From Mesaphorura yosii (taxonomy: Eukaryota > Arthropoda > Collembola > Poduromorpha > Tullbergiidae): DNA of 64,000 nucleotides. Below are positions 1 to 64,000 of this stretch, one piece after another (position 1 is the first letter of the stretch; the number at the start of each line of letters is the position of its first letter). Made by a program: the position numbers and the translations under genes. The notes beneath the pieces were generated by a model, which saw only the letters and a program-made list of their open reading frames with translations, had not been told where the DNA came from and did no database searches. Location: assembly GCA_009869945.1 (NCBI GenBank), contig WIXG01000006.1, positions 186,001-250,000 of the forward strand, in the 5' to 3' direction.

Positions 1-3000
1 ATAATGCAATTCAGCCGCATTTGTAAATCCCAAACCACACACAAACAACAGCAATAACTTAACCGATCGAATTCCTATTTACCCTTTGTGCGTTGTCGGC
101 CTGTTGTTTCATGCCAATATGGTTTACTTGTCCGAGTTTGAGGGAGTGGATGGTGTGCGTGCGCATGTATTTTAAGTGTTTTTCTTAACGCACATTGAAA
201 ACACTTACACAATACCCGAGCTGGATTTTTATTACTTGCTCCAGACCCACAAGTCTCAGACTCGGCGGAACAGGGGACAAGCAGTCTGGTCTGGTTGAAA
301 TTAAACCATGCAACACCGAGACGAGACGGAGGCGAGTCTGCCTTGCCTGCTTTGTTTTGAGAAATGAGAATCCTTTTAACAAACAATACATGTGCTTTGT
401 TTTTAGTCCGATGGAATGTCGAAAGGACCCTTCACCTTAAATTCACATGTACCCATTACTTAGCCAAGAAGAAAATAATCATTGAAGAATTGATTCACAC
501 GCATGTAGATTTCTAGCCACTGGTTGCATAAATTTTAATCCTTCTCCGGGCGGACGCTGCATAGTACGGCACTTGTTCCAATGCTAGCATACTAAAATTT
601 ACGGCGTTGAATAAAATTTAACGACAGCACACAAGAACTCGTAAAATGCGAGCAGTTGAAAGTGAAATGAGTTTTTGGAAGTTAGAGGTAACTGCTAATG
701 TACACAGGCGAAGGTCTGACGCATGTGTCACCGGGTATTTGACTTTTAACCAACATGAGTCATAAAATAAATCATGTAGGAGATATTGCGTGCTCGTAAT
801 TTGCTTTGACCTCTTCCTTCTCTCTTCAAGCGAACTCACGCAGTCGTCTCACATGAGATGTCTTGTCTTATTCAACACGCTGACAAGAAATCGAGCCACC
901 ACCCTGTACAGGATCGGCTCATTCGATGATAGGGCGTGATTCCTATTGGCCTTTGCGACGTAAAATTTAATTGTCTTGTAAACACAAGAGTTCACACGTT
1001 GGACTTATGTGGCCACCTTAAACTGTCGTCGTAAATCAGGAGAAGGAACAAACAGATGAATTTTTCAGGCATGACCAGTTGAAGATTTTCTCTGAAGCAT
1101 GGCCATGGAACTCTCTATCTCTCTACACTTCAACGTTCACAGTGTCCCGGAATTTGGAACTCCCAGATCGTTTTCATTGTGGAGTAATCATAATCCGTAA
1201 AATCTGGAGATGATGGATCTTCTCCCATTGTAAATCCTAACATATTTATAAACCTTGCATGAGATTTACGACCATTTTACAAATCCCAGCGCCAGGCTTA
1301 ATCCATGCCTTATTCTGAGCTTGCTTCTCTGTGCATTAAGGATTCATCATCCTGGCTTGCCTTCGTCTTAGTCATCCCGTTTCCCCGATTCTCGAGTTTT
1401 CTCTCCAACCTTTGCTCCCGTTTCAATTTTCGAGAGACGACGGAGGAGCCCAAGCCATTTGAAATTAATGGACCATATTATTCTCGAATAAAGCTTACGA
1501 AAACATTTACTCGACACACATACACAGCACAGCACTCAAACTCGGGAATTTAAAGAGCGCACACGAAAGATGAGGAAGATGAAGAGCGGCGGCAGCGGTG
1601 AACATTTTAGGTTAATATTGCATAAAATTTTTATTCGTCTCTGAGTTGGGTGGTCTCGCTCGCTTGTGCGGTGCTCTAATTCGTAACACACACGATAACA
1701 CGATACTGTTTGTGCAGTCGGGATTAATATCGCAGGCATTACTTATTTATTACTGTTTACACTGCTCCGCTCTGTGACTGCCTACTTAGCCCTGCGAAAT
1801 TGCTACGGAATTTGCGTCGCCCATCTCCAATGAATTCCTGTACGCCGTGGAATGGAAATTACGTGGAATCTCTGCTGGTACGCGGAATTCTGAGCCTAGA
1901 ACAATGCGCAGTGGCCCACGATCCTGAAAATGCAAGATTTCAATGGAAATCCCAACATGGGAGTCTTGCAACGCTGTACAACGTCTTTGCAATTTGAAGA
2001 TTTTGCAATATTTCTTCGTGTCTTGCCTCGGCAGTTCTCTGGTTGTCTATCTTTTCCTTCATTAAAATCCCTTCTGCCGTGGTTCATTTACATTGCATCC
2101 ATTGTCTTTAGGCATTGTTGCAATGTGCGGTCTCGACCAGTGAGTTGCTGCAGATCTCGACTCTCGACTTGCAACTCATTATTATTTAGAAATCACACGT
2201 ACGAGAAGAGAGCGAAATGCATGTAAACTCAAAGCAATAAAAAATTTGGAGAGTTCAACTGCAAACCACGCATGCATGGGTAGATTGCCAAATTGAGTAG
2301 CACTTTGCTTCTCTCTTCGTATTTCCAAGAATAATTACAGCCAACTTTTATTTTAATTTCTACATTTTCCCACTTCTTGTGCCGTTCGCTTTGCCGTAAC
2401 ATTTTTCGTTTCGACTTCACCCGTCACGATTTTACGACCACACGACTTTTTAGTATTCCTCGACTCGACTACTTGACTTCTCCTCCTCCTCCTCTGCAAC
2501 ATCTTAACTTCCGCTTTCCATCTTAAACTCCTAAATTGAAAAAGTGCCTCTCGCACCCAACCCAAGAATTAGTGCTGCCAGTCCGCTCGCACAAAAGAAG
2601 TCATCATCTGCATTCAGCGGGGCACGCAGCAGACGAAAGCTCGCCAAAAGAATTATGATGCCAAATGTCGAGACAAGTCAAGTCATCAAACCAAAACGTA
2701 AGTTCTTGCGACAAAAGTTTACGTTGACAAATTGCTCTGAGTTCGAGACTCGGCTCGCCTTTTCGTGAATGAATAAAGACCACATTCACATTCAATGCGT
2801 CTGCCATTTCGAAATATGAGAAATGAATTGCTCAGATTTTAATAGTGCATGGAATTCATTATAATTGCCGCCTTCAACTGTTACTCTTTCTGGCGTGTGG
2901 ACTCGAATGCGGACCCACCCACGCTACAACTTCGCAACATCATCCTCTCATCCGTCCCGTATGCGCACGCATTTGCAGAAATATGAGAACGATAATTCGA

Positions 3001-6000
3001 ATTATGATCATTTATGATTAAACGCGCCCAAATTTAATACGCGGGCCGCCAGCCGCGAAAAGAGGTTACGAGATTTTCATCAGGCTTCATACACTCATAT
3101 TTCACTATGCGCGTAATCCGTCAGTCGTCAGTGTCTTCGTTTCAGTGTAAGTCGCATTCTTTCAATTAACAAAACATGAGGCGATGAATCTAATCGCGCC
3201 TGATTGTGCATTCACATTTGTCTTTGCTCGCTGTCATTCTGGCAACTCAATGCAGAATGCTTCTGGGTGGGGACAGGTGACATTTTGCACTCGAGGACAT
3301 GACAACTCAATTTAGCAGGACGTAATTCACATTTTTTCGCTTTGTACTTTTGTAATTATAGAGTTTGTCAACACTATTCAGTAGACAAGTCGTTGAATAC
3401 TGAGAATTGTATTGTGAGATGGAGATTGGACATTCAAAGTCAGTTGCCTTTTGCTCCAGATAATCATAAACACAGCATGGCATCTAAGATGCCAAGCCAT
3501 GCTGCTGCCTTTACTACATGAGCGAAGAAGATGCGCTGTTCGTTGAAAAGAAGTTGAGGTTCGGGTCGTCTGTATTACACATTTTGTAATCTGTGTGTTA
3601 AACGCTGACATTTACGACCCTTTTATGATGTACACTGATTTGTAGAGTGTAAACTGAGCAAACACAATCACAACTTGTTAAACGGACAATAAATTATCTT
3701 CGCTCCACACTTAATCCTTTGTCTCGCCATAAACATGTCAGCTTTTCTTGTATTTTCGTATTTTATCATTGCTGCAGTTTCTAATACTGACGCTAGCTAT
3801 AACGCACAGTGCAACGCTGCACTGTGACATTGCTAAGAAGTAATGACAAATAACTCGCTGCCTTAAAACTGCACCAAACGATCCAAATCATCAACCCGAA
3901 ATTTCTCCTTTGACACTGTGATGTGTTTCGTATCCTATTTCTTGGTCATTAAGTCAATTCACAGTTCAACCCTGGAATTAGGCGCTTTATAGCTGTAAAT
4001 GATTCCGATTAGTGCGTGTTTATGGTATTTTATGATGATGAACTACTGTATTGTGCTTTACACAGCCAAGAATTATTTCCTGACGAGCCCCATAAATTAT
4101 GACTGATTTTGGAGAACGACTAGCGCACTGCATGCTGCAAGTGTTTCATCACGGAAATGTGCACTAGAATCAAGCGGAGCTCATAGAGCGAAACAAAATG
4201 GCGAGGCTCACGATTTACATTAGCAGTTCATAATTTTGTAATTAATGCTGCATGTTTTGTTCCAAAACAGTTACTTGAGATCTGAGGCAGCGACAGCGCC
4301 GGCAAGAAATAAGAAATTAATTGCAGCGACGCAGGCGAAGGCTCCGGCTCGAAATTAAAATTGATAATTTAGTGTGACAATTTGTATTAAAAGTTGATTT
4401 CCTGCCTTCACAGCGGACGAGCCCTCAAATACCCTGTTTTCTCTTACGAGGTGTGAAGCTTCACTTGAGCTTAGTTTAGCGTCTTGTGTTCTTGTACTCG
4501 AATCCGAGTAAATTAATTAATATTCACGCCTTCCTGCAACGCATAGAACCTGCCTGAGTCTGGTCGTCCACTGTCCTCTGAACAGTAATTACTAGTTAGC
4601 TACCGTATTCCACTTCCACAAACCTTTTGTGTCCGATCCATTTTTTTTGTCGTGTACACTTTCCAGCCGATTTGATTGTTGTTGTCGTCGACTTTGTGGA
4701 AATTGTTGTCTCGTGTAAATATCACACCAAAGTACGCTCTGCCAGAGTACGTAGGCTTTGGAATGGAGACGAAAGATGATGACGATACGATCATATCATG
4801 AACACGGTGCAAGCGTAGCGGCGATGATGATGACAGCGAGACAAATCAGAAAGTAGATCCGCTGCTGTGCTCTCATTATTTTACGTATAACTATTTTTTC
4901 GTCCGAAAACATTGAATAATAATTTCAGAATAGAAACACGGCCTTCTCTTTATTGTACTTCTGCATTTTTTCTGAATTTCCTCTAGCCCTGCTGCTGCCT
5001 GGCTACCAGTCTTACACTCGCTTTTGTTGTCTAGACGAGAGCAGCCTTGTCCATCTGCTGTTGCTGGAGCGGCTTGGAGTGAACGCGGAGTTGGGCAGGG
5101 CAGATGAAGTCTTGGGAAGAGGAGTGGTGAGGCGACTGTCACAAATTTTGTCCGAGTTTACGAAGCAGATTTAAGCAAAGCTTCATTCCAACATCGTCTC
5201 CGTGTACAGGTGAGATAAATTATCGAGAAATGATAATGGGGCAATGCTACATAATAACTTCGTGTATTTGTACTGCAGTCGGCTTCGTCCGTAGCGTGTT
5301 TTCTCCGAGCCACGGTCGTGAGCGGTGTACGGTTATTCTTGCATAGCGGACGCATTATCATGGCATTATGCTGTAGCATCGTAATTGTAACAGCATTTTT
5401 CTAGAGAGAAATCATTAGATCCGCATGATCTTCACATTTTCCTGCGTCTTGCCCCTAAAATAAAATAAAAACTAGAGAACAAATTAAAATAATGGTCGCC
5501 CGTTCCTTCTTTGTGTATTCGTAATTCCCTTTGATGAAATTTATTATCATTTTTATTATGTACTTTTCCATTAGTGGAATATGGAAGTGTGTTCTCTTCG
5601 CCTCAACTGAGTGGCAACAATGCACCGCGCTCTCTGTTGCACCATTGTTCGCTGTTGTTATTGCCACGAACTCGCGTATTTCGTGATCGTTGTCAAGCCG
5701 GTACCATTTTGTCATCAGGAGCTGGCACGAATATCGAGGTGTATTGCTTCCTTATGAGCTCGGGTGTACGAATTACTATAAAATATGGCATGCCAAATAC
5801 GAATGACATGATTTAAATTGAGGAGAATGGGCAACGAGCAAATTACTCAACACGAAAGACAAAGAGTCACTCGAGGCGTTGAGATAATTTTGGCTTGGCA
5901 AATTTTAATAAGTGCGATTCGTTTTGTGCCTCTTGTTCCACCGATGGTTTTGCTTTCAAAAGTCAGCCCCACATCTCTGCTGAGTCTGCTTCCGTGCCGT

Positions 6001-9000
6001 GCCGTACGCATGCGTTCACCGCCAAAGGGTTTCTGTTTCACTTCTCGAAGCAAAGACTTCTAATATCCGTGGATCCGTTCAATTTTTCCCCATTTTCCCT
6101 AACATATTTATTTTAATGCGCGTAGCGACTGGCGTGACTCTCTACTTTGTATGAGCGTGAGCTTTGAGATCATTTGTTATGACGGTACGAGACTCAGACA
6201 AATGCAAACCTGAATACTGCACTGCAGAAGCTTACAACTTGCATTGGTTCGATGGTGACAGAATTCTTGATACATGAAGGGGTCTCGGATATTAACTGGG
6301 TAAAGATAACGAATCAGATGCCTTAATCAGAGGCCAAATTCTTCGTAAACTCGCCAAATGCATTCGCACATTAAGAACCCATGATTTGTCATGATTACGT
6401 TGTTGACAATGTCCTGCCTAAACTAATGGAACCAATCGCATTATTATCATTATTAAAGCTGTACTGTTTTTGACTTCTTGTCACATTAAGTACACTTAAT
6501 TTTCAACCTAATTACGACACATTGCAGAGCCATCACGCTGAAGAATTGTGACGATGATTTTATTTACTCAGTTGGCAGTTGGCAGAAAATTGTAATTGTA
6601 ACGGACTCTAATGGGCATGGCAAAGCATTGTTTGCTTGCTAATGCACGGATTTCCGAGACCAATAGCCGTGCCAAGCTGCTGCTGCGCTGGTCGTAATTG
6701 TCATCCCGTAATTGACATGTAAAAGGTGCAGGTAATTAAGGCAAGTCAGAAGTAGGCAGCTCGTCACTTCTTTCACTGCTCCTGCCTCCGTGTCCGCACA
6801 CAGAAGACAGCAGTACGGAAAACATCGCATCATTTTAATAGGCATGCAGAATTCACCGAGTCTGACACGCATAATGCAGCAAGAAAAGGGCCCATGCGCT
6901 CACTGCTGCCAGCAGATAAAAAGTGGATGAACAATCTGCACACGGCGTAGAAAAAATGCCCATGTCCATCTTGATTTGAGCGTTTCTAATTCATTTTCTT
7001 TTCCATTCATTAAAATTTCTATGACTTGTGCTGCTGCTGCTGCTGCTTTTGCTTTTTAACTTAATTTATTTAACTCTTCAAACAAGTTAAGCACAAAGAA
7101 GAGCTTCAGCTTCAACATGTTTTTGCTCTGTGCTCGTGTTTACTTTTGACATCGATGTCGTTGTCGTGTCAGACAACAGATCATAAAGGTACTTGACACC
7201 TTATGCTTCTCTCGAGGTACACAATTATTTCAATTATCTACTGCGTGTACAAATGTGAGATTGGCACAAACAAGTACAAAGTAAAGATAAAGAACTCCTG
7301 ATGGCTAGACACAGCCAGCTCACAGCTTCCTCATTTTTAGAACAAATTGGCAGCGAGCAGTAAGACCCATTTAACATGGTTTACGTCTAAAGATGTGAAT
7401 TCAAGTAGCTTTAATGTGTGAAGGAAAACATGCATAATAATAATTTTAACTTAAATGCCTTATTAATCAGGAATTGAATCCATTGTTAAGTGGTCTGCAT
7501 CTAAATGAGCAACCAGTATAATGGCTATCGAGCAAGGAATTGAAATCATTTCATTGAATAAAATTATAGGCAAAAACTTGTAACACGGCGAAAAGGCGAA
7601 AGGGATTGAATTTTTCGATGCGATAGTTTGAGTTTAAACTCTAAACATTGGCAATCATTTGCTCGACGTCGACTGCCATATTCCTATCCAGACATATTCG
7701 CAGTTGCATTCGCATCTCCGTCGTTTTGCCACTCACGTGTCAACCCACGTACAGCACACTGAAATGAAGACATGACGTGTTCAGGAATCTACAAAATCTC
7801 GCTGAATACCGCAAAAAAGTTGACATCTTTTTCGCCTTCTTTATATGAGAATCCCACGCAAACTATCAACCAGAACAGTTTAGTAGGAAAGGAAAACTAA
7901 AAAGTTCCTAAATACCACGAAAAACAAAACCCTCTCATTTCTCTCCGGCTTCTTCACACAATCTTCATCTTGCAAATTACGTTCCTGCCTGGCTGATAAA
8001 TAAGTAAATTATCATGTGAAAATATGCTTGGCTTAAGCGAACTGAGGCATGAGTCAGAAATATCGAGCCATTCCGAAAATGGTGATTGTTTATCGAGAAA
8101 CAATTTGGACGATGGGCAAGAAGCAGGATCAAGTTAGTCAACATGTATGTGCGAGGAAGAGAGGACAGACCTAGAAAAAAGCGCATGACAATTGATTCAC
8201 CACGGGAATTTCGTCATCTGCATTTGTGAGTCTGATCATCGTGTTTGGTTGTTGGTCATGATCGAGGCGCGACGACCACACCACTCACCACCATGCAAAG
8301 CCAGCGAGAAAAGAAACTAGCCAGCAGAAACTAAATTTAGAGTTGGACGAAGGCGAAACCTTAAATCTGAGTTGATAAAAATTGGTAGTAGAACCTCAGT
8401 TGGACATTTACACAGCACTGGCCATCACAGAGCTGATTCGTTACTTGCATCAGGTACCGATCATCAGTTTATTTTTTGCTTGAGCTCACTTTTACTTGGA
8501 AGGTCAAGCCTGACTGGACTTGCAACAAAAAATCTGTCCGTCTCGAAGAGAGAGCCTCATTTGTCTTATCTTTGCATTTAAACAGATGCAAACCTGTGAA
8601 TTAAATTGGTGGACATTAATTTCTTCAAGTTTAGAAGAGAATACAGAAAGCCAGTAATTTATTTTCACTAAACTAAAACAGACCATCAGAAATCAAATTA
8701 CACAAACCTTAAGCTCAAGCTACTCGTGTACCACACCAAAATATATTTGAATAGGCAATAGAATGAGAATAATAATAGTATTAATAAAAGCATCACCGTA
8801 CTTGTTGCAAAAGCCATAAACATGAAACTATTTTGAATTTCAGCCAAATAAAAAGTAAGGAGAGAAACTTGCTCAAACTAGTAAACTAAAAAATGCAAGG
8901 GTCAAAAGACCATTGTCACAATGTCAATGCTAGCCAGCGTAGCATTAAATTGGGCTGCTGGAATGGAAATAAATACTACGCATTTGGCGGCGAGATATCG

Positions 9001-9237
9001 ACTACTGACTACATATGTAGCTATTCTGCCTTTGTCGTTAAAGTTATTCTACGATGGCTTATCAGAAGCTCCTTCACATATTTGTATTAAAATGTTAAAA
9101 ACAAAGCCTAAAAACAAGATAGTAAAAATATGAAAACTTTAACCTTGATTTACCATTAAAAAAAATTTGAAGTTTGTAAGGAAAAACATGGCTATGTTTG
9201 TGGGTCTATGGCACTGATTGCTTTGTGTATGGCACAT
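1..9237. other. long non-coding stretch
   Basis: I see no supported gene here. Open frames are short (under about 105 codons), overlap on both strands and match nothing I recognise. The stretch is AT-rich with scattered TTAATTAA-like runs and one short (CTG) microsatellite near 7030-7047. It lies on the 3' side of the Pax-like gene, so it could hold regulatory DNA or introns and UTRs of a gene outside the window, but nothing visible proves that. Confidence 0.6.
7030..7047. repeat. (CTG)6 microsatellite
   Basis: Six perfect CTG/GCT units in a non-coding stretch. No open reading frame of note runs through it. Confidence 0.7.
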
Positions 9238-12200
9238 CTAGTTCCAATTGGCATTATTGTAGTTTTGCTCGAAGTATTGCTCTCTGGCAATGGCCAAAGC
9301 TGCAGCGCCCTCGCTGACAATGGGCCCTGGCACTGCGTTGTACTCGTAGCTTTGACCAACACTTGCAGCTCTGTAAAGCTGGCCTGAAGCATCACCAGCG
9401 ATGGTCACGAACTGTTGATTCTGGTAGTGGCCGCCACTAGCCTGAATCTGATGCGGGTAGTAGTACGGAGGTGGGGGTCCGATCTGAGCCGCAACTGATT
9501 TTATGACCGACTGTGTGTTCCATGAATTGTGACCATCCGCACCCACATCAGGACCTTTCTGTGTGTCAACGTTGTCCAGTGCTCCATGAGGGCCCGTGCG
9601 CAGTAGAGTCGAGCAATATTGTTCAGGAATCAGTTCTTGACTGTCAAATGCTGCATTGCTCACTCCTCCAAAGCCAACTGCGCCCGTTTGCTGATAGAAC
9701 AAAGCGGCAGAGGCTCGAACGCCTGCCTGTCCCATCTCTAAGTTCTGTTTAATAAAAAAGTAAATAGAGTGGAATAGTGTCTAAAATTGTTTAGATGACT
9801 GTACCATTGGAATAGAAGACGGAGAAACTTCCCCAGAGAGTCCAGAAGTGGTGACAAAGTTTATTCCCGCCGTAGTGGATGCATTTAACCCAGTGTCCGG
9901 TGTCAATGCGGTCGACTGTTGTATGCCGCTTGAACCCCTCAGCAATGATGTCAAAGTGATCGACTCGTGTGAGTTGTCTTCCAGCGGGGCACTCCACTCG
10001 TCGTCCGCTTCCTCACTGTAATAGCTACCGCTACTTCCAACAGATGTGTACTTGTAGTCATCAGGGTCATCCTTTTCTGCATACGCTTGTGCCAACGCGA
10101 TAGCGGATAAAATTTCACGTTCAGATTTGTCTACAGCTGCCGGAGCCATCTTATCGAAATGCGTTCCTGGAAAATACGGATTTCTAATGAGTAAACTGAT
10201 AGTAGTCTTCAGTGAAATTTGGCATTGGTCGCCTGCTCTCATTTTCGTCCAAAAGCAGTCTGTCAGTCAGTTTTTCTGTCAAGGCCGTCCTAAGCATCGC
10301 ATCGTTTGTTACGATGTATTAGAATGGAAACTTTGTATTTGAAATGAAAAGGAAATTGCAATAATCAGCCAACCAATAAACAAAAATAAATTACGCTCAG
10401 TAAAATAAAAAATAACGAAAACCAAGTCAACCCAAAGCACAGCAAGTATCAAACAGGTGACAATTTTTTCTGCCTGCTTTTGAAGGACAGCGTTTAACAT
10501 TAACTACAATACTTGGAATTCCCTTAACAATGCTTTATAGAATGGATTTTTCTGGTTGGTTGTCTGCAGGGGCATTATTCAATGACTGACTCATCCATCG
10601 CCGCACCGCACAACCCAGTCATATCGGTATCGAGGTCTGAAAAGTGTCAAATGTAAGTTTTACAAGTGCGTACTACAAGCTGAGTGCAATGAGACCAGTC
10701 TTCAGAAAGTGAGAGTTAAATGGAAACTCTCATCAATTCGTTTGCACATACGCGGCTAACTCAGGGAAAAGCTAAAGATGAAATCTGTCGCATTATCAGC
10801 ATATATCTGCCATTGACAATTTCTTGTTTATTGAATGTATGAATCACAATCAAATAGTACGAAAAACAGACACTGCAAGGCTGTGTAGAGAGTTCAGCGA
10901 TTTGTTGAGGCACCTACCTTGGGCTGACCAAGTAGCAGGGCGAGATCCCTGGTCGGAAATCATGAGCAACGAACGTAGCGAAATATTCGACTCGGATTCG
11001 GTCGATGTTGGCACTCCATCTGTTTTGCCGGTGCTGTGCGGGTCCTCCACTTCAATCTTTAGCGGTTTCTTTGGAAATCTCGCCCGATACATCCCGAGAA
11101 GCCGATCCAAGCTCCTTCGACAAGGCGAGCACTTATTGCTCGAAGGAAAGCTCTTGGTTGGAATTCCGTCAACTTCGGATGTACCATTCAATTATATGCC
11201 TTTGTAATTCGTCATAGCTTAAAGCGAAGCATGCGTGGTAATCATAAAAGTATACCTTTGCGTCCATATTCGCCAAAATCAATTGCTCTCTGCAATACTT
11301 TCCTCAGCCTTGCGCGCCTGTTGCTGAACCAAACTGAGACTCTTTGCTCGGTCATGCAATGTTGCCTGGCAATACTTTGTCTGACCTTCAGATCCGGGTA
11401 CTGAGTCAAGTCAAACGCCCTTTCCAGTACTTCCAGCTGAGCCCCTGTGAATTGCGTTCTACCGCGGCGTCTCCTGAACTCGAAAGCACCGACTGGACCG
11501 AAGTCTGTCGAAACTGTTGACTCTGACCCTTCCGATGACAGGACAGACGCATTTCTTCGTCGAGTAATTCTCTTCGGCTGGTACTGAGCGCGTTGTGGAA
11601 CTTCGTTCCCTTCTTGCACTGCCCCGAATCCATTCAGAAAGTGACGCACTTGATTCAGATGTGGGCTTTTGTACAAGCAGAAACTCTTTCGCTTCATTCC
11701 AGTTGAAGTTGCCTTTGCAGACGACGAACCAGCTTTCGTTTCTGAAATTATGGTTAAAGACTTTGAAGGGAGAATTTCGTGCGTACGCGAAGATTTTGGT
11801 GCGTATGACATTATATGCTAGACATTGACAATTCCGCGATATAAAATCCTCCTCGCGTTCCAGAGAATCGCATGAATATTTTGCGTAGTATGTGTAAACA
11901 ACTGCCGTTTTGCTTGGTCTCAGGTCATAACTGGGGAGCCTTGACTCACTTGACTCAAGCATGAGACATTGTCGTGAATAAATTCCGGAAAGAGACAGAC
12001 TTGATGATTTACATGCTTACGATAAAACGAAGCTATTTCCAGTTTCTAAGAATAAATTCTTTCGTCAGATCTCTGAAAGTTGTATTTAAGCGTCAAACCA
12101 AGGTTAATTTGTATACGTTACATCTCAGCACTCGTAAAATTCATCTTCTTGGAAAGTGACTTCCTTTCAATTTTTCTGTGTTGAGACTTCGTGCTCAATT

Positions 12201-13656
12201 TTACGACCGTGTCTTTGTCTTTGTGTGTGATCTCATTACGTAATACTGCGCACTGTGTTCTGATGCGAGATTATAAATTTATCGTAATAAAAGGGTTGGA
12301 TGCTATTGCCGCGTTGCATGCGAAGCGCACATTTTTCACATTTTCACTCTTTTCTCTTGTGCCAACCCTTTTCCTTCACAACACATTACTGCTGACTATT
12401 TGCTCTGTTATCATCTCTTGAATTAATTTCCGTCATTATCAAAAAGTTAACTCCTTTTTAATGCACGTTCGTTGTCTGCTTTGTTCTCACAGTTTTCTTA
12501 AAATTCAAAACGTCCGAGACGATGTAGTATGCGAGTTTACCTAAGCTCTATTTTTGCAAGCCGTGAGTTGAGAAATGAGGCTTACCTTCCTTCTTCGTCT
12601 TTTTGTTTCTTTTGTCTTGCGGTTGTTGAGGAATGAGTTGGTCCGATGCATTTTTTCCGCTCGGGCTTGTCTCATTGCTGTTGCTGTCATTGATGCCATT
12701 TTCCTCCATTTTCTGTGGCGGCTCTGTTTCCTGGATCCTCGGGTTTTGCTGACAAATGATGGAGTTGAGTACTGCTAGCGATGGAGCATTGCGCTGAGTG
12801 CAAAACTTTTCTTGGACCAGGCTGATGCATTGGAACGACATGGCGATGCGTGCAGAAGAAAAAGAAAGGATTTTTCAGCTTGTTGAACTCAATTTGACGA
12901 CTATTCAATTCGGCACGACGCACACCGATTAAATGGTTTTTAGAGGCACGCATTGCCAATTGAAGAATGAACAATGAATGTGTTATACTTTGACGGGCAA
13001 CGACAAACGTGGCTGGAGAAATGAGTGCTACTCGTTCAGATAAAACAAAGTTATAAAACCCATCGAAGAACCATGTCGCCGTCAATAACAAGTGGATGAA
13101 TTTTTACAAATGCGCAATACAATTAAACAATGAGCAGAACGGCGGGAGCCACACAAGTGTCAGGCCAAGACCATAACTCTCACTGTTTTCTTCTTGCTCT
13201 TATCTTAACTTCTTCCGGTTGAGTGCGAATATTGGTGCTTCTACTTAATCGTTCAGATGTTTACAACGATCAAGATTTTTCCGCGCGTCTCAATAGAATC
13301 GTGATAATCGAGGTTCAATTACCTCTTTCGCAGGTCCTGCGATGTAATTTCAGGATTTTCTTGGATGAGCTTGTAAATTTGCTTGTAGACGTCGTGCTCT
13401 TGCCCCAGACTCGTTGATCGTAAGAGCGCCTGCGGTTTGTAGATTGAGACGACCGCTCCCGGGAGAATGCTGCCAGTTTCCTCGTAACGATTCAGAATTT
13501 TTGACACGCACCCATGTGATACACGCAGTATTCTGGAAATGGCACAGGGACGAGTGCCCTCGGATGCCAGTTCGATAATTTTGTGGCGCAGGTGCGTGGG
13601 CAGAGGACGACCGTTAATATATACTCCACCCAACTGATTAAAGCGACTTTGCTGTC
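9238..13656 (-). CDS. divergent Pax3/7-like transcription factor (5' end not found)
   Basis: Six coding exons on the minus strand join in phase: 13656-13323, 12821-12586, 11741-11256, 11172-10918, 10166-9805 and 9744-9238 (about 726 codons). The start of the fourth is the least certain. The first exon carries the PAI part of a paired domain ([14 protein letters not shown] and [20 protein letters not shown]). The second completes the RED part ([16 protein letters not shown]). The third holds a homeodomain ending [11 protein letters not shown], with Ser at position 50 as in Pax proteins. Pax3/7 proteins are nuclear developmental regulators. The usual GGSKP linker after the PAI helices is replaced by VSIYKP, and I see no octapeptide. 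The C-terminus is rich in Ser, Gly, Tyr and Pro. The exon with the initiator Met must lie upstream with a phase-1 donor and was not identified. A Pax-derived paralogue other than true Pax3/7 is possible. Confidence 0.85.
13324..13656 (-). other. paired domain, PAI subdomain exon
   Basis: The translated exon begins [11 protein letters not shown] after a CAACGCAG acceptor and ends at AAAGAG|GTAATT. It contains the DNA-contacting helix-turn-helix of the PAI subdomain, with Pax residues NGRPLP, RPC, ISR and SHGCVSKIL all kept. The next exon starts at a CATCAG acceptor and restores the frame, which confirms that the paired domain is split by an intron of about 500 nt. Confidence 0.85.
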
Positions 13657-16600
13657 CTGCGTTGCAAAAGAATTTGAGTGACTTACGACATAGAATTAAA
13701 AAAGGAACGAGTTCCTCAACTGAGTTTATATTTCTTGTAGTACTGAAGCAAATGACGGAATCGTTTAATCCTTAGCGATAAATCAAGTACGATTTTTCTT
13801 TAAAATATAAGAAACCCATAAAATGAGGACTCACCCCGAAATCTTGGTTCCCGACGTCTACTCTTATGAGCGGATCCAGAAAGGTTTTTGTACATGCTTG
13901 TCAGGATCCGAAGAGAGCGTGAACTTTGACTTCCTGATATGGCGCGACACCACCCGATTGAGTGAATTGGAAACAAAGGGTGTAAGATGCCAGAAACAGG
14001 TGCAGGAACGATTCATAGGTCATGAGGTGTTAAACCATGTCATTGGATTTCATTTCTCATAATTCAGGAAAGAGGAAAGAGAAACGGGATCGGAAGAGCG
14101 ACTTGAAGTTTGTTCGCCTAGATGCCGAGCTTAGAAATTGTGATTGTTACTCCTATTGTAATGATTTTTGTGGCTTGCTCTTTGACTGGAAGATCGTAAA
14201 AACTTGCGTAACCAACCTGCTTTTTAAACATGAGTCACAAAAATGAGACACACATGAGCATTTGAAATGAGCATTCGAATTATCAAAAGCAGACATTTTT
14301 TACGGCGTAAGCCTTAATTTTCACATGTAGTAACTTAAACTCCTTAAAAATAAAGGCAGAGGTCAACAGTGAGTACAAATTGCTAAAATGAAAGGGAGAT
14401 CCCAGTGAAGCATAAAACAAGGAAGTCGTAAAGTAGCATGTTTCGTTGACAGATTTTATGACAAGCCACAAGTGCGTGGTACAAAATTGAGCGTCATTTC
14501 AAGATGCGATTAATAAGCGTATCAATTACTTGTCGTCTTTGTTTAGAATAATAGAGCACGTTCAAGGATAAAAATGATAAAAAGATAAACTGCTGTGACT
14601 TCAAATGCTGGTTTAGCAAGGCTGTCTTTTTAGACAAAGATTTAGTCCATGCAGACAGTACGAGAATGAACTGAAAGATTCTTTGCATTTTGCGCCGTTG
14701 GAGAGCAATTGCCTTTCGAATTGATCATGAATATACATGAAGCAAACATCGGAGCGTCTTTATAGGTAAAGTATTGATGGAACGCCTAAGAAGTTTATAA
14801 TTGCTTATATTATTTATTCTAAAATTTCTTACTTGACCGTATGGCAGTTATCGCTGTAGCCTTAATTGTCTTAACACAGCACTGTCCGTTCTTGATAAGT
14901 TGTGCACTTGTGGTCCTCCTGACTTCCAGTTGTGCAACCAGTTCAGCTTTCGTTTACAGGCAGACGGCTCTCTTTCAGTGTGAACTAAATTCCATCCGAA
15001 AAGCCGATATTAAAATGAGACAAGAAACGCTGCGTCGACAGGTTGTCCACTGTGGTCTCTTGTCCGTGCCACGGTCGAAGTCGCCAACTATAAAGCACGA
15101 GGACAAGGCACGCGTACCTGGCTGGTTCTATGAATGCGACAATTTGAAAGCACCGAGTGCACAAAGAATTGTCTCTGAATGAAAGCTTCGGCCGACTGGA
15201 ATTCTTTTGAACTTGTCAGCACCCTGAAAACATGAATCATGAAATCTAACCACAGTCAAGGAGCAGAAATATGAAATCACAAATGTGTGTAGTTTAAATT
15301 ATGTAAGGCAGAAATGCGTGCTACCGAATTGAATGTAAGTGAGCCAAAGCACGTATGACACACATTAAGCAGTTTCGTTTAGAAAAGTCAACATTTTACT
15401 TAAAACGACAAGACCTGCCTGAAGGGAAGGTCTCGAGCACGAGTCGAAGGTGGAGCGTTTGCTTCGCATGGAGAAAAATCATCTTTCGTCATTCCAGGAA
15501 CCAAGTTAGTTTCATTTTTATCATTCATTGTCATTTCATTTGTCGATCGCTGTTTATGCTGATGCTTCTGAGAATTCTCCAGAAAATTCGCATCTCGTGA
15601 CTGCAAAATATCGTGTTGCAAATGTTTAGAATACCCAATGAACAGAGAGAATGTGAGAAAATAAACGCACTCGCTTGACTTTGGAGTCTCAGCGTGCCTC
15701 ACTCTCAACTCAGTTCCGATTCACATGAAATTTAACAGCCAAACTGTAACTCCGTTTCGAATGCAATTGAGCCTTTCTGTCAGTCGGCATAGTTGTCTTG
15801 ATTTCTCTCGCTTTGAATGACTCTTTACTCTATTTTACTGCACTGGACTTGAACTAGATCCAATAAAATTTCTTCAGAAGAAAACGAAATGCAAAATGCG
15901 AATCACGTAATTCACGAAATTCGTTTTTTAAATGAAAGGATGTGATTTGCGGGACTCGACTGACGAGACCTTGAGGATGCGACAAGTGACCAGCACCTGA
16001 CCTGACACCTGAGCACAAATTTTACCAAAATTCATGATGCAAGGTAGACTAGGCCGTTCGAAAATTCTGATTGGGCACTTGAGCATTGAGTTTCATTACT
16101 TCAATTTTGGTATCTATTTTTAGACAGGAACATGCAAGTCGAAAACTAATTTGCTATGCTCTTAACTAATTCTATTAAATAGAGTATTCCAAGACGAAAG
16201 TGGTCGTGGAGGCATTTTCAAGCAAATCCGTACAGGATGAGTTATCGGGTCAAATCTTCTGGCGAGAATCGGTACTTTTGTGTGGATTACGATCTGATCA
16301 AACCTTATGCCTTTATGTCATAGTGATGAGAATCCATTTGTTGGGAATTGCGTCCGTGCAATAACTACGCCGAAATGTTTTGAGAGATTGAAAAATTCTG
16401 AAAGATTGTTGAATTCGTATGATTTGACATTTGGAGGATTAGAGGAATTCGTAGAAATTGACTCAAAGTAAAAGAAGGTTGCTAATTACGGAACAACTGC
16501 AAGTATCTGCGCGTCGCATTAATTTGAAAAATTGAGATATAACAAAGACTCACGTCTGTTTTGCTCGTCAAGTACTGAGAACTTCTGTTCAGTTTATTAG

Positions 16601-16842
16601 GTTTTACATTCACCTTGATAGAACATTTACAAAACACTTACAAAATAATTTAAATTTAGTTTGGCCAATTGGTTTTACAGAATCTGTATTCCTTATAATA
16701 AATCTAACAGTTAATTGGTTGACCAGTATTCTTACAGCATTTAATTTTGTTCTCCTGGAATCTCGCATCCGATCCTATATTATGATGGGCGATTTCATGG
16801 TTAGATTCATGGATATTACTGGTTCATGCTCATCTTACTGGA
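13657..16842. other. intergenic, upstream of the Pax-like gene
   Basis: No confident gene. It should contain the missing first exon or exons and the promoter of the Pax-like gene, unless these lie further away. A plus-strand frame at 14841-15182 (113 codons) begins with a hydrophobic stretch like a signal anchor, but it has no supporting similarity or splice context. Confidence 0.5.
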
Positions 16843-18287
16843 CTAGAACGGTGGCTTCATTTCCTCGAACTGAACATGACGAGTGGCCATTGTGTGCTTC
16901 CGAGCACCATCATCGCCCACAATAACTTCGTTACATTGAGAACACTGAAGTGTAAAGTTGTTGATGTCCGTGTACTGATTCGAATTGAAAGCTTCAACTC
17001 CGATCTCCAAAGCCATGTCGTAGATACTTTGATCTTCGCGCCGAAATAAAGTCACCGGAGCATGTCCCTGAAATGTGGAATGTGTGTAGAATTAGACTTC
17101 TATTCACATTACGGAATCAAATCTAGGTATTAATGGCTTACATGAAACGATTCCAGATGCAATGCATCGTAATGAATTCCGTCGTATATCAGATAAACTC
17201 GGTTCGCATAATTCTTATCTTCGCCAAACACGCAAATGGATTTGGCTTGAATGTTTACGACAGCGAATTCAACCTCGAAGTGTTCAGACAAAATCGCCAA
17301 CTCAATTGCACCTCCCCAACTTTGTTCATTGCAGATCCATTGTTGATAGTCTTCATTGCTCCGACCGAGAAACACCAAATTGTAATGCCCCGGATTTTTC
17401 GCCACCGTGTTAGCAATAATTTTCCTGAGATCTACAGGAGTGCCGACGCCTGGGCATAAAACATTAGTACTGACAGCTTCCCAGGGCAAGCAATAGTTTT
17501 ACACCTTTCACTAGTGAACGTACCTTTAGCACGAGTACCAAGACCATATAAAACTGCCCAAAACAAACATGAATTATCATTGGGGACCGGATACCGGAGC
17601 ATGAATCCGCGCGAGGCGTATGGCTGAGTTTGGTGGTCCTCCCAAAATACAACTTCATCATCTACTGGCTGATTCAGCACTACTGGTGTAGATTGCTTGG
17701 AGCCAGTTTCTGTCCATGCATGGGCGTCTGAGCCACCTGCATGACGTGCATTGTCCTTCGATTCGTCATTAATGTCACTATTCTTCCTTCTCTTCCGCCC
17801 CACACCCCGAGAATTGCTCGCCTCTGGTGGAAATACAACAGCAACTTCTTCAATATCTGCGTCTCCATTTGCGGAACTTCTAGTGTGGGAAGAAACCACC
17901 TCCCGATCATCTTCCACTGAAAAATGCACATTAATTTTTATACGAGCAATTTACAATAAAAATAGAAAATAATTAAAAACATATAATCAACTTACTCCAA
18001 TTTTTCTCAAGCCCCTTCTGTACATTCAAAGTATCTTGCAACGACAGACCAAGACTCTTAACAGTACCGTCTGAACTGTACGGTAACTTTTTCGGTGGAT
18101 ACCCCGCCATCAATACCACATATTGCCCGGGTATACCAGTCACCTCAGAGATTTGCTCGAAGAATTCGCGCAGGGTCTGGTCTTCGCGAACATTTCGCAA
18201 AATTTGGTTTGCCTTTGATTCACACCGTAGTCGAAGAGTTAGCTGACGAGACGAACTACCAGCCTCTGCGTCTTCTTTCGATGCCAT
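16843..18287 (-). CDS. YOD1: ubiquitin thioesterase OTU1 (YOD1)
   Basis: Cysteine deubiquitinase that acts with the p97/VCP machinery in ER-associated degradation. Four exons on the minus strand: 18287-17996, 17916-17524, 17449-17142 and 17067-16843, all in phase, giving about 405 aa (vertebrate YOD1 is about 350). The order of parts is the family's: an N-terminal ubiquitin-like UBX-type fold (LTLRLRCESKANQILRN, then GYPPKKLPYSS), an acidic Ser-rich linker with a basic KRRK patch, the OTU domain with catalytic Asp/Cys in PNDNSCLFWAV and catalytic His in YDGIHYDAL, and a C-terminal C2H2 finger (CSQC then HTMATRH). All catalytic residues are present, so it should be active. The start codon begins the UBX domain. 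A minus-strand AATAAA lies near 16593-16598, 245 bp past the stop. Confidence 0.95.
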
Positions 18288-21200
18288 TTAAAAAGATACT
18301 AGCTGTCAACAGATTTTGCCTAGTGAGTAATAATAAGTAACTGCGAGCAGTCCTATATCCTAATCTGATCACAAGAGCAAGTTAGTGTCGAGATCACAAG
18401 TAGAAGTATGGGAAGTTCCAACCTGTTGGAAAGACACATAAAAATTAGTAACGACCGAGGTAGCGCAATGTGTGGAATTGTGATAATGTCACAACAATTC
18501 AAGCGAATGATACGAGAAAATTTGCATTTTCATTTACCACAGCGAAACATTAAAGCTTAGAAAATTGACATTCTCTAATTCCCAGTTGGCAACTGATTCA
18601 GCTTTCAAAACTTCGAAATCCCGCTTCTTACAGCGAAACTGAAATAATTTAATAGGGATTGTGTACTAATTACGGTATTATAATTAATTACACATTAAAA
18701 TACGGATGGTAGGTGGCTGGCTGTCACTGCTTACCTGAAGCTTCAGGTTTCAAGTTTCAAGGCTTCGGCTCTCAGGAAATGAATGCGGGCAAACGGCTTC
18801 GGTTTATCTAGACAAGCTTAATTATAGTTAGTTACTCATATGAGGAACTACGACTTAAATCGATTACAAATTATCTTACTCGTAATACAATAAATGCTTA
18901 TCTTCAAACTCAATATTTGGATTTAGTCCCCTTTTGTGTACAGCAGCCCGAAACACTGCGCAGAATTTTCAAAATGAAACCGACGCTAGGCTACCGTCTG
19001 ATTCCTTTGTTGCAAGCAGCTGCATGGAGATTACTATTCACCAAGAGACGAAGAGAGCGAAGAGACGCTCAATCACGAAGGGACGAATTTTATGATGTGA
19101 TCGGACAATGCTTTTTCGTACGCCTTCCCATCGGCACTGACACCCCAAGCTGGAATTTCCATGACTCAAGCTGCCTCGCTATAGGCAGGATGCCACGCCA
19201 CGTCTGACCTCATGCGTTTCACCAAGCACCTACCAGCATCCTGAGAATTAGCTTCCGAGTATACCGAGGATTTCTGTGTGCGGGTGCATACGTAATTTTT
19301 CTGGGGACTTCCAGCATTCCGCGATTCTTCTATTCGATTTGGTGTGAGTAGTTTTCACCTTTCTCTCAGATCACAAACAAGATGCTTTGAGCAAGTCTCT
19401 AACGCCTTGGTAAACTGTTCAAGGACGGCATTAATGGGTTTCAATCACCTCAGCTCTCTCCACTTGACTAAGATATTGTCTGTCTGTAGGTTTTACAACG
19501 CTAAAATCACACTCATTATCCCCAATACGAGCTTTTGTTCGTGTGGGCTGCTTTGGCATTCTGAAGCAAAGCCTCTGCAATACGATATTTATGATAAACC
19601 TGTTAACGAGGAGGCCAATTAGGCGAATGAAGTCGGAATCAACTTCGAGGTGTTGCAAATGAAGTCAAATAGGCTCAAACGTAGCCATCGCGATCATACG
19701 TTGGATGCATGTTGACGAGAACTGATGTTGTGACTCAAGTCGCATTTTATTGCGTCCGCCTGAGAAATAAGACAACAAAGGGGAAGTGTCCTCCTTCATT
19801 AGTTATTCTGCGAATTCATTTCTACAAAACAATTCGTTGGTGAAATATCGCAAATAAGCAGATAAATGTTTTGAGGCTTTGCTGTATTCAAACTAGTGTG
19901 CAAGGGGAAAGTGCATGCCACTGTAAATTCAGCTTGTACTTAGCCTTTGCCCATGTTTCATGATTAATGAATACATTCTCCAGTGGTCGGTCTGCCACAC
20001 CGTCGTCGCCACGAAACTAGAATTTGGAACACTGGTTCGTTACAGGATTGCGAGAAGTGAAATGGCAAATGGCATAAGGTACCTGACTCGCACAATAATA
20101 ACCAATTATTCATGCCCGGTTCATAAAGAATGTAGGATGTATTATGATTTGCGAGAATCGAGTTACTTGTAGTTGTGGGTCTCGTGTTGCTCGTTGCTCG
20201 TAACTGTTATTATTTTTTCGCTCGGCTCAAAAACGGTAATTAAACATACACATGCCCTAATAACATAACAACCGACATGCAGAGCCGTGGTCGGAGTAGT
20301 GACGGCTCAGACTGTCATGCAGAACCCACATTACGGGTGCCGTACGAGCCGAACTGTAAAGTTGCGAAAGTCAGCTCGCGAATAATGCCAAGAGAAAGCC
20401 CGGCTGGGCGATGAATACATTTTTGCGTGAGTGACAAATACATAAAAATATTAATAATAATAATAGCAATAATGTCGGACCTGCAAACTCTCTCAACTAT
20501 ATTAAACTGAAATATGCATGCGGACCGTTTCCCCTACATCTCGTAAACTCGTGCTGCATTTTAGTACTGCCGACCGACTCTAGAACGGGAATTGGAAAAA
20601 TTCGCGAAACCATTGCTACACTATTGCTTTCTATGTTAATAGGTTTTGCGCGACTATCACAGCAAAACGATTACAGCAGCTCTTTTTAACTTTTCAGTCA
20701 TGCAAATTTCATCTCCATCTCGAATCTCCTTGCTGACACGGACTGGGTTTGGCGTCCGTGTGGTACATTGGGTCTTTGCACAAAAATGCTTTAGACAAGC
20801 CCAGACGCAATGGTAATTTCGCCATTATTGCTCTACATGAGTGCAGTTTACGGAGAAACAATACAACCAACATCACGTCACATCTTGATGATTAGATTTG
20901 AATACACGGCCAGAACACGGCACGCTTGTGTTGCCATTTGTCCTACATTTATGTAATATTCATACGAATACTCGGTGGACTTGAACTGGTATGAGTTTGC
21001 CATTCGGAATGCATATCAAAGAAAGGCGATGGCGGTAATTCGATTTTAAAGAGTGCGACTACCAGACTCCGCACGCAGCATAGGCACGGTGCCTTTGTCA
21101 AAGGAATTGTTCCTTTAGCGAGTGCGAGAGGGAAGTTGCCATTCATCAATGGCCATACCACATGCACAGCACATGTGGAATAAAATACCGGAAGTAGTTG

Positions 21201-23191
21201 CTCAGAGAAAGCTACAGAAGAAAGGAAACGAGTTGTTCGGCCACAATCTCAACTAGCTGACCCGCAAGACCCAACAGCCGACTCAAGTGTGAGATTCTGA
21301 CTTGACTTCCACTCGGTTTCGAATGACTGACCGTGTTTCTTGTTTCTGCTAATTTAGTTGTTGAATTGTACAACACAAAAGTCACCACGATCGATATGCG
21401 GGGTTAAATGAAGCAAGCAATGGGAGCTAATTCATAATGCGCAAGCACAGTGTAATAATAATGGGTTCTACTCCCAGCTCCAAAATGGTCATATTTAGTC
21501 CGTCAGTTTCTTATTTTTTATTCTTGGCTAAAAAGCAAATATAGCTGTAGTCAAGCAAGGCAGAATGAAGCAAAGAAACGGTGAAAGCTGCAATGGAATT
21601 CGAAACTCAGAGTCCAAAAGCACGACAACGATCGCGTCTGGCTTTCATGAGGCATGAATTCATGAGCGATATTTGATATTCATGTTCGTAGTGCTTGCAA
21701 TTACTCATAAAGGGAGTGAACATGAAGTGGGACAAAATGATATATACAACACGTTAAAATGGCCACATTCGCTTGTGACTCAGGTTCAATTGAAAGGTTG
21801 ATTCGTAAAATCGCGATCCGTGGTTTTTATGGCTCAAGTTGCTTACACAAATAAAATTCAAGATTCATGAACTTTGAGTTGTGCAATAAAATGCGGACCA
21901 TCACGGCCCGAGAAAAGTGATCTCTGATAAATGATAGCACATTAAAACTATAAGGACTGTACGAAGAACTTGTCAGGAGAAAATAAGACGGCAGAGTGTT
22001 CATGAAAGTAAGGGCGAAAAAAGAGAAAGCATGATTTCAAAGTTTACGATTGCTTTCACTCGAGATTCTTGTTCTTTCGCTCGCCCACTTAAGTTTAGTC
22101 AAATTACATCGTCAAAAGTAGCAACAAGCTCTCGTGTTGTGTTCTTTTTTCAAGATGTAAGAAATACTTAATACCCACACACATTCCAATCCCATTGTAT
22201 TGTGTCAGCGTGCTTAACAACTCCAAGGATTCGTCTCCCTTTCACGCCGAATTTGTGGAATAGAATTCAGTGCTGGTCTCCACTTTCTCCGAAGTACCAT
22301 TCATTCCATGAGACCAAGAGGCCCGATTTTATTGTCTCCACCTACTTTTAAATCATTTTACGCTCTCCGATTTCATTTGGACCGAATGGAGTCATAAAGA
22401 TTCAAATCTCCCTAATTCCTCGTCGCACTCATGCCATTTTAATGCCCAACAGCAAATTTTCATGGTATAAATGGTTTCCACCAACCGCCAAGGCCTGGCA
22501 GCTGTAAGGGAATGACGAGCTGGTGTTTGGGGAAGGACGCCACTTCGAATCTGAGCCCAAATCCATCATTTATATGCATGTGCATAAAATTCCACCCCAA
22601 ATTTTATTGAACAGTAAAACACCATTTCACTGAGTTCTTGAGTGTTATTTGACGGTTCATTGTTTTAATGAGCCGAAATTGAAAGGAGTTGCGGAGTCTC
22701 ATCTCTCAGGCCTTCGCGACACGTCTTTGGCTCTGGCTTGGCTACTGCAAGTTTTGTTTGGCTTGGGTTTGCGTGCGTAAATATTTATACACAGAAAGAA
22801 CCATGGTATTGTGTTACTGCCGTGCATACTGCATAATACACCGAATACAGGGTACAATTAATATTTCCTTCCAGGTCCTGTGCTTTTATTTTCTTGCTGG
22901 AAACAGCGCACCAGTCTCGTAGGACTAGCTAGAGGAACAACATGAGCGAGTCTCACTCTGCAGCCAGTGTGTTCCAGATATCGTTCGTGTAGCGTCTGGG
23001 AGCATTGAGATTATTTGGCTTCACATTAAAATTGGCCCTGTCAACACGAACAATCAAACAAAACCCTTAAAATACTCATTACTGGAACTGCTCAGACTTG
23101 ACCCTTTCTGTCATTGTGCACAGAATGTCAAGCCCGCAATGATTCATTGAAGCGAAAGCGTCTTTATCCACGACCAGAGCAGGTCGGTGAG
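18288..23191. other. intergenic, no gene seen
   Basis: About 4.9 kb with only short, overlapping, unrecognised open frames on both strands and AT-rich runs. No RNA gene or complete repeat element was recognised. Confidence 0.6.
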
Positions 23192-23953
23192 ATGGGGAAT
23201 AGAGAAATCACTCGAATAATTCTCTACCTCGAATCGGTAAGTACGCTATTGGCTATTCACCGTCGGTGTGAACATTTCAGAGAAATTCGAACCACTTTAA
23301 CGGTCTGTTATTTGCGAATAGGCAATCACTTTTGCCGTGTTTATCGGTACCGTACTGGCGTTTGTGTCACCCAAAGCAATGGAAACGTACGTTAAATATG
23401 GGAGTCCACAGTACGAAAGTTTTCTGGAGGAAAATACCAGGAAAGATACAACAGATATGGCTTCTAAACTCCGCGTGATTTCAGGTAGATGGAAGTACAT
23501 TTGGAAAATTCTGGATGAAACTGATGCTTGCGAATTATTTGTCCTTTGACAGTTTTTAGTCTGGTGGTGGAAATAATACTCACAGTTCTCTTGTACCAAG
23601 GCTATTTAAGGGTAAGCTTTCGTCTCGTCTTTATTTGATCTTTTCGCAATATTTCTTTCTTCTTTGCAAATGCATCATTTTTATGGCTGCAGCAAAACAG
23701 ATTTTTGTTGGCAGCTTGGATTGGATTTCATACTGTAAGCTTATTACTGGGCACAATACACTTTGTGAACCTCTTATTCGCCATGGCAGTATTGGAGTCC
23801 TTCATCACAATTGCATTCTACGTGTACCGAATATGGACCATTCATATTGTGCTGAACTTTCGCAAGGACATTCTGCAGCTGTCGAAAGACGTGTACGAGA
23901 TGGAGTCCAACATTGGCTACAACAATGGCCCAGATTACAATCTAGTCTACTGA
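23192..23953 (+). CDS. four-helix membrane protein of unknown function
   Basis: Four exons (23192-23236, 23322-23484, 23553-23611, 23693-23953) splice in phase to about 175 aa. The protein has four hydrophobic segments: ITFAVFIGTVLAFV, FSLVVEIILTVLLY, FLLAAWIGFHTVSLLLG and LLFAMAVLESFITIAFYVY. A short polar N-terminus and a tail ending in YNNGPDYNLVY flank them. The loop after the first helix is charged. This is the layout of small tetraspan-like membrane proteins, but I see neither the CCG motif of true tetraspanins nor claudin signatures, so no family is assigned. The start was chosen as the first ATG, which opens directly into the first helix. It stands alone, with non-coding DNA on both sides. 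Confidence 0.75.
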
Positions 23954-25638
23954 CTCACAACGACGAAATTAAGCATTATTCTCTGAGTTGATGTACCGCT
24001 ACTTGGATTCATAGTTTCGTGAAATTTTACTTATGATGTCTACTTATTAGTATCTTTTAAAGTAAGTCTTGAAAATGTATCGGCCTCTTATGGAAGTTAT
24101 CCAACTGTAAATGGTGTAATAGATTGATCAAAATATATTCCAAAATGTTTTGCAGCACGTTGTCTCTTTCTCGACTCACTGGCTCAATTAACCACGTGAA
24201 CATAAAATTTAACTTGGCGCACACGAGTCGTCATCCAGGCTTAGGAAGTTCGATCATTTCGTCGGACGGTCGAACCTTCATCGAGGAGAATGGTGAAAAG
24301 CGTCATATGCCAGGTTAAATATTGTACTGTATTGACTGAGCTATGCTCACGCCCTTCAATCACAGGAGATGCTTTCGAGAGATCGCCAACTCAACATTCG
24401 CCATTAATCCTTTTCTCTCTCTTAGTCTTTTTGCCCAGACACCCACGATTAGTCGGCAGCTATTCGGCCCATTGTCGTCACTAGTTAGTTGGCGCAAGTA
24501 CTACTTTGTCGCCACTCTTGATATCGGCCCAGAAGTGCACTCATACTCGAAATGACGCATGATTAGCGCCGCGTTTGCTTTTGTGAAAATGAAGATGAAA
24601 TGAACACAAAGGGATGCACGGTCTTTTAGAGATTGCCATCCAACTATGCCCCGATTTCGTTTCACGTAACCGAGCGTTTCAAATAAAAATTCTCAATCGA
24701 GCCAAACACTACAAAATAACTTTAGTCAATTAAGGATTCAAGCCTCTTTCCCGATAATGGGTCATTCGATGTGAACATTTGGAATCCGACTAATTTTTGG
24801 TAGTAAATCTCCCAACAGTGGACCATTTATTCAAAGTGGCGGTTTCTTAATTAACCAGTTATTGAATCAGCCCGATAATTCACCAATAATTTTTCCCGAG
24901 TCGATCTGTTGTGCAACTAGCTCCCGATTTGGCGATTGCAATCCGATTATGTGCCGACTAACTGTAACAAGACTTAAACCACCCGACAAAACCCACCGGC
25001 CAATGTCCACCTACGACAAAACCCACCCATGTCAAAATCCACCCGTACCAAATGCCACTCATTCGTGATGACTTGTACTCTGCATTAATAAGTACTGCTT
25101 ATTAGAAGTAAGATTTTGCTTTTGCATACTTGCTTATTATATTTGAATTCGAAAGGACTCGTAAGATTAGATTATGAGGATTTAAATATGATAAGCACAA
25201 GCAAAATCTTACTTCTACTAAGCACTACTTCTTATTGATGCGGTGTACAAGTCATCACGAATGAGTGGCATTTGGTACGGGTGGATTTTGACATGGGTGG
25301 GTTTTGTCATGGGTGGATTTTATCATAGAATCGCCGACTAACCGTGGTTATCTGGGTGATCTCGCTAAATCTTTCCCGTTGAGGAGATAGATTTCTGATG
25401 GAAGTTTGTTCCAGTCCCTTCACGAAGTCAGAATCAGCACCAGGGAAAGTTAACCGTCCCTCGTGAAAATGAATTTTATCATTCTATTTTTTGTTGGGCT
25501 AGATAAACAGTTCATAAGCTTCGCAATTGTATATATTTACCACTTGATTTATTTCATTTACAATAAATATCTGTCAACATTTTACACATGATAGAAACAA
25601 GTAGGAAAGTTATGTTTATGATCTGTCATCAATCAAAA
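23954..25638. other. intergenic with foldback element
   Basis: Between the end of the membrane-protein gene and the end of the convergent POP1 gene. The only clear structure is the palindromic element at about 24953-25345. A minus-strand AATAAA at about 25548-25553 probably serves POP1. Confidence 0.6.
24953..25345. repeat. palindromic foldback / MITE-like element
   Basis: Two perfect 64-nt inverted arms lie at 25015-25078 and 25245-25308. Each arm is built from short degenerate units resembling ACAAAACCCACC. Imperfect pairing continues inwards (AAGTAAGATTTTGC near 25108-25121 against its complement near 25201-25214) and weakly outwards. A direct repeat, GCCGACTAAC followed by TGT or CGT, flanks the palindrome at 24953-24965 and 25333-25345 and may be a target-site duplication. 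No coding capacity is visible. Confidence 0.75.
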
Positions 25639-28456
25639 TCAGCCAATATGCAGTTGCGCATAGCGATAAGTCATGCTAGATTTGGCATCACGAATCAATA
25701 CCACACCTTGCAGCAGTGTCTCGATTTCTTCATCAGGCACTTTCTGCAGGCGGAGGTGATTGACGTATTCTTGATAGAAGCTGATCAGTCGCCTGAATCC
25801 TCCCATGCTGATGTATCCCGTCCCAGCACCTCTCCCAATCTTGTAACTCTCGTTCCCAAACGTTACGAACCCAATCGGGCTACGAGACATTTGTTTTAGC
25901 ATGGCTAGTGGATCGCCTGGAGTGAAGAGTGTATCCATTTGCTGATTGTATTCCGCACACACGCCCGCTGACTCGTACTTGCTCTCACTCCTTTGGAACC
26001 GTGTTTGGAGCCTGTGACAAGCATCTATTTCCCTCTTTCGTTTCTTCCTGAGCAAAGCCAGGTGTTTGCGATGCTTACGTCGAAGTTCAGTCTTTCTTGC
26101 CTCAATTTCTGTCCATTGTTTCTTATCGGGCTCTGGTTCTCTTGGGTAAATTTCTTCCTTGCACTGTGTTGAGGCGGTTGTGAGTAGTTTTTCTAAGTCA
26201 TCCACAGTTGGCACGCATAAAACTGCATTCGCTGTTGGTTTACCACGGCCGATGCTTTTGACGTAAATAGGAATCAAGCAATTTTCTATCGGATGAGGAA
26301 ATAAAGACTGTGAAGGAAGACCAGAGCTGCGCATTAAATTGTTTGGTTTCAATTCTCCACGTAGCACTTGTAGTGATTTAAATTCTCTTAAAATAAAAAG
26401 TTCTTCGATTGGCATCGGATCTGCGGGTAAATCATGAGCACTTTTCATTTCCTGTTCTCGCCAAAATTGTAAAAACTTGAGCCAGTCAATGTGGAAAGGA
26501 AATGGACAAACAAGTCTCTGGAAGTGATTTCGCTTATCAGGTGGTAAACGAAAATATGTCTCCTTCACTTGGTCCTGAGTCAATTTCATTTCTTCATGAC
26601 CGGAAGCTGAATCTTGTGGAAACAGATTCGCCGATAATGAAGTATTCATAATGGAATCCTCTTCGTCAGGGCTGGATGTTACTTTACTGAAAGTCAAATG
26701 TAGGGCATCACGGTGGCCGATTGCACGAACGCATCTAAATACAAAATTGAAAATGAATTAGGAACAGCGAACAGGAATTACTAATTAAACTCTATTAATT
26801 CGAAATAAGCGGTAGCCGCCTGCGACTTACCTGAATGATAAACCCACCCAGAAAGGCATGGCCCAATCAGCTGGTATTATCAGATCCCATCCATTCATCT
26901 GCTCAGGTTTATTGACAAGGATAATGGGAACTTGATTTTCCTTCTCTCCGAGCTCCAAGTCCAATCCAGGAATTAATAGTTCCTTTCTTTCTGCTGCAAT
27001 TTCCGAGTCTGGCATCTTCAGCTTGGATACCGCAATCCTCTTGTTCTCACTCCAAAGCGGGCTTTGATTAGCTCTACAGTGCTCTAAAAGCATATTTTGA
27101 AAATCTTCATAGCCAATTTCAGTATCCTGCCTCTCATCGTTTATTTTTGACTTTTTCTTCATGGCAAATATTCGTGGATCTCGAACTGTTAATGGGAGAA
27201 CCACATGCGATGGGAAGTCACTGTAATCCTGTGTTCCATTCCAAATTTTAGCTTGAGAAAGTGATCCATCATTAAGGCACATTTCATCAGGATCTGGCAG
27301 TAAGTCGCGAACGCGTACAAGATTTTGAAGGACTTTCGTTGTTTCCGGGCCCGATAATCTAAACCTGTTCAACCTGCCTTCCAAGTTTGTAAGAGTGATG
27401 TTGTCTTTATGCCATTGACCTGAGGATTAAATTAGGCAATCTTTTATCTACGACTCTTAAAATATTTCTTTACGATATACCTTCAACCGAGGGGTTAAAC
27501 GTAGGTGTTGTTTTGGTAATTTGCGTGTCCTCCATATCGAAAAGATTGATTAGTTCAACCAAGAGCTCAGACTTAAACGAAGGGTGAACCCACATCCAGA
27601 GGGCTGTTGATGTCGTATTCCAAAAAAATGATATGGGTCCAATATAACCGAAAGGGTATCTTTCACGTTTGTAAATATGCGCTATGCCCTCCCGGAAGTG
27701 GTGCAAGTAATACTCGGCATGTAGGCTTAGGCGATTTACTGCTGGTGGAATTATCTCCCTCATCCTTTCCATAATTATTGCAAAGTCACCACTTAGCTCA
27801 ATGCAGGAATAGTAAGAAATATCTTGAACCGTCGAGTATTTTGAAAATCCACGGTAAATAGCACGGTAACTTTTATCCGTCGGCTGTATTGGAATCTTGT
27901 AGCCCCATTTCTTATCCATGTGAAATCTGTGTAATTAAGATGTCATATTTAAAGCAAAGAAACTGGAGTTGACCTATCAATTAGTCGCAGTTAATCAGTT
28001 AGTTACCTCTTCGCGTGCCAGACGTGAGTTTCAATCCATTTGACTGAAAGTTGCCTTCGCTTAAACACGCTTGCAGTTGGCAGACCAGAATTTCGCTTAC
28101 GATGCTTAGAGCTTGGTCGTTTCAGTTTCTTGTTTAGCGCACAACTTTTCTTAGATTGACTATCATGGAGGGCTTGCAGTCGTTTCGGGAGTCTTTTCTT
28201 GTTATGACTTACAGCTCGTCTTCTCATGTGTTTGGGAACATGCTGAAATGCCAAACCCTTTGCCTGCAGTGAATTTTGTTGTTCTGAAAATTTAACATCT
28301 CTTAGTTACATTGATTACATCCCCAAATCATCTACACTCGACAAACAACAAAGTTCTGAACTTACGGATTTCTTTCGATAGTGCAATGATTTCGTTCACC
28401 CTGGCTGTGACGAAGCTCCTTGTCGAAACTGATATAGATTGGCTTTCCTCCTCCAT
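25639..28456 (-). CDS. POP1: ribonuclease P/MRP protein subunit POP1
   Basis: The largest protein subunit of nuclear RNase P and RNase MRP, acting in tRNA 5' maturation and pre-rRNA processing. Five minus-strand exons (28456-28366, 28283-28007, 27926-27481, 27419-26831, 26734-25639) join in phase to about 832 aa. The N-terminus has the hallmark basic POP1 block (VPKHMRRRAVSHNKKRLPKR), then [20 protein letters not shown]. The central region has the conserved GYIGPISFFWN segment. The C-terminal domain ends with the glycine-rich SPIGFVTFGNESYKIGRGAG motif. The start ATG opens a short exon (FVTARVNEIIALSKEI) that matches the family's N-terminus. It converges on the membrane-protein gene and lies head-to-head with PRODH2 about 1.8 kb away. 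Another RNase P/MRP subunit, POP7, is 14 kb downstream. Confidence 0.95.
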
Positions 28457-30253
28457 CTTCGATTCTTTGCTGCTTCAACTTGGTAAATTGTCTACCTCAT
28501 GTTATCAGATTAGTGAGATTAAAGAGATGAAGTTTCAGTGATCTGTTTTCCTGAAGCAACTGCAACTCACTCTATGCATGTGACGTTATTCATTTCCCAC
28601 AACTATTTCAACCTCTACAAAGCCAAGAAAAGGCAGATAGGCCACAGACACCTTTGTACTTTGTGCAATGTTCACAACTCAACTGTCCACGGCAGAATTA
28701 CTTCCTAGATTACGATTTTCATATAGTTGTAACGTTGGATGCAGGACTCGTTTCGTATTTTGCAATGCATTTATTTATAGCAAAGATGAAGAATTTTGTA
28801 GAGCCAATTAAAAATTTAGAATGCTAATTAAATCTATTTACAATTATGTCCACTTGCTAGAAGGAATTAATATGCCAATTTTTTGCAACTTTGATAAAAT
28901 AGCTGGTTATAATCGTTAGCTTGAATCGTTAAATTTTGTAGACGGGAATTACGAAGCTACTCCGCGGTTTCAGGTTTGTCATTAGGTTCATCCGGAGAGC
29001 CCTTGTCATCTTCAGTTTTCTTTGGATTTTCTTTCTCACCCGCTGTTGGAGTTTTATCAGTTTATGGTTAACAGATTAACCATAAAGTGTAAGCTAACAA
29101 AACTAAGAGTTCGGAGACAGTTGTGCCGTGGAACTACGGATCGGACGAGAGAAATGTATGAAAGACGTCAATTATCAGCGTAAAATATTAGCAGTCTTAG
29201 GATTTACGTCCAAATCAAACTGAACTGAAAATGCTTAGTACCTTACAGCGAAATCCAAATATACTACTCTTAGTATCCAGTGATGATACCGGTTCCGCAT
29301 GAGAGGTATCTGTAGAAGAGTAGTTTCGTAATCCCCTGAGGTAAGTAATAGAAAATTAGCAAATGCTTACGTAAAAAGCAATATTCAAACAAATTATGCC
29401 AATAATTGTCATCTAATAGGCAGATGAAATTAATTTTGTCACTCAGATTTGTCTAAGAAACTCTGAAAAGATATCGACGTTACTATTCAAAAGGAAAAGT
29501 AAAATATGAAATTTTTCGGAAGAGCATCATGGCAAGGCTCACGGACTGCTTGGCCTGGTTCAGCATTCCAGCACAAAAACATAATTTCGGTTTCAATGCT
29601 CTCTGTATGACAATATGAACATGAATAAATGTGTAGTCCAAAAGTTCAATACAGTATAGGCAACGATTCCTCCTACGGAATTGCAAATGGACTCGATGAC
29701 CGGCTCCTTTCACGTTCGTTCCCTGGCGACAAACAGCCCCATCGATGGCCGAGGATACTGAAAGTCTCCCGGCACATGGAATTCATAACCTCTGTGGCAT
29801 TCCATCATGTTTTGCTCTTGATGTAATATATTTACCTGTCAGACTGACAGATTCACTAGTCTCATTCAGACTTCACTATATTCATAAATACATTTATCAG
29901 TATATTTTAATAGGATTATTAACACAAAGGTGCTATTTGCGCCTAGAGCATTAGTTTCATTAAGCCGCACCCGAAGCATTCATGCATGCCATTGCCATAA
30001 AGGCGTGCAAGCGTCGATTTGCAGATGCAGTTGTAATCTTCTTACTTAATCCGGTTTCACCAGTTCGAACCAGCTTTTTGGATTTAGCGTTTGACTCATA
30101 ATTATGCAAACCATTATGTAATCTCAGGTGAGACGATGATATTTGTCTTAAACTAAACTCTTAAGCAAGTCACACTGTCAGTTTGAGGTTACAAGACCTC
30201 AACCCAAGTTCACATCCCACATTTTACGTCTTGTCCCATCAACCTTCTCCAGG
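28457..30253. other. intergenic between divergent POP1 and PRODH2-like genes
   Basis: About 1.8 kb that must hold both promoters. On the minus strand, 29050-28957 reads as a polar, Lys/Glu/Asp-rich carboxy-terminus (GEKENPKKTEDDKG and DEPNDKPETAE, then stop). A hydrophobic segment is open near 29700-29600. Stops separate them and I could not build a complete gene, so a small minus-strand gene here is only a possibility. Confidence 0.35.
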
Positions 30254-33200
30254 ATGGTTGTCTTGAAACTAATGCCAGTACGAAATTTACCCTACTATAG
30301 ACTGAAATCTTCGATTGCAGCTTCTCCTGTCACCCCTGTGACCAATCCCGTTCCGGTGGTTCCAGTACTAAGTGCGGCAATCCGGGAAGCGCCCGACCCA
30401 CCACGTATCGAGGATTTTCGCAAAACCACTGCGACATGGCTGAAAATTGGGGAATTCAACTCGAAATTGTTGTCACACATGTCATTTTTCCAAATTCTCA
30501 GATCGTTGAGTGTTCTCCATCTGTGTTCTTATGATTTTATTGTGGATCGAAGTCAAGAGGTAAAACATTTCTTCCTATACGTACATTTAACAACTCTCCG
30601 AGTAAAATTAACTGAAGTCTCTTTGTTTTTACTACACACAGTTGTTCCAACTCTCCCGGAAATTCTCGGGCCTCGGAACCCGCTGGGCCCTTCGAAGGAC
30701 GTTCTTCGACCAGTTTGTCGGTGGGGAAACAGTGGAAGATGTGATGAAGGTCATGGGTTCAATGCAGAAGCGTGGTCTCACAATCATGATGGTCTCAGTG
30801 CTTGAAGAAGACGTGGAAGATGCGCCAGTTGAGGAGTACGAGCAATAATGTATAAGTTCATTCATTCATTGGAATACTATGCACGATGTCATTTAGAAAA
30901 GTGTACGAGAATAATCTGATTTCACTGGCGAGTCTCATGGACATAATTTCATCAGTCGAGAAAAATAGACCAATACTGCAACTGAAGCCGACTACGCTCA
31001 TACCGGCACAGACACTGGTACAATTCTCAAACGTACATTACAGTGATATCAGAAAGGTTAAGACCACTAGCTTTTTCTCCGTTACTCGGAGACAAAAGCT
31101 TCAATCCTGGCCAACCCTTGGTTAGTATATTAGAGGGGGGGGGAACTAATGCACATTTGCATGCACATTTTCATGGATTTGTGCCAAGACATGGGGGAGA
31201 TTGGCAAATATATCACAAAAGAGGTGATCAAGAAGGTTAGGACCACTTTGGATTTTATTCAGTTTATATTAAAAATTTTATCAATACAAGCCAAGTGTCA
31301 TATTCTAGTACTTGATAATTCCCCCAGATATTAGAATAACATCAAAAATTCTGTTCTTCATTGACGAAACTAAAGTTCTTAAGGTTTGGATGGAAATATT
31401 ATTTCAGGCTCTAACAACAGCTATTTTTAATTGTCGGATTGATTGGTACTGCTTTCCCTTACCATATAAGTCTTGTACCATTATCTCCCATAGGTTTTCA
31501 ATCGGATTTAAGTCGGGACTGCGGGCCGGCCAATTCATAAGGTTGACTTAATTAGCCTTAATCACGTCATGCTGTGCTTTGAAGTATGAACTGCAGCATT
31601 ATCTTACTGAAATACCCAGCCGTTACCACAAATTTTACGCGATTGTCAACAGAGTGTTCTTTAGCATTTCCGTGTATCCTTTTGAGTCCATTCTTGTTGC
31701 AATTATTGCTAGATCCGTCTTGTCAGCAGCTCCGAAGTCACCCCAGATCATGAGTGAGCCTCCTCCTGTATTAACGAGGGTCGTTTCACATCAACATCCT
31801 CACTTTAGGAAGAGTGTGATTTATGACGTTAGATTGCTAACCCTGCTGGCGTTTAGAGAAAAATTCCGGCTCTTTTCGAATGACATGCCAATAATATTTA
31901 AAACCATCCGGTCCATCTAAATTGAATTTTTTCTCATCAGAGAACAAACTTTTCCCCAGCCATCCTGGTCCCAAGTCATGTGTGTTCTCGCGAATTCTAG
32001 TCGGCGAAGCTTGTGCTCGTCAGTCAGCGGTGACTTGCCCTGTTTTTTGAACCACGAGAGGTAGGGTGGTTTTTCATTACATTCTGAGTGGTCCCGAACG
32101 AAAGCCTTCCGTCGAATTCTGCTTGAATTTCACGAATTCACCACAGTTCTACTGCACTCAGGCGAGTAATCTTTCTTTCATCTCTTTGTTTTGCTTTCTT
32201 TCATCGTCCTACGGTGTAATTTCTATTGTAAGAATCACCTTTATGATGCAGTTGTGGACAACTGTCTTGGAACGACATAAAACTTGTGCGACTTCTCTCT
32301 CACTTTGCCCCGCATTATGCAATGCGTGCACTGTCCCAATCTCACGTTCAGTCAATCCTGGAGCCCTGCCCATTATGCTCCTGAACAAGATTTTAATCCC
32401 CCCCCCCCAATATACCAACCAAGGGTTGGCCAGGATTGAAGCTTTTGTCTCCAAGTAACGGAGAAAAAGCTAGTGGTCTTAACCTTTCTGATTTCACTGT
32501 GCTTGAGAAACTTTGATGACACATTTTCCTTGTCGTGCAGGAAAATGTCGCTGCGGCTATCAAGAATTATTGTTCCGTCAGTGATGCAGGACGTCTGAGC
32601 AGCTTGATTGAACAATTTGCGTCTGGGATCGAAAATCCAGGTCGATTTCCTCTGAATTTGACAAAATCGGATGAGATTAAGTTTATGGACGGACTGAAAC
32701 GAGCTGATATCTTGGGTAGAATGTTTGCGACTTTATTATCACTTCGAGAATATGCTGCTATCTTGCGTTTCGATTTTGTTCAGTGCAAAAGGCAAAGGAG
32801 AAGCGTGTGCACATTTTGGTGGACGCCGAGTTTCATTCTTGTAAGCCGAGTATTTCTATAATTGCCCAGTCTCTCATGGCCCGCCACAACCATGACGGGC
32901 ACTGGATTGGCAACACGATTCAGGGTTACCTTAAGGTAGTAATCTTTGTTGTTATTAATTAGTCTGCTTTTATCATTTAAGATCTGGACTCGATCTGAAA
33001 CCTTTAGGAAGCCGTTCCGACCATTCAATCCGAACTGGAAGCGCTGACGGTAAATCTGGGCGTGAACTGGTTCGGGAAAATTGTGCGTGGTGCGTACTTG
33101 GATCGGGAGAGGCAGCTGGCTGAAAGACGAGGCATTGCGTCACCGACTTGGGGAACTTACGAAGAAACAAGCGCGTCATACAATAAGTGATTAGTAATTA

Positions 33201-33733
33201 CAACTTCTACAGAAGTTCAACACTATGGTTTGCGACTTCCGCTTTTAATTCTCATACGGGTTGTTTTTCTACAGAGTCGTTAATATCGTGCTGGAGCACT
33301 TAGCTCATCAGAACAGCAAGACGAAGTCTATTAATTCGAAATCTAGGTCGACGTCACATTTAGTTGTGGCAAGTCATAATGAGCTGTCCATCCGATTAGC
33401 TGCACAGCGGATGAAAGAGCTGGAAATTGAACGAGACTCAAACCTCGTTTCCTTTGCACAGATATACGGAATGGCTGACTACTTGAGTACTCCACTCGGT
33501 ATGATAATGAATGACGTTCGCATTGTTTTTCCCGGTTGATTGATTGTAGTTCCATGCTTTCTTCAGTCAGTGAAGGCTACAAGGTATACAAATCCACGCC
33601 TTACGGGCCCATGGACGAGGTATTCCCGTACCTTTCCCGAAGAGCATCAGAAAACAGATCGGTGGTCAAGGGAGCGCGCGAAGAAAGGGACATGCTGTGG
33701 AAAGAGCTTGTACGACGAATGAAACCCTTTTAA
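30254..33733 (+). CDS. hydroxyproline dehydrogenase-like flavoenzyme (PRODH2 type)
   Basis: Mitochondrial FAD enzyme of the proline dehydrogenase family, expected to oxidise trans-4-hydroxy-L-proline. Eight exons (30254-30559, 30642-30835, 30897-31032, 32541-32715, 32784-32935, 33008-33186, 33275-33498, 33567-33733) join in phase to about 510 aa. Barrel motifs are present: [33 protein letters not shown] and the C-terminal [19 protein letters not shown]. The last, with YLDRERQ, resembles PRODH2 more than PRODH. Differences from canonical PRODH include [10 protein letters not shown] for [10 protein letters not shown], and NTIQGYL for NTYQCYL. Exon 2 must use the donor GAGGA|GTACG; reading on meets a TAA, so this junction is the weakest. 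The Tc1 copy at 31041-32499 lies in intron 3 and is removed by splicing. Its relative PRODH follows on the same strand 744 bp later. Confidence 0.85.
31041..32499 (-). mobile_element. degenerate Tc1-like DNA transposon
   Basis: A 1459-bp element with terminal inverted repeats of about 91 bp (31041-31132 and 32409-32499, about three mismatches). Each begins CAGTGA and is followed inwards by a G/C homopolymer of 9-11 nt. The left flank has the expected TA (31039-31040). The right flank reads TG, so the target duplication has decayed by one base. Minus-strand remnants of a DD34E transposase are legible: an N-terminal helix-turn-helix ([16 protein letters not shown], from an ATG at 32373), [20 protein letters not shown] and [12 protein letters not shown]. 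Frameshifts and in-frame stops separate them, so it is non-autonomous. It sits in intron 3 of the PRODH2-like gene, in antisense orientation. Confidence 0.92.
31350..32373 (-). pseudogene. broken Tc1 transposase remnant
   Basis: Reading down the minus strand from 32373, the frame opens with [13 protein letters not shown] and the paired-like DNA-binding domain. It stops after about 55 codons and resumes in other frames: [10 protein letters not shown] near 32040, then the catalytic Asp region near 31920, the second Asp block near 31740, and [12 protein letters not shown] near 31515-31480. A TGA interrupts the C-terminal part. At least two frameshifts and one nonsense change make it non-functional. 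Confidence 0.8.
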
Positions 33734-34477
33734 CACGGTACCCTCGGCCAATCGCATGAAAATAAGCATCAACTTCCGATGCATTACTAACTTTTACTGA
33801 TTATCGACGTCATCCATTCGTTTATGGTCTGCCTTGAACTTCTTCACGAGAACCCAACATTTGCACCGCACATTGCATTGTGGTTTACTATCTCAGTTCT
33901 ACGTCGTTACGTAACGCAACTTCAGGTCGGCATTCCGCATTTTTTATTCTCTTGACTCTTGGAAATACAATATGAAGACGTGCGAAAAATAAAATTGTAT
34001 CATCCGAATGCATGCACGTGGTTTTCGGCGTATTCGTCCTAATTCCCAACTGGTATTGCTCCAAAGCCAAAAGTCAACACAAGTCTTCCTTCTCAGCCTC
34101 TCAAAGCAAAGAGCTCCACTGCACGCGCAGCAGAAGGACGAAAAAGAAAGTAATAATGCCATTTCAAAAATAAACTTCGTCGCATCATAGTCAGTCACAA
34201 GTTGCAGTCTGAATCTCGTTGAGCTGAGATGTAATTTCTCTTAATTTTCATCTTGTTATAGAGTATTGAAGAATTATTTTCTTATCAGTATTCATTTCTC
34301 TGCAAAGAGTATTTAACGGAAAGGAAAAGTATTTATAATTGGATAAATTTTGCGCAATAGGAGCCGCCGAAGGGGATTAGAACGTTATTGCGCACTTACT
34401 TCGAAGCCCCTTCCGCCTGATTAATCGCATTGCAAGTTTTTTAATACCGTGGTAAACGCCACGAATACTTCAGTTAC

Positions 34478-37400
34478 ATGGCAAGTTTTCCACGTCTGCT
34501 CCATACATCGCCGGCATCCTCTTCTAAACTCTTGCTTCTGTATTACCTTCGCCACAAACGACCCGTGAATTTAATCAGCCTCAAGAGATGGATTTCTATA
34601 CAGAGCCGCTCTCTCGCGTCTGAAAAAGACCCGGACCACCGTCGTGCTCGGCCATGTCTCCTTCTGCCACCGCTCAAATCGAGCTCCTTCTCCCATCCAC
34701 CAGCAGTTTGGGACCAAAACGTTCGGCCAACAGCCACGTCAGTTTCTTCCAATGCCAATGCAGTATCAGTGCCAACAACGCTCACTAAAGATACCTTAGA
34801 TTTAACATTTCAAGATGCACGTGCAGCCTTCCGATCCAAGTCCACAGGAGAAATATTGAGAGCGTACCTTGTCTTCTATTTATGTTCTTTCCAGTTTCTG
34901 GTTGATAATAATATGAAAGTAAGTGCAAGTTCGTCCAATCGAACCAATTCCTGATCTTACATGCACACATGCTAATTTCTGAAACTCACTTTTAGTTGAT
35001 GCACTGGGCCCAGAAAGTATTCGGGAAAAAGTTATTTCAGAAAATGATGGAGATGACTTTCTACGGCCACTTTGTTGCTGGAGCTAATGAATTTGACATT
35101 CAGCCCAAGATTGAAAGACTGCGGCAGTTTGGTGTTAAAGCTATTCTCGATTACTCAGTGGAAGAAGACATATCTCAAGAAGAAGCAACCAAGCTGGAAA
35201 TTGAGTAAGGGCAACTATAGTTAGTATGTCATCAAGTCTTGGTCACTAAAATGATAAATTAACACAAAAACATTTACTTTGAACAGAGGTTGTGCTCCAC
35301 CTTCGGAACCTGCAGAAAGCAAGGCTAAGGAGTCTTCTGAGCTCAAAGAGCAAGGTAATTGATAAGAACCTTACTCAGATGATAATAAAATAAAATTTAA
35401 GGGAAATTGCAAGAAGTATCCTGTTAGTCAATAATTATTCTGATTACTTTTTCGCTGCTCTTTACTTCGGAATTCGCTCGTTTAGTACTTCTATGTGATG
35501 ATAATTACATAGAAGAGGGTAACTGGATGGAAAATCTTGGTAATGATTAATATTTACTGACATCAAAAAATGCATGCGTTATTCGGTTTTGTATTTCAAG
35601 GCGCCTTACCAAAAATTGCTAACTTTCCCTCGATAGCTGTACAAATTTCAAAAGATCCAATGCCTGGCCAATGCTGCTGTAGGCCAACATGAATTCTAAC
35701 ATTTATCTCTAATCACCGTATATTTCTGCAATTTTAGATGACTACAAACAGTATCAACCCCATGCGGAGTTCGGAGATCGAAGAGAGCAGGTCAAATCTG
35801 CCAGAACCTACTTCTACATGAACGAAGCTCAATGTGAACGCAACATGGAAATCTTCCTGCAGTCTATCGAGGCTGTTTCCGGTTAGAAGTGATGAATCTG
35901 ATGTGTCACTTATATAGGGACTAATAAATATTTAAATGTTTATCATGTTTGCAGGAGCTACAAAGGGAACTGGATTTGCTGCAATAAAGATTACAGCTCT
36001 TGGGAGACCTCAGCTCTTGGTAGGCTCCTTGCCCTTCATATGGCTGTAAGTGAATCACTCTGAAGTCTGAATATCTACTTTTAAACGTTACAGTTGCAGT
36101 TGTCGGAGGCTATTGCGAGAGTTCATAAGTATGTAAAGGATGTAACTGGCAAAAGTGGTCCAGTACTCGATCAAAATCTGAAACCAGAAGATTTAAATCG
36201 TAAATTGGAACGAGCTGCAAAAGCTGATCCGACTGTCAAAACATGGCTGGACGACATGACGTCGGATTCTACTGGGTTATTTTTGATTCCACGCTCGAAC
36301 TACTCATCTTGCACTTCAAATTTCAATGCTTTTCATGTTCGTCCTTTCAGTCTCATCCATTTGCTGCCGTGGCAACTAGTCATTGAAGCCCAAAAGAGAT
36401 TGGGGGATGTGATGAAAGTTGCTGACCTTTCAACTGGTCGAATGGAAAATCTCATGCCACCAATGTCTGACCAAGAAGAAGAAATGTTTCGGAATATGAT
36501 GCGACGCTTGCATACAGTCTTCAAGGTTATGCCAAAAGTAGACAAATTCTATGATAAATGCTTATATGAATAAGTGACAATCTAACAGGTCGCAACGAAG
36601 ACAGATGTGCGAGTAATGGTGGATGCTGAACAAACTTATTTCCAACCGGCAATCTCAAGAATCGCAATGGAAATGATGCGAATTTACAATAAAGAAAAGG
36701 CCATCGTCTTCAACACGTATCAATGTTATTTGAAAAAGGCCCATCACTATCTTACTACTGATCTGGAGCAGTCTGAGCGACAAGACTTCTATTTTGGAGC
36801 CAAACTTGTGCGTGGCGCGTACATGGAGCAGGTATGTTTAAATGACATTAACGTTCATAAAGACAGAGTGCACATGTAAATTAAAATATAGGAGCGAATG
36901 CGTGCTGAAGCACTTGAATACGAAGATCCAATCAATCCAAATTTCGAGGCAACCACGGAAATGTATCAAAAATGTATGATAGAATGTTTGACGAGAATTA
37001 AAAAGTTGAGAGGGACAAAAGATGCCAAGAAGATTGCAATAATGGCGGCGACACACAATGAAGACACCGTTCGATTTACTATTAGAAAGTAAGCTTGTCT
37101 TAATAACAACAGCTTGAAAAAAAGCCAAGGTGCTTCATTAATGAATTTTAATTCTACAGAATGCAGGAGTTTGGAGTACAGCCTTTGGATCGCCTCATTT
37201 GCTTCGGCCAGCTTTACGGAATGTGTGACCAAATCTCTTTTCCGTTGGGTACGTCTAAATTTGTGAACTCCGCATGTACCGCTGAGGTTGCTATCTAACC
37301 GTGGATGATGGGCAATATATATAGGACAATCTGGCTACTCGGTCTACAAATACGTTCCGTACGGTCCTGTGGAAGGAGTGCTGCCATACCTCTCAAGACG

Positions 37401-37530
37401 AGCTCAAGAAAACCGTGGACTCATCGCCAAAACGGAAAAGGAACGTACATTGCTAATGAAGGAACTTCGACGGCGTATTTTCAAGGGCCAATTCTTCTAT
37501 CGTCCTGTTGGACACTACGAGCCATTGTAA
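34478..37530 (+). CDS. PRODH: proline dehydrogenase, mitochondrial
   Basis: Catalyses the first step of proline catabolism, L-proline to pyrroline-5-carboxylate, with FAD at the inner mitochondrial membrane. Eleven exons join in phase to about 672 aa: 34478-34918, 34996-35204, 35287-35354, 35738-35881, 35955-36019, 36094-36275, 36351-36525, 36589-36831, 36892-37088, 37160-37248, 37325-37530. The N-terminus is Arg/Ser-rich and lacks acidic residues for about 50 aa, as expected of a mitochondrial presequence. Signature segments are complete: [69 protein letters not shown] and [21 protein letters not shown], the last carrying the substrate-binding Arg pair. The intron at 36276-36350 is 75 nt and stop-free, so its retention would add 25 residues without a frameshift. 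Confidence 0.95.
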
Positions 37531-39080
37531 TTGATTCAGTCACATACAGATACCCTCATAAATACTTCAGGTATTTCTAGCAACATGGTAATGTACTGCC
37601 GCCTTCTTGTTGCAGATGGAATAAGCACATAAAATCTCTTAGTGAATAACTTCTTTCCATGCTCGAAATTCCTTATTCCACCATTCTTAATTTTTAGTAG
37701 TTAGCTCCTGCATCTCTACATAATACCACTCCTTCAATACTCATTTTAGCCCGGTGAAACGGCAAGCTTATCAAACTTTCTACCAGTGAATTGAATTCAA
37801 ACATTTACTCTACCTTTAAACTACCCTATCTTGCAACTTCTAATCGATTACGAGTAACTGGTAACATGAAGCCAAAATAGCGAGTGCTATTTTGTGAACT
37901 CACAAAATGTGCGGTGCTTTGACTCTGTAACGAATACGTGATTTGTCTTGCCTCCGAAGGAACGAGAATAATCATAATTCGAAATAACAGTGTAGGTTTA
38001 GTTGGAGAGTGCAAGACTGAATATTCGGAAGGTCGAAAGTAACTGCGATTTGCTGTAATGAGAGCATTTGAAGAGTTTACGTCTTGACTTGGAAGATAAT
38101 GCCCATTAGCCCGTGGAAAATTAGTTGACAACGTCTCAATCCAATGTTGATTAATGAACACTTAACGAGACTTTGGAGTTAGCTCTAGATTAGAAATCAA
38201 ACTCCCACATCATCAATGCATTGTAACTTCAAATAAGAAACTAAAACGAACAATGAGCGCGAGCAAGTGCTTGCTAGTGAAATGAATCGGGTGGAATGCA
38301 ATTCCTTTGCAAATGCCAAAATATATTTTTATGCTACAAATCATATGTATATATACGTCTATAAAGTATGCCTAACCTTGAATGCACGCTTAAAATAACT
38401 GAATCGGGCTTACTGCAATTAACCGTCATAATATAACTGTAATGCGTAATCTCTGTGCCCTGCAATTTAAGAATCTTGTCACAACTCACAAGTATTTTCG
38501 TTAATCTCTCATTTACAGTAGTATGTAGTATGTGCGGAAGTGGTACTACATCGACATTTTAATAGTACTTGACAGCATTGACTACGACATTTGATCTGAT
38601 TCTATTTAAGCATTTGTAGAATGAGAATAGTCTGTTTTTAATTTTATTAGATATTTTAATTGAGAATTTATCCTTAAGTTGTTCAATGTTCTGTAATTGC
38701 ACTGTATTAATGCTTTGAAGTTTTGAGTAATATAGTTGAATACTTTAGTTCCTAAAAGTCTTTAGTCACACGGATTGTGATTGACACACGTACGTGATGC
38801 ATTATTGCAATATAATTGTGAAAAACATGGCAAATGTACATATTAGTCCTTAATGAAACTCGACATGATTAAATTATGCAAGCGTTTATTGCAATTTAGC
38901 TGCAAGTAGAATTTTAACTATTTAGTCATGAACTTTTTAGCGATCGTTAATTAGTTACAAGAAACCTGTTATTCGACTTAGCAAACGAAAAACGAGAATG
39001 ACAATAAAATCCAATCTGTGATTTTAGGTTTTGAAAACTTGACGCTTTTCTTCGTGACTTCTTACACTTCTTCGTAGTGC
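37531..39080. other. intergenic between convergent PRODH and Kelch-CBM14 genes
   Basis: AT-rich, with only short unrecognised frames on either strand. It should contain the 3' UTRs of both neighbours. Confidence 0.6.
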
Positions 39081-40325
39081 TCAGTATTTGATGAGTGGTC
39101 CGCAGCCGGCAATAGGCGCATACACGCAGCGAGCAAGTGTTGGACTGAAGTGGAGACCCTTCGGGCACTCGTACATGAACTCATGGCCATCGTAGCACTG
39201 GTAAAAGCTCTTGCAGCAGTACGGATCTGGAATGATTGCTCCGTCTTCCTTTCGGTGGCAGCTGACCGCTTTTTTGGCGTCCGTTGCAACTCTCAGAGTG
39301 GTTGTGGTTTCCGGAGCCTGGGTTGAGCTGCTGGCGCTATCGATCATCTCTTGATTCAGGTCCATGTACATAATTTGATCTCGGACGCCTCCGTCACGTG
39401 TCACCCCGCCAAACACGTAGATTCGATGCAGTTTGGGAACGTAGACGCAGGTTTGGCCTGACAGTCCGTCTGGAAAGTTCCGCAGATTAACTGGCGTCAA
39501 ATAGTCGTCGTCCATCGCAGGATCCCAACGAGCTGCCTGCCAGGTCTTGCCGCCTTCCCGGAAACGGCCAAACACGTAGATGTAGGTTCCAGTCCACACC
39601 ACACAATCAGGCGCCTTCATAGGCAGTTGCAGACTGAGAAATGAAAAGGTTCCTGACACGATCTCGTACTTGATGATGTGGCGACTTGGGAATGTGCGAC
39701 TCCCAAAAATGTACATGTTCTGTGCTGTCCACGAAGTGTCCAGCACCACATTTGGCGTCTGCATCGGGTACGGAAGCACACCGATCTGGGTCGTCTTGTT
39801 TGCCAGTGTCGAAAACTGATAAATCTTATCTGACTGAGATGCACTCTCCTTACTGTCCCCATCATTACCCGCCCCGCCCCCAATGAAATAGATGTACTCG
39901 CCCTTGTCCCACACAGCGGCTGTCGGGTTGTCCCGGACACTGCCCACCTTCACTGGCTTCAACTCCTTTTGGGAACTGTTCGGGTCGAGCTTCCAGACAT
40001 AACCTTGGGAAGCGTAGTAAATGCACTTCCCAGCCCACGCCGCGACTCCGTTATGCGAGGGAAGAGTCTCTGCTATCGTGACAGCGTTGTCCGTCATGGT
40101 TGAATAGCGAATGATGTCCTCAATGTCGAAGGAAGGATTCACGCCTCCCAACAAGTATATGAAGTCCTGTCCATCGTAGGCACTTGACATGGACTGGGCC
40201 GCTGCTGGTAATCGAGACTTTAAAGTAAAGGCTGTAAATGCTTGGGCTTGGATTGGGGCAACTAAAGCAATGGCGAAGGAAAGTAGGCACAAAATACGCC
40301 CGACTTTTACGATCAATTTTGCCAT
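39081..40325 (-). CDS. secreted Kelch-repeat protein with C-terminal chitin-binding (CBM14) domain
   Basis: A single exon of 414 codons. Residues 1-29 form a signal peptide (basic start, then LCLLSFAIALVAP, cleavage near AQA). Residues about 40-330 contain repeated beta-propeller blades, each with an aromatic/hydrophobic strand before a glycine pair or related turn (YLLGGV, YFIGGG, YIFGS, YVFGRF, YVFGGV). A Thr/Ser-rich linker follows. The last 60 residues form a cysteine-spaced peritrophin-A type domain (SCHRKEDG, YCCKSFYQCYDG, YECPKGLHFSP, RCVYAP, GC). The protein is probably extracellular and bound to chitin of cuticle or gut lining; the ligand of the propeller is unknown. It has no introns, whereas most neighbours have several. 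A retrocopy or a simply intronless family are both possible. Confidence 0.85.
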   Translation of the reverse strand: MAKLIVKVGRILCLLSFAIALVAPIQAQAFTAFTLKSRLPAAAQSMSSAYDGQDFIYLLGGVNPSFDIEDIIRYSTMTDNAVTIAETLPSHNGVAAWAGKCIYYASQGYVWKLDPNSSQKELKPVKVGSVRDNPTAAVWDKGEYIYFIGGGAGNDGDSKESASQSDKIYQFSTLANKTTQIGVLPYPMQTPNVVLDTSWTAQNMYIFGSRTFPSRHIIKYEIVSGTFSFLSLQLPMKAPDCVVWTGTYIYVFGRFREGGKTWQAARWDPAMDDDYLTPVNLRNFPDGLSGQTCVYVPKLHRIYVFGGVTRDGGVRDQIMYMDLNQEMIDSASSSTQAPETTTTLRVATDAKKAVSCHRKEDGAIIPDPYCCKSFYQCYDGHEFMYECPKGLHFSPTLARCVYAPIAGCGPLIKY

Positions 40326-42152
40326 TTTTGAGATTACAAACTACATCGTCTGCAGTCGAGATCGGACTAGTTAAGTGAACGATCTCAGATTCAAGAAATT
40401 TCAAAATCTGATTAATAAAGAGTTGAATGCAGTCACGACTTAAAAGCAACGGGACTTGACGTATTGGGCAAGATCATGACGTGATTTACCTCCTGACATC
40501 AGTCAGACTGCATGAACCAGTTCAACCTCATGTAAAGTTTAGTTCCAGTTGGGTTTGTGTGCCGAGATAAGTTTCAATTAAAATTCTAGGTTTATTCTCA
40601 AGGCAGGCGTCTTAAATGCCGAAATCTCACAAATCTTTCTAGCTTCAAATCTTAACTGCGCCCAGAATTTAAAACATGAAATGACTCCGTTCCTCCTTCT
40701 TCAACGTCCCATCTCTTTGTTTCCTAATAACACCCACTTTGATTGGCTTATGATCGTCCCTGTCTAACTTCCGGCGTTTGGCTTTCGTCCCCGCTGAGTA
40801 TGCAATGAAAATTCTTCAGCACGTAATGGACAGCACTTCTAAATTGCGAAACGCCGTACCAGTTGACTCCATCGCTGCATCTGCTGAGGCACGCTTTTTC
40901 TTCTTAATCAGGTCATCCACCGCGCCAGGCCTACCAGTCGGCTCCGTCGCTGCCTCTGGTGAGTGAGTTGAGACACGTTGTTTCTTATTAATAGGGTCAT
41001 CCACCGGGCCAGGCCATGACACAACTCGCTTCCTAGAATTCTGAAATGACACGTCCGAGCAATAAAAAGTTCTTACGTTACTCGTAGCACGACTAGTCTA
41101 TTGCATTGTAGATACGACTGCCTACTATTCGTTGAATTTAACCTACTCAGAATTGAAGATTTCGATTTCCATCGTATCAGTCCCACTGGGCTTACTTCAA
41201 GTCAAAGTAGTTGGAACAGTGGAATCGTTAATTATCATCCGCTAGGAAGGAAGAAATCAAGAATCAGGACGTGAGACGTGGCAAACAATATGGAAAACGA
41301 TGAGAGAGTCGAAAAGTAGACTTCAATCGATCTTATTACCAGCAATGGGTCAGATGGGCTGATGTTTATTGGAAACGCACTGATCTCGGTTTCGTTAATG
41401 TGCAATTGAGGATCAATTACTTTTATTTAGTGGGACATAAGCTGATTGAGCAGCGCCCTCACGTGGCGTTTTTCCTTCAATTCCGATCTTATAGTGCATG
41501 CCTAAAAAAAAGTTTTCTAAAAATTAAAACTGCAGAGCACATTTAACTTCTATCCAAAGTAAGGATCTGATTAAGCACGAGCATTTGCGTGGCCTTCGCA
41601 ATGCTTTTGTCTTTTCTCACGATGCCCATATTCCATCACTACGAACGTTTTGCCGATCTCATCTATCTGGTGATCATTTCTCATCATGAACAAATACTTT
41701 GTTCGTGTGAAGCCGCAAATGTCTCACGAGCCTCAACGAAGGGAAGCCGACGCTTTTCAAATTTGTGATTTTGCAAACCACACGATCTGATCGTGAGCTT
41801 GATTGACTACGGTTGCGCTTCCACAATCGGAGACTAATTAGGTTTTCATTACAAGTTGTCCAGGTTTAGCTAAAGTTTGCTTGAAGACTTTACTACTGTG
41901 CCACTGCACACAAGTGGCAAATCCATCCGTCATCTGATCCGCCGACTTAACTGTAAGTACTCGGTTTCGGAGCCATTAAAAGTTAAAGACATATTACGAA
42001 TTCTACTAAACGATTAGTTAAAAGTTGCGCCCTAGTTTAACTGATGACCAGTAAGTTGCTCTAGTAAGCCCATATATGGTCATTTTATTATTATTGTTTT
42101 ATATTTCATCAGGATCAGAGCGCCTTGTAGCTCTTCGCTCTTGGAGACATAA
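40326..42152. other. intergenic between divergent Kelch-CBM14 and POP7 genes
   Basis: About 1.8 kb. Apart from the tandem duplication at 40867-41014, no supported feature was seen. It must include the promoters of both flanking genes. Confidence 0.55.
40867..41014 (-). repeat. tandem duplication of about 75 bp
   Basis: Two diverged copies of one unit lie in tandem (40867-40941 and 40942-41014), beginning CTCCATCGCTGC and CTCCGTCGCTGC and ending CATCCACCG(C/G)GCCAGGCC. On the minus strand an open frame of 78 codons (41052-40816) crosses both, giving a repeated peptide with P-G-x-VDD and a basic KKKKR/NKKQR patch. Whether it is translated is unknown; no other exon was linked to it. Confidence 0.6.
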
Positions 42153-43029
42153 ATGAATACCAATGCTGCGAATTCCTCATCTGATGCTGGAGTGGATGGA
42201 ACGGCTCTAGCTAATCTTTCTTTATCATCACCTACTGCTAAAACTTCACCTGATACTCGTAACCGAACAACAGGCGAGACTTCTGTTAACATTGGCAGTC
42301 CTAAGCAAGATTTCAACCAACAAGAAAACCCTACTCACTTCCAAAAGTCCGGGCGAGACCAAGGCAGCAGTTCTGGTGGCCATCCAGCCCATCGAGGGAG
42401 ATTCCCACGACGATCTTACGGCCACGGTGGTAGACAACAATCTAGTCACCCATTCTCAACGCCACCGGCGGGACAACTTGCCCAGTCAGAGGATACTCAT
42501 TCCGGTCCAAGTAGCGTACCCGGCTCACATAAGTACACTGTGAGGAGAAGACAACCACCAAAGGCAGACAAAATTAAACCTAACGACGTTTACATCTCTT
42601 TGAAGACTAGCTACAAAGTAAGGTCACAAAAATAAGAAATACTGACTCTGATGATGTATAAAAACGTATATCCGTTCTTTGATGCAATTTTAGGCGCACT
42701 GCGAAAAGTGTATTAAGTTACTCGACGGCAAATTTTCTGAGATCCACCTCCGCGCGCTTTCTGACGCAATACCTGTGGCAATCAACGTAGCAGTTGAACT
42801 CAAGAAGTTTTTCCAAGGAACTGTAGACTTTACCACGCGCACTGAAACCATAAATCTCATTGGTAGGTGGTTTCCAGTATCAGATAATTGTTGAATTTCT
42901 TCATAACAATGTGCTCTCTTTGGTGTAGACGACTTGATTCCTACCGACGACGCAACAGCGCCAACATTTGCCAGAAGGAAGATTTCAGCCATTGACATAC
43001 ACGTATTTCGGACCATCAACATCCCTTAA
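42153..43029 (+). CDS. POP7: ribonuclease P/MRP subunit POP7 (Rpp20)
   Basis: Alba-fold subunit of nuclear RNase P and MRP that normally pairs with Rpp25 and binds the RNA. Three exons (42153-42617, 42694-42862, 42929-43029) join in phase to 244 aa. The C-terminal half is the POP7 core: KPNDVYISLKTSYKAHCEKC, IKLLDGKFSEIHLRALSDAI, INVAVELKKFF, TETINLIDDLIPTDD, and the terminal ISAIDIHVFRTI. Vertebrate Rpp20 is about 140 aa. Here about 135 extra N-terminal residues are Ser, Gly, His, Arg and Gln rich (HRGRFPRRSYGHGGRQQ), low in complexity and probably disordered RNA-binding sequence. The stop lies 32 nt before the start codon of TMEM203 on the same strand, and no polyadenylation signal is visible between them. 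Confidence 0.92.
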
Positions 43030-43061
43030 TTGAACAGCTTGCATTAAAAACTAATTTCAAG

Positions 43062-43472
43062 ATGTTATTTACTTGGGACGAGGTCAGTAAGTGGTTGGGA
43101 ATAACAGCGTATGAAATTACGGTGTATCTCTCCACGTTTGTCATTTTCACGATTGCGTTGACTCTAAAACTGGACACAAGCTTTGGCGAGGAGTGGACAT
43201 GGTGGTCAGTGTTCGCGCCATTGTTCATTGGTGATGCCCTCAATGCTTACTTCATCATAATCGTGTTTCTGCGAATGTACTTGGAGAAGAAGATCAAAGT
43301 CGCGACTTGGAGAATTGCTTGGAGTCTTATCCAACTCATCCTGAAGTTCCTTTTCGAGCTTCTGATTTGTTGGAAGCAAGTCGATCCTTCAATGTTCAAC
43401 TACTCTGAAGTTATGGCGCCAATGTTTATCTTGTCGCTCTTTGTCATGATCCGTGCATGTCAACTGCATTAG
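43062..43472 (+). CDS. TMEM203: transmembrane protein 203
   Basis: An ER/lysosomal multi-pass protein linked in vertebrates to calcium handling and STING signalling. One exon of 136 aa, the same length as the human protein. Matching positions run throughout: MLF at the start, WLG near residue 16, WWSVFAPLF, a central YF..I.V.LR segment, LKFLFELLICWK, and the ending MAPMFILSLFVMIRAC. Four hydrophobic segments are visible. AATAAA at 43609-43614 is a plausible polyadenylation site. Because the ATG follows the POP7 stop by only 32 nt, the gene probably shares a transcript with POP7 or uses a leader added by other means; acceptor-like ..TTGAACAG and ..TTTCAAG sequences lie just before the ATG. Confidence 0.93.
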   Translation: MLFTWDEVSKWLGITAYEITVYLSTFVIFTIALTLKLDTSFGEEWTWWSVFAPLFIGDALNAYFIIIVFLRMYLEKKIKVATWRIAWSLIQLILKFLFELLICWKQVDPSMFNYSEVMAPMFILSLFVMIRACQLH

Positions 43473-43894
43473 TTGTCAGGTGCAGTCTTTAACATTAACT
43501 GAAGATGAGCGAAGGTACTTTAAACTTCTAGACTTTAAGGTGGCTCTTCTTATCTAAGGTTCTTGTAAAACGTAAAAGTCTTGTAAATCTATTTCTTTTT
43601 CGGTTACTAATAAAGAACTGTGTTGAACTTCGAATATTGCCAAGTCGTTTGCCTCTGACTGTAAGAAATAATAATCGTTGTCGTGGTAGGTTAATCGTCA
43701 AGAACCAAACGCAGGTTGCTGCTATCATAGGCTCGTATCAGTAAAGGATTCTTTATTTCACGTAATGTAGAATTAATGCATAATTGAGATAAATTTTGTA
43801 AATGAAAGCTTACATAAATTTAAATTTTGTACATCTGTTTGTCCTTTTCTGGCCAACAGATTTGGCGTTGAATGAAGTTCTTGCGAAATTGCTC

Positions 43895-45153
43895 TTAGAA
43901 GATTAGTGTTCTAGTTCTTGTTGGCTCCCCATCCTCGTCTGGTCTTGTAAATGCATATGCAGGCCGAAAATAATCTGGATCCACGTATTCTAACTGGTTA
44001 ACTATAGCAGGAATCAAAATTGAAGGTTCCATTGGCGAAGTCCCACGATCACACATGCCACCGTTTGTGTCCGATCCAATGATAGAAGATTCTGGTTGTT
44101 CCTTCGATGTTGATTTATTAGACAGCGTAGCTTCTTCCTCATAGTATGAGTGTTCCGCACAAGCAGTAGGAGCGTCCTCAAATCGAGCCGTAGTTTCTCT
44201 AGGATATTCTTGGCCAATTGAGCGGTATGACTGTTGCGAAAGTGGACGGGGAAATTGTGTTTGAACGACACATGTATTGACAATAACCTCCGCTTCAGAG
44301 CATCCGGCTTCTTTTGGTTCAATACAAGCTGGCTTCGGCTGGGACACGGACGCGGCGTTTTCTAGTTGCTTTTCTAACCTTCCTTGACTTGTCGATGCAC
44401 CTGGAAGGAAATTAGCACCACTAAAATATGAAGAACACAAGTTAAGGGCACAAGTTTTAAATGTAGTCGAACTTACTTAGCAAGATTAACCGGGCAAAAA
44501 CTGCCGGTGCACTTCTCCAACTCCGCCCCAGCCTGACCATTCACCTTCACGTCTCGCGGAGCTTTTTAGTGAAATGACAAGCTTAGGACACGATTTCGCT
44601 AACAGTATTAGGGTTAGTACTTACCAAAAATGGCAGCAGATAGAGGAGAAGGGCTCCTTTTGTATGCGCTATGTAATCATGAAGTATGCTGTGAAACTGC
44701 AACTACTGTCCAAGCTAGTTAGATAAAACAAGTTGCTTCGATTACTAATTACTGAACTAATGTTACTGCTTCTCCGTCGGTGACTAAAATACCAAAGCAA
44801 CTTACAAGTTTCTTTCTCGTCACTAATTCATCCAAGTTCTTGTGCATCATGCGGAGCGAGCGGATGTGTCTTGAGTCCTTGTTAAGAACCAGAAACTTGC
44901 CATGACATTTTCCATAATCAATACTCTTGAAGCCCTTGTCGTAGCTCGACGCAACCACATAATTATAATGCATTTGGAATGCGGATGGATGGCGAATCTT
45001 CTTTCCTTGCATGTCGTACAAGGACTTGGCAAATCCAACAGGAAATTTGATTTGATCATTATCAACTTGCAAGACTGACTTCATTGTCTCCTTGGTGGGT
45101 GGTGGTATGTGAACCAAGACTTGTGCACCACTTTCGACACCATTCTTGAACAT
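43895..45153 (-). CDS. unrecognised four-exon gene
   Basis: Four minus-strand exons (45153-44753, 44668-44625, 44561-44477, 44420-43895) can be joined with matching phases to about 351 aa. The first junction is the least certain, because exon 1 is also open for a few more codons to a TAA at 44749. The N-terminal 130 residues look globular (IKFPVGFAKSLYDMQGKKI, YGKCHGKFLVLNKDSRHIRS). The rest is polar and Ser/Glu/Pro-rich with scattered Cys, probably disordered, ending EDGEPTRTRTLIF. I do not recognise the family. A strong donor (CTT|GTAAGT, near 44806) inside exon 1 offers an alternative. The exon at 43895-44420 could also belong to a separate gene. Confidence 0.4.
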
Positions 45154-45928
45154 GTAGATGTTGGCAGCATTGAGAAGTCACCATTCCAGATCCACCAAGT
45201 ATCGAGAGCCCAGTTTGCTACACATTTTCAAGCGATGAGGAACCTGTCACCCGTATTTGACGGTGACAGGATTTTTTAGATGTGATGAAAACAATTACAC
45301 CGATGAAATTTTGTTCCACCGAAATAAGTGCGATTTTAATATGTTGAAATAAAATAAAGAAAATTTGAAGTACAAATTGAAGCCTGATTTACAGCAAATT
45401 ACTTCCGCCCTTCACATGCTTGAAGAACGGTAAGATCGTTTGATAGAAGTCTGTTTGAATTTAGATTCACATGAAAGATGCAAGTCATGAATAAACAAAG
45501 AAATGCTCTGATGCAGGACAGCCTTGTGACCTAGGCGACGTAATTATTGAGTACTTCAATGACACACCATTTGATCATGAATCCACCCGTGACGACCAGT
45601 GCTCCTTGTTGTTGTTGTCCTCTTTACTTTGTCCAGCGACAAGTTGGACAAAGTAAAGAGAAAGTTATATCATCCAGTACGTTCGATCGTAAATTTTACG
45701 TCATTGCTCGGAGGCAGCCATTCTCTTTCAAATCTGAGAATCATATGCTAAAATAGGTAAAGATAGCCAAATTAGAGTCTCGCAATTGGTACGGGTCCGT
45801 TAGAACATATCGTCAAGGCAAAGGCGTTCGGCAGAAGAATCCAGTACTGTGCAAACATTTCTCGAGCGAAATTCAACCAACTGATATGGACAAGAGGCAA
45901 ATACCGTATCTGAAAAGTCTGAATCAGT
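45154..45928. other. intergenic with two small perfect hairpins
   Basis: Between divergent genes. It contains inverted repeats at 45243-45270 (stem CCTGTCACC / GGTGACAGG) and at 45620-45660 (16-bp stem). No other gene was recognised, though 45770-45928 is open in one plus-strand frame and could be 5' coding sequence of the next gene. Confidence 0.5.
45620..45660. repeat. perfect 16-bp hairpin
   Basis: Arms 45620-45635 (CTCTTTACTTTGTCCA) and 45645-45660 are exact reverse complements, separated by 9 nt. It is too short for a typical microRNA precursor. The role is unknown. Confidence 0.7.
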
Positions 45929-47137
45929 ATGAACAAGTGCAAATTCAAGTGCGTACGAAAAATGGAAAAGGAATTTGACCGACCCAATAACATGAAGACC
46001 AGTTTTTTCGAATCAGATCGACCGGAAACTGTGGAGACGGCACGAGTATCCTCGATATGCTTCTACCTTCAAGTCCATCCTCCTGACTCTCGACCGGGAC
46101 AAGGCAGTGATCTTAGTGATGAAGCACTTCGTGTCCTTTCCAAGAAACCATCAAGAAAAATTGAGGAAACTCCTCCAATCAAGTAAGCAGTATATTAGAT
46201 CGAAGAAAACTGCACCTTGTACGTCTGCAAATTATGCTCTTGTTTTAGGTTTGCTACTCATAACCTGAAATGGCCTTCAAGTGACGACACGCCCCAACTC
46301 TCGATCAGTTGCAACTGTAGTACAACTTTCCAAATGGATGGTTATCTTCTGTCTTATTTTGCTCGTACCATCCAACTGTCTCCTGATTTTGCAAAATTGA
46401 TGTTCCTAAACCACGTCAAGAATTCTAGGATAACGTCTATCCAACACAACGACAACTCTGGCGGAGAGTTTAATTTTATGGTGCATATTCAACTACTACC
46501 GAACTCAGGGCACTACTTCGACAGATTGGGGTATGTGATTCTGCTTGCTTGTCAGTTTAAAATTATTTAATACTTCAATTGCGCCTTTATTTTTCTCCAG
46601 GAGTAGAATTTTAAATAGCTACTTGCATGAACGAATTGAGCTGGACGACACATTATCTTGGTTGTCTTCACTTGGAGGTGCCTTTTCTGCCCTCGGCGAT
46701 TTATCATCTTCTTGGGTGAGTAAAATATGCTTTGGAGTCAAATGACCGGAATTTGCCTGAATAAACAATGAAATGATGGCATGTAATTCCAATTACAGGC
46801 TGAGCAAGCTGGACGAATCACGATTCACCAACTTAAGATAGCATTAAGATTGGGAGATCCCTTAATAATATCAAGATGCCATCTCTATGCGGCCATCAGC
46901 TTGATTCAACGGGGCTACTACAGGAGTGCCAGAAAGATCATTTTAAACGAATACAATTTCGCGAAGAGCCTGCCACCAGGCACCGATACTCGCTTGGTTA
47001 GAATGTGTCATGGAATTTGGGCGAAACTCATGTATACTGCCTCTGTGTATCCCTCCCAAGACAAAATCAGGAAGGAAATAGTTCAACGGAAGAGAATGAA
47101 TGGAGCTGTTAACAATACTCTTTTGACCGCCAGTTAG
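45929..47137 (+). CDS. conserved-looking alpha-helical protein, function unknown
   Basis: Five exons (45929-46182, 46249-46530, 46601-46715, 46799-47137, plus possible unfound upstream sequence; four are placed) join in phase to at least 329 aa. The start is uncertain: ATG at 45929 or the second ATG at 45962, with a TGA three codons before the first. The C-terminal third looks like a strongly conserved helical repeat region (YLHERIELDDTLSWLSSLGG, AEQAGRITIHQLKIALRLGD, RCHLYAAISLIQRGYYRSAR), of the kind seen in TPR-like scaffolds. The N-terminal part has a Cys pair (SISCNC). I do not recognise a named family with certainty and assign no function. AATAAA at 47348-47353 is a plausible polyadenylation signal. 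The gene converges on bleomycin hydrolase, 385 bp from stop to stop. Confidence 0.7.
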
Positions 47138-47522
47138 GTTTGATTTGATTGATTGATTTGATATTTTTTCAATCAAATGTGCTACTGAATTGTTCACTTT
47201 AAGTCATGCGCCAATCCGTTTCACGCATGTAAGCGTTTCTTGTGATACTAAGTTGACCTTTGACTAATGAATATTTATGTAGTAAAATTCTTTTGACTAA
47301 GAATTTGACCAATGTGACATCCGAACCAACCAATGATGACTGGCTGAAATAAAATGATAATGCCATTTTTGTAACTTATACTTGATCTTATTTCTTGAAT
47401 TCCAATTTAGCGTCATCAGTTCTGGCAATATTCTATACATGAATCACGATAAAAGAATTGCATTATCAAATGGCTTAGTGATTTGAGGAGAGTGCCGTAC
47501 CACCGTTGAGACTTCGTAGAAG
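47138..47522. other. short convergent intergenic region
   Basis: 385 bp between two convergent stop codons. It contains AATAAA at 47348-47353 for the upstream plus-strand gene and no other feature. Confidence 0.6.
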
Positions 47523-49920
47523 TTATTGTGCCAGGGTGCCCATTGGGTCCCAAGCTGGTAGAACGACAGGTGTCTGCTGGAAGACGGCCAAGACCTCCTC
47601 TGGAACATGCGACTTGTCGACAACCACTTCAAATACAAATTCATCAAACCAATCTGAAGTCATAAGAATGTAGCCCTTCTCACAGCGGTCATCACCCCAC
47701 GAATTCTCTACGCGAAACTTCAATGCGACTTCACCCTCCTACAAAGTTTAGTATAGAATGCCAATGATGTCAACCATCGATCCCAGTTTAAGAATTACAA
47801 AAAGAAACTTACGCTCTCCAATCCCACTGCAGTGATGACCATGGCATGCGACATGGCGGATTCGCCATAAAGAAGTCGTTCAGCCTTGGTCATAGGCAAA
47901 CTGACGTCCAGCCCAAACACTGACTGATAGTCATGACTGAAAACATAAACAGAAAACATTCAATTTGATGTCGAACAGAATGCTCAGGACTTGTAAAGCA
48001 GGTAATTTTCAGTTTACATTTTCAAATCTTCCAAGCCTTGCTTCACAGCAAATCGTTTCTGCACTTCACACCCAAACCACACCGCCTCGCCTGCTTTTAT
48101 TGATTCCACAACCATCTTCTTGAGAAGATCAACCGGTTGATTGTTGTAGATTGTCGGTCGTCCGCCTGTCATGTTTCCCAGATATTGAACACTGTACAAA
48201 CGTCCATACTCGTTCTTTGGTCTCGGATCGTTTATCAAGCACACCTAAAAATTTCAAACAATGCAGCTACTTCCTTCACCACTTCGTCATTAACAATGTA
48301 CTAGGCTGAATCTGTGCGCACCTTGTCTTCGACATCAAACACCGGCTTCACATGTTCCTGATAGAATTTCAATGGTGAAATTGGACCAATCTTATGATAC
48401 GCCTTTGATTTATCATAGTATTCCCAAACAAATTCATTTTTCGGAATTCCTAGACAAATTGCAACAATCTTGTGGATTTCGCTCATTTGCAACCGCAAAA
48501 GTGCACTGATAGCTGCCGTAGACGGTTTGGTCTTCACAAATTCATAAATGACTTTTGTGTATTCACGCAACTGCAAAAGAAAGATTGTCAGTTTATCCTC
48601 CATAAAGTGGAACACATTTTGGATTAAAATTGCAACGCACCTTAGACCTCAGCATAGCATTCATCCTTGCACTGGACTCAGAGCTGAAAGACTCGGGAAA
48701 ACATTTCTTCGGCATCAGACCATATTTTTGGACAAGATTAACCAGCATATCCCACTGCCCACCATCACTGATTGGATCCTTCAGTGCAAAGAATAACAAT
48801 AAAGTCCTAATTCTTAGCTTAGTACAAAATTCTAGGCTTACGTGAAGTAGAAATGAGAGAAGCCTTCCTTCAGAATCTTCTCCGTTTTTGCAAGCTTCTA
48901 CCACAACGTTTAGAAAATGGTTCGCCCTTTCCAACTGAAATCCGTAAGATGCATGTCAATAAATTTTACGAACAAGGTTAAGATTACAAGTACTGCACGA
49001 TGTCCACCTTATCCCAAAAGAACAAGTAATTCTGCGAGAACTCAAATTCATCAATGTTGTACTGCTTCATAAACGGAACTCGAGCAGCGTTCAAAAAAGC
49101 GAAGATCCAGCAACGACCACTTTGCTTTTGATTTGTCATCGGCTTGCCTTCAATCTCAACCTGCGAATTGAATCAATAGGATGCATTCTTGCCGATTCTT
49201 TTGTAGAGGTCTTATATTCTCACCTTGTGGGAGAAAACATGCGAAATATCTTCAAGACCCGAGCGTGTCAAGCAGACTTCCAATGGATCCATTTTTGTAC
49301 ATGCATGGAGAGCCACTTGATTCTTCACGTCTTTGTAGAAATCATCTCGCAGTGCTGCTGACGACTCCACAGACAAGGTATGAATTGAAGCGACATGATT
49401 TGATACTGTAGAAACAACATTTAGAAGTTAGTCGTCGCATCATCATGGAAAGCGAAACACGCATCTCAACATCTCAATGACAAAAGATTAGACCTGACCA
49501 GACCCTTTCTGCTAGCCCAACTCATGGTAAAAGCACACGAATTAATTCGTTTGTGCTTTCTCCTCTCATTTTCAATGTCAACAGGCCAATGGGTCATCGA
49601 GACTCAAGCAGGGAAGAAAGAGGCTCCGTTATTCGTTACGCTACCCTTCATTCAGGTAGCAGCAGGCCTCTTCGGTGAATCCCGTTATTCATCCATACAT
49701 TCTTGTTTTGCAGAGTCTCATTCACCCTCGCGATCAATAATGCATCTGCATTGCTCAATATGCATGGAAAACCTATCCAGAGCCAAATTCGCGGCTACGG
49801 GTCAAATGCCGAATCTTTACTCCTCTGTTTCCATCATTCTTAATGATGTTTGATGGAAATGGACTTACATCCCTCACCGTCAGATGCCTTGACCCCGTTG
49901 TTGACAGCCGTGGTACTCAT
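47523..49920 (-). CDS. BLMH: bleomycin hydrolase (C1B cysteine peptidase)
   Basis: A papain-fold, normally cytosolic, homohexameric aminopeptidase that hydrolyses homocysteine thiolactone and bleomycin. Nine minus-strand exons (49920-49869, 49405-49224, 49160-49008, 48934-48842, 48778-48641, 48570-48322, 48244-48018, 47936-47813, 47738-47523) join in phase to 477 aa (human 455). The catalytic triad is intact: Cys in NQKQSGRCWIFAFLNA, His in SAMSHAMVITAVG, Asn in VENSWGDD. DGGQWDMLVNLVQKYG and LSNHVASIHTL are also family sequence. The start was set at 49920, which corresponds to the usual N-terminus. The first exon is open upstream in the same frame for another 150 codons (to 50370), with an Arg/Ser-rich, nearly acid-free stretch after an ATG near 50268; that could be a mitochondrial presequence or chance. 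Confidence 0.95.
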
Positions 49921-51269
49921 TTTTCTAACGTGTCCCTGACAAATGCCGGTCCCCGCTTTAGACAATTGTTGTGAAATCACAGGAATTCCGGTAGCAGTAG
50001 ACGAAGAAAACCTTTGAACGGTGCTGAGAACACGGACCCTGTTGCTCACTAGAGTACGAACACGATTAAGCTGATCTAAGCACGGAGACTGTGGCAGCGC
50101 TTTTTGATTGTTGCTCTCAGATCTCAAGTGCAGGAATTGATTAGAAACCAGCAGTGAACCGAGAGCAGTACGCCGAGTACGGGAGACAGCGAAAGAACGG
50201 GACGAGAGCAAATACGAATTTTGTAGGATGAGTGGAAAGGTTTTCGCTTGCTGTTGCCACCACCACATGATGAGAGCATGTAAAGCGGTGAGCGAGCAGA
50301 GTTCTCGTGCAGAGCTCAAGTACAGTAATTTGACTCGCACTCGGTCACTCGCATAACGACAACTGTACATTACCCGTTATCAAGACATATGCATGGCAGT
50401 ACGAAAAGCCTTCGTTGTACTACACGTTGGATTACGCTCGACGAGAGTCAGCGCAATGCCAGGAGGCCATAAAGACAAGTCATAAAACAGTATCGAGTGC
50501 CAACCCTTTCAAATATTTGCAATGACTCATGATTCGCAAAGGGGAGGGCGAGGATCCCTTTCACAAAACACAAAGAATCTTGGAACACAAAGAATCATGG
50601 ACCAAAGTTTCGAAACCATTCTGTAGCCGTTATAGAAAACTTACAACTCATTTCGGTTGGGTTTGCTCGGTTTTATTTATTCACCTTTAATGAACAGTTG
50701 AAAAGAAGATTAGACCACAGAGTACAACGATGAGGAAGTAAATACATCGGCTGGTCACAATAAAAATGGGCGATTTTTTCATGTCATGTTATCCTAATAA
50801 CATCATTTGCGGTACCGCAAGTTTATGCTCTACACCTAATAGGAATTGGAAGATTCCTCCCTCTCATAAAATCCGTGATCCGACGCACTGCATTTTCAAT
50901 GGCTCGAAATGTGGCGGTATGTCGAAGTGGAGCTGGGCCTCTAACTAAAGCTGGACGTGGTCGCTGAATAGAAATTCTGTTCCCATGGCATGCGCCCAAC
51001 GTTGTCATTAGCTGTTGGCCTTGACTGGGTTGCTGAATGATTTGAAGATTGCCAAACGTAATCGCTATCACCTGGGTCTGGATTCAGATATATACACAAT
51101 TTAAGTCCTGAATCAAAGTCCAAGTTGCGATGTTCCAAAGTCAGCCATTCTCATTACTCGTTATTTGTTTTGCGTTATTGTACAATGGCAAAATCTCTTG
51201 AAACTGACTTCGTTCTCGAGTCGGACTTTCATTCAAGTCACAGAAAGAATGCATTCATTGTCGAAGAAT
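49921..51269. other. upstream region of BLMH
   Basis: 49921-50370 is an open in-frame extension of BLMH exon 1, of uncertain translation. 50371-51269 shows only short unrecognised frames on both strands, for example minus 51071-50823. Confidence 0.5.
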
Positions 51270-51914
51270 TCATCTGTGACTGCCGCTGGAGAGCCCGTGC
51301 GAGCCTAGCGAAGTGAGCGCCGTGGCACCGAAACGAATTCCACCTTCATTCTCACGCCCATGTGCTCGATGTGTCACAGTCGGTCCAGTCACGACAGCAG
51401 TCGGGCGCTCCCCTTCACGAGAGACCGGATTAGTCCCACTCTTGTTCCCCAGCTTTGCGTTGATGTCTTGTAAAGAGTCCGACGTCGCGATGACATACAG
51501 AATTTGGCCTAGTCGAAATAGTCCTGCTGCCAGTAGAATCCACAACGGAATCAGGACGTAGTACAAGGGCAAGTGCCATGATGGAAAGTCCAACTTCAAG
51601 CAGAGCAGGATCTGGAAAGTCATCTTCAGTACAATCCCAGCAACATTGCAAAGGCGATCCTTGATCGCAGGTGAGCAGTAGCTGCCCGGCATGAAGTTGT
51701 GGTCGTGGCCAGAGCTGCGCAGGTTGCGGATACTCTTGAAGCGGTTGATCATGAAGAAGCCCGAGTAAATTAGCACCGTGATGTCAAACACCCACATCGG
51801 AATAAAAACGATGAACCAGCTCCAGTTGCCTTTAGATTCCAAGCGAATTGCAGTGAGAATGAGAAAGATTACAATCAGGAACCACACGACCAGTGCTCGG
51901 TGAAGGACTGCCAT
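51270..51914 (-). CDS. TMEM60: transmembrane protein 60
   Basis: A small multi-pass membrane protein of unknown function in the TMEM60/TMEM185-like group. One exon. The start at 51914 was chosen because MAVLHRALVVWFLIVIFLIL aligns with the family's N-terminus; a longer frame from 51971 adds 19 unconserved residues. Family landmarks: WSWFIVFIPMWVFD, a central LKMTFQILLCLKLD helix, and YYVLIPLWILLAAGLFRLG. The vertebrate protein is about 133 aa and ends near the last helix. This one goes on with about 65 hydrophilic residues rich in Gly, Ser, Thr and His (THRAHGRENEGGIRFG), for about 214 aa in total. It is divergently oriented to PRPF39, 1.8 kb away. Confidence 0.9.
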   Translation of the reverse strand: MAVLHRALVVWFLIVIFLILTAIRLESKGNWSWFIVFIPMWVFDITVLIYSGFFMINRFKSIRNLRSSGHDHNFMPGSYCSPAIKDRLCNVAGIVLKMTFQILLCLKLDFPSWHLPLYYVLIPLWILLAAGLFRLGQILYVIATSDSLQDINAKLGNKSGTNPVSREGERPTAVVTGPTVTHRAHGRENEGGIRFGATALTSLGSHGLSSGSHR

Positions 51915-53732
51915 GTTGAGATTTTTTTTACTTGTTCGTCTGTCATAACTACACAAATGTGCTCGTGTCAATTTTAACTATCATTCAAATAATTGATTCA
52001 TCATTTTAAATTTGATTTGATCTGGCGACTTACAGGTTAGAGATCAGGAGTATCTTTTGAGTCTTTCTGTACAGCTTCTACAACCACACTACGTCAGTCA
52101 GTCATGGAGTTCTATTCATTTAAAAGGAAACCGGCATTAAATTAGATAGGATTCGAGGATTTGTTAATTATGCATCAACTGAACAGCTTACCTTCTTTCT
52201 AGCAGTCTTTAAATAAGTTCAATGTTTCAGAGGAAGCTTTTGAGAGGTAGCTCCAGGAAGTTTAGTCCAGCTGTAGATAGTCTTGCCATCACTGAATGAA
52301 GATCAGCAGTAATGATAGAGATTCAAAATAGCACAAAATTTATCACTGTTACCCTGACTACATTGTCGTTAATGTCTCCAAAGCCGGTGGGAAAATTGCC
52401 TAAAATTTTAGACTCAATGCTGTCCAGTGGACAGAATCGATTAAAAACGAAACGTGCATGAACTCAGACAATCTCAGAGCCCATATGCATTGCGTGCACA
52501 GGGCAACTGAAAGTGAATCAGATGTTTTGCTTGTTTGCTGTTCAAAATGCGTCCCGAAAACACGCGTAAGGATTTGCAAATTCCCGAGACCTCAAGAGAA
52601 CCAACAGAAACTGTACAAAGGTTCATGTCGTGGTACAGTTTTAGTGTTCTGGCAGCGTCATTTCTATACACGTCGCAAATCCGAACTCCTCTGTTGCAAG
52701 GGATCCTGCGACATTGAAAACTCAATTTGTCGACGCCGCAAAATTCTGACGGCTCGAACTAGTGCCACAATTATGGTCAAATTATTCCAGTTATAAGCTT
52801 GAACCTCAACTATGACTATGACTTCGTAGTTTCTTCTTCAAGCTCCAGTATCAAATTGTTCCTCTCCGGGAAAATAACCTCAAAAGCGAGATGTGCATAC
52901 TGTATGAATGAATCAGCGGAGTTCAAGGAAATGCATGTCAAATTGGGTAATTAGGCAAGTATCATTCATTCATACCCCAAATTATGCCAAAGTCGTTGAT
53001 ATGTCGCCCATTTGCTTCTTAATATCGCTACGAGTTTTGCTCTTTGAATCGCGAATCGTCATCCCACTTGAGTACTACTCATGAAGTCAGGGGCTGCTTT
53101 GGAACGGGAGCTGAAACTTCAATCCTGAATCTTGACTTCAGGAGCTGGAAGCAAAAGAATCTGAGCTCAAATACCAAAACCTTTCGCTGCCGATGCAGTT
53201 CCTGCTGCCAAAGTCATTCATCACAAGAAAAACACGTCGACATTGTGACAGGTGGAGGTGACGCCCCTAATTGATACGGGCCTCTTCCCGCCCGCCTGTA
53301 CCTATTAAAGGTCACATAGTAACTCGCGTGTTTTCGAAAGAGTAAACGGCAACAAGGGCAAGAATTGGAGCTGTAACCGTCTCGGCCAGATGAGACTGAC
53401 GAATCTGCTTGCCTTGTGCGAGATTTCATGAACGAATAAGTGCACATTTCTCCACAAAATTCAAATGCAGACAACAACGTTCAACTGAGAGTGATAGATG
53501 CATTGTAATTTGCTGTGCTGCAGAGTTGACAGAGTAGTCACTGGACTGTACTACTTTTCTCATTTTTAATGTATCAGCTTGTAATTGCACTACTTAAGTT
53601 AATGAAGAATGAGTTCGTAAATTCGAGTGGTTATAATTATTTTTCACAGAATTTAAGTGATAACATCAGCGGAAGCTAGAGGCACTGAAAGGTAAGCCAA
53701 ACTTAATTATTAATTGAATTAACCAGATCGAT
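51915..53732. other. intergenic between divergent TMEM60 and PRPF39
   Basis: About 1.8 kb with no supported gene; frames near 52458-52796 and 53044-53477 overlap on both strands and match nothing known to me. It should contain both promoters. Confidence 0.55.
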
Positions 53733-56700
53733 ATGAGGTCATATTATCACTTGCACCACTGGCAGGAAATGGCCAAGAAGAGGAAACCCAAGCCACTGTT
53801 GTCAGTGCAAGGAATTGTCCATCTCAACAATTCCTTTATCCAGCCATCCGAGGAGAGTGGACTGCTGTCGACAGTCGGTGGCGGGCTAGAGAATGCACTC
53901 GTCCTGACGCCAAATTATGGTTATGGAGTTACTGTATCCTCCTTAGATCCGAAGTCACCCAACGAAGACGGCACCTCTACTGAAGAGGGAGAGACTGAGA
54001 GCCTGGTGACTACTAAAGGTACCGAAAAGGTGAACAACGATGCGGATGCGGCCAACAATAACAAGGAAGGAAAAAATGAAAAGGGTGAAGATTTGTCCGT
54101 TGCACAATTAGTCAGAAATATTGGTGGTGGTAAAAATGTGCCCTTATCAAGAAGTGACGTGGTTGAAGACAGAAACATTCCAATGGAACCGGAGAGCGAC
54201 CACGAAGTTGAAATTGATGAGGAGACCCAGGCTCAAACCGACGAGTTTTACGCCAGCATCGGTCGTCCGAATCCTGTGGACACAAAGACGACCAGCGAAA
54301 CAAAATCGCTGAATACGGCAGACGACAGTAACAGCAACAGCCAAGAAGCAGAAACCATTCCTGACAACCAGGCCGATTCAATCCGTGATTACTACAAGAC
54401 TTACTGCAAATATTACTACAGTGCGACTCCTGATCCTCTGAGTGATAAACCACTCGAGTTCAGCTCCTTTATCGATCCTAATGGCGACTCAAATGTTGAT
54501 GAATCTATCTTTGAACTTGCCCGAATGGCACAAAATGCAAGGCGGGCAATGGATGCCGGAATTGCTGCCAAACGAGAAGAAGAACTCAAGAGACTTCGGG
54601 AGGCGAAGAATAAAGAGCAAAGAGACAATGATGCATACGATCCGTTGCCAATGGAAATTGTACAAGACGAGTACGAAGTTATTACCGCTGAGACTATGAC
54701 CACGCTGACGCAATACTGGGACTACGTCAAAGACAATCCCCACGACTTCAATAGATGGACCTATCTGATTCATTATGCGGAAACGATTGTGAGTAATTTC
54801 GACATAGGCAAATGAGTTTTAAGATTTGCGTGTGCATTTTTTCGATCTAGAATAACCTGAACGAATGCCGGAAAGCGTACAGCGCTTTTCTTCCCCTGTT
54901 TCCTTATTGTTTTGGATATTGGAAGAGATACGCCGAAATAGAAAAAGCCCATCATTACTACAACAGGTTGGCTAATCTACTTTGATACAAGGCTCCTAAT
55001 CTGCGGAATGAAAATTATTATTTGGTCGTGTTGCCCTGTTGCAGATCTCTCTTAATACTTGCACGTGGACTAGAATTCACTCCGTTGTCGACTGATCTCT
55101 GCCTAGCCTATCTCAATCTCTTTTGTGAAATCCATACCCATGATAATAATTTTGAAGACATGGTTCGAGAGTAAGTGCAAATTCCAGCCAGTCAGGCTTT
55201 ATATTTTAATTGTATTAATTCGACTTCTTCTGTAGACAATTTCACAAGATTTTGAGAACGGTGGGAATGGAATTTCGAAGCGATGCTATTTGGGAAGCGT
55301 ATATCCTATGGGAAAGTAGCTGGTCAAATTTGAAAAATGTGTTCGGCATTTACAGAAAGCTAATTCAAGTTCCGACCCGTCTTTACAATCGACATTATGA
55401 TAAGTAAGTGCATGAAGTCTATAATAATTCCGCTTAGCAAGGGTAATTCTGTTATAACACATCAGTAATTGTCTCTCGATTCAGTATTCGGGTTCTTGTT
55501 CGTGACCACCATCCAAGAGACTTCCTGAGCAAGCTGGAGTATGAGCGCCTGAGAAAGAGGGGTTGCAAGGCCTTGAACTTCAAGAATAAGGAAGAACCGG
55601 AAATCGAAGTTGGCGAAATCAGAAAGACGACGAAGCCAGAAGATAAGTTGATGGCCTATGTGAAAGAAGCGGTCTTGGAAAAAATTAACGCTGCTCACGA
55701 TAAAACTGAAATTGAAGTCACCAAGCGTTGGACTTTTGAGGACAAGATCAAGCGACCATATTTTCATGTCAAGCCCTTGGACAGAAGACAGCTGAAGAAT
55801 TGGGATGAGTACCTGAACTTTGAAGTTCACGAAGGGAATCATGACAGAATAGTGCTTTTATTTGAACGTTGTATCACTGCATGCGCTCATTACGAGTCAT
55901 ACTGGTGCAAATACGCTCGATACTTGGAAAACTACCACAAAAAGAACACGAAGGAAGTCTCAGTGCACTTTCAGAGGAGTCATATAAATATCGAACTTGT
56001 GTCAAAGAAGGAGACGGAGGAAGAAGAGGCATTGATTGCCGCCGGGATGTCCGCCATCAACTACATGATAACTGAAATTGAAAACGAAGAAAAGTGTGAA
56101 CGACAACTCAGTGATTCCCAAATGATCGTAACTCCTAGCGGTGAGACTGACCGCACAAGTGAAGTGATTGTGTCAAATGTAATGTCAGCAAGAAATGACA
56201 TTCTTAGTGAGTACGGAGAAAAGAGTGGACATGGCCTCGAAGTATCGCAAGTGAGTTTAATTCCAAGTGTAGAGATTGAGCAGTTTCGCCCGGGCAAAGT
56301 GATGGCGTTGACTGAATCGGATCAGGTGAACGTCGTGCCATCCACTGCAAATGGCACACAGACCGAAGACGACAGCATAGTTCTTCCAATGCATTTGGAT
56401 GGCGACCCGTCCATCGGGGACGGATCTCCATCCAAATCTGGAGAACTCCAAACTAATGAAAGTTCGTCTCCCGGTTTCACCTCCCTCCTCAGCGTACCTT
56501 CCTTTCCACCTGCTCGTTTCAATTGGCACGAAGTTGTTAGAGATATTTACAAGCGGGGCAGCATCGTCCACTGCCCGAGGAAACCAACCCTTCGACTTCA
56601 GTGGGCAGCGTATGAGGAAGAGATTGGTAAGACTATTTCAGGTGAAACTTTATCTATAAACATTCAATCTACGTAGACTGAGCCATCCAGATGTGGGAAC

Positions 56701-58001
56701 TAATGGAATGGGTTTGGTGGGTTCTTTGCCATGTGCGAACCGAGAATGACCGCGGTCGTAAGGAGTGCTTTAATGATCACAAAAGCATGTGCTTCCGCCT
56801 ATCTTAGGAAACAAGACAGAAGCGAGGGAGCTCATTCAGCATGTTCTTGAGTGGTTTCCGGAATTACTGGAGGCGAAGCTTCAGATGCTCGAGTTTGAAC
56901 GTCGAAATGGGAGTCAGTCTGACGTAATGAAGTTGTATGAGGAGTACTTGAAAGGTGCCAAGGCCAAAGACGCCTCTTCAATTATGTCGTTGAAATACTC
57001 GCGGTATCTCTTTAAGGTTAGCAAAATCGCGTCTACGCGAGAATGATAATGCGAATACAAACTATATGCTTGTGTCCATCTTAGGAACTGGGCAAAGTTG
57101 ACAAGGCGTTGCTGGTTCTCCGGAAGGCGGTGGCAAAGGACAAGGGAAATGTCCGGTTGTACCGTGCAATTTACAATCTGTGTTACGAACGAGTTCCGTC
57201 GGACAGGAAGGGAGCTCTCGCATCGTTGGAATTGGCAACTCAAAGTAAACATTTGACGAATGAAGAGAAACTGGGCTTTCACAAGCTGAAGGTACTTTTT
57301 CTTCAAGAGCACGGGGAGCTTGGCAAGTATGTTCCGTTCCGCACAGTTTTCCTAACCAAGGCGATCTTTAATCGAGCCTATCTTGCAGGTATCGAGATGC
57401 AATTGACAAATACAACGACTGCAAAGAGATTGTTGACAGAGCGAAGGAAGAGGTACTCCAAGCAAGAGCCTTTGACGTCCCAACACAATTCGAAGCCCAG
57501 AAACCAGCCGAGAGTGTGTTCCTACAACCATTTCCAGTTCCGACTGTGGCCACTGCGTCTCCTAAGAATGCTCAAGAACCAGTGCCCATTAATTTTGAGA
57601 CGGACGCAGACAAGAATAAGACTGTTGAAGTTGCAGACGAACATCCGAGCATGGGACCTGAAGATGAGTACAAAAACGTACCTCCAACACGGGAACTTCT
57701 AGTCACCTTAGACTACGGATACAGTTACAAACATCCGGAACGGAAAATAATTGACAACATAGCGCAGAAGGAGTACGAGTCAATAGAATCTAAAGGCTAC
57801 CCGGAACACCTGAAAGACAAGGAGGGCGAGACAGTGAGCAAGAAGCGCAAGGTAGAAACACCGCTGTACATAGTTGCACCGCGAGGATCGTACCTCATGA
57901 GTTATTTGGGTGGTCCAAACCCGGGAGACAATCCTCCTGTGCCCGGTGGAAGTAATTGCCAAATACCTAAAATACTAACAACATTTCAGTCCAGTAGTTG
58001 A
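53733..58001 (+). CDS. PRPF39: pre-mRNA-processing factor 39 (U1 snRNP-associated)
   Basis: A HAT-repeat scaffold of the U1 snRNP that helps define 5' splice sites in the nucleus. Exons in phase: 53733-54788, 54851-54966, 55045-55170, 55236-55403, 55485-56626, 56808-57016, 57085-57326, 57389-57951 (or to a stop at 58001 if the last intron is not removed). About 1207 aa, nearly twice the human length (about 670). An acidic, Asn/Glu-rich N-terminus of about 300 residues precedes the repeats. Typical HAT segments follow: WDYVKDNPHDFNRWTYLIHY, YWKRYAEIEKAHHYYNR, IWEAYILWESSW, WDEYLNFEVHEGNHDRIVLL, YWCKYARYLE. A 140-residue Ser/Glu/Asp-rich insert (about 56080-56510) splits the array, which resumes with VVRDIYKRGSIVHCPRKP, and the C-terminal part has a KKRKVE nuclear-signal-like motif. 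The next exon (58021) continues in phase into an AlkB domain. Confidence 0.92.
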
Positions 58002-58020
58002 ATTACCTTTCTTCTCTTAG

Positions 58021-59348
58021 GTGTGTACTTGGAGGGAGCTGGGTCGAAGAGAATGAAACTTGAGGTAAGCAGTCACGCAGCCGGTCTCTACTGGATTGAA
58101 ATTTTGGGATTGCAAATTGTGCAGGCTCCGGTTGAAATGTCGCGTTTGATTCTGCCAACAAATGCTCCATGCATAAACGTCCCAGATTGGTTCGTGAATG
58201 AAGGAGGAGAACTTTGTATTAGCGAAACCAAGAAAGGCTATTCCATTCTGAGATACTGGCCACATTTTCTCAACGAAAGTGGGAACGAGGTGAAAGATAC
58301 AGGCCTAAAATTGATACAAATAACTCACCTCCAATGTCCAATTGTGTTGCTTGCAGAGGCTATTTAAAAGCATTCGCCGGGGTGTGAAGTGGCACCAAAA
58401 GCAAATATATATTAATGACAGATGGAGGCCAATGCCTAGATTAATTTCGTGGCTGGGGCCATGCGACTATTCTCACAATGGAATGGTGATTGATAAGTGC
58501 GAAGCCTGGACCCCGGAAATACTGGACCTGCTCCACAGGTGAGGATAATGAAAGTCTAAGAAATTAATCATCGTATTAATTGATTGCATTGGAATATTTC
58601 GTAATTCGAACTGAAAACAACTTTCAGGTTGATAAATCTGAGTCATTATGAATTCAATTCTTGCTCGCTGAATTTGTATCGATCTGGACACGACTCGAAC
58701 GGTTGGCACTCGGATCTTCACAAGGCGCTCGGTTCCAACCCTCCAGTCGCATCAGTTTCACTAGGTACGCATATTTCTGGGTCAGTATTGGCATGAAAGG
58801 TTTGTCTTTAATCCTGTGATGATTCATGCCCAGGTGCCTTGCGATATTTCGAGCTTCGCAAGAAAGGGTATGAACAAAATTTTATTCGATTTCCACTATT
58901 TCCCGGAAGCTTGCTTCTAATGGAGGGCGCCACACAAGAGGATTGGGTTCACCAGGTAATTTCAAAACTTACTAATGCTGCCAACTAACGTGAACAAACA
59001 ACTAAGTAATTAGAAATTTGATTGCAGGTACCAAAGGATCCAACGATTAAGGAGGAACGAATAAACTTGACCTTCAGGGTTATGCATGCAATTGAAATCC
59101 TGGCTACACCTGAAGCTTCAACCAAACCGACAGAGAATGGAGTGAAGTCTTCTGAACCGGTGATTGGGCCTCAGTTGAGTGCAAAAACCAAAAGTATCCT
59201 CTCCTCTACATCTTTAGTCCAAGCCAACAAATCTAAAGGCTCGGAACCAGAAGTAAAGTGTGCTGTCGCCACTTCCAAGTCGTCTGAAGACAAGCCACCG
59301 GCCAAGAAGTCAGCACCGATGATCTCTTTTCGTACGGTGGTGCAGTGA
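58021..59348 (+). CDS. AlkB-family Fe(II)/2-oxoglutarate dioxygenase (ALKBH2/3-like), in phase with PRPF39
   Basis: Oxidative demethylase domain expected to repair or erase N-alkyl bases in DNA or RNA. Exons 58021-58064, 58125-58289, 58357-58538, 58628-58764, 58834-58955 and 59028-59348 join in phase. Catalytic features are intact: HxD in NGWHSDLH, distal His in WVHQVPKD, and the 2-oxoglutarate Arg residues in INLTFR; NLYRSGHDS, VASVSLGALRYFELRKK and SLLLMEGATQ are ALKBH2/3-like. The tail of about 85 residues is Ser/Lys/Thr-rich. Read alone, translation could start at ATG 58053, giving about 310 aa with no obvious extra N-terminal domain. Read from PRPF39, the phase is kept across a 69-nt intron (57952-58020), giving a 1530-aa fusion. 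Whether the enzyme is a fused domain or a second cistron cannot be settled from the sequence. Confidence 0.88.
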
Positions 59349-62300
59349 AGCGAATTATTTCGAGTAGTTAACGAAGTTTCTAAGACTGACTTTTTTAATT
59401 GGTACACAAGAAATCAACTTTGGCCCTTTATTTTTGCATTCGATTAAATCAGCTCATCATTTTATTGCATTTATCTTTCTTTTTACGGGTCATCGAAACA
59501 TTTTTTTGAAAAATCGTACCAAACATAAGGCCTTAATGGAACTCACGGAATGTCAGTTTGTTGTTTCTCGAGCTTCTCGAGTCTCGCTAGCAAGTTTGGT
59601 GGCCAAACCGGCTCGTCTGGCCAAACCAGCACTTTTTTTAAGAATTGACCACGACCGGGGGTATCTGGACCGGAGAAAGCCATTTCGGTGTTGAATAATA
59701 CTATGTCTGCGTATTGATCCAGCTCTGCACTGAACGCCTTGCGCTCAGCCTCTTCCTTCATTAATTGTACAAGCTCTTCCTTATTGGTTTTTGAAGATTC
59801 TTCGTACGACAGAAGAAGAAGATAATCGCTAGAAAAAAATTAGAGATACAACAATCGATTATTAACATTCCATACCAGGGGCTCCATGATTCATATACTA
59901 CGGCAAGATCAAAATATCACTTCAGCCTTGGAGTAAATTGTCGAACCATGAGTAGGCGTGCATGCAGTGCGTGCCGGTCATAAGTACGTAAATAGTACCA
60001 GAGGACATAGAAGGCCGCAGTCAGACTAACAACTGCAATTTGCAAATGATGTCATGTCCCGTGTGCCTGAATCTCAATGCCCCTGAGCCATGTGGAATAA
60101 CATCAAGTACCTTCGTTCTGTTGAAATCCTTCTACGTGATACGCGAATGAATGCTAATGCCAACACATCGGACTATTAATTATTGCATGTGTGTTCCCAG
60201 ACATTTTAAGTACTTTTCTCGAATTTTCAGAACGTAAAATTTGCTCAAGATCCGAACGAGTGCATAAAAATGCAAAGGTGATTCGATGTCGTGTCGGCCT
60301 GTGTCTGAGTCACCAACAAATGGTGCGATTGTCCTTCATGTGCAACTGTGCAGTGCGCGACTCCTTCAATTGCGAAATGTTAGTGTGCAACAAAGTTTAT
60401 GTCACGCAGATCATGTTTGAAGCATAGCACAATAATTATGACGGTAATTATAAGTCGCGAGAAACAAAAGAATTCTCAAATTGCTGGTTGTGAGTTATGA
60501 TGACAGGATGACAAAACTCAAACGAGGAGACGAAGCGAAGGAAAGAAAGGGCGAGGCATGAAACCAACCAGCGGCTGAGCAGTGCTTGTAAATTTAAATA
60601 TTTACAACAAATTCGCAACATAATGGCCAATTAATCAGCCTTGCAAATTTCTTCGGATGTCACACGTCCGCTGGTGCACTCGCATCGCTTCTGGAAATTG
60701 TGGAAATGAGAATTACAAGGCTCGCACTTCAAGTTCGAGGCACGCTTCGCGTAATGCACGATGCAGGATGCACACATGCCGGACATCAACATTTAAGGGC
60801 ATTTTCTATTTACGGAGTGAAACCAACTTTTACTTTCTGATGCCTCACAGAGGCGAGAAACCCAGCGCGTCTCCTGCATCCTACGTGCACAACAATGCAT
60901 GTGGGTTAAGTTCAAGGGAAGAGAAATTAAGCTCTGTTCAAGAAATGTGCGCAAGAAATTTCTGAAGAGATTCCTTTTCAGAAAAGAGGTTAATTTGCTT
61001 GTTCCAAACATCATTCAGTGCAGACGCTACGCACATGGTGATAAGACGGGATTATGGCAGAAGAATCAAGAAAATCAAGAATTTATGGTGTTTCAAACTT
61101 CCGCCACTAAATTTCTATTAAAGCAAACAGGAGATGAATGTCTTCATTTGTTCGTAGTTATCCGGACTATTATCAGCCAATATGACTACCATCTACCTAA
61201 AAGGAACCCTTCTGCGTAAGAGTGGAATTCGACACTTTAATAAAGAGTTTGCAGCAAGCAAACTTCTGTTATAGGTTTCGTCTTTGCTGGTACGACTTTA
61301 ACCCAAAGATCCATACAATCTCAGATTTAACCGCATGTGAATAGAGTGCAGATGTCATTCCTAGATGATTTTTCAGTTGTAACTACAAATTACCAACATT
61401 ATGCGTAATTAGTGAAATGCGGCTCCCTGTATATATGGATAAAAATAAGAATCTGGGTCACATCCAGCGAGAAAAACGACGGGTCAAGTTGGAAAGGCTG
61501 GACTTTGAGACTTTTACTTTTCTGTGAACGCACGGCTAAGTAGATAGACGACAGTTAGACTGGCGACCGATTGAGTGACTTGCGATTGTGTACATATGTA
61601 AGCGATTATTATGATTCTAATCTTCATGGGTTTTCCCTTTTCGAAGAAATTTGGAATGTATCGGCAACAAACTATATTTCACTCTCAAACGCAGACTCGA
61701 AGAATGCATTTTATTATCTTACAATCTGAGACAAAAGTTCGAGACGTGTTTTGTGGATTATGCTGTGAGAAGGCAGACAATTGATAAACGCCGGATCGCG
61801 TTACTTTTTTATTGAGAGGTGAGACGTTCGACTAAAATCTTGCGCATTGGGAAAATTGGCATCATGCCACAGAAAATGGACTAAATGGTACGTACAGTTG
61901 CATTTTTGCTATTGTTAAATAGTCACTTCCGTCAAATATTCCAATTATTCAGTATTCAATTCTTTCGATCATTTTCTTTCTCGTCTTCGTCTAGTCAATT
62001 AAAATTTGCCGATTAGTCAGAAGGCACATTGCATTGACGAGGACAGGGCAAATGCCAAATATCGCACTAAACTCTATGAAACTGTGGGCCCAGTTATGCG
62101 TTTCGTCGGACATTTAGAAATTAAAAGTTATAAATGAAGAGATCTTGACATTTGACGCTCCGTTGCCAAAGCAGTTTCACTTTTTACGCGAAATTGCACA
62201 GTGTGATGCAAAGCGACACCTGACTCGATGCCTCCTTCACACCTTTTAATTGTGCTCACTCGAATAAAACAACGCGACTCCTTTCAAGTCAATTTAAGAC

Positions 62301-64000
62301 GCGATTTTTACAGCATCTTATACAAAGGAAGGCTAAAATGAAACCTCATTGCATTCGCCTGCTTCGGTTGAACTTGACATTGAAAGTCGTGTAATTGTTC
62401 TTTTTACACGGATTCTTAACGGCGTAACGCGTGAGTGCTAATGTACAGGTAAATGTAAACATCTCGAAATTGCAAGAAAAGTTGGTAACTTGGCATTAAT
62501 GTCTTATTTTACTGCATCTTAATTTTATTTATACTTTTCTTCTCTCATTATTCATCATCTCGGTGCTCTGTTGATCCTGCTGACTTCTGCATTTTGTGTG
62601 CTCAAGAAATTAGAAACTCATCACCAAAATCACTAAGACAGACAATAATAATGCGCTGAGTACAATTGTAACGACCTTTTGCACACACGCACACACTTTG
62701 AGGCCGAAAATGGCAAAGGCAAATGAGTTCTCACTTTCATTCGATGATTCGATAGAATTGCATACTTCCTTTTCACATCAATCGATGGGAATCCAATACC
62801 AACACGAGTCTCCACTGAGCTGGAATCGAACTCTAAGCCCACAAAGATAAGTTGTCATGAATTGTGGTCTTGTCTTAACCAGGAAGGAAGTATCAAGACT
62901 CAACCGTGAACGTTCTCCACAAAATGAGAGAGACAATAGGCTGCCTTCAGATTTCAGAACAGCAACACAGAATTGCAGCTGCAAAATGGTACCGACCAGC
63001 AAACCAAAATCACAATACAGAGAATTGGTATAATTTACGCCAGTTGCGTTGCTGTGCTGGCTTATTACCAAAAACACACAACCACAAATCTGCAATTCAC
63101 ACAGTCGAAATAATTGATTACAGCCCACATCCACCACGCAAAGGAATAAGGACGATGCGTGATTATTATGAAATTGGAAATTGGTTTCTGAATGTCAGTC
63201 AGAATAAGCAAATGCAGGTGTTATCCAGTTTGAGAGTGGATTTGGCATTCAAAATGTCATTGACTATTTAACAATTGACCGGTCATAATGTATGACTTTT
63301 TGAAAAATGTAATCTTGCAACGTGCGTAAAGTGAGTGACCGCAATAAATCACGTCTACTGTTCGTCGTGATGACGAACGAACGACGATGCTGACAGATGA
63401 GACAGATATGCAGAGTGTAGATTCTGAAGAGACGAAACCGTGCAACACCTTTGTTAGAATGCCAGCTAATTATAACCTGCTAATTAGCACTGATTAGTAG
63501 GAAGGCAGAATTTATCCACTCGCCTGGATATTCCAAAACAAAATTGGTCATTAATTCGTGCGCGATGCTATTTAGAAAAACTTTCCCCGCAACGCCCTGT
63601 ACTAAATGCACTTTTCGTCTTGTGCACTTCTGCAGAAGAATCCACCGACTCGTTTTCAAGTAAATGTAACCCAAAGAATGACGAAGGCTTTAAAGTAGGT
63701 ACGAGTGTACAACAATTGCAATATTGTTTTGAGACTACTCGTGTCTATTTTGCTCTTTGCTGCGATTCACACGACTCAAATGCGTTCAGTGAGCACGAAG
63801 CAACAGTCAGCTAAGGGCAGGTATAAAAGGACTCAGTCAGTCTCCACTTGCTGGTCTTTCCTCAGCGCAATTCGAGTTACGCACATCTCGAGTGGCTGGT
63901 TCGCTAATCAGATCAGCGTCAGAGAAGAAATTGTCAAAGGGATTTTGTAATCTCCAACTCACGTTACAAATCACCAACAGAGTGAAGCGAGAAACGAGTT
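59349..64000. other. non-coding to window end, except one orphan exon
   Basis: Apart from the minus-strand exon at 59543-59828, no gene is supported. The remaining frames are short and mirrored on both strands. A plus-strand frame at 63705-63950 begins with a hydrophobic signal-like stretch (LRLLVSILLFAAI) close to the window edge, but is otherwise unsupported. Confidence 0.5.
59543..59828 (-). CDS. probable terminal exon of an unidentified minus-strand gene (partial)
   Basis: Behind a strong acceptor (TTTTTTTCTAG, just above 59828), the minus strand is open for about 94 codons to a stop at 59543. The peptide is hydrophobic at first (DYLLLLSYEES), then charged and helical (KEELVQLMKEEAERKAFSAELDQ), then YADIVLFNTEMAF, and ends in a short basic/acidic tail. 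The YADIV block recalls the stretch before the D-x-D region of GT31 galactosyltransferases, but the frame ends too early for that family, so the resemblance is weak. No upstream exon was found before the window end. Confidence 0.3.

Follow-up and report, generated by a model that had tools for sequence, protein, structure and literature searches.

Among the AlkB-type dioxygenases, ALKBH8 carries an RRM and a methyltransferase alongside its AlkB domain. The protein predicted from the Mesaphorura yosii locus described here resembles ALKBH8 in combining an AlkB dioxygenase with other RNA-related domains, but ALKBH8 has no HAT/PRPF39 part. Human PRPF39, for its part, is reported to form a homodimer that binds U1C and mirrors the yeast Prp42/Prp39 pair (PMC5648754). 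Of the ALKBH proteins, ALKBH2 and ALKBH3 are both reported to be missing from Drosophila and Aedes (PMC6849265), so that retention of ALKBH3 in other arthropods is of some interest in itself. A search of the open-licence literature returned neither a PRPF39-ALKBH3 fusion nor any AlkB homolog fused to a splicing factor; as far as could be seen, the fusion predicted here from a single genome would bring two known families together in a new way.

Gene model of the locus

The window is the whole 64,000-nt stretch analyzed, corresponding to positions 186001-250000 of contig C6, and the assembly searched comprises 93.0 Mb in 1127 contigs; coordinates are those of the window unless another contig is named. 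On the forward strand, 14 exons and 13 GT-AG introns (60 to 181 nt) between 53733 and 59348 give a single open frame of 4593 nt, or 1531 codons including the stop, encoding 1530 amino acids; the exon number, length and continuous frame given in the initial annotation were recovered exactly from the sequence. The PRPF39-like part (53733-57951), delimited by frame and splice sites and by domain and structure matches, takes up eight exons, at 53733 (or 53769)-54788, 54851-54966, 55045-55170, 55236-55403, 55485-56626, 56808-57016, 57085-57326 and 57389-57951. The ALKBH3-like part (58021-59348) follows on the same strand in six exons, at 58021-58064, 58125-58289, 58357-58538, 58628-58764, 58834-58955 and 59028-59348, the last of which ends in the stop codon.

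The two parts meet at a phase 1 junction intron of 69 nt (57952-58020, GTAATT...CTCTTAG, GC 0.32). The geometry described earlier for this junction is present in all its elements: exon end GAA followed by the donor GTAATT at 57952, an acceptor ...TTCTTCTCTTAG ending at 58020, a stop at 57999-58001 with 19 nt from the stop to the end of the acceptor, and an ATG at 58053. The stop lies in frame within the junction intron, which also contains a CTAAC branch-point-like site. Between the intron and 58053, where the ALKBH3 part has its first Met, lies the linker SVYLEGAGSKR (58021-58052), whose first codon is split by the intron; the peptide that spans the junction in the fused model is around PPVPGGSVYLEGAGSK.

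At the 5' end, sequence and coding score point to a possible 5'UTR intron at 53692-53766 of the forward strand (GTAAGC...GGCAG), with AAG followed by the donor GTAAGC at 53692 and the acceptor CACTGGCAG ending at 53766. The 12 codons of 53733-53768 score neutral (LLR 0.16); among non-coding open windows 66 of 133 reach this value, and among coding windows 244 of 1462 do not rise above it. The adjoining 53769-53816 is coding-like (LLR 6.94), at a level reached by 4 of 63 non-coding windows. Translation may begin at 53769, behind this intron, in which case the protein would have 1518 amino acids.

The PRPF39-like part and a second PRPF39 gene

The N-terminal 1207 residues of the fused protein match the PRP39 HAT families, with HAT_PRP39_N at 3.8e-55 and HAT_PRP39_C at 9.6e-49, both over their curated cut-offs. 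The best structure match is the PRPF39 chain 6g70 (E 3.2e-101, 343 bits), which we take to be murine PRPF39. In its two HAT domains and in this best match the part is like PRPF39 and yeast Prp39-Prp42. However, a whole-genome protein search revealed another PRPF39 gene, of plain architecture, on contig C91. Its 12-exon model of 674 amino acids aligns to residues 18-647 of 6g70, and hence to near the C-terminal end of that chain, with 433 bits, compared with the 343 bits of the fused copy. Given this plain gene, the fused copy is a diverged paralogue and not the genome's sole, canonical PRPF39; the name PRPF39 used in the initial annotation is thus correct for a PRP39-type HAT protein, but does not designate "the" PRPF39, since the C91 protein is the better match to 6g70. 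The AlkB family search gave no match on C91.

A single MAFFT alignment of the two copies gives 33.7% identity across 667 aligned residues. Five intron positions coincide in both column and phase (343/0, 479/2, 860/1, 930/0 and 1012/2), the PRPF39 part of the fused copy having 7 introns and C91 having 11; these shared positions imply descent of the copy from a gene that already contained introns. Unlike PRPF39, the fused copy has a long N-terminus (disordered by eye) and an insert of about 200 residues between its HAT halves, has no clear counterpart of the C-terminal end of the C91 protein, which is a tyrosine- and glutamine-rich tail, and carries an attached ALKBH3 domain. The insert is a low-similarity sequence within the 1142-nt exon 55485-56626 (forward strand) and is absent from C91 PRPF39.

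Elsewhere in the assembly, positions 4052-4228 of contig C852 hold 59 residues, adjacent to stops, that share 73% identity with exon 7 of the fused gene. This stretch, which gave no DNA-level match to the window at 1e-3, is probably a pseudogene fragment and is silent on the fusion because it does not cross the junction. Weak HAT matches were also seen on contig C372.

The ALKBH3-like part

The C-terminal 323 residues contain a full 2OG-FeII_Oxy_2 domain (2.6e-28, positions 2-194 of 194), and the best matches among solved structures are ALKBH3 chains (2.4e-34, compared with 2.2e-16 for ALKBH2). Alignment with an ALKBH3 chain shows that the Fe(II) HxD...H ligands and the 2-oxoglutarate Arg ligands are kept, in WHSD, VHQVP and the two arginines of ERINLTFR. 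In AlkB proteins the histidines and aspartate of the first two motifs are the ligands of Fe(II), and the arginines of the third bind 2-oxoglutarate. The enzyme therefore probably binds iron and 2-oxoglutarate. At two other places the alignment departs from ALKBH3, where IRED and HSDDE of the ALKBH3 chain correspond to YIND and HSDLH in the fused protein. These motifs presumably contain E123 and D194 of human ALKBH3, acidic residues that help to recognize the base; at the corresponding positions the fused protein has N and L. Because the residues taken to be base-recognizing differ, the substrate range may have changed. The earlier description of the dioxygenase as catalytically intact consequently applies to the iron and 2-oxoglutarate ligands, but not to the presumed substrate-recognizing residues.

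The likeness to ALKBH3 thus lies in the complete Pfam domain and in the three motifs on the ligand stretches; the differences are the position behind PRPF39 and a C-terminal extension of about 86 amino acids. The only other AlkB-family matches in the genome are two exons on contig C7, of a different type (context HQDRSED) that we take to be ALKBH1-like. No second ALKBH3-like gene was detected in the genome search, which runs exon by exon and so could have missed one.

Splice sites and polyadenylation signals at the junction

Splice sites were scored with a matrix built from 23 introns, 12 of the fused gene and 11 of C91 PRPF39. The junction donor (6.4 bits) tops the 18 GT dinucleotides within 57701-58001 and is mid-range with respect to the 23 real donors; the same GTAATT recurs at the intron starting at 58956, within the ALKBH3 domain. 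The junction acceptor had been called strong. This is true of its pyrimidine share (0.92, the joint highest among 24 introns), but not of its matrix score, which is only 1.7 bits, with 2 of the 23 real acceptors clearly lower. The CTAAC site and the acceptor used in the fusion model have three AGs between them, and competing AG sites at 57990 (2.1 bits) and 57995 (4.2 bits) outscore this acceptor; they would, however, make introns of 38 and 43 nt, and all 23 known introns are at least 60 nt.

How often such an arrangement occurs was gauged by a bridging control, which paired the stop of an open frame with an ATG 20-119 nt downstream, covered both strands of the window, and required splice sites scoring at least as high as those of the junction. 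Of the 1614 stop-ATG pairs so defined, 33 could be bridged in frame (2.0%), the fused locus being among the set.

A scan for 11 poly(A) hexamers found neither AATAAA nor ATTAAA in 57502-59059. The AATAAA at 59060 falls inside the last coding exon, and the ATTAAA at 59443-59448 (forward strand), 95 nt 3' of the ALKBH3 stop, is the sole AATAAA or ATTAAA outside coding sequence in 57502-59650. Weaker poly(A)-like hexamers are found past the stop at 58001, namely AATGAA at 58052 and 58197, CATAAA at 58172 and AAGAAA at 58230.

Coding potential of the tail and linker

The fusion and dicistron models differ over 57952-58001, which is intron in the former and PRPF39 coding sequence in the latter. A score contrasting codon usage with intron triplets was therefore applied to the would-be PRPF39 tail (57951-57998, 16 codons) and to the linker (58023-58052, 10 codons). 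Training set A consisted of C91 PRPF39 and 11 other long ORFs of the window, trimmed and not all verified as coding; in training B the fused gene was the training set, and C91 PRPF39 and the other ORFs the test set. With training A the tail has an LLR of -8.6, a value as low as which is found in none of 1454 coding windows of the fused gene, whereas 60 of 63 non-coding open windows match or exceed it; with training B it has an LLR of -9.9 (0 of 2487 coding windows as low). For the linker the LLR is 5.7 with training A, a level that 5 of 182 non-coding open windows attain, and 5.6 with training B, where 1 of 619 is as high. Because the windows overlap, the counts cannot be treated as independent; base composition contributes to the scores, and the two stretches tested are short. 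The low score of the tail is not due to its C-terminal position, because the 16 terminal codons at five gene ends, including the fused gene's own final end, score between -0.6 and 7.9 in both trainings. The tail at 57951-57998 reads like intron and the linker at 58023-58052 like coding sequence.

One fused gene or two products

A single protein-coding gene in which the PRPF39 paralogue and ALKBH3 are fused is, on the sequence evidence, a highly probable reading, and one transcription unit appears to be the best fit to the splice-site and poly(A) data. The initial annotation had regarded fusion and dicistron as equally visible; the fusion is now favored, with support from the coding test, the bridging control and the lack of AATAAA or ATTAAA. 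In the dicistron the PRPF39-like protein would stop at 57999, and an ALKBH3 protein starting at 58053 would be freed by spliced-leader trans-splicing at 58020. The stop-to-acceptor distance of 19 nt, the pyrimidine-rich acceptor and the usable ATG are consistent with it, and spliced leaders are reported from amphipods and calanoid copepods (PMC5111886 and PMC4664967). Nor does the geometry alone exclude an operon, since the spacer of tunicate operons can be almost nil; the same source states that copepods and amphipods trans-splice, yet that operons are not reported there (PMC7986045). The searches for a leader in M. yosii, which were narrow and run without a positive control, gave no spliced-leader candidate. 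The Rfam SL1 model had no match at E up to 1, with only 50 of 21707 first-look candidates scored, and a generic pattern of donor plus Sm site had 129 matches, compared with 84 when the control was run in reverse; visual inspection of the matches listed showed no recurring sequence. An amphipod-type leader pattern, its form taken from PMC5111886, gave 0 matches, as did the calanoid-copepod leader with up to 3 mismatches (PMC4664967). Above all, the dicistron is disfavored because the would-be PRPF39 tail, up to its stop, does not look coding, and we regard it as improbable.

Two adjacent genes with their own promoters and ends, whose junction would be spliceable by chance, are more improbable still. 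The 33 bridgeable pairs in the control and the weak poly(A)-like variants past 58001 leave some room for this arrangement, but the gap is without AATAAA or ATTAAA, the acceptor ends only 19 nt after the stop, and the tail is not coding-like. Somewhat less unlikely, though still not what we expect, is a mixed output, mainly fusion mRNA with an additional PRPF39-only or ALKBH3-only product, generated by intron retention, by the alternative acceptors at 57990 and 57995, or by an internal promoter. The alternative AGs do exist, and the matched ALKBH3 domain lies wholly 3' of 58053; the ATG there has an A at -3, and free ALKBH3 may be made from it as an additional product. On the other hand, an mRNA retaining the junction intron would have its stop upstream of five further introns, and the alternative introns of 38 and 43 nt are shorter than any of the 23 known.

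Other features of the window

On the reverse strand, a PAX domain ORF (13322-13771) and a homeodomain ORF (11242-11817) lie about 1.5 kb apart and are perhaps one Pax gene. A single-ORF protein at 39081-40340, also on the reverse strand, has a kelch motif followed by a chitin-binding Peritrophin-A domain; Kelch_6 is above its cut-off and a larger kelch model just below. We know of no other pairing of kelch with Peritrophin-A. Six-frame and repeat scans of the window gave no result bearing on the fusion question. COX1 had no match in the assembly, and the mitochondrial genome is therefore probably missing from it. Domain searches of the assembly suggest an arthropod: Chitin_bind_4 had 66 matches out of 69 candidates. 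A nematode source, which genome size and trans-splicing had brought into consideration, was set aside, as Col_cuticle_N had 0 matches, a weak negative given that the control genomes had none either. A partial arginine kinase agrees with an arthropod source; it matched single-domain arginine kinase chains, several of the best being crustacean, with 398 to 464 bits, less than the 526 bits for the two-domain arginine kinase 4rf6.

Discussion

To account for the fused gene, we suggest that PRPF39 was duplicated and that the copy, lying upstream of ALKBH3, diverged. The ancestral copy would have lost its last coding end together with its poly(A) site, and read-through into ALKBH3 would then have been spliced in frame, so that the gene would now yield one protein of about 1520 amino acids, or some 165-170 kDa as estimated from its length. 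In this protein the HAT repeats might bring the ALKBH3-type 2-oxoglutarate dioxygenase to the U1 snRNP or to pre-mRNA. By analogy to PRPF39 dimers, it could dimerize with itself or with the plain C91 PRPF39, and the tethered dioxygenase could oxidize alkylated or methylated nucleic acid at the U1 snRNP or pre-mRNA. This function, which we infer throughout, is the step most likely to be wrong; more simply, the diverged HAT part may have lost U1 binding, with ALKBH3 repair as the role kept.

Our fullest proposal is a tentative one, about which we are more doubtful than confident: a duplicated U1 scaffold would carry an ALKBH3-type dioxygenase whose recognition site has been rewritten, would pair with plain PRPF39 as an animal counterpart of Prp39/Prp42, and would thereby put an oxidative RNA demethylase, perhaps with a new substrate preference, at 5' splice sites. 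If the protein exists as predicted, M. yosii would have a direct-reversal demethylase covalently linked to a U1 snRNP scaffold, and would offer an animal example of a diverged PRPF39 pair to compare with yeast Prp39/Prp42, as well as a natural test for ALKBH3-type action on pre-mRNA or snRNA at splice sites.
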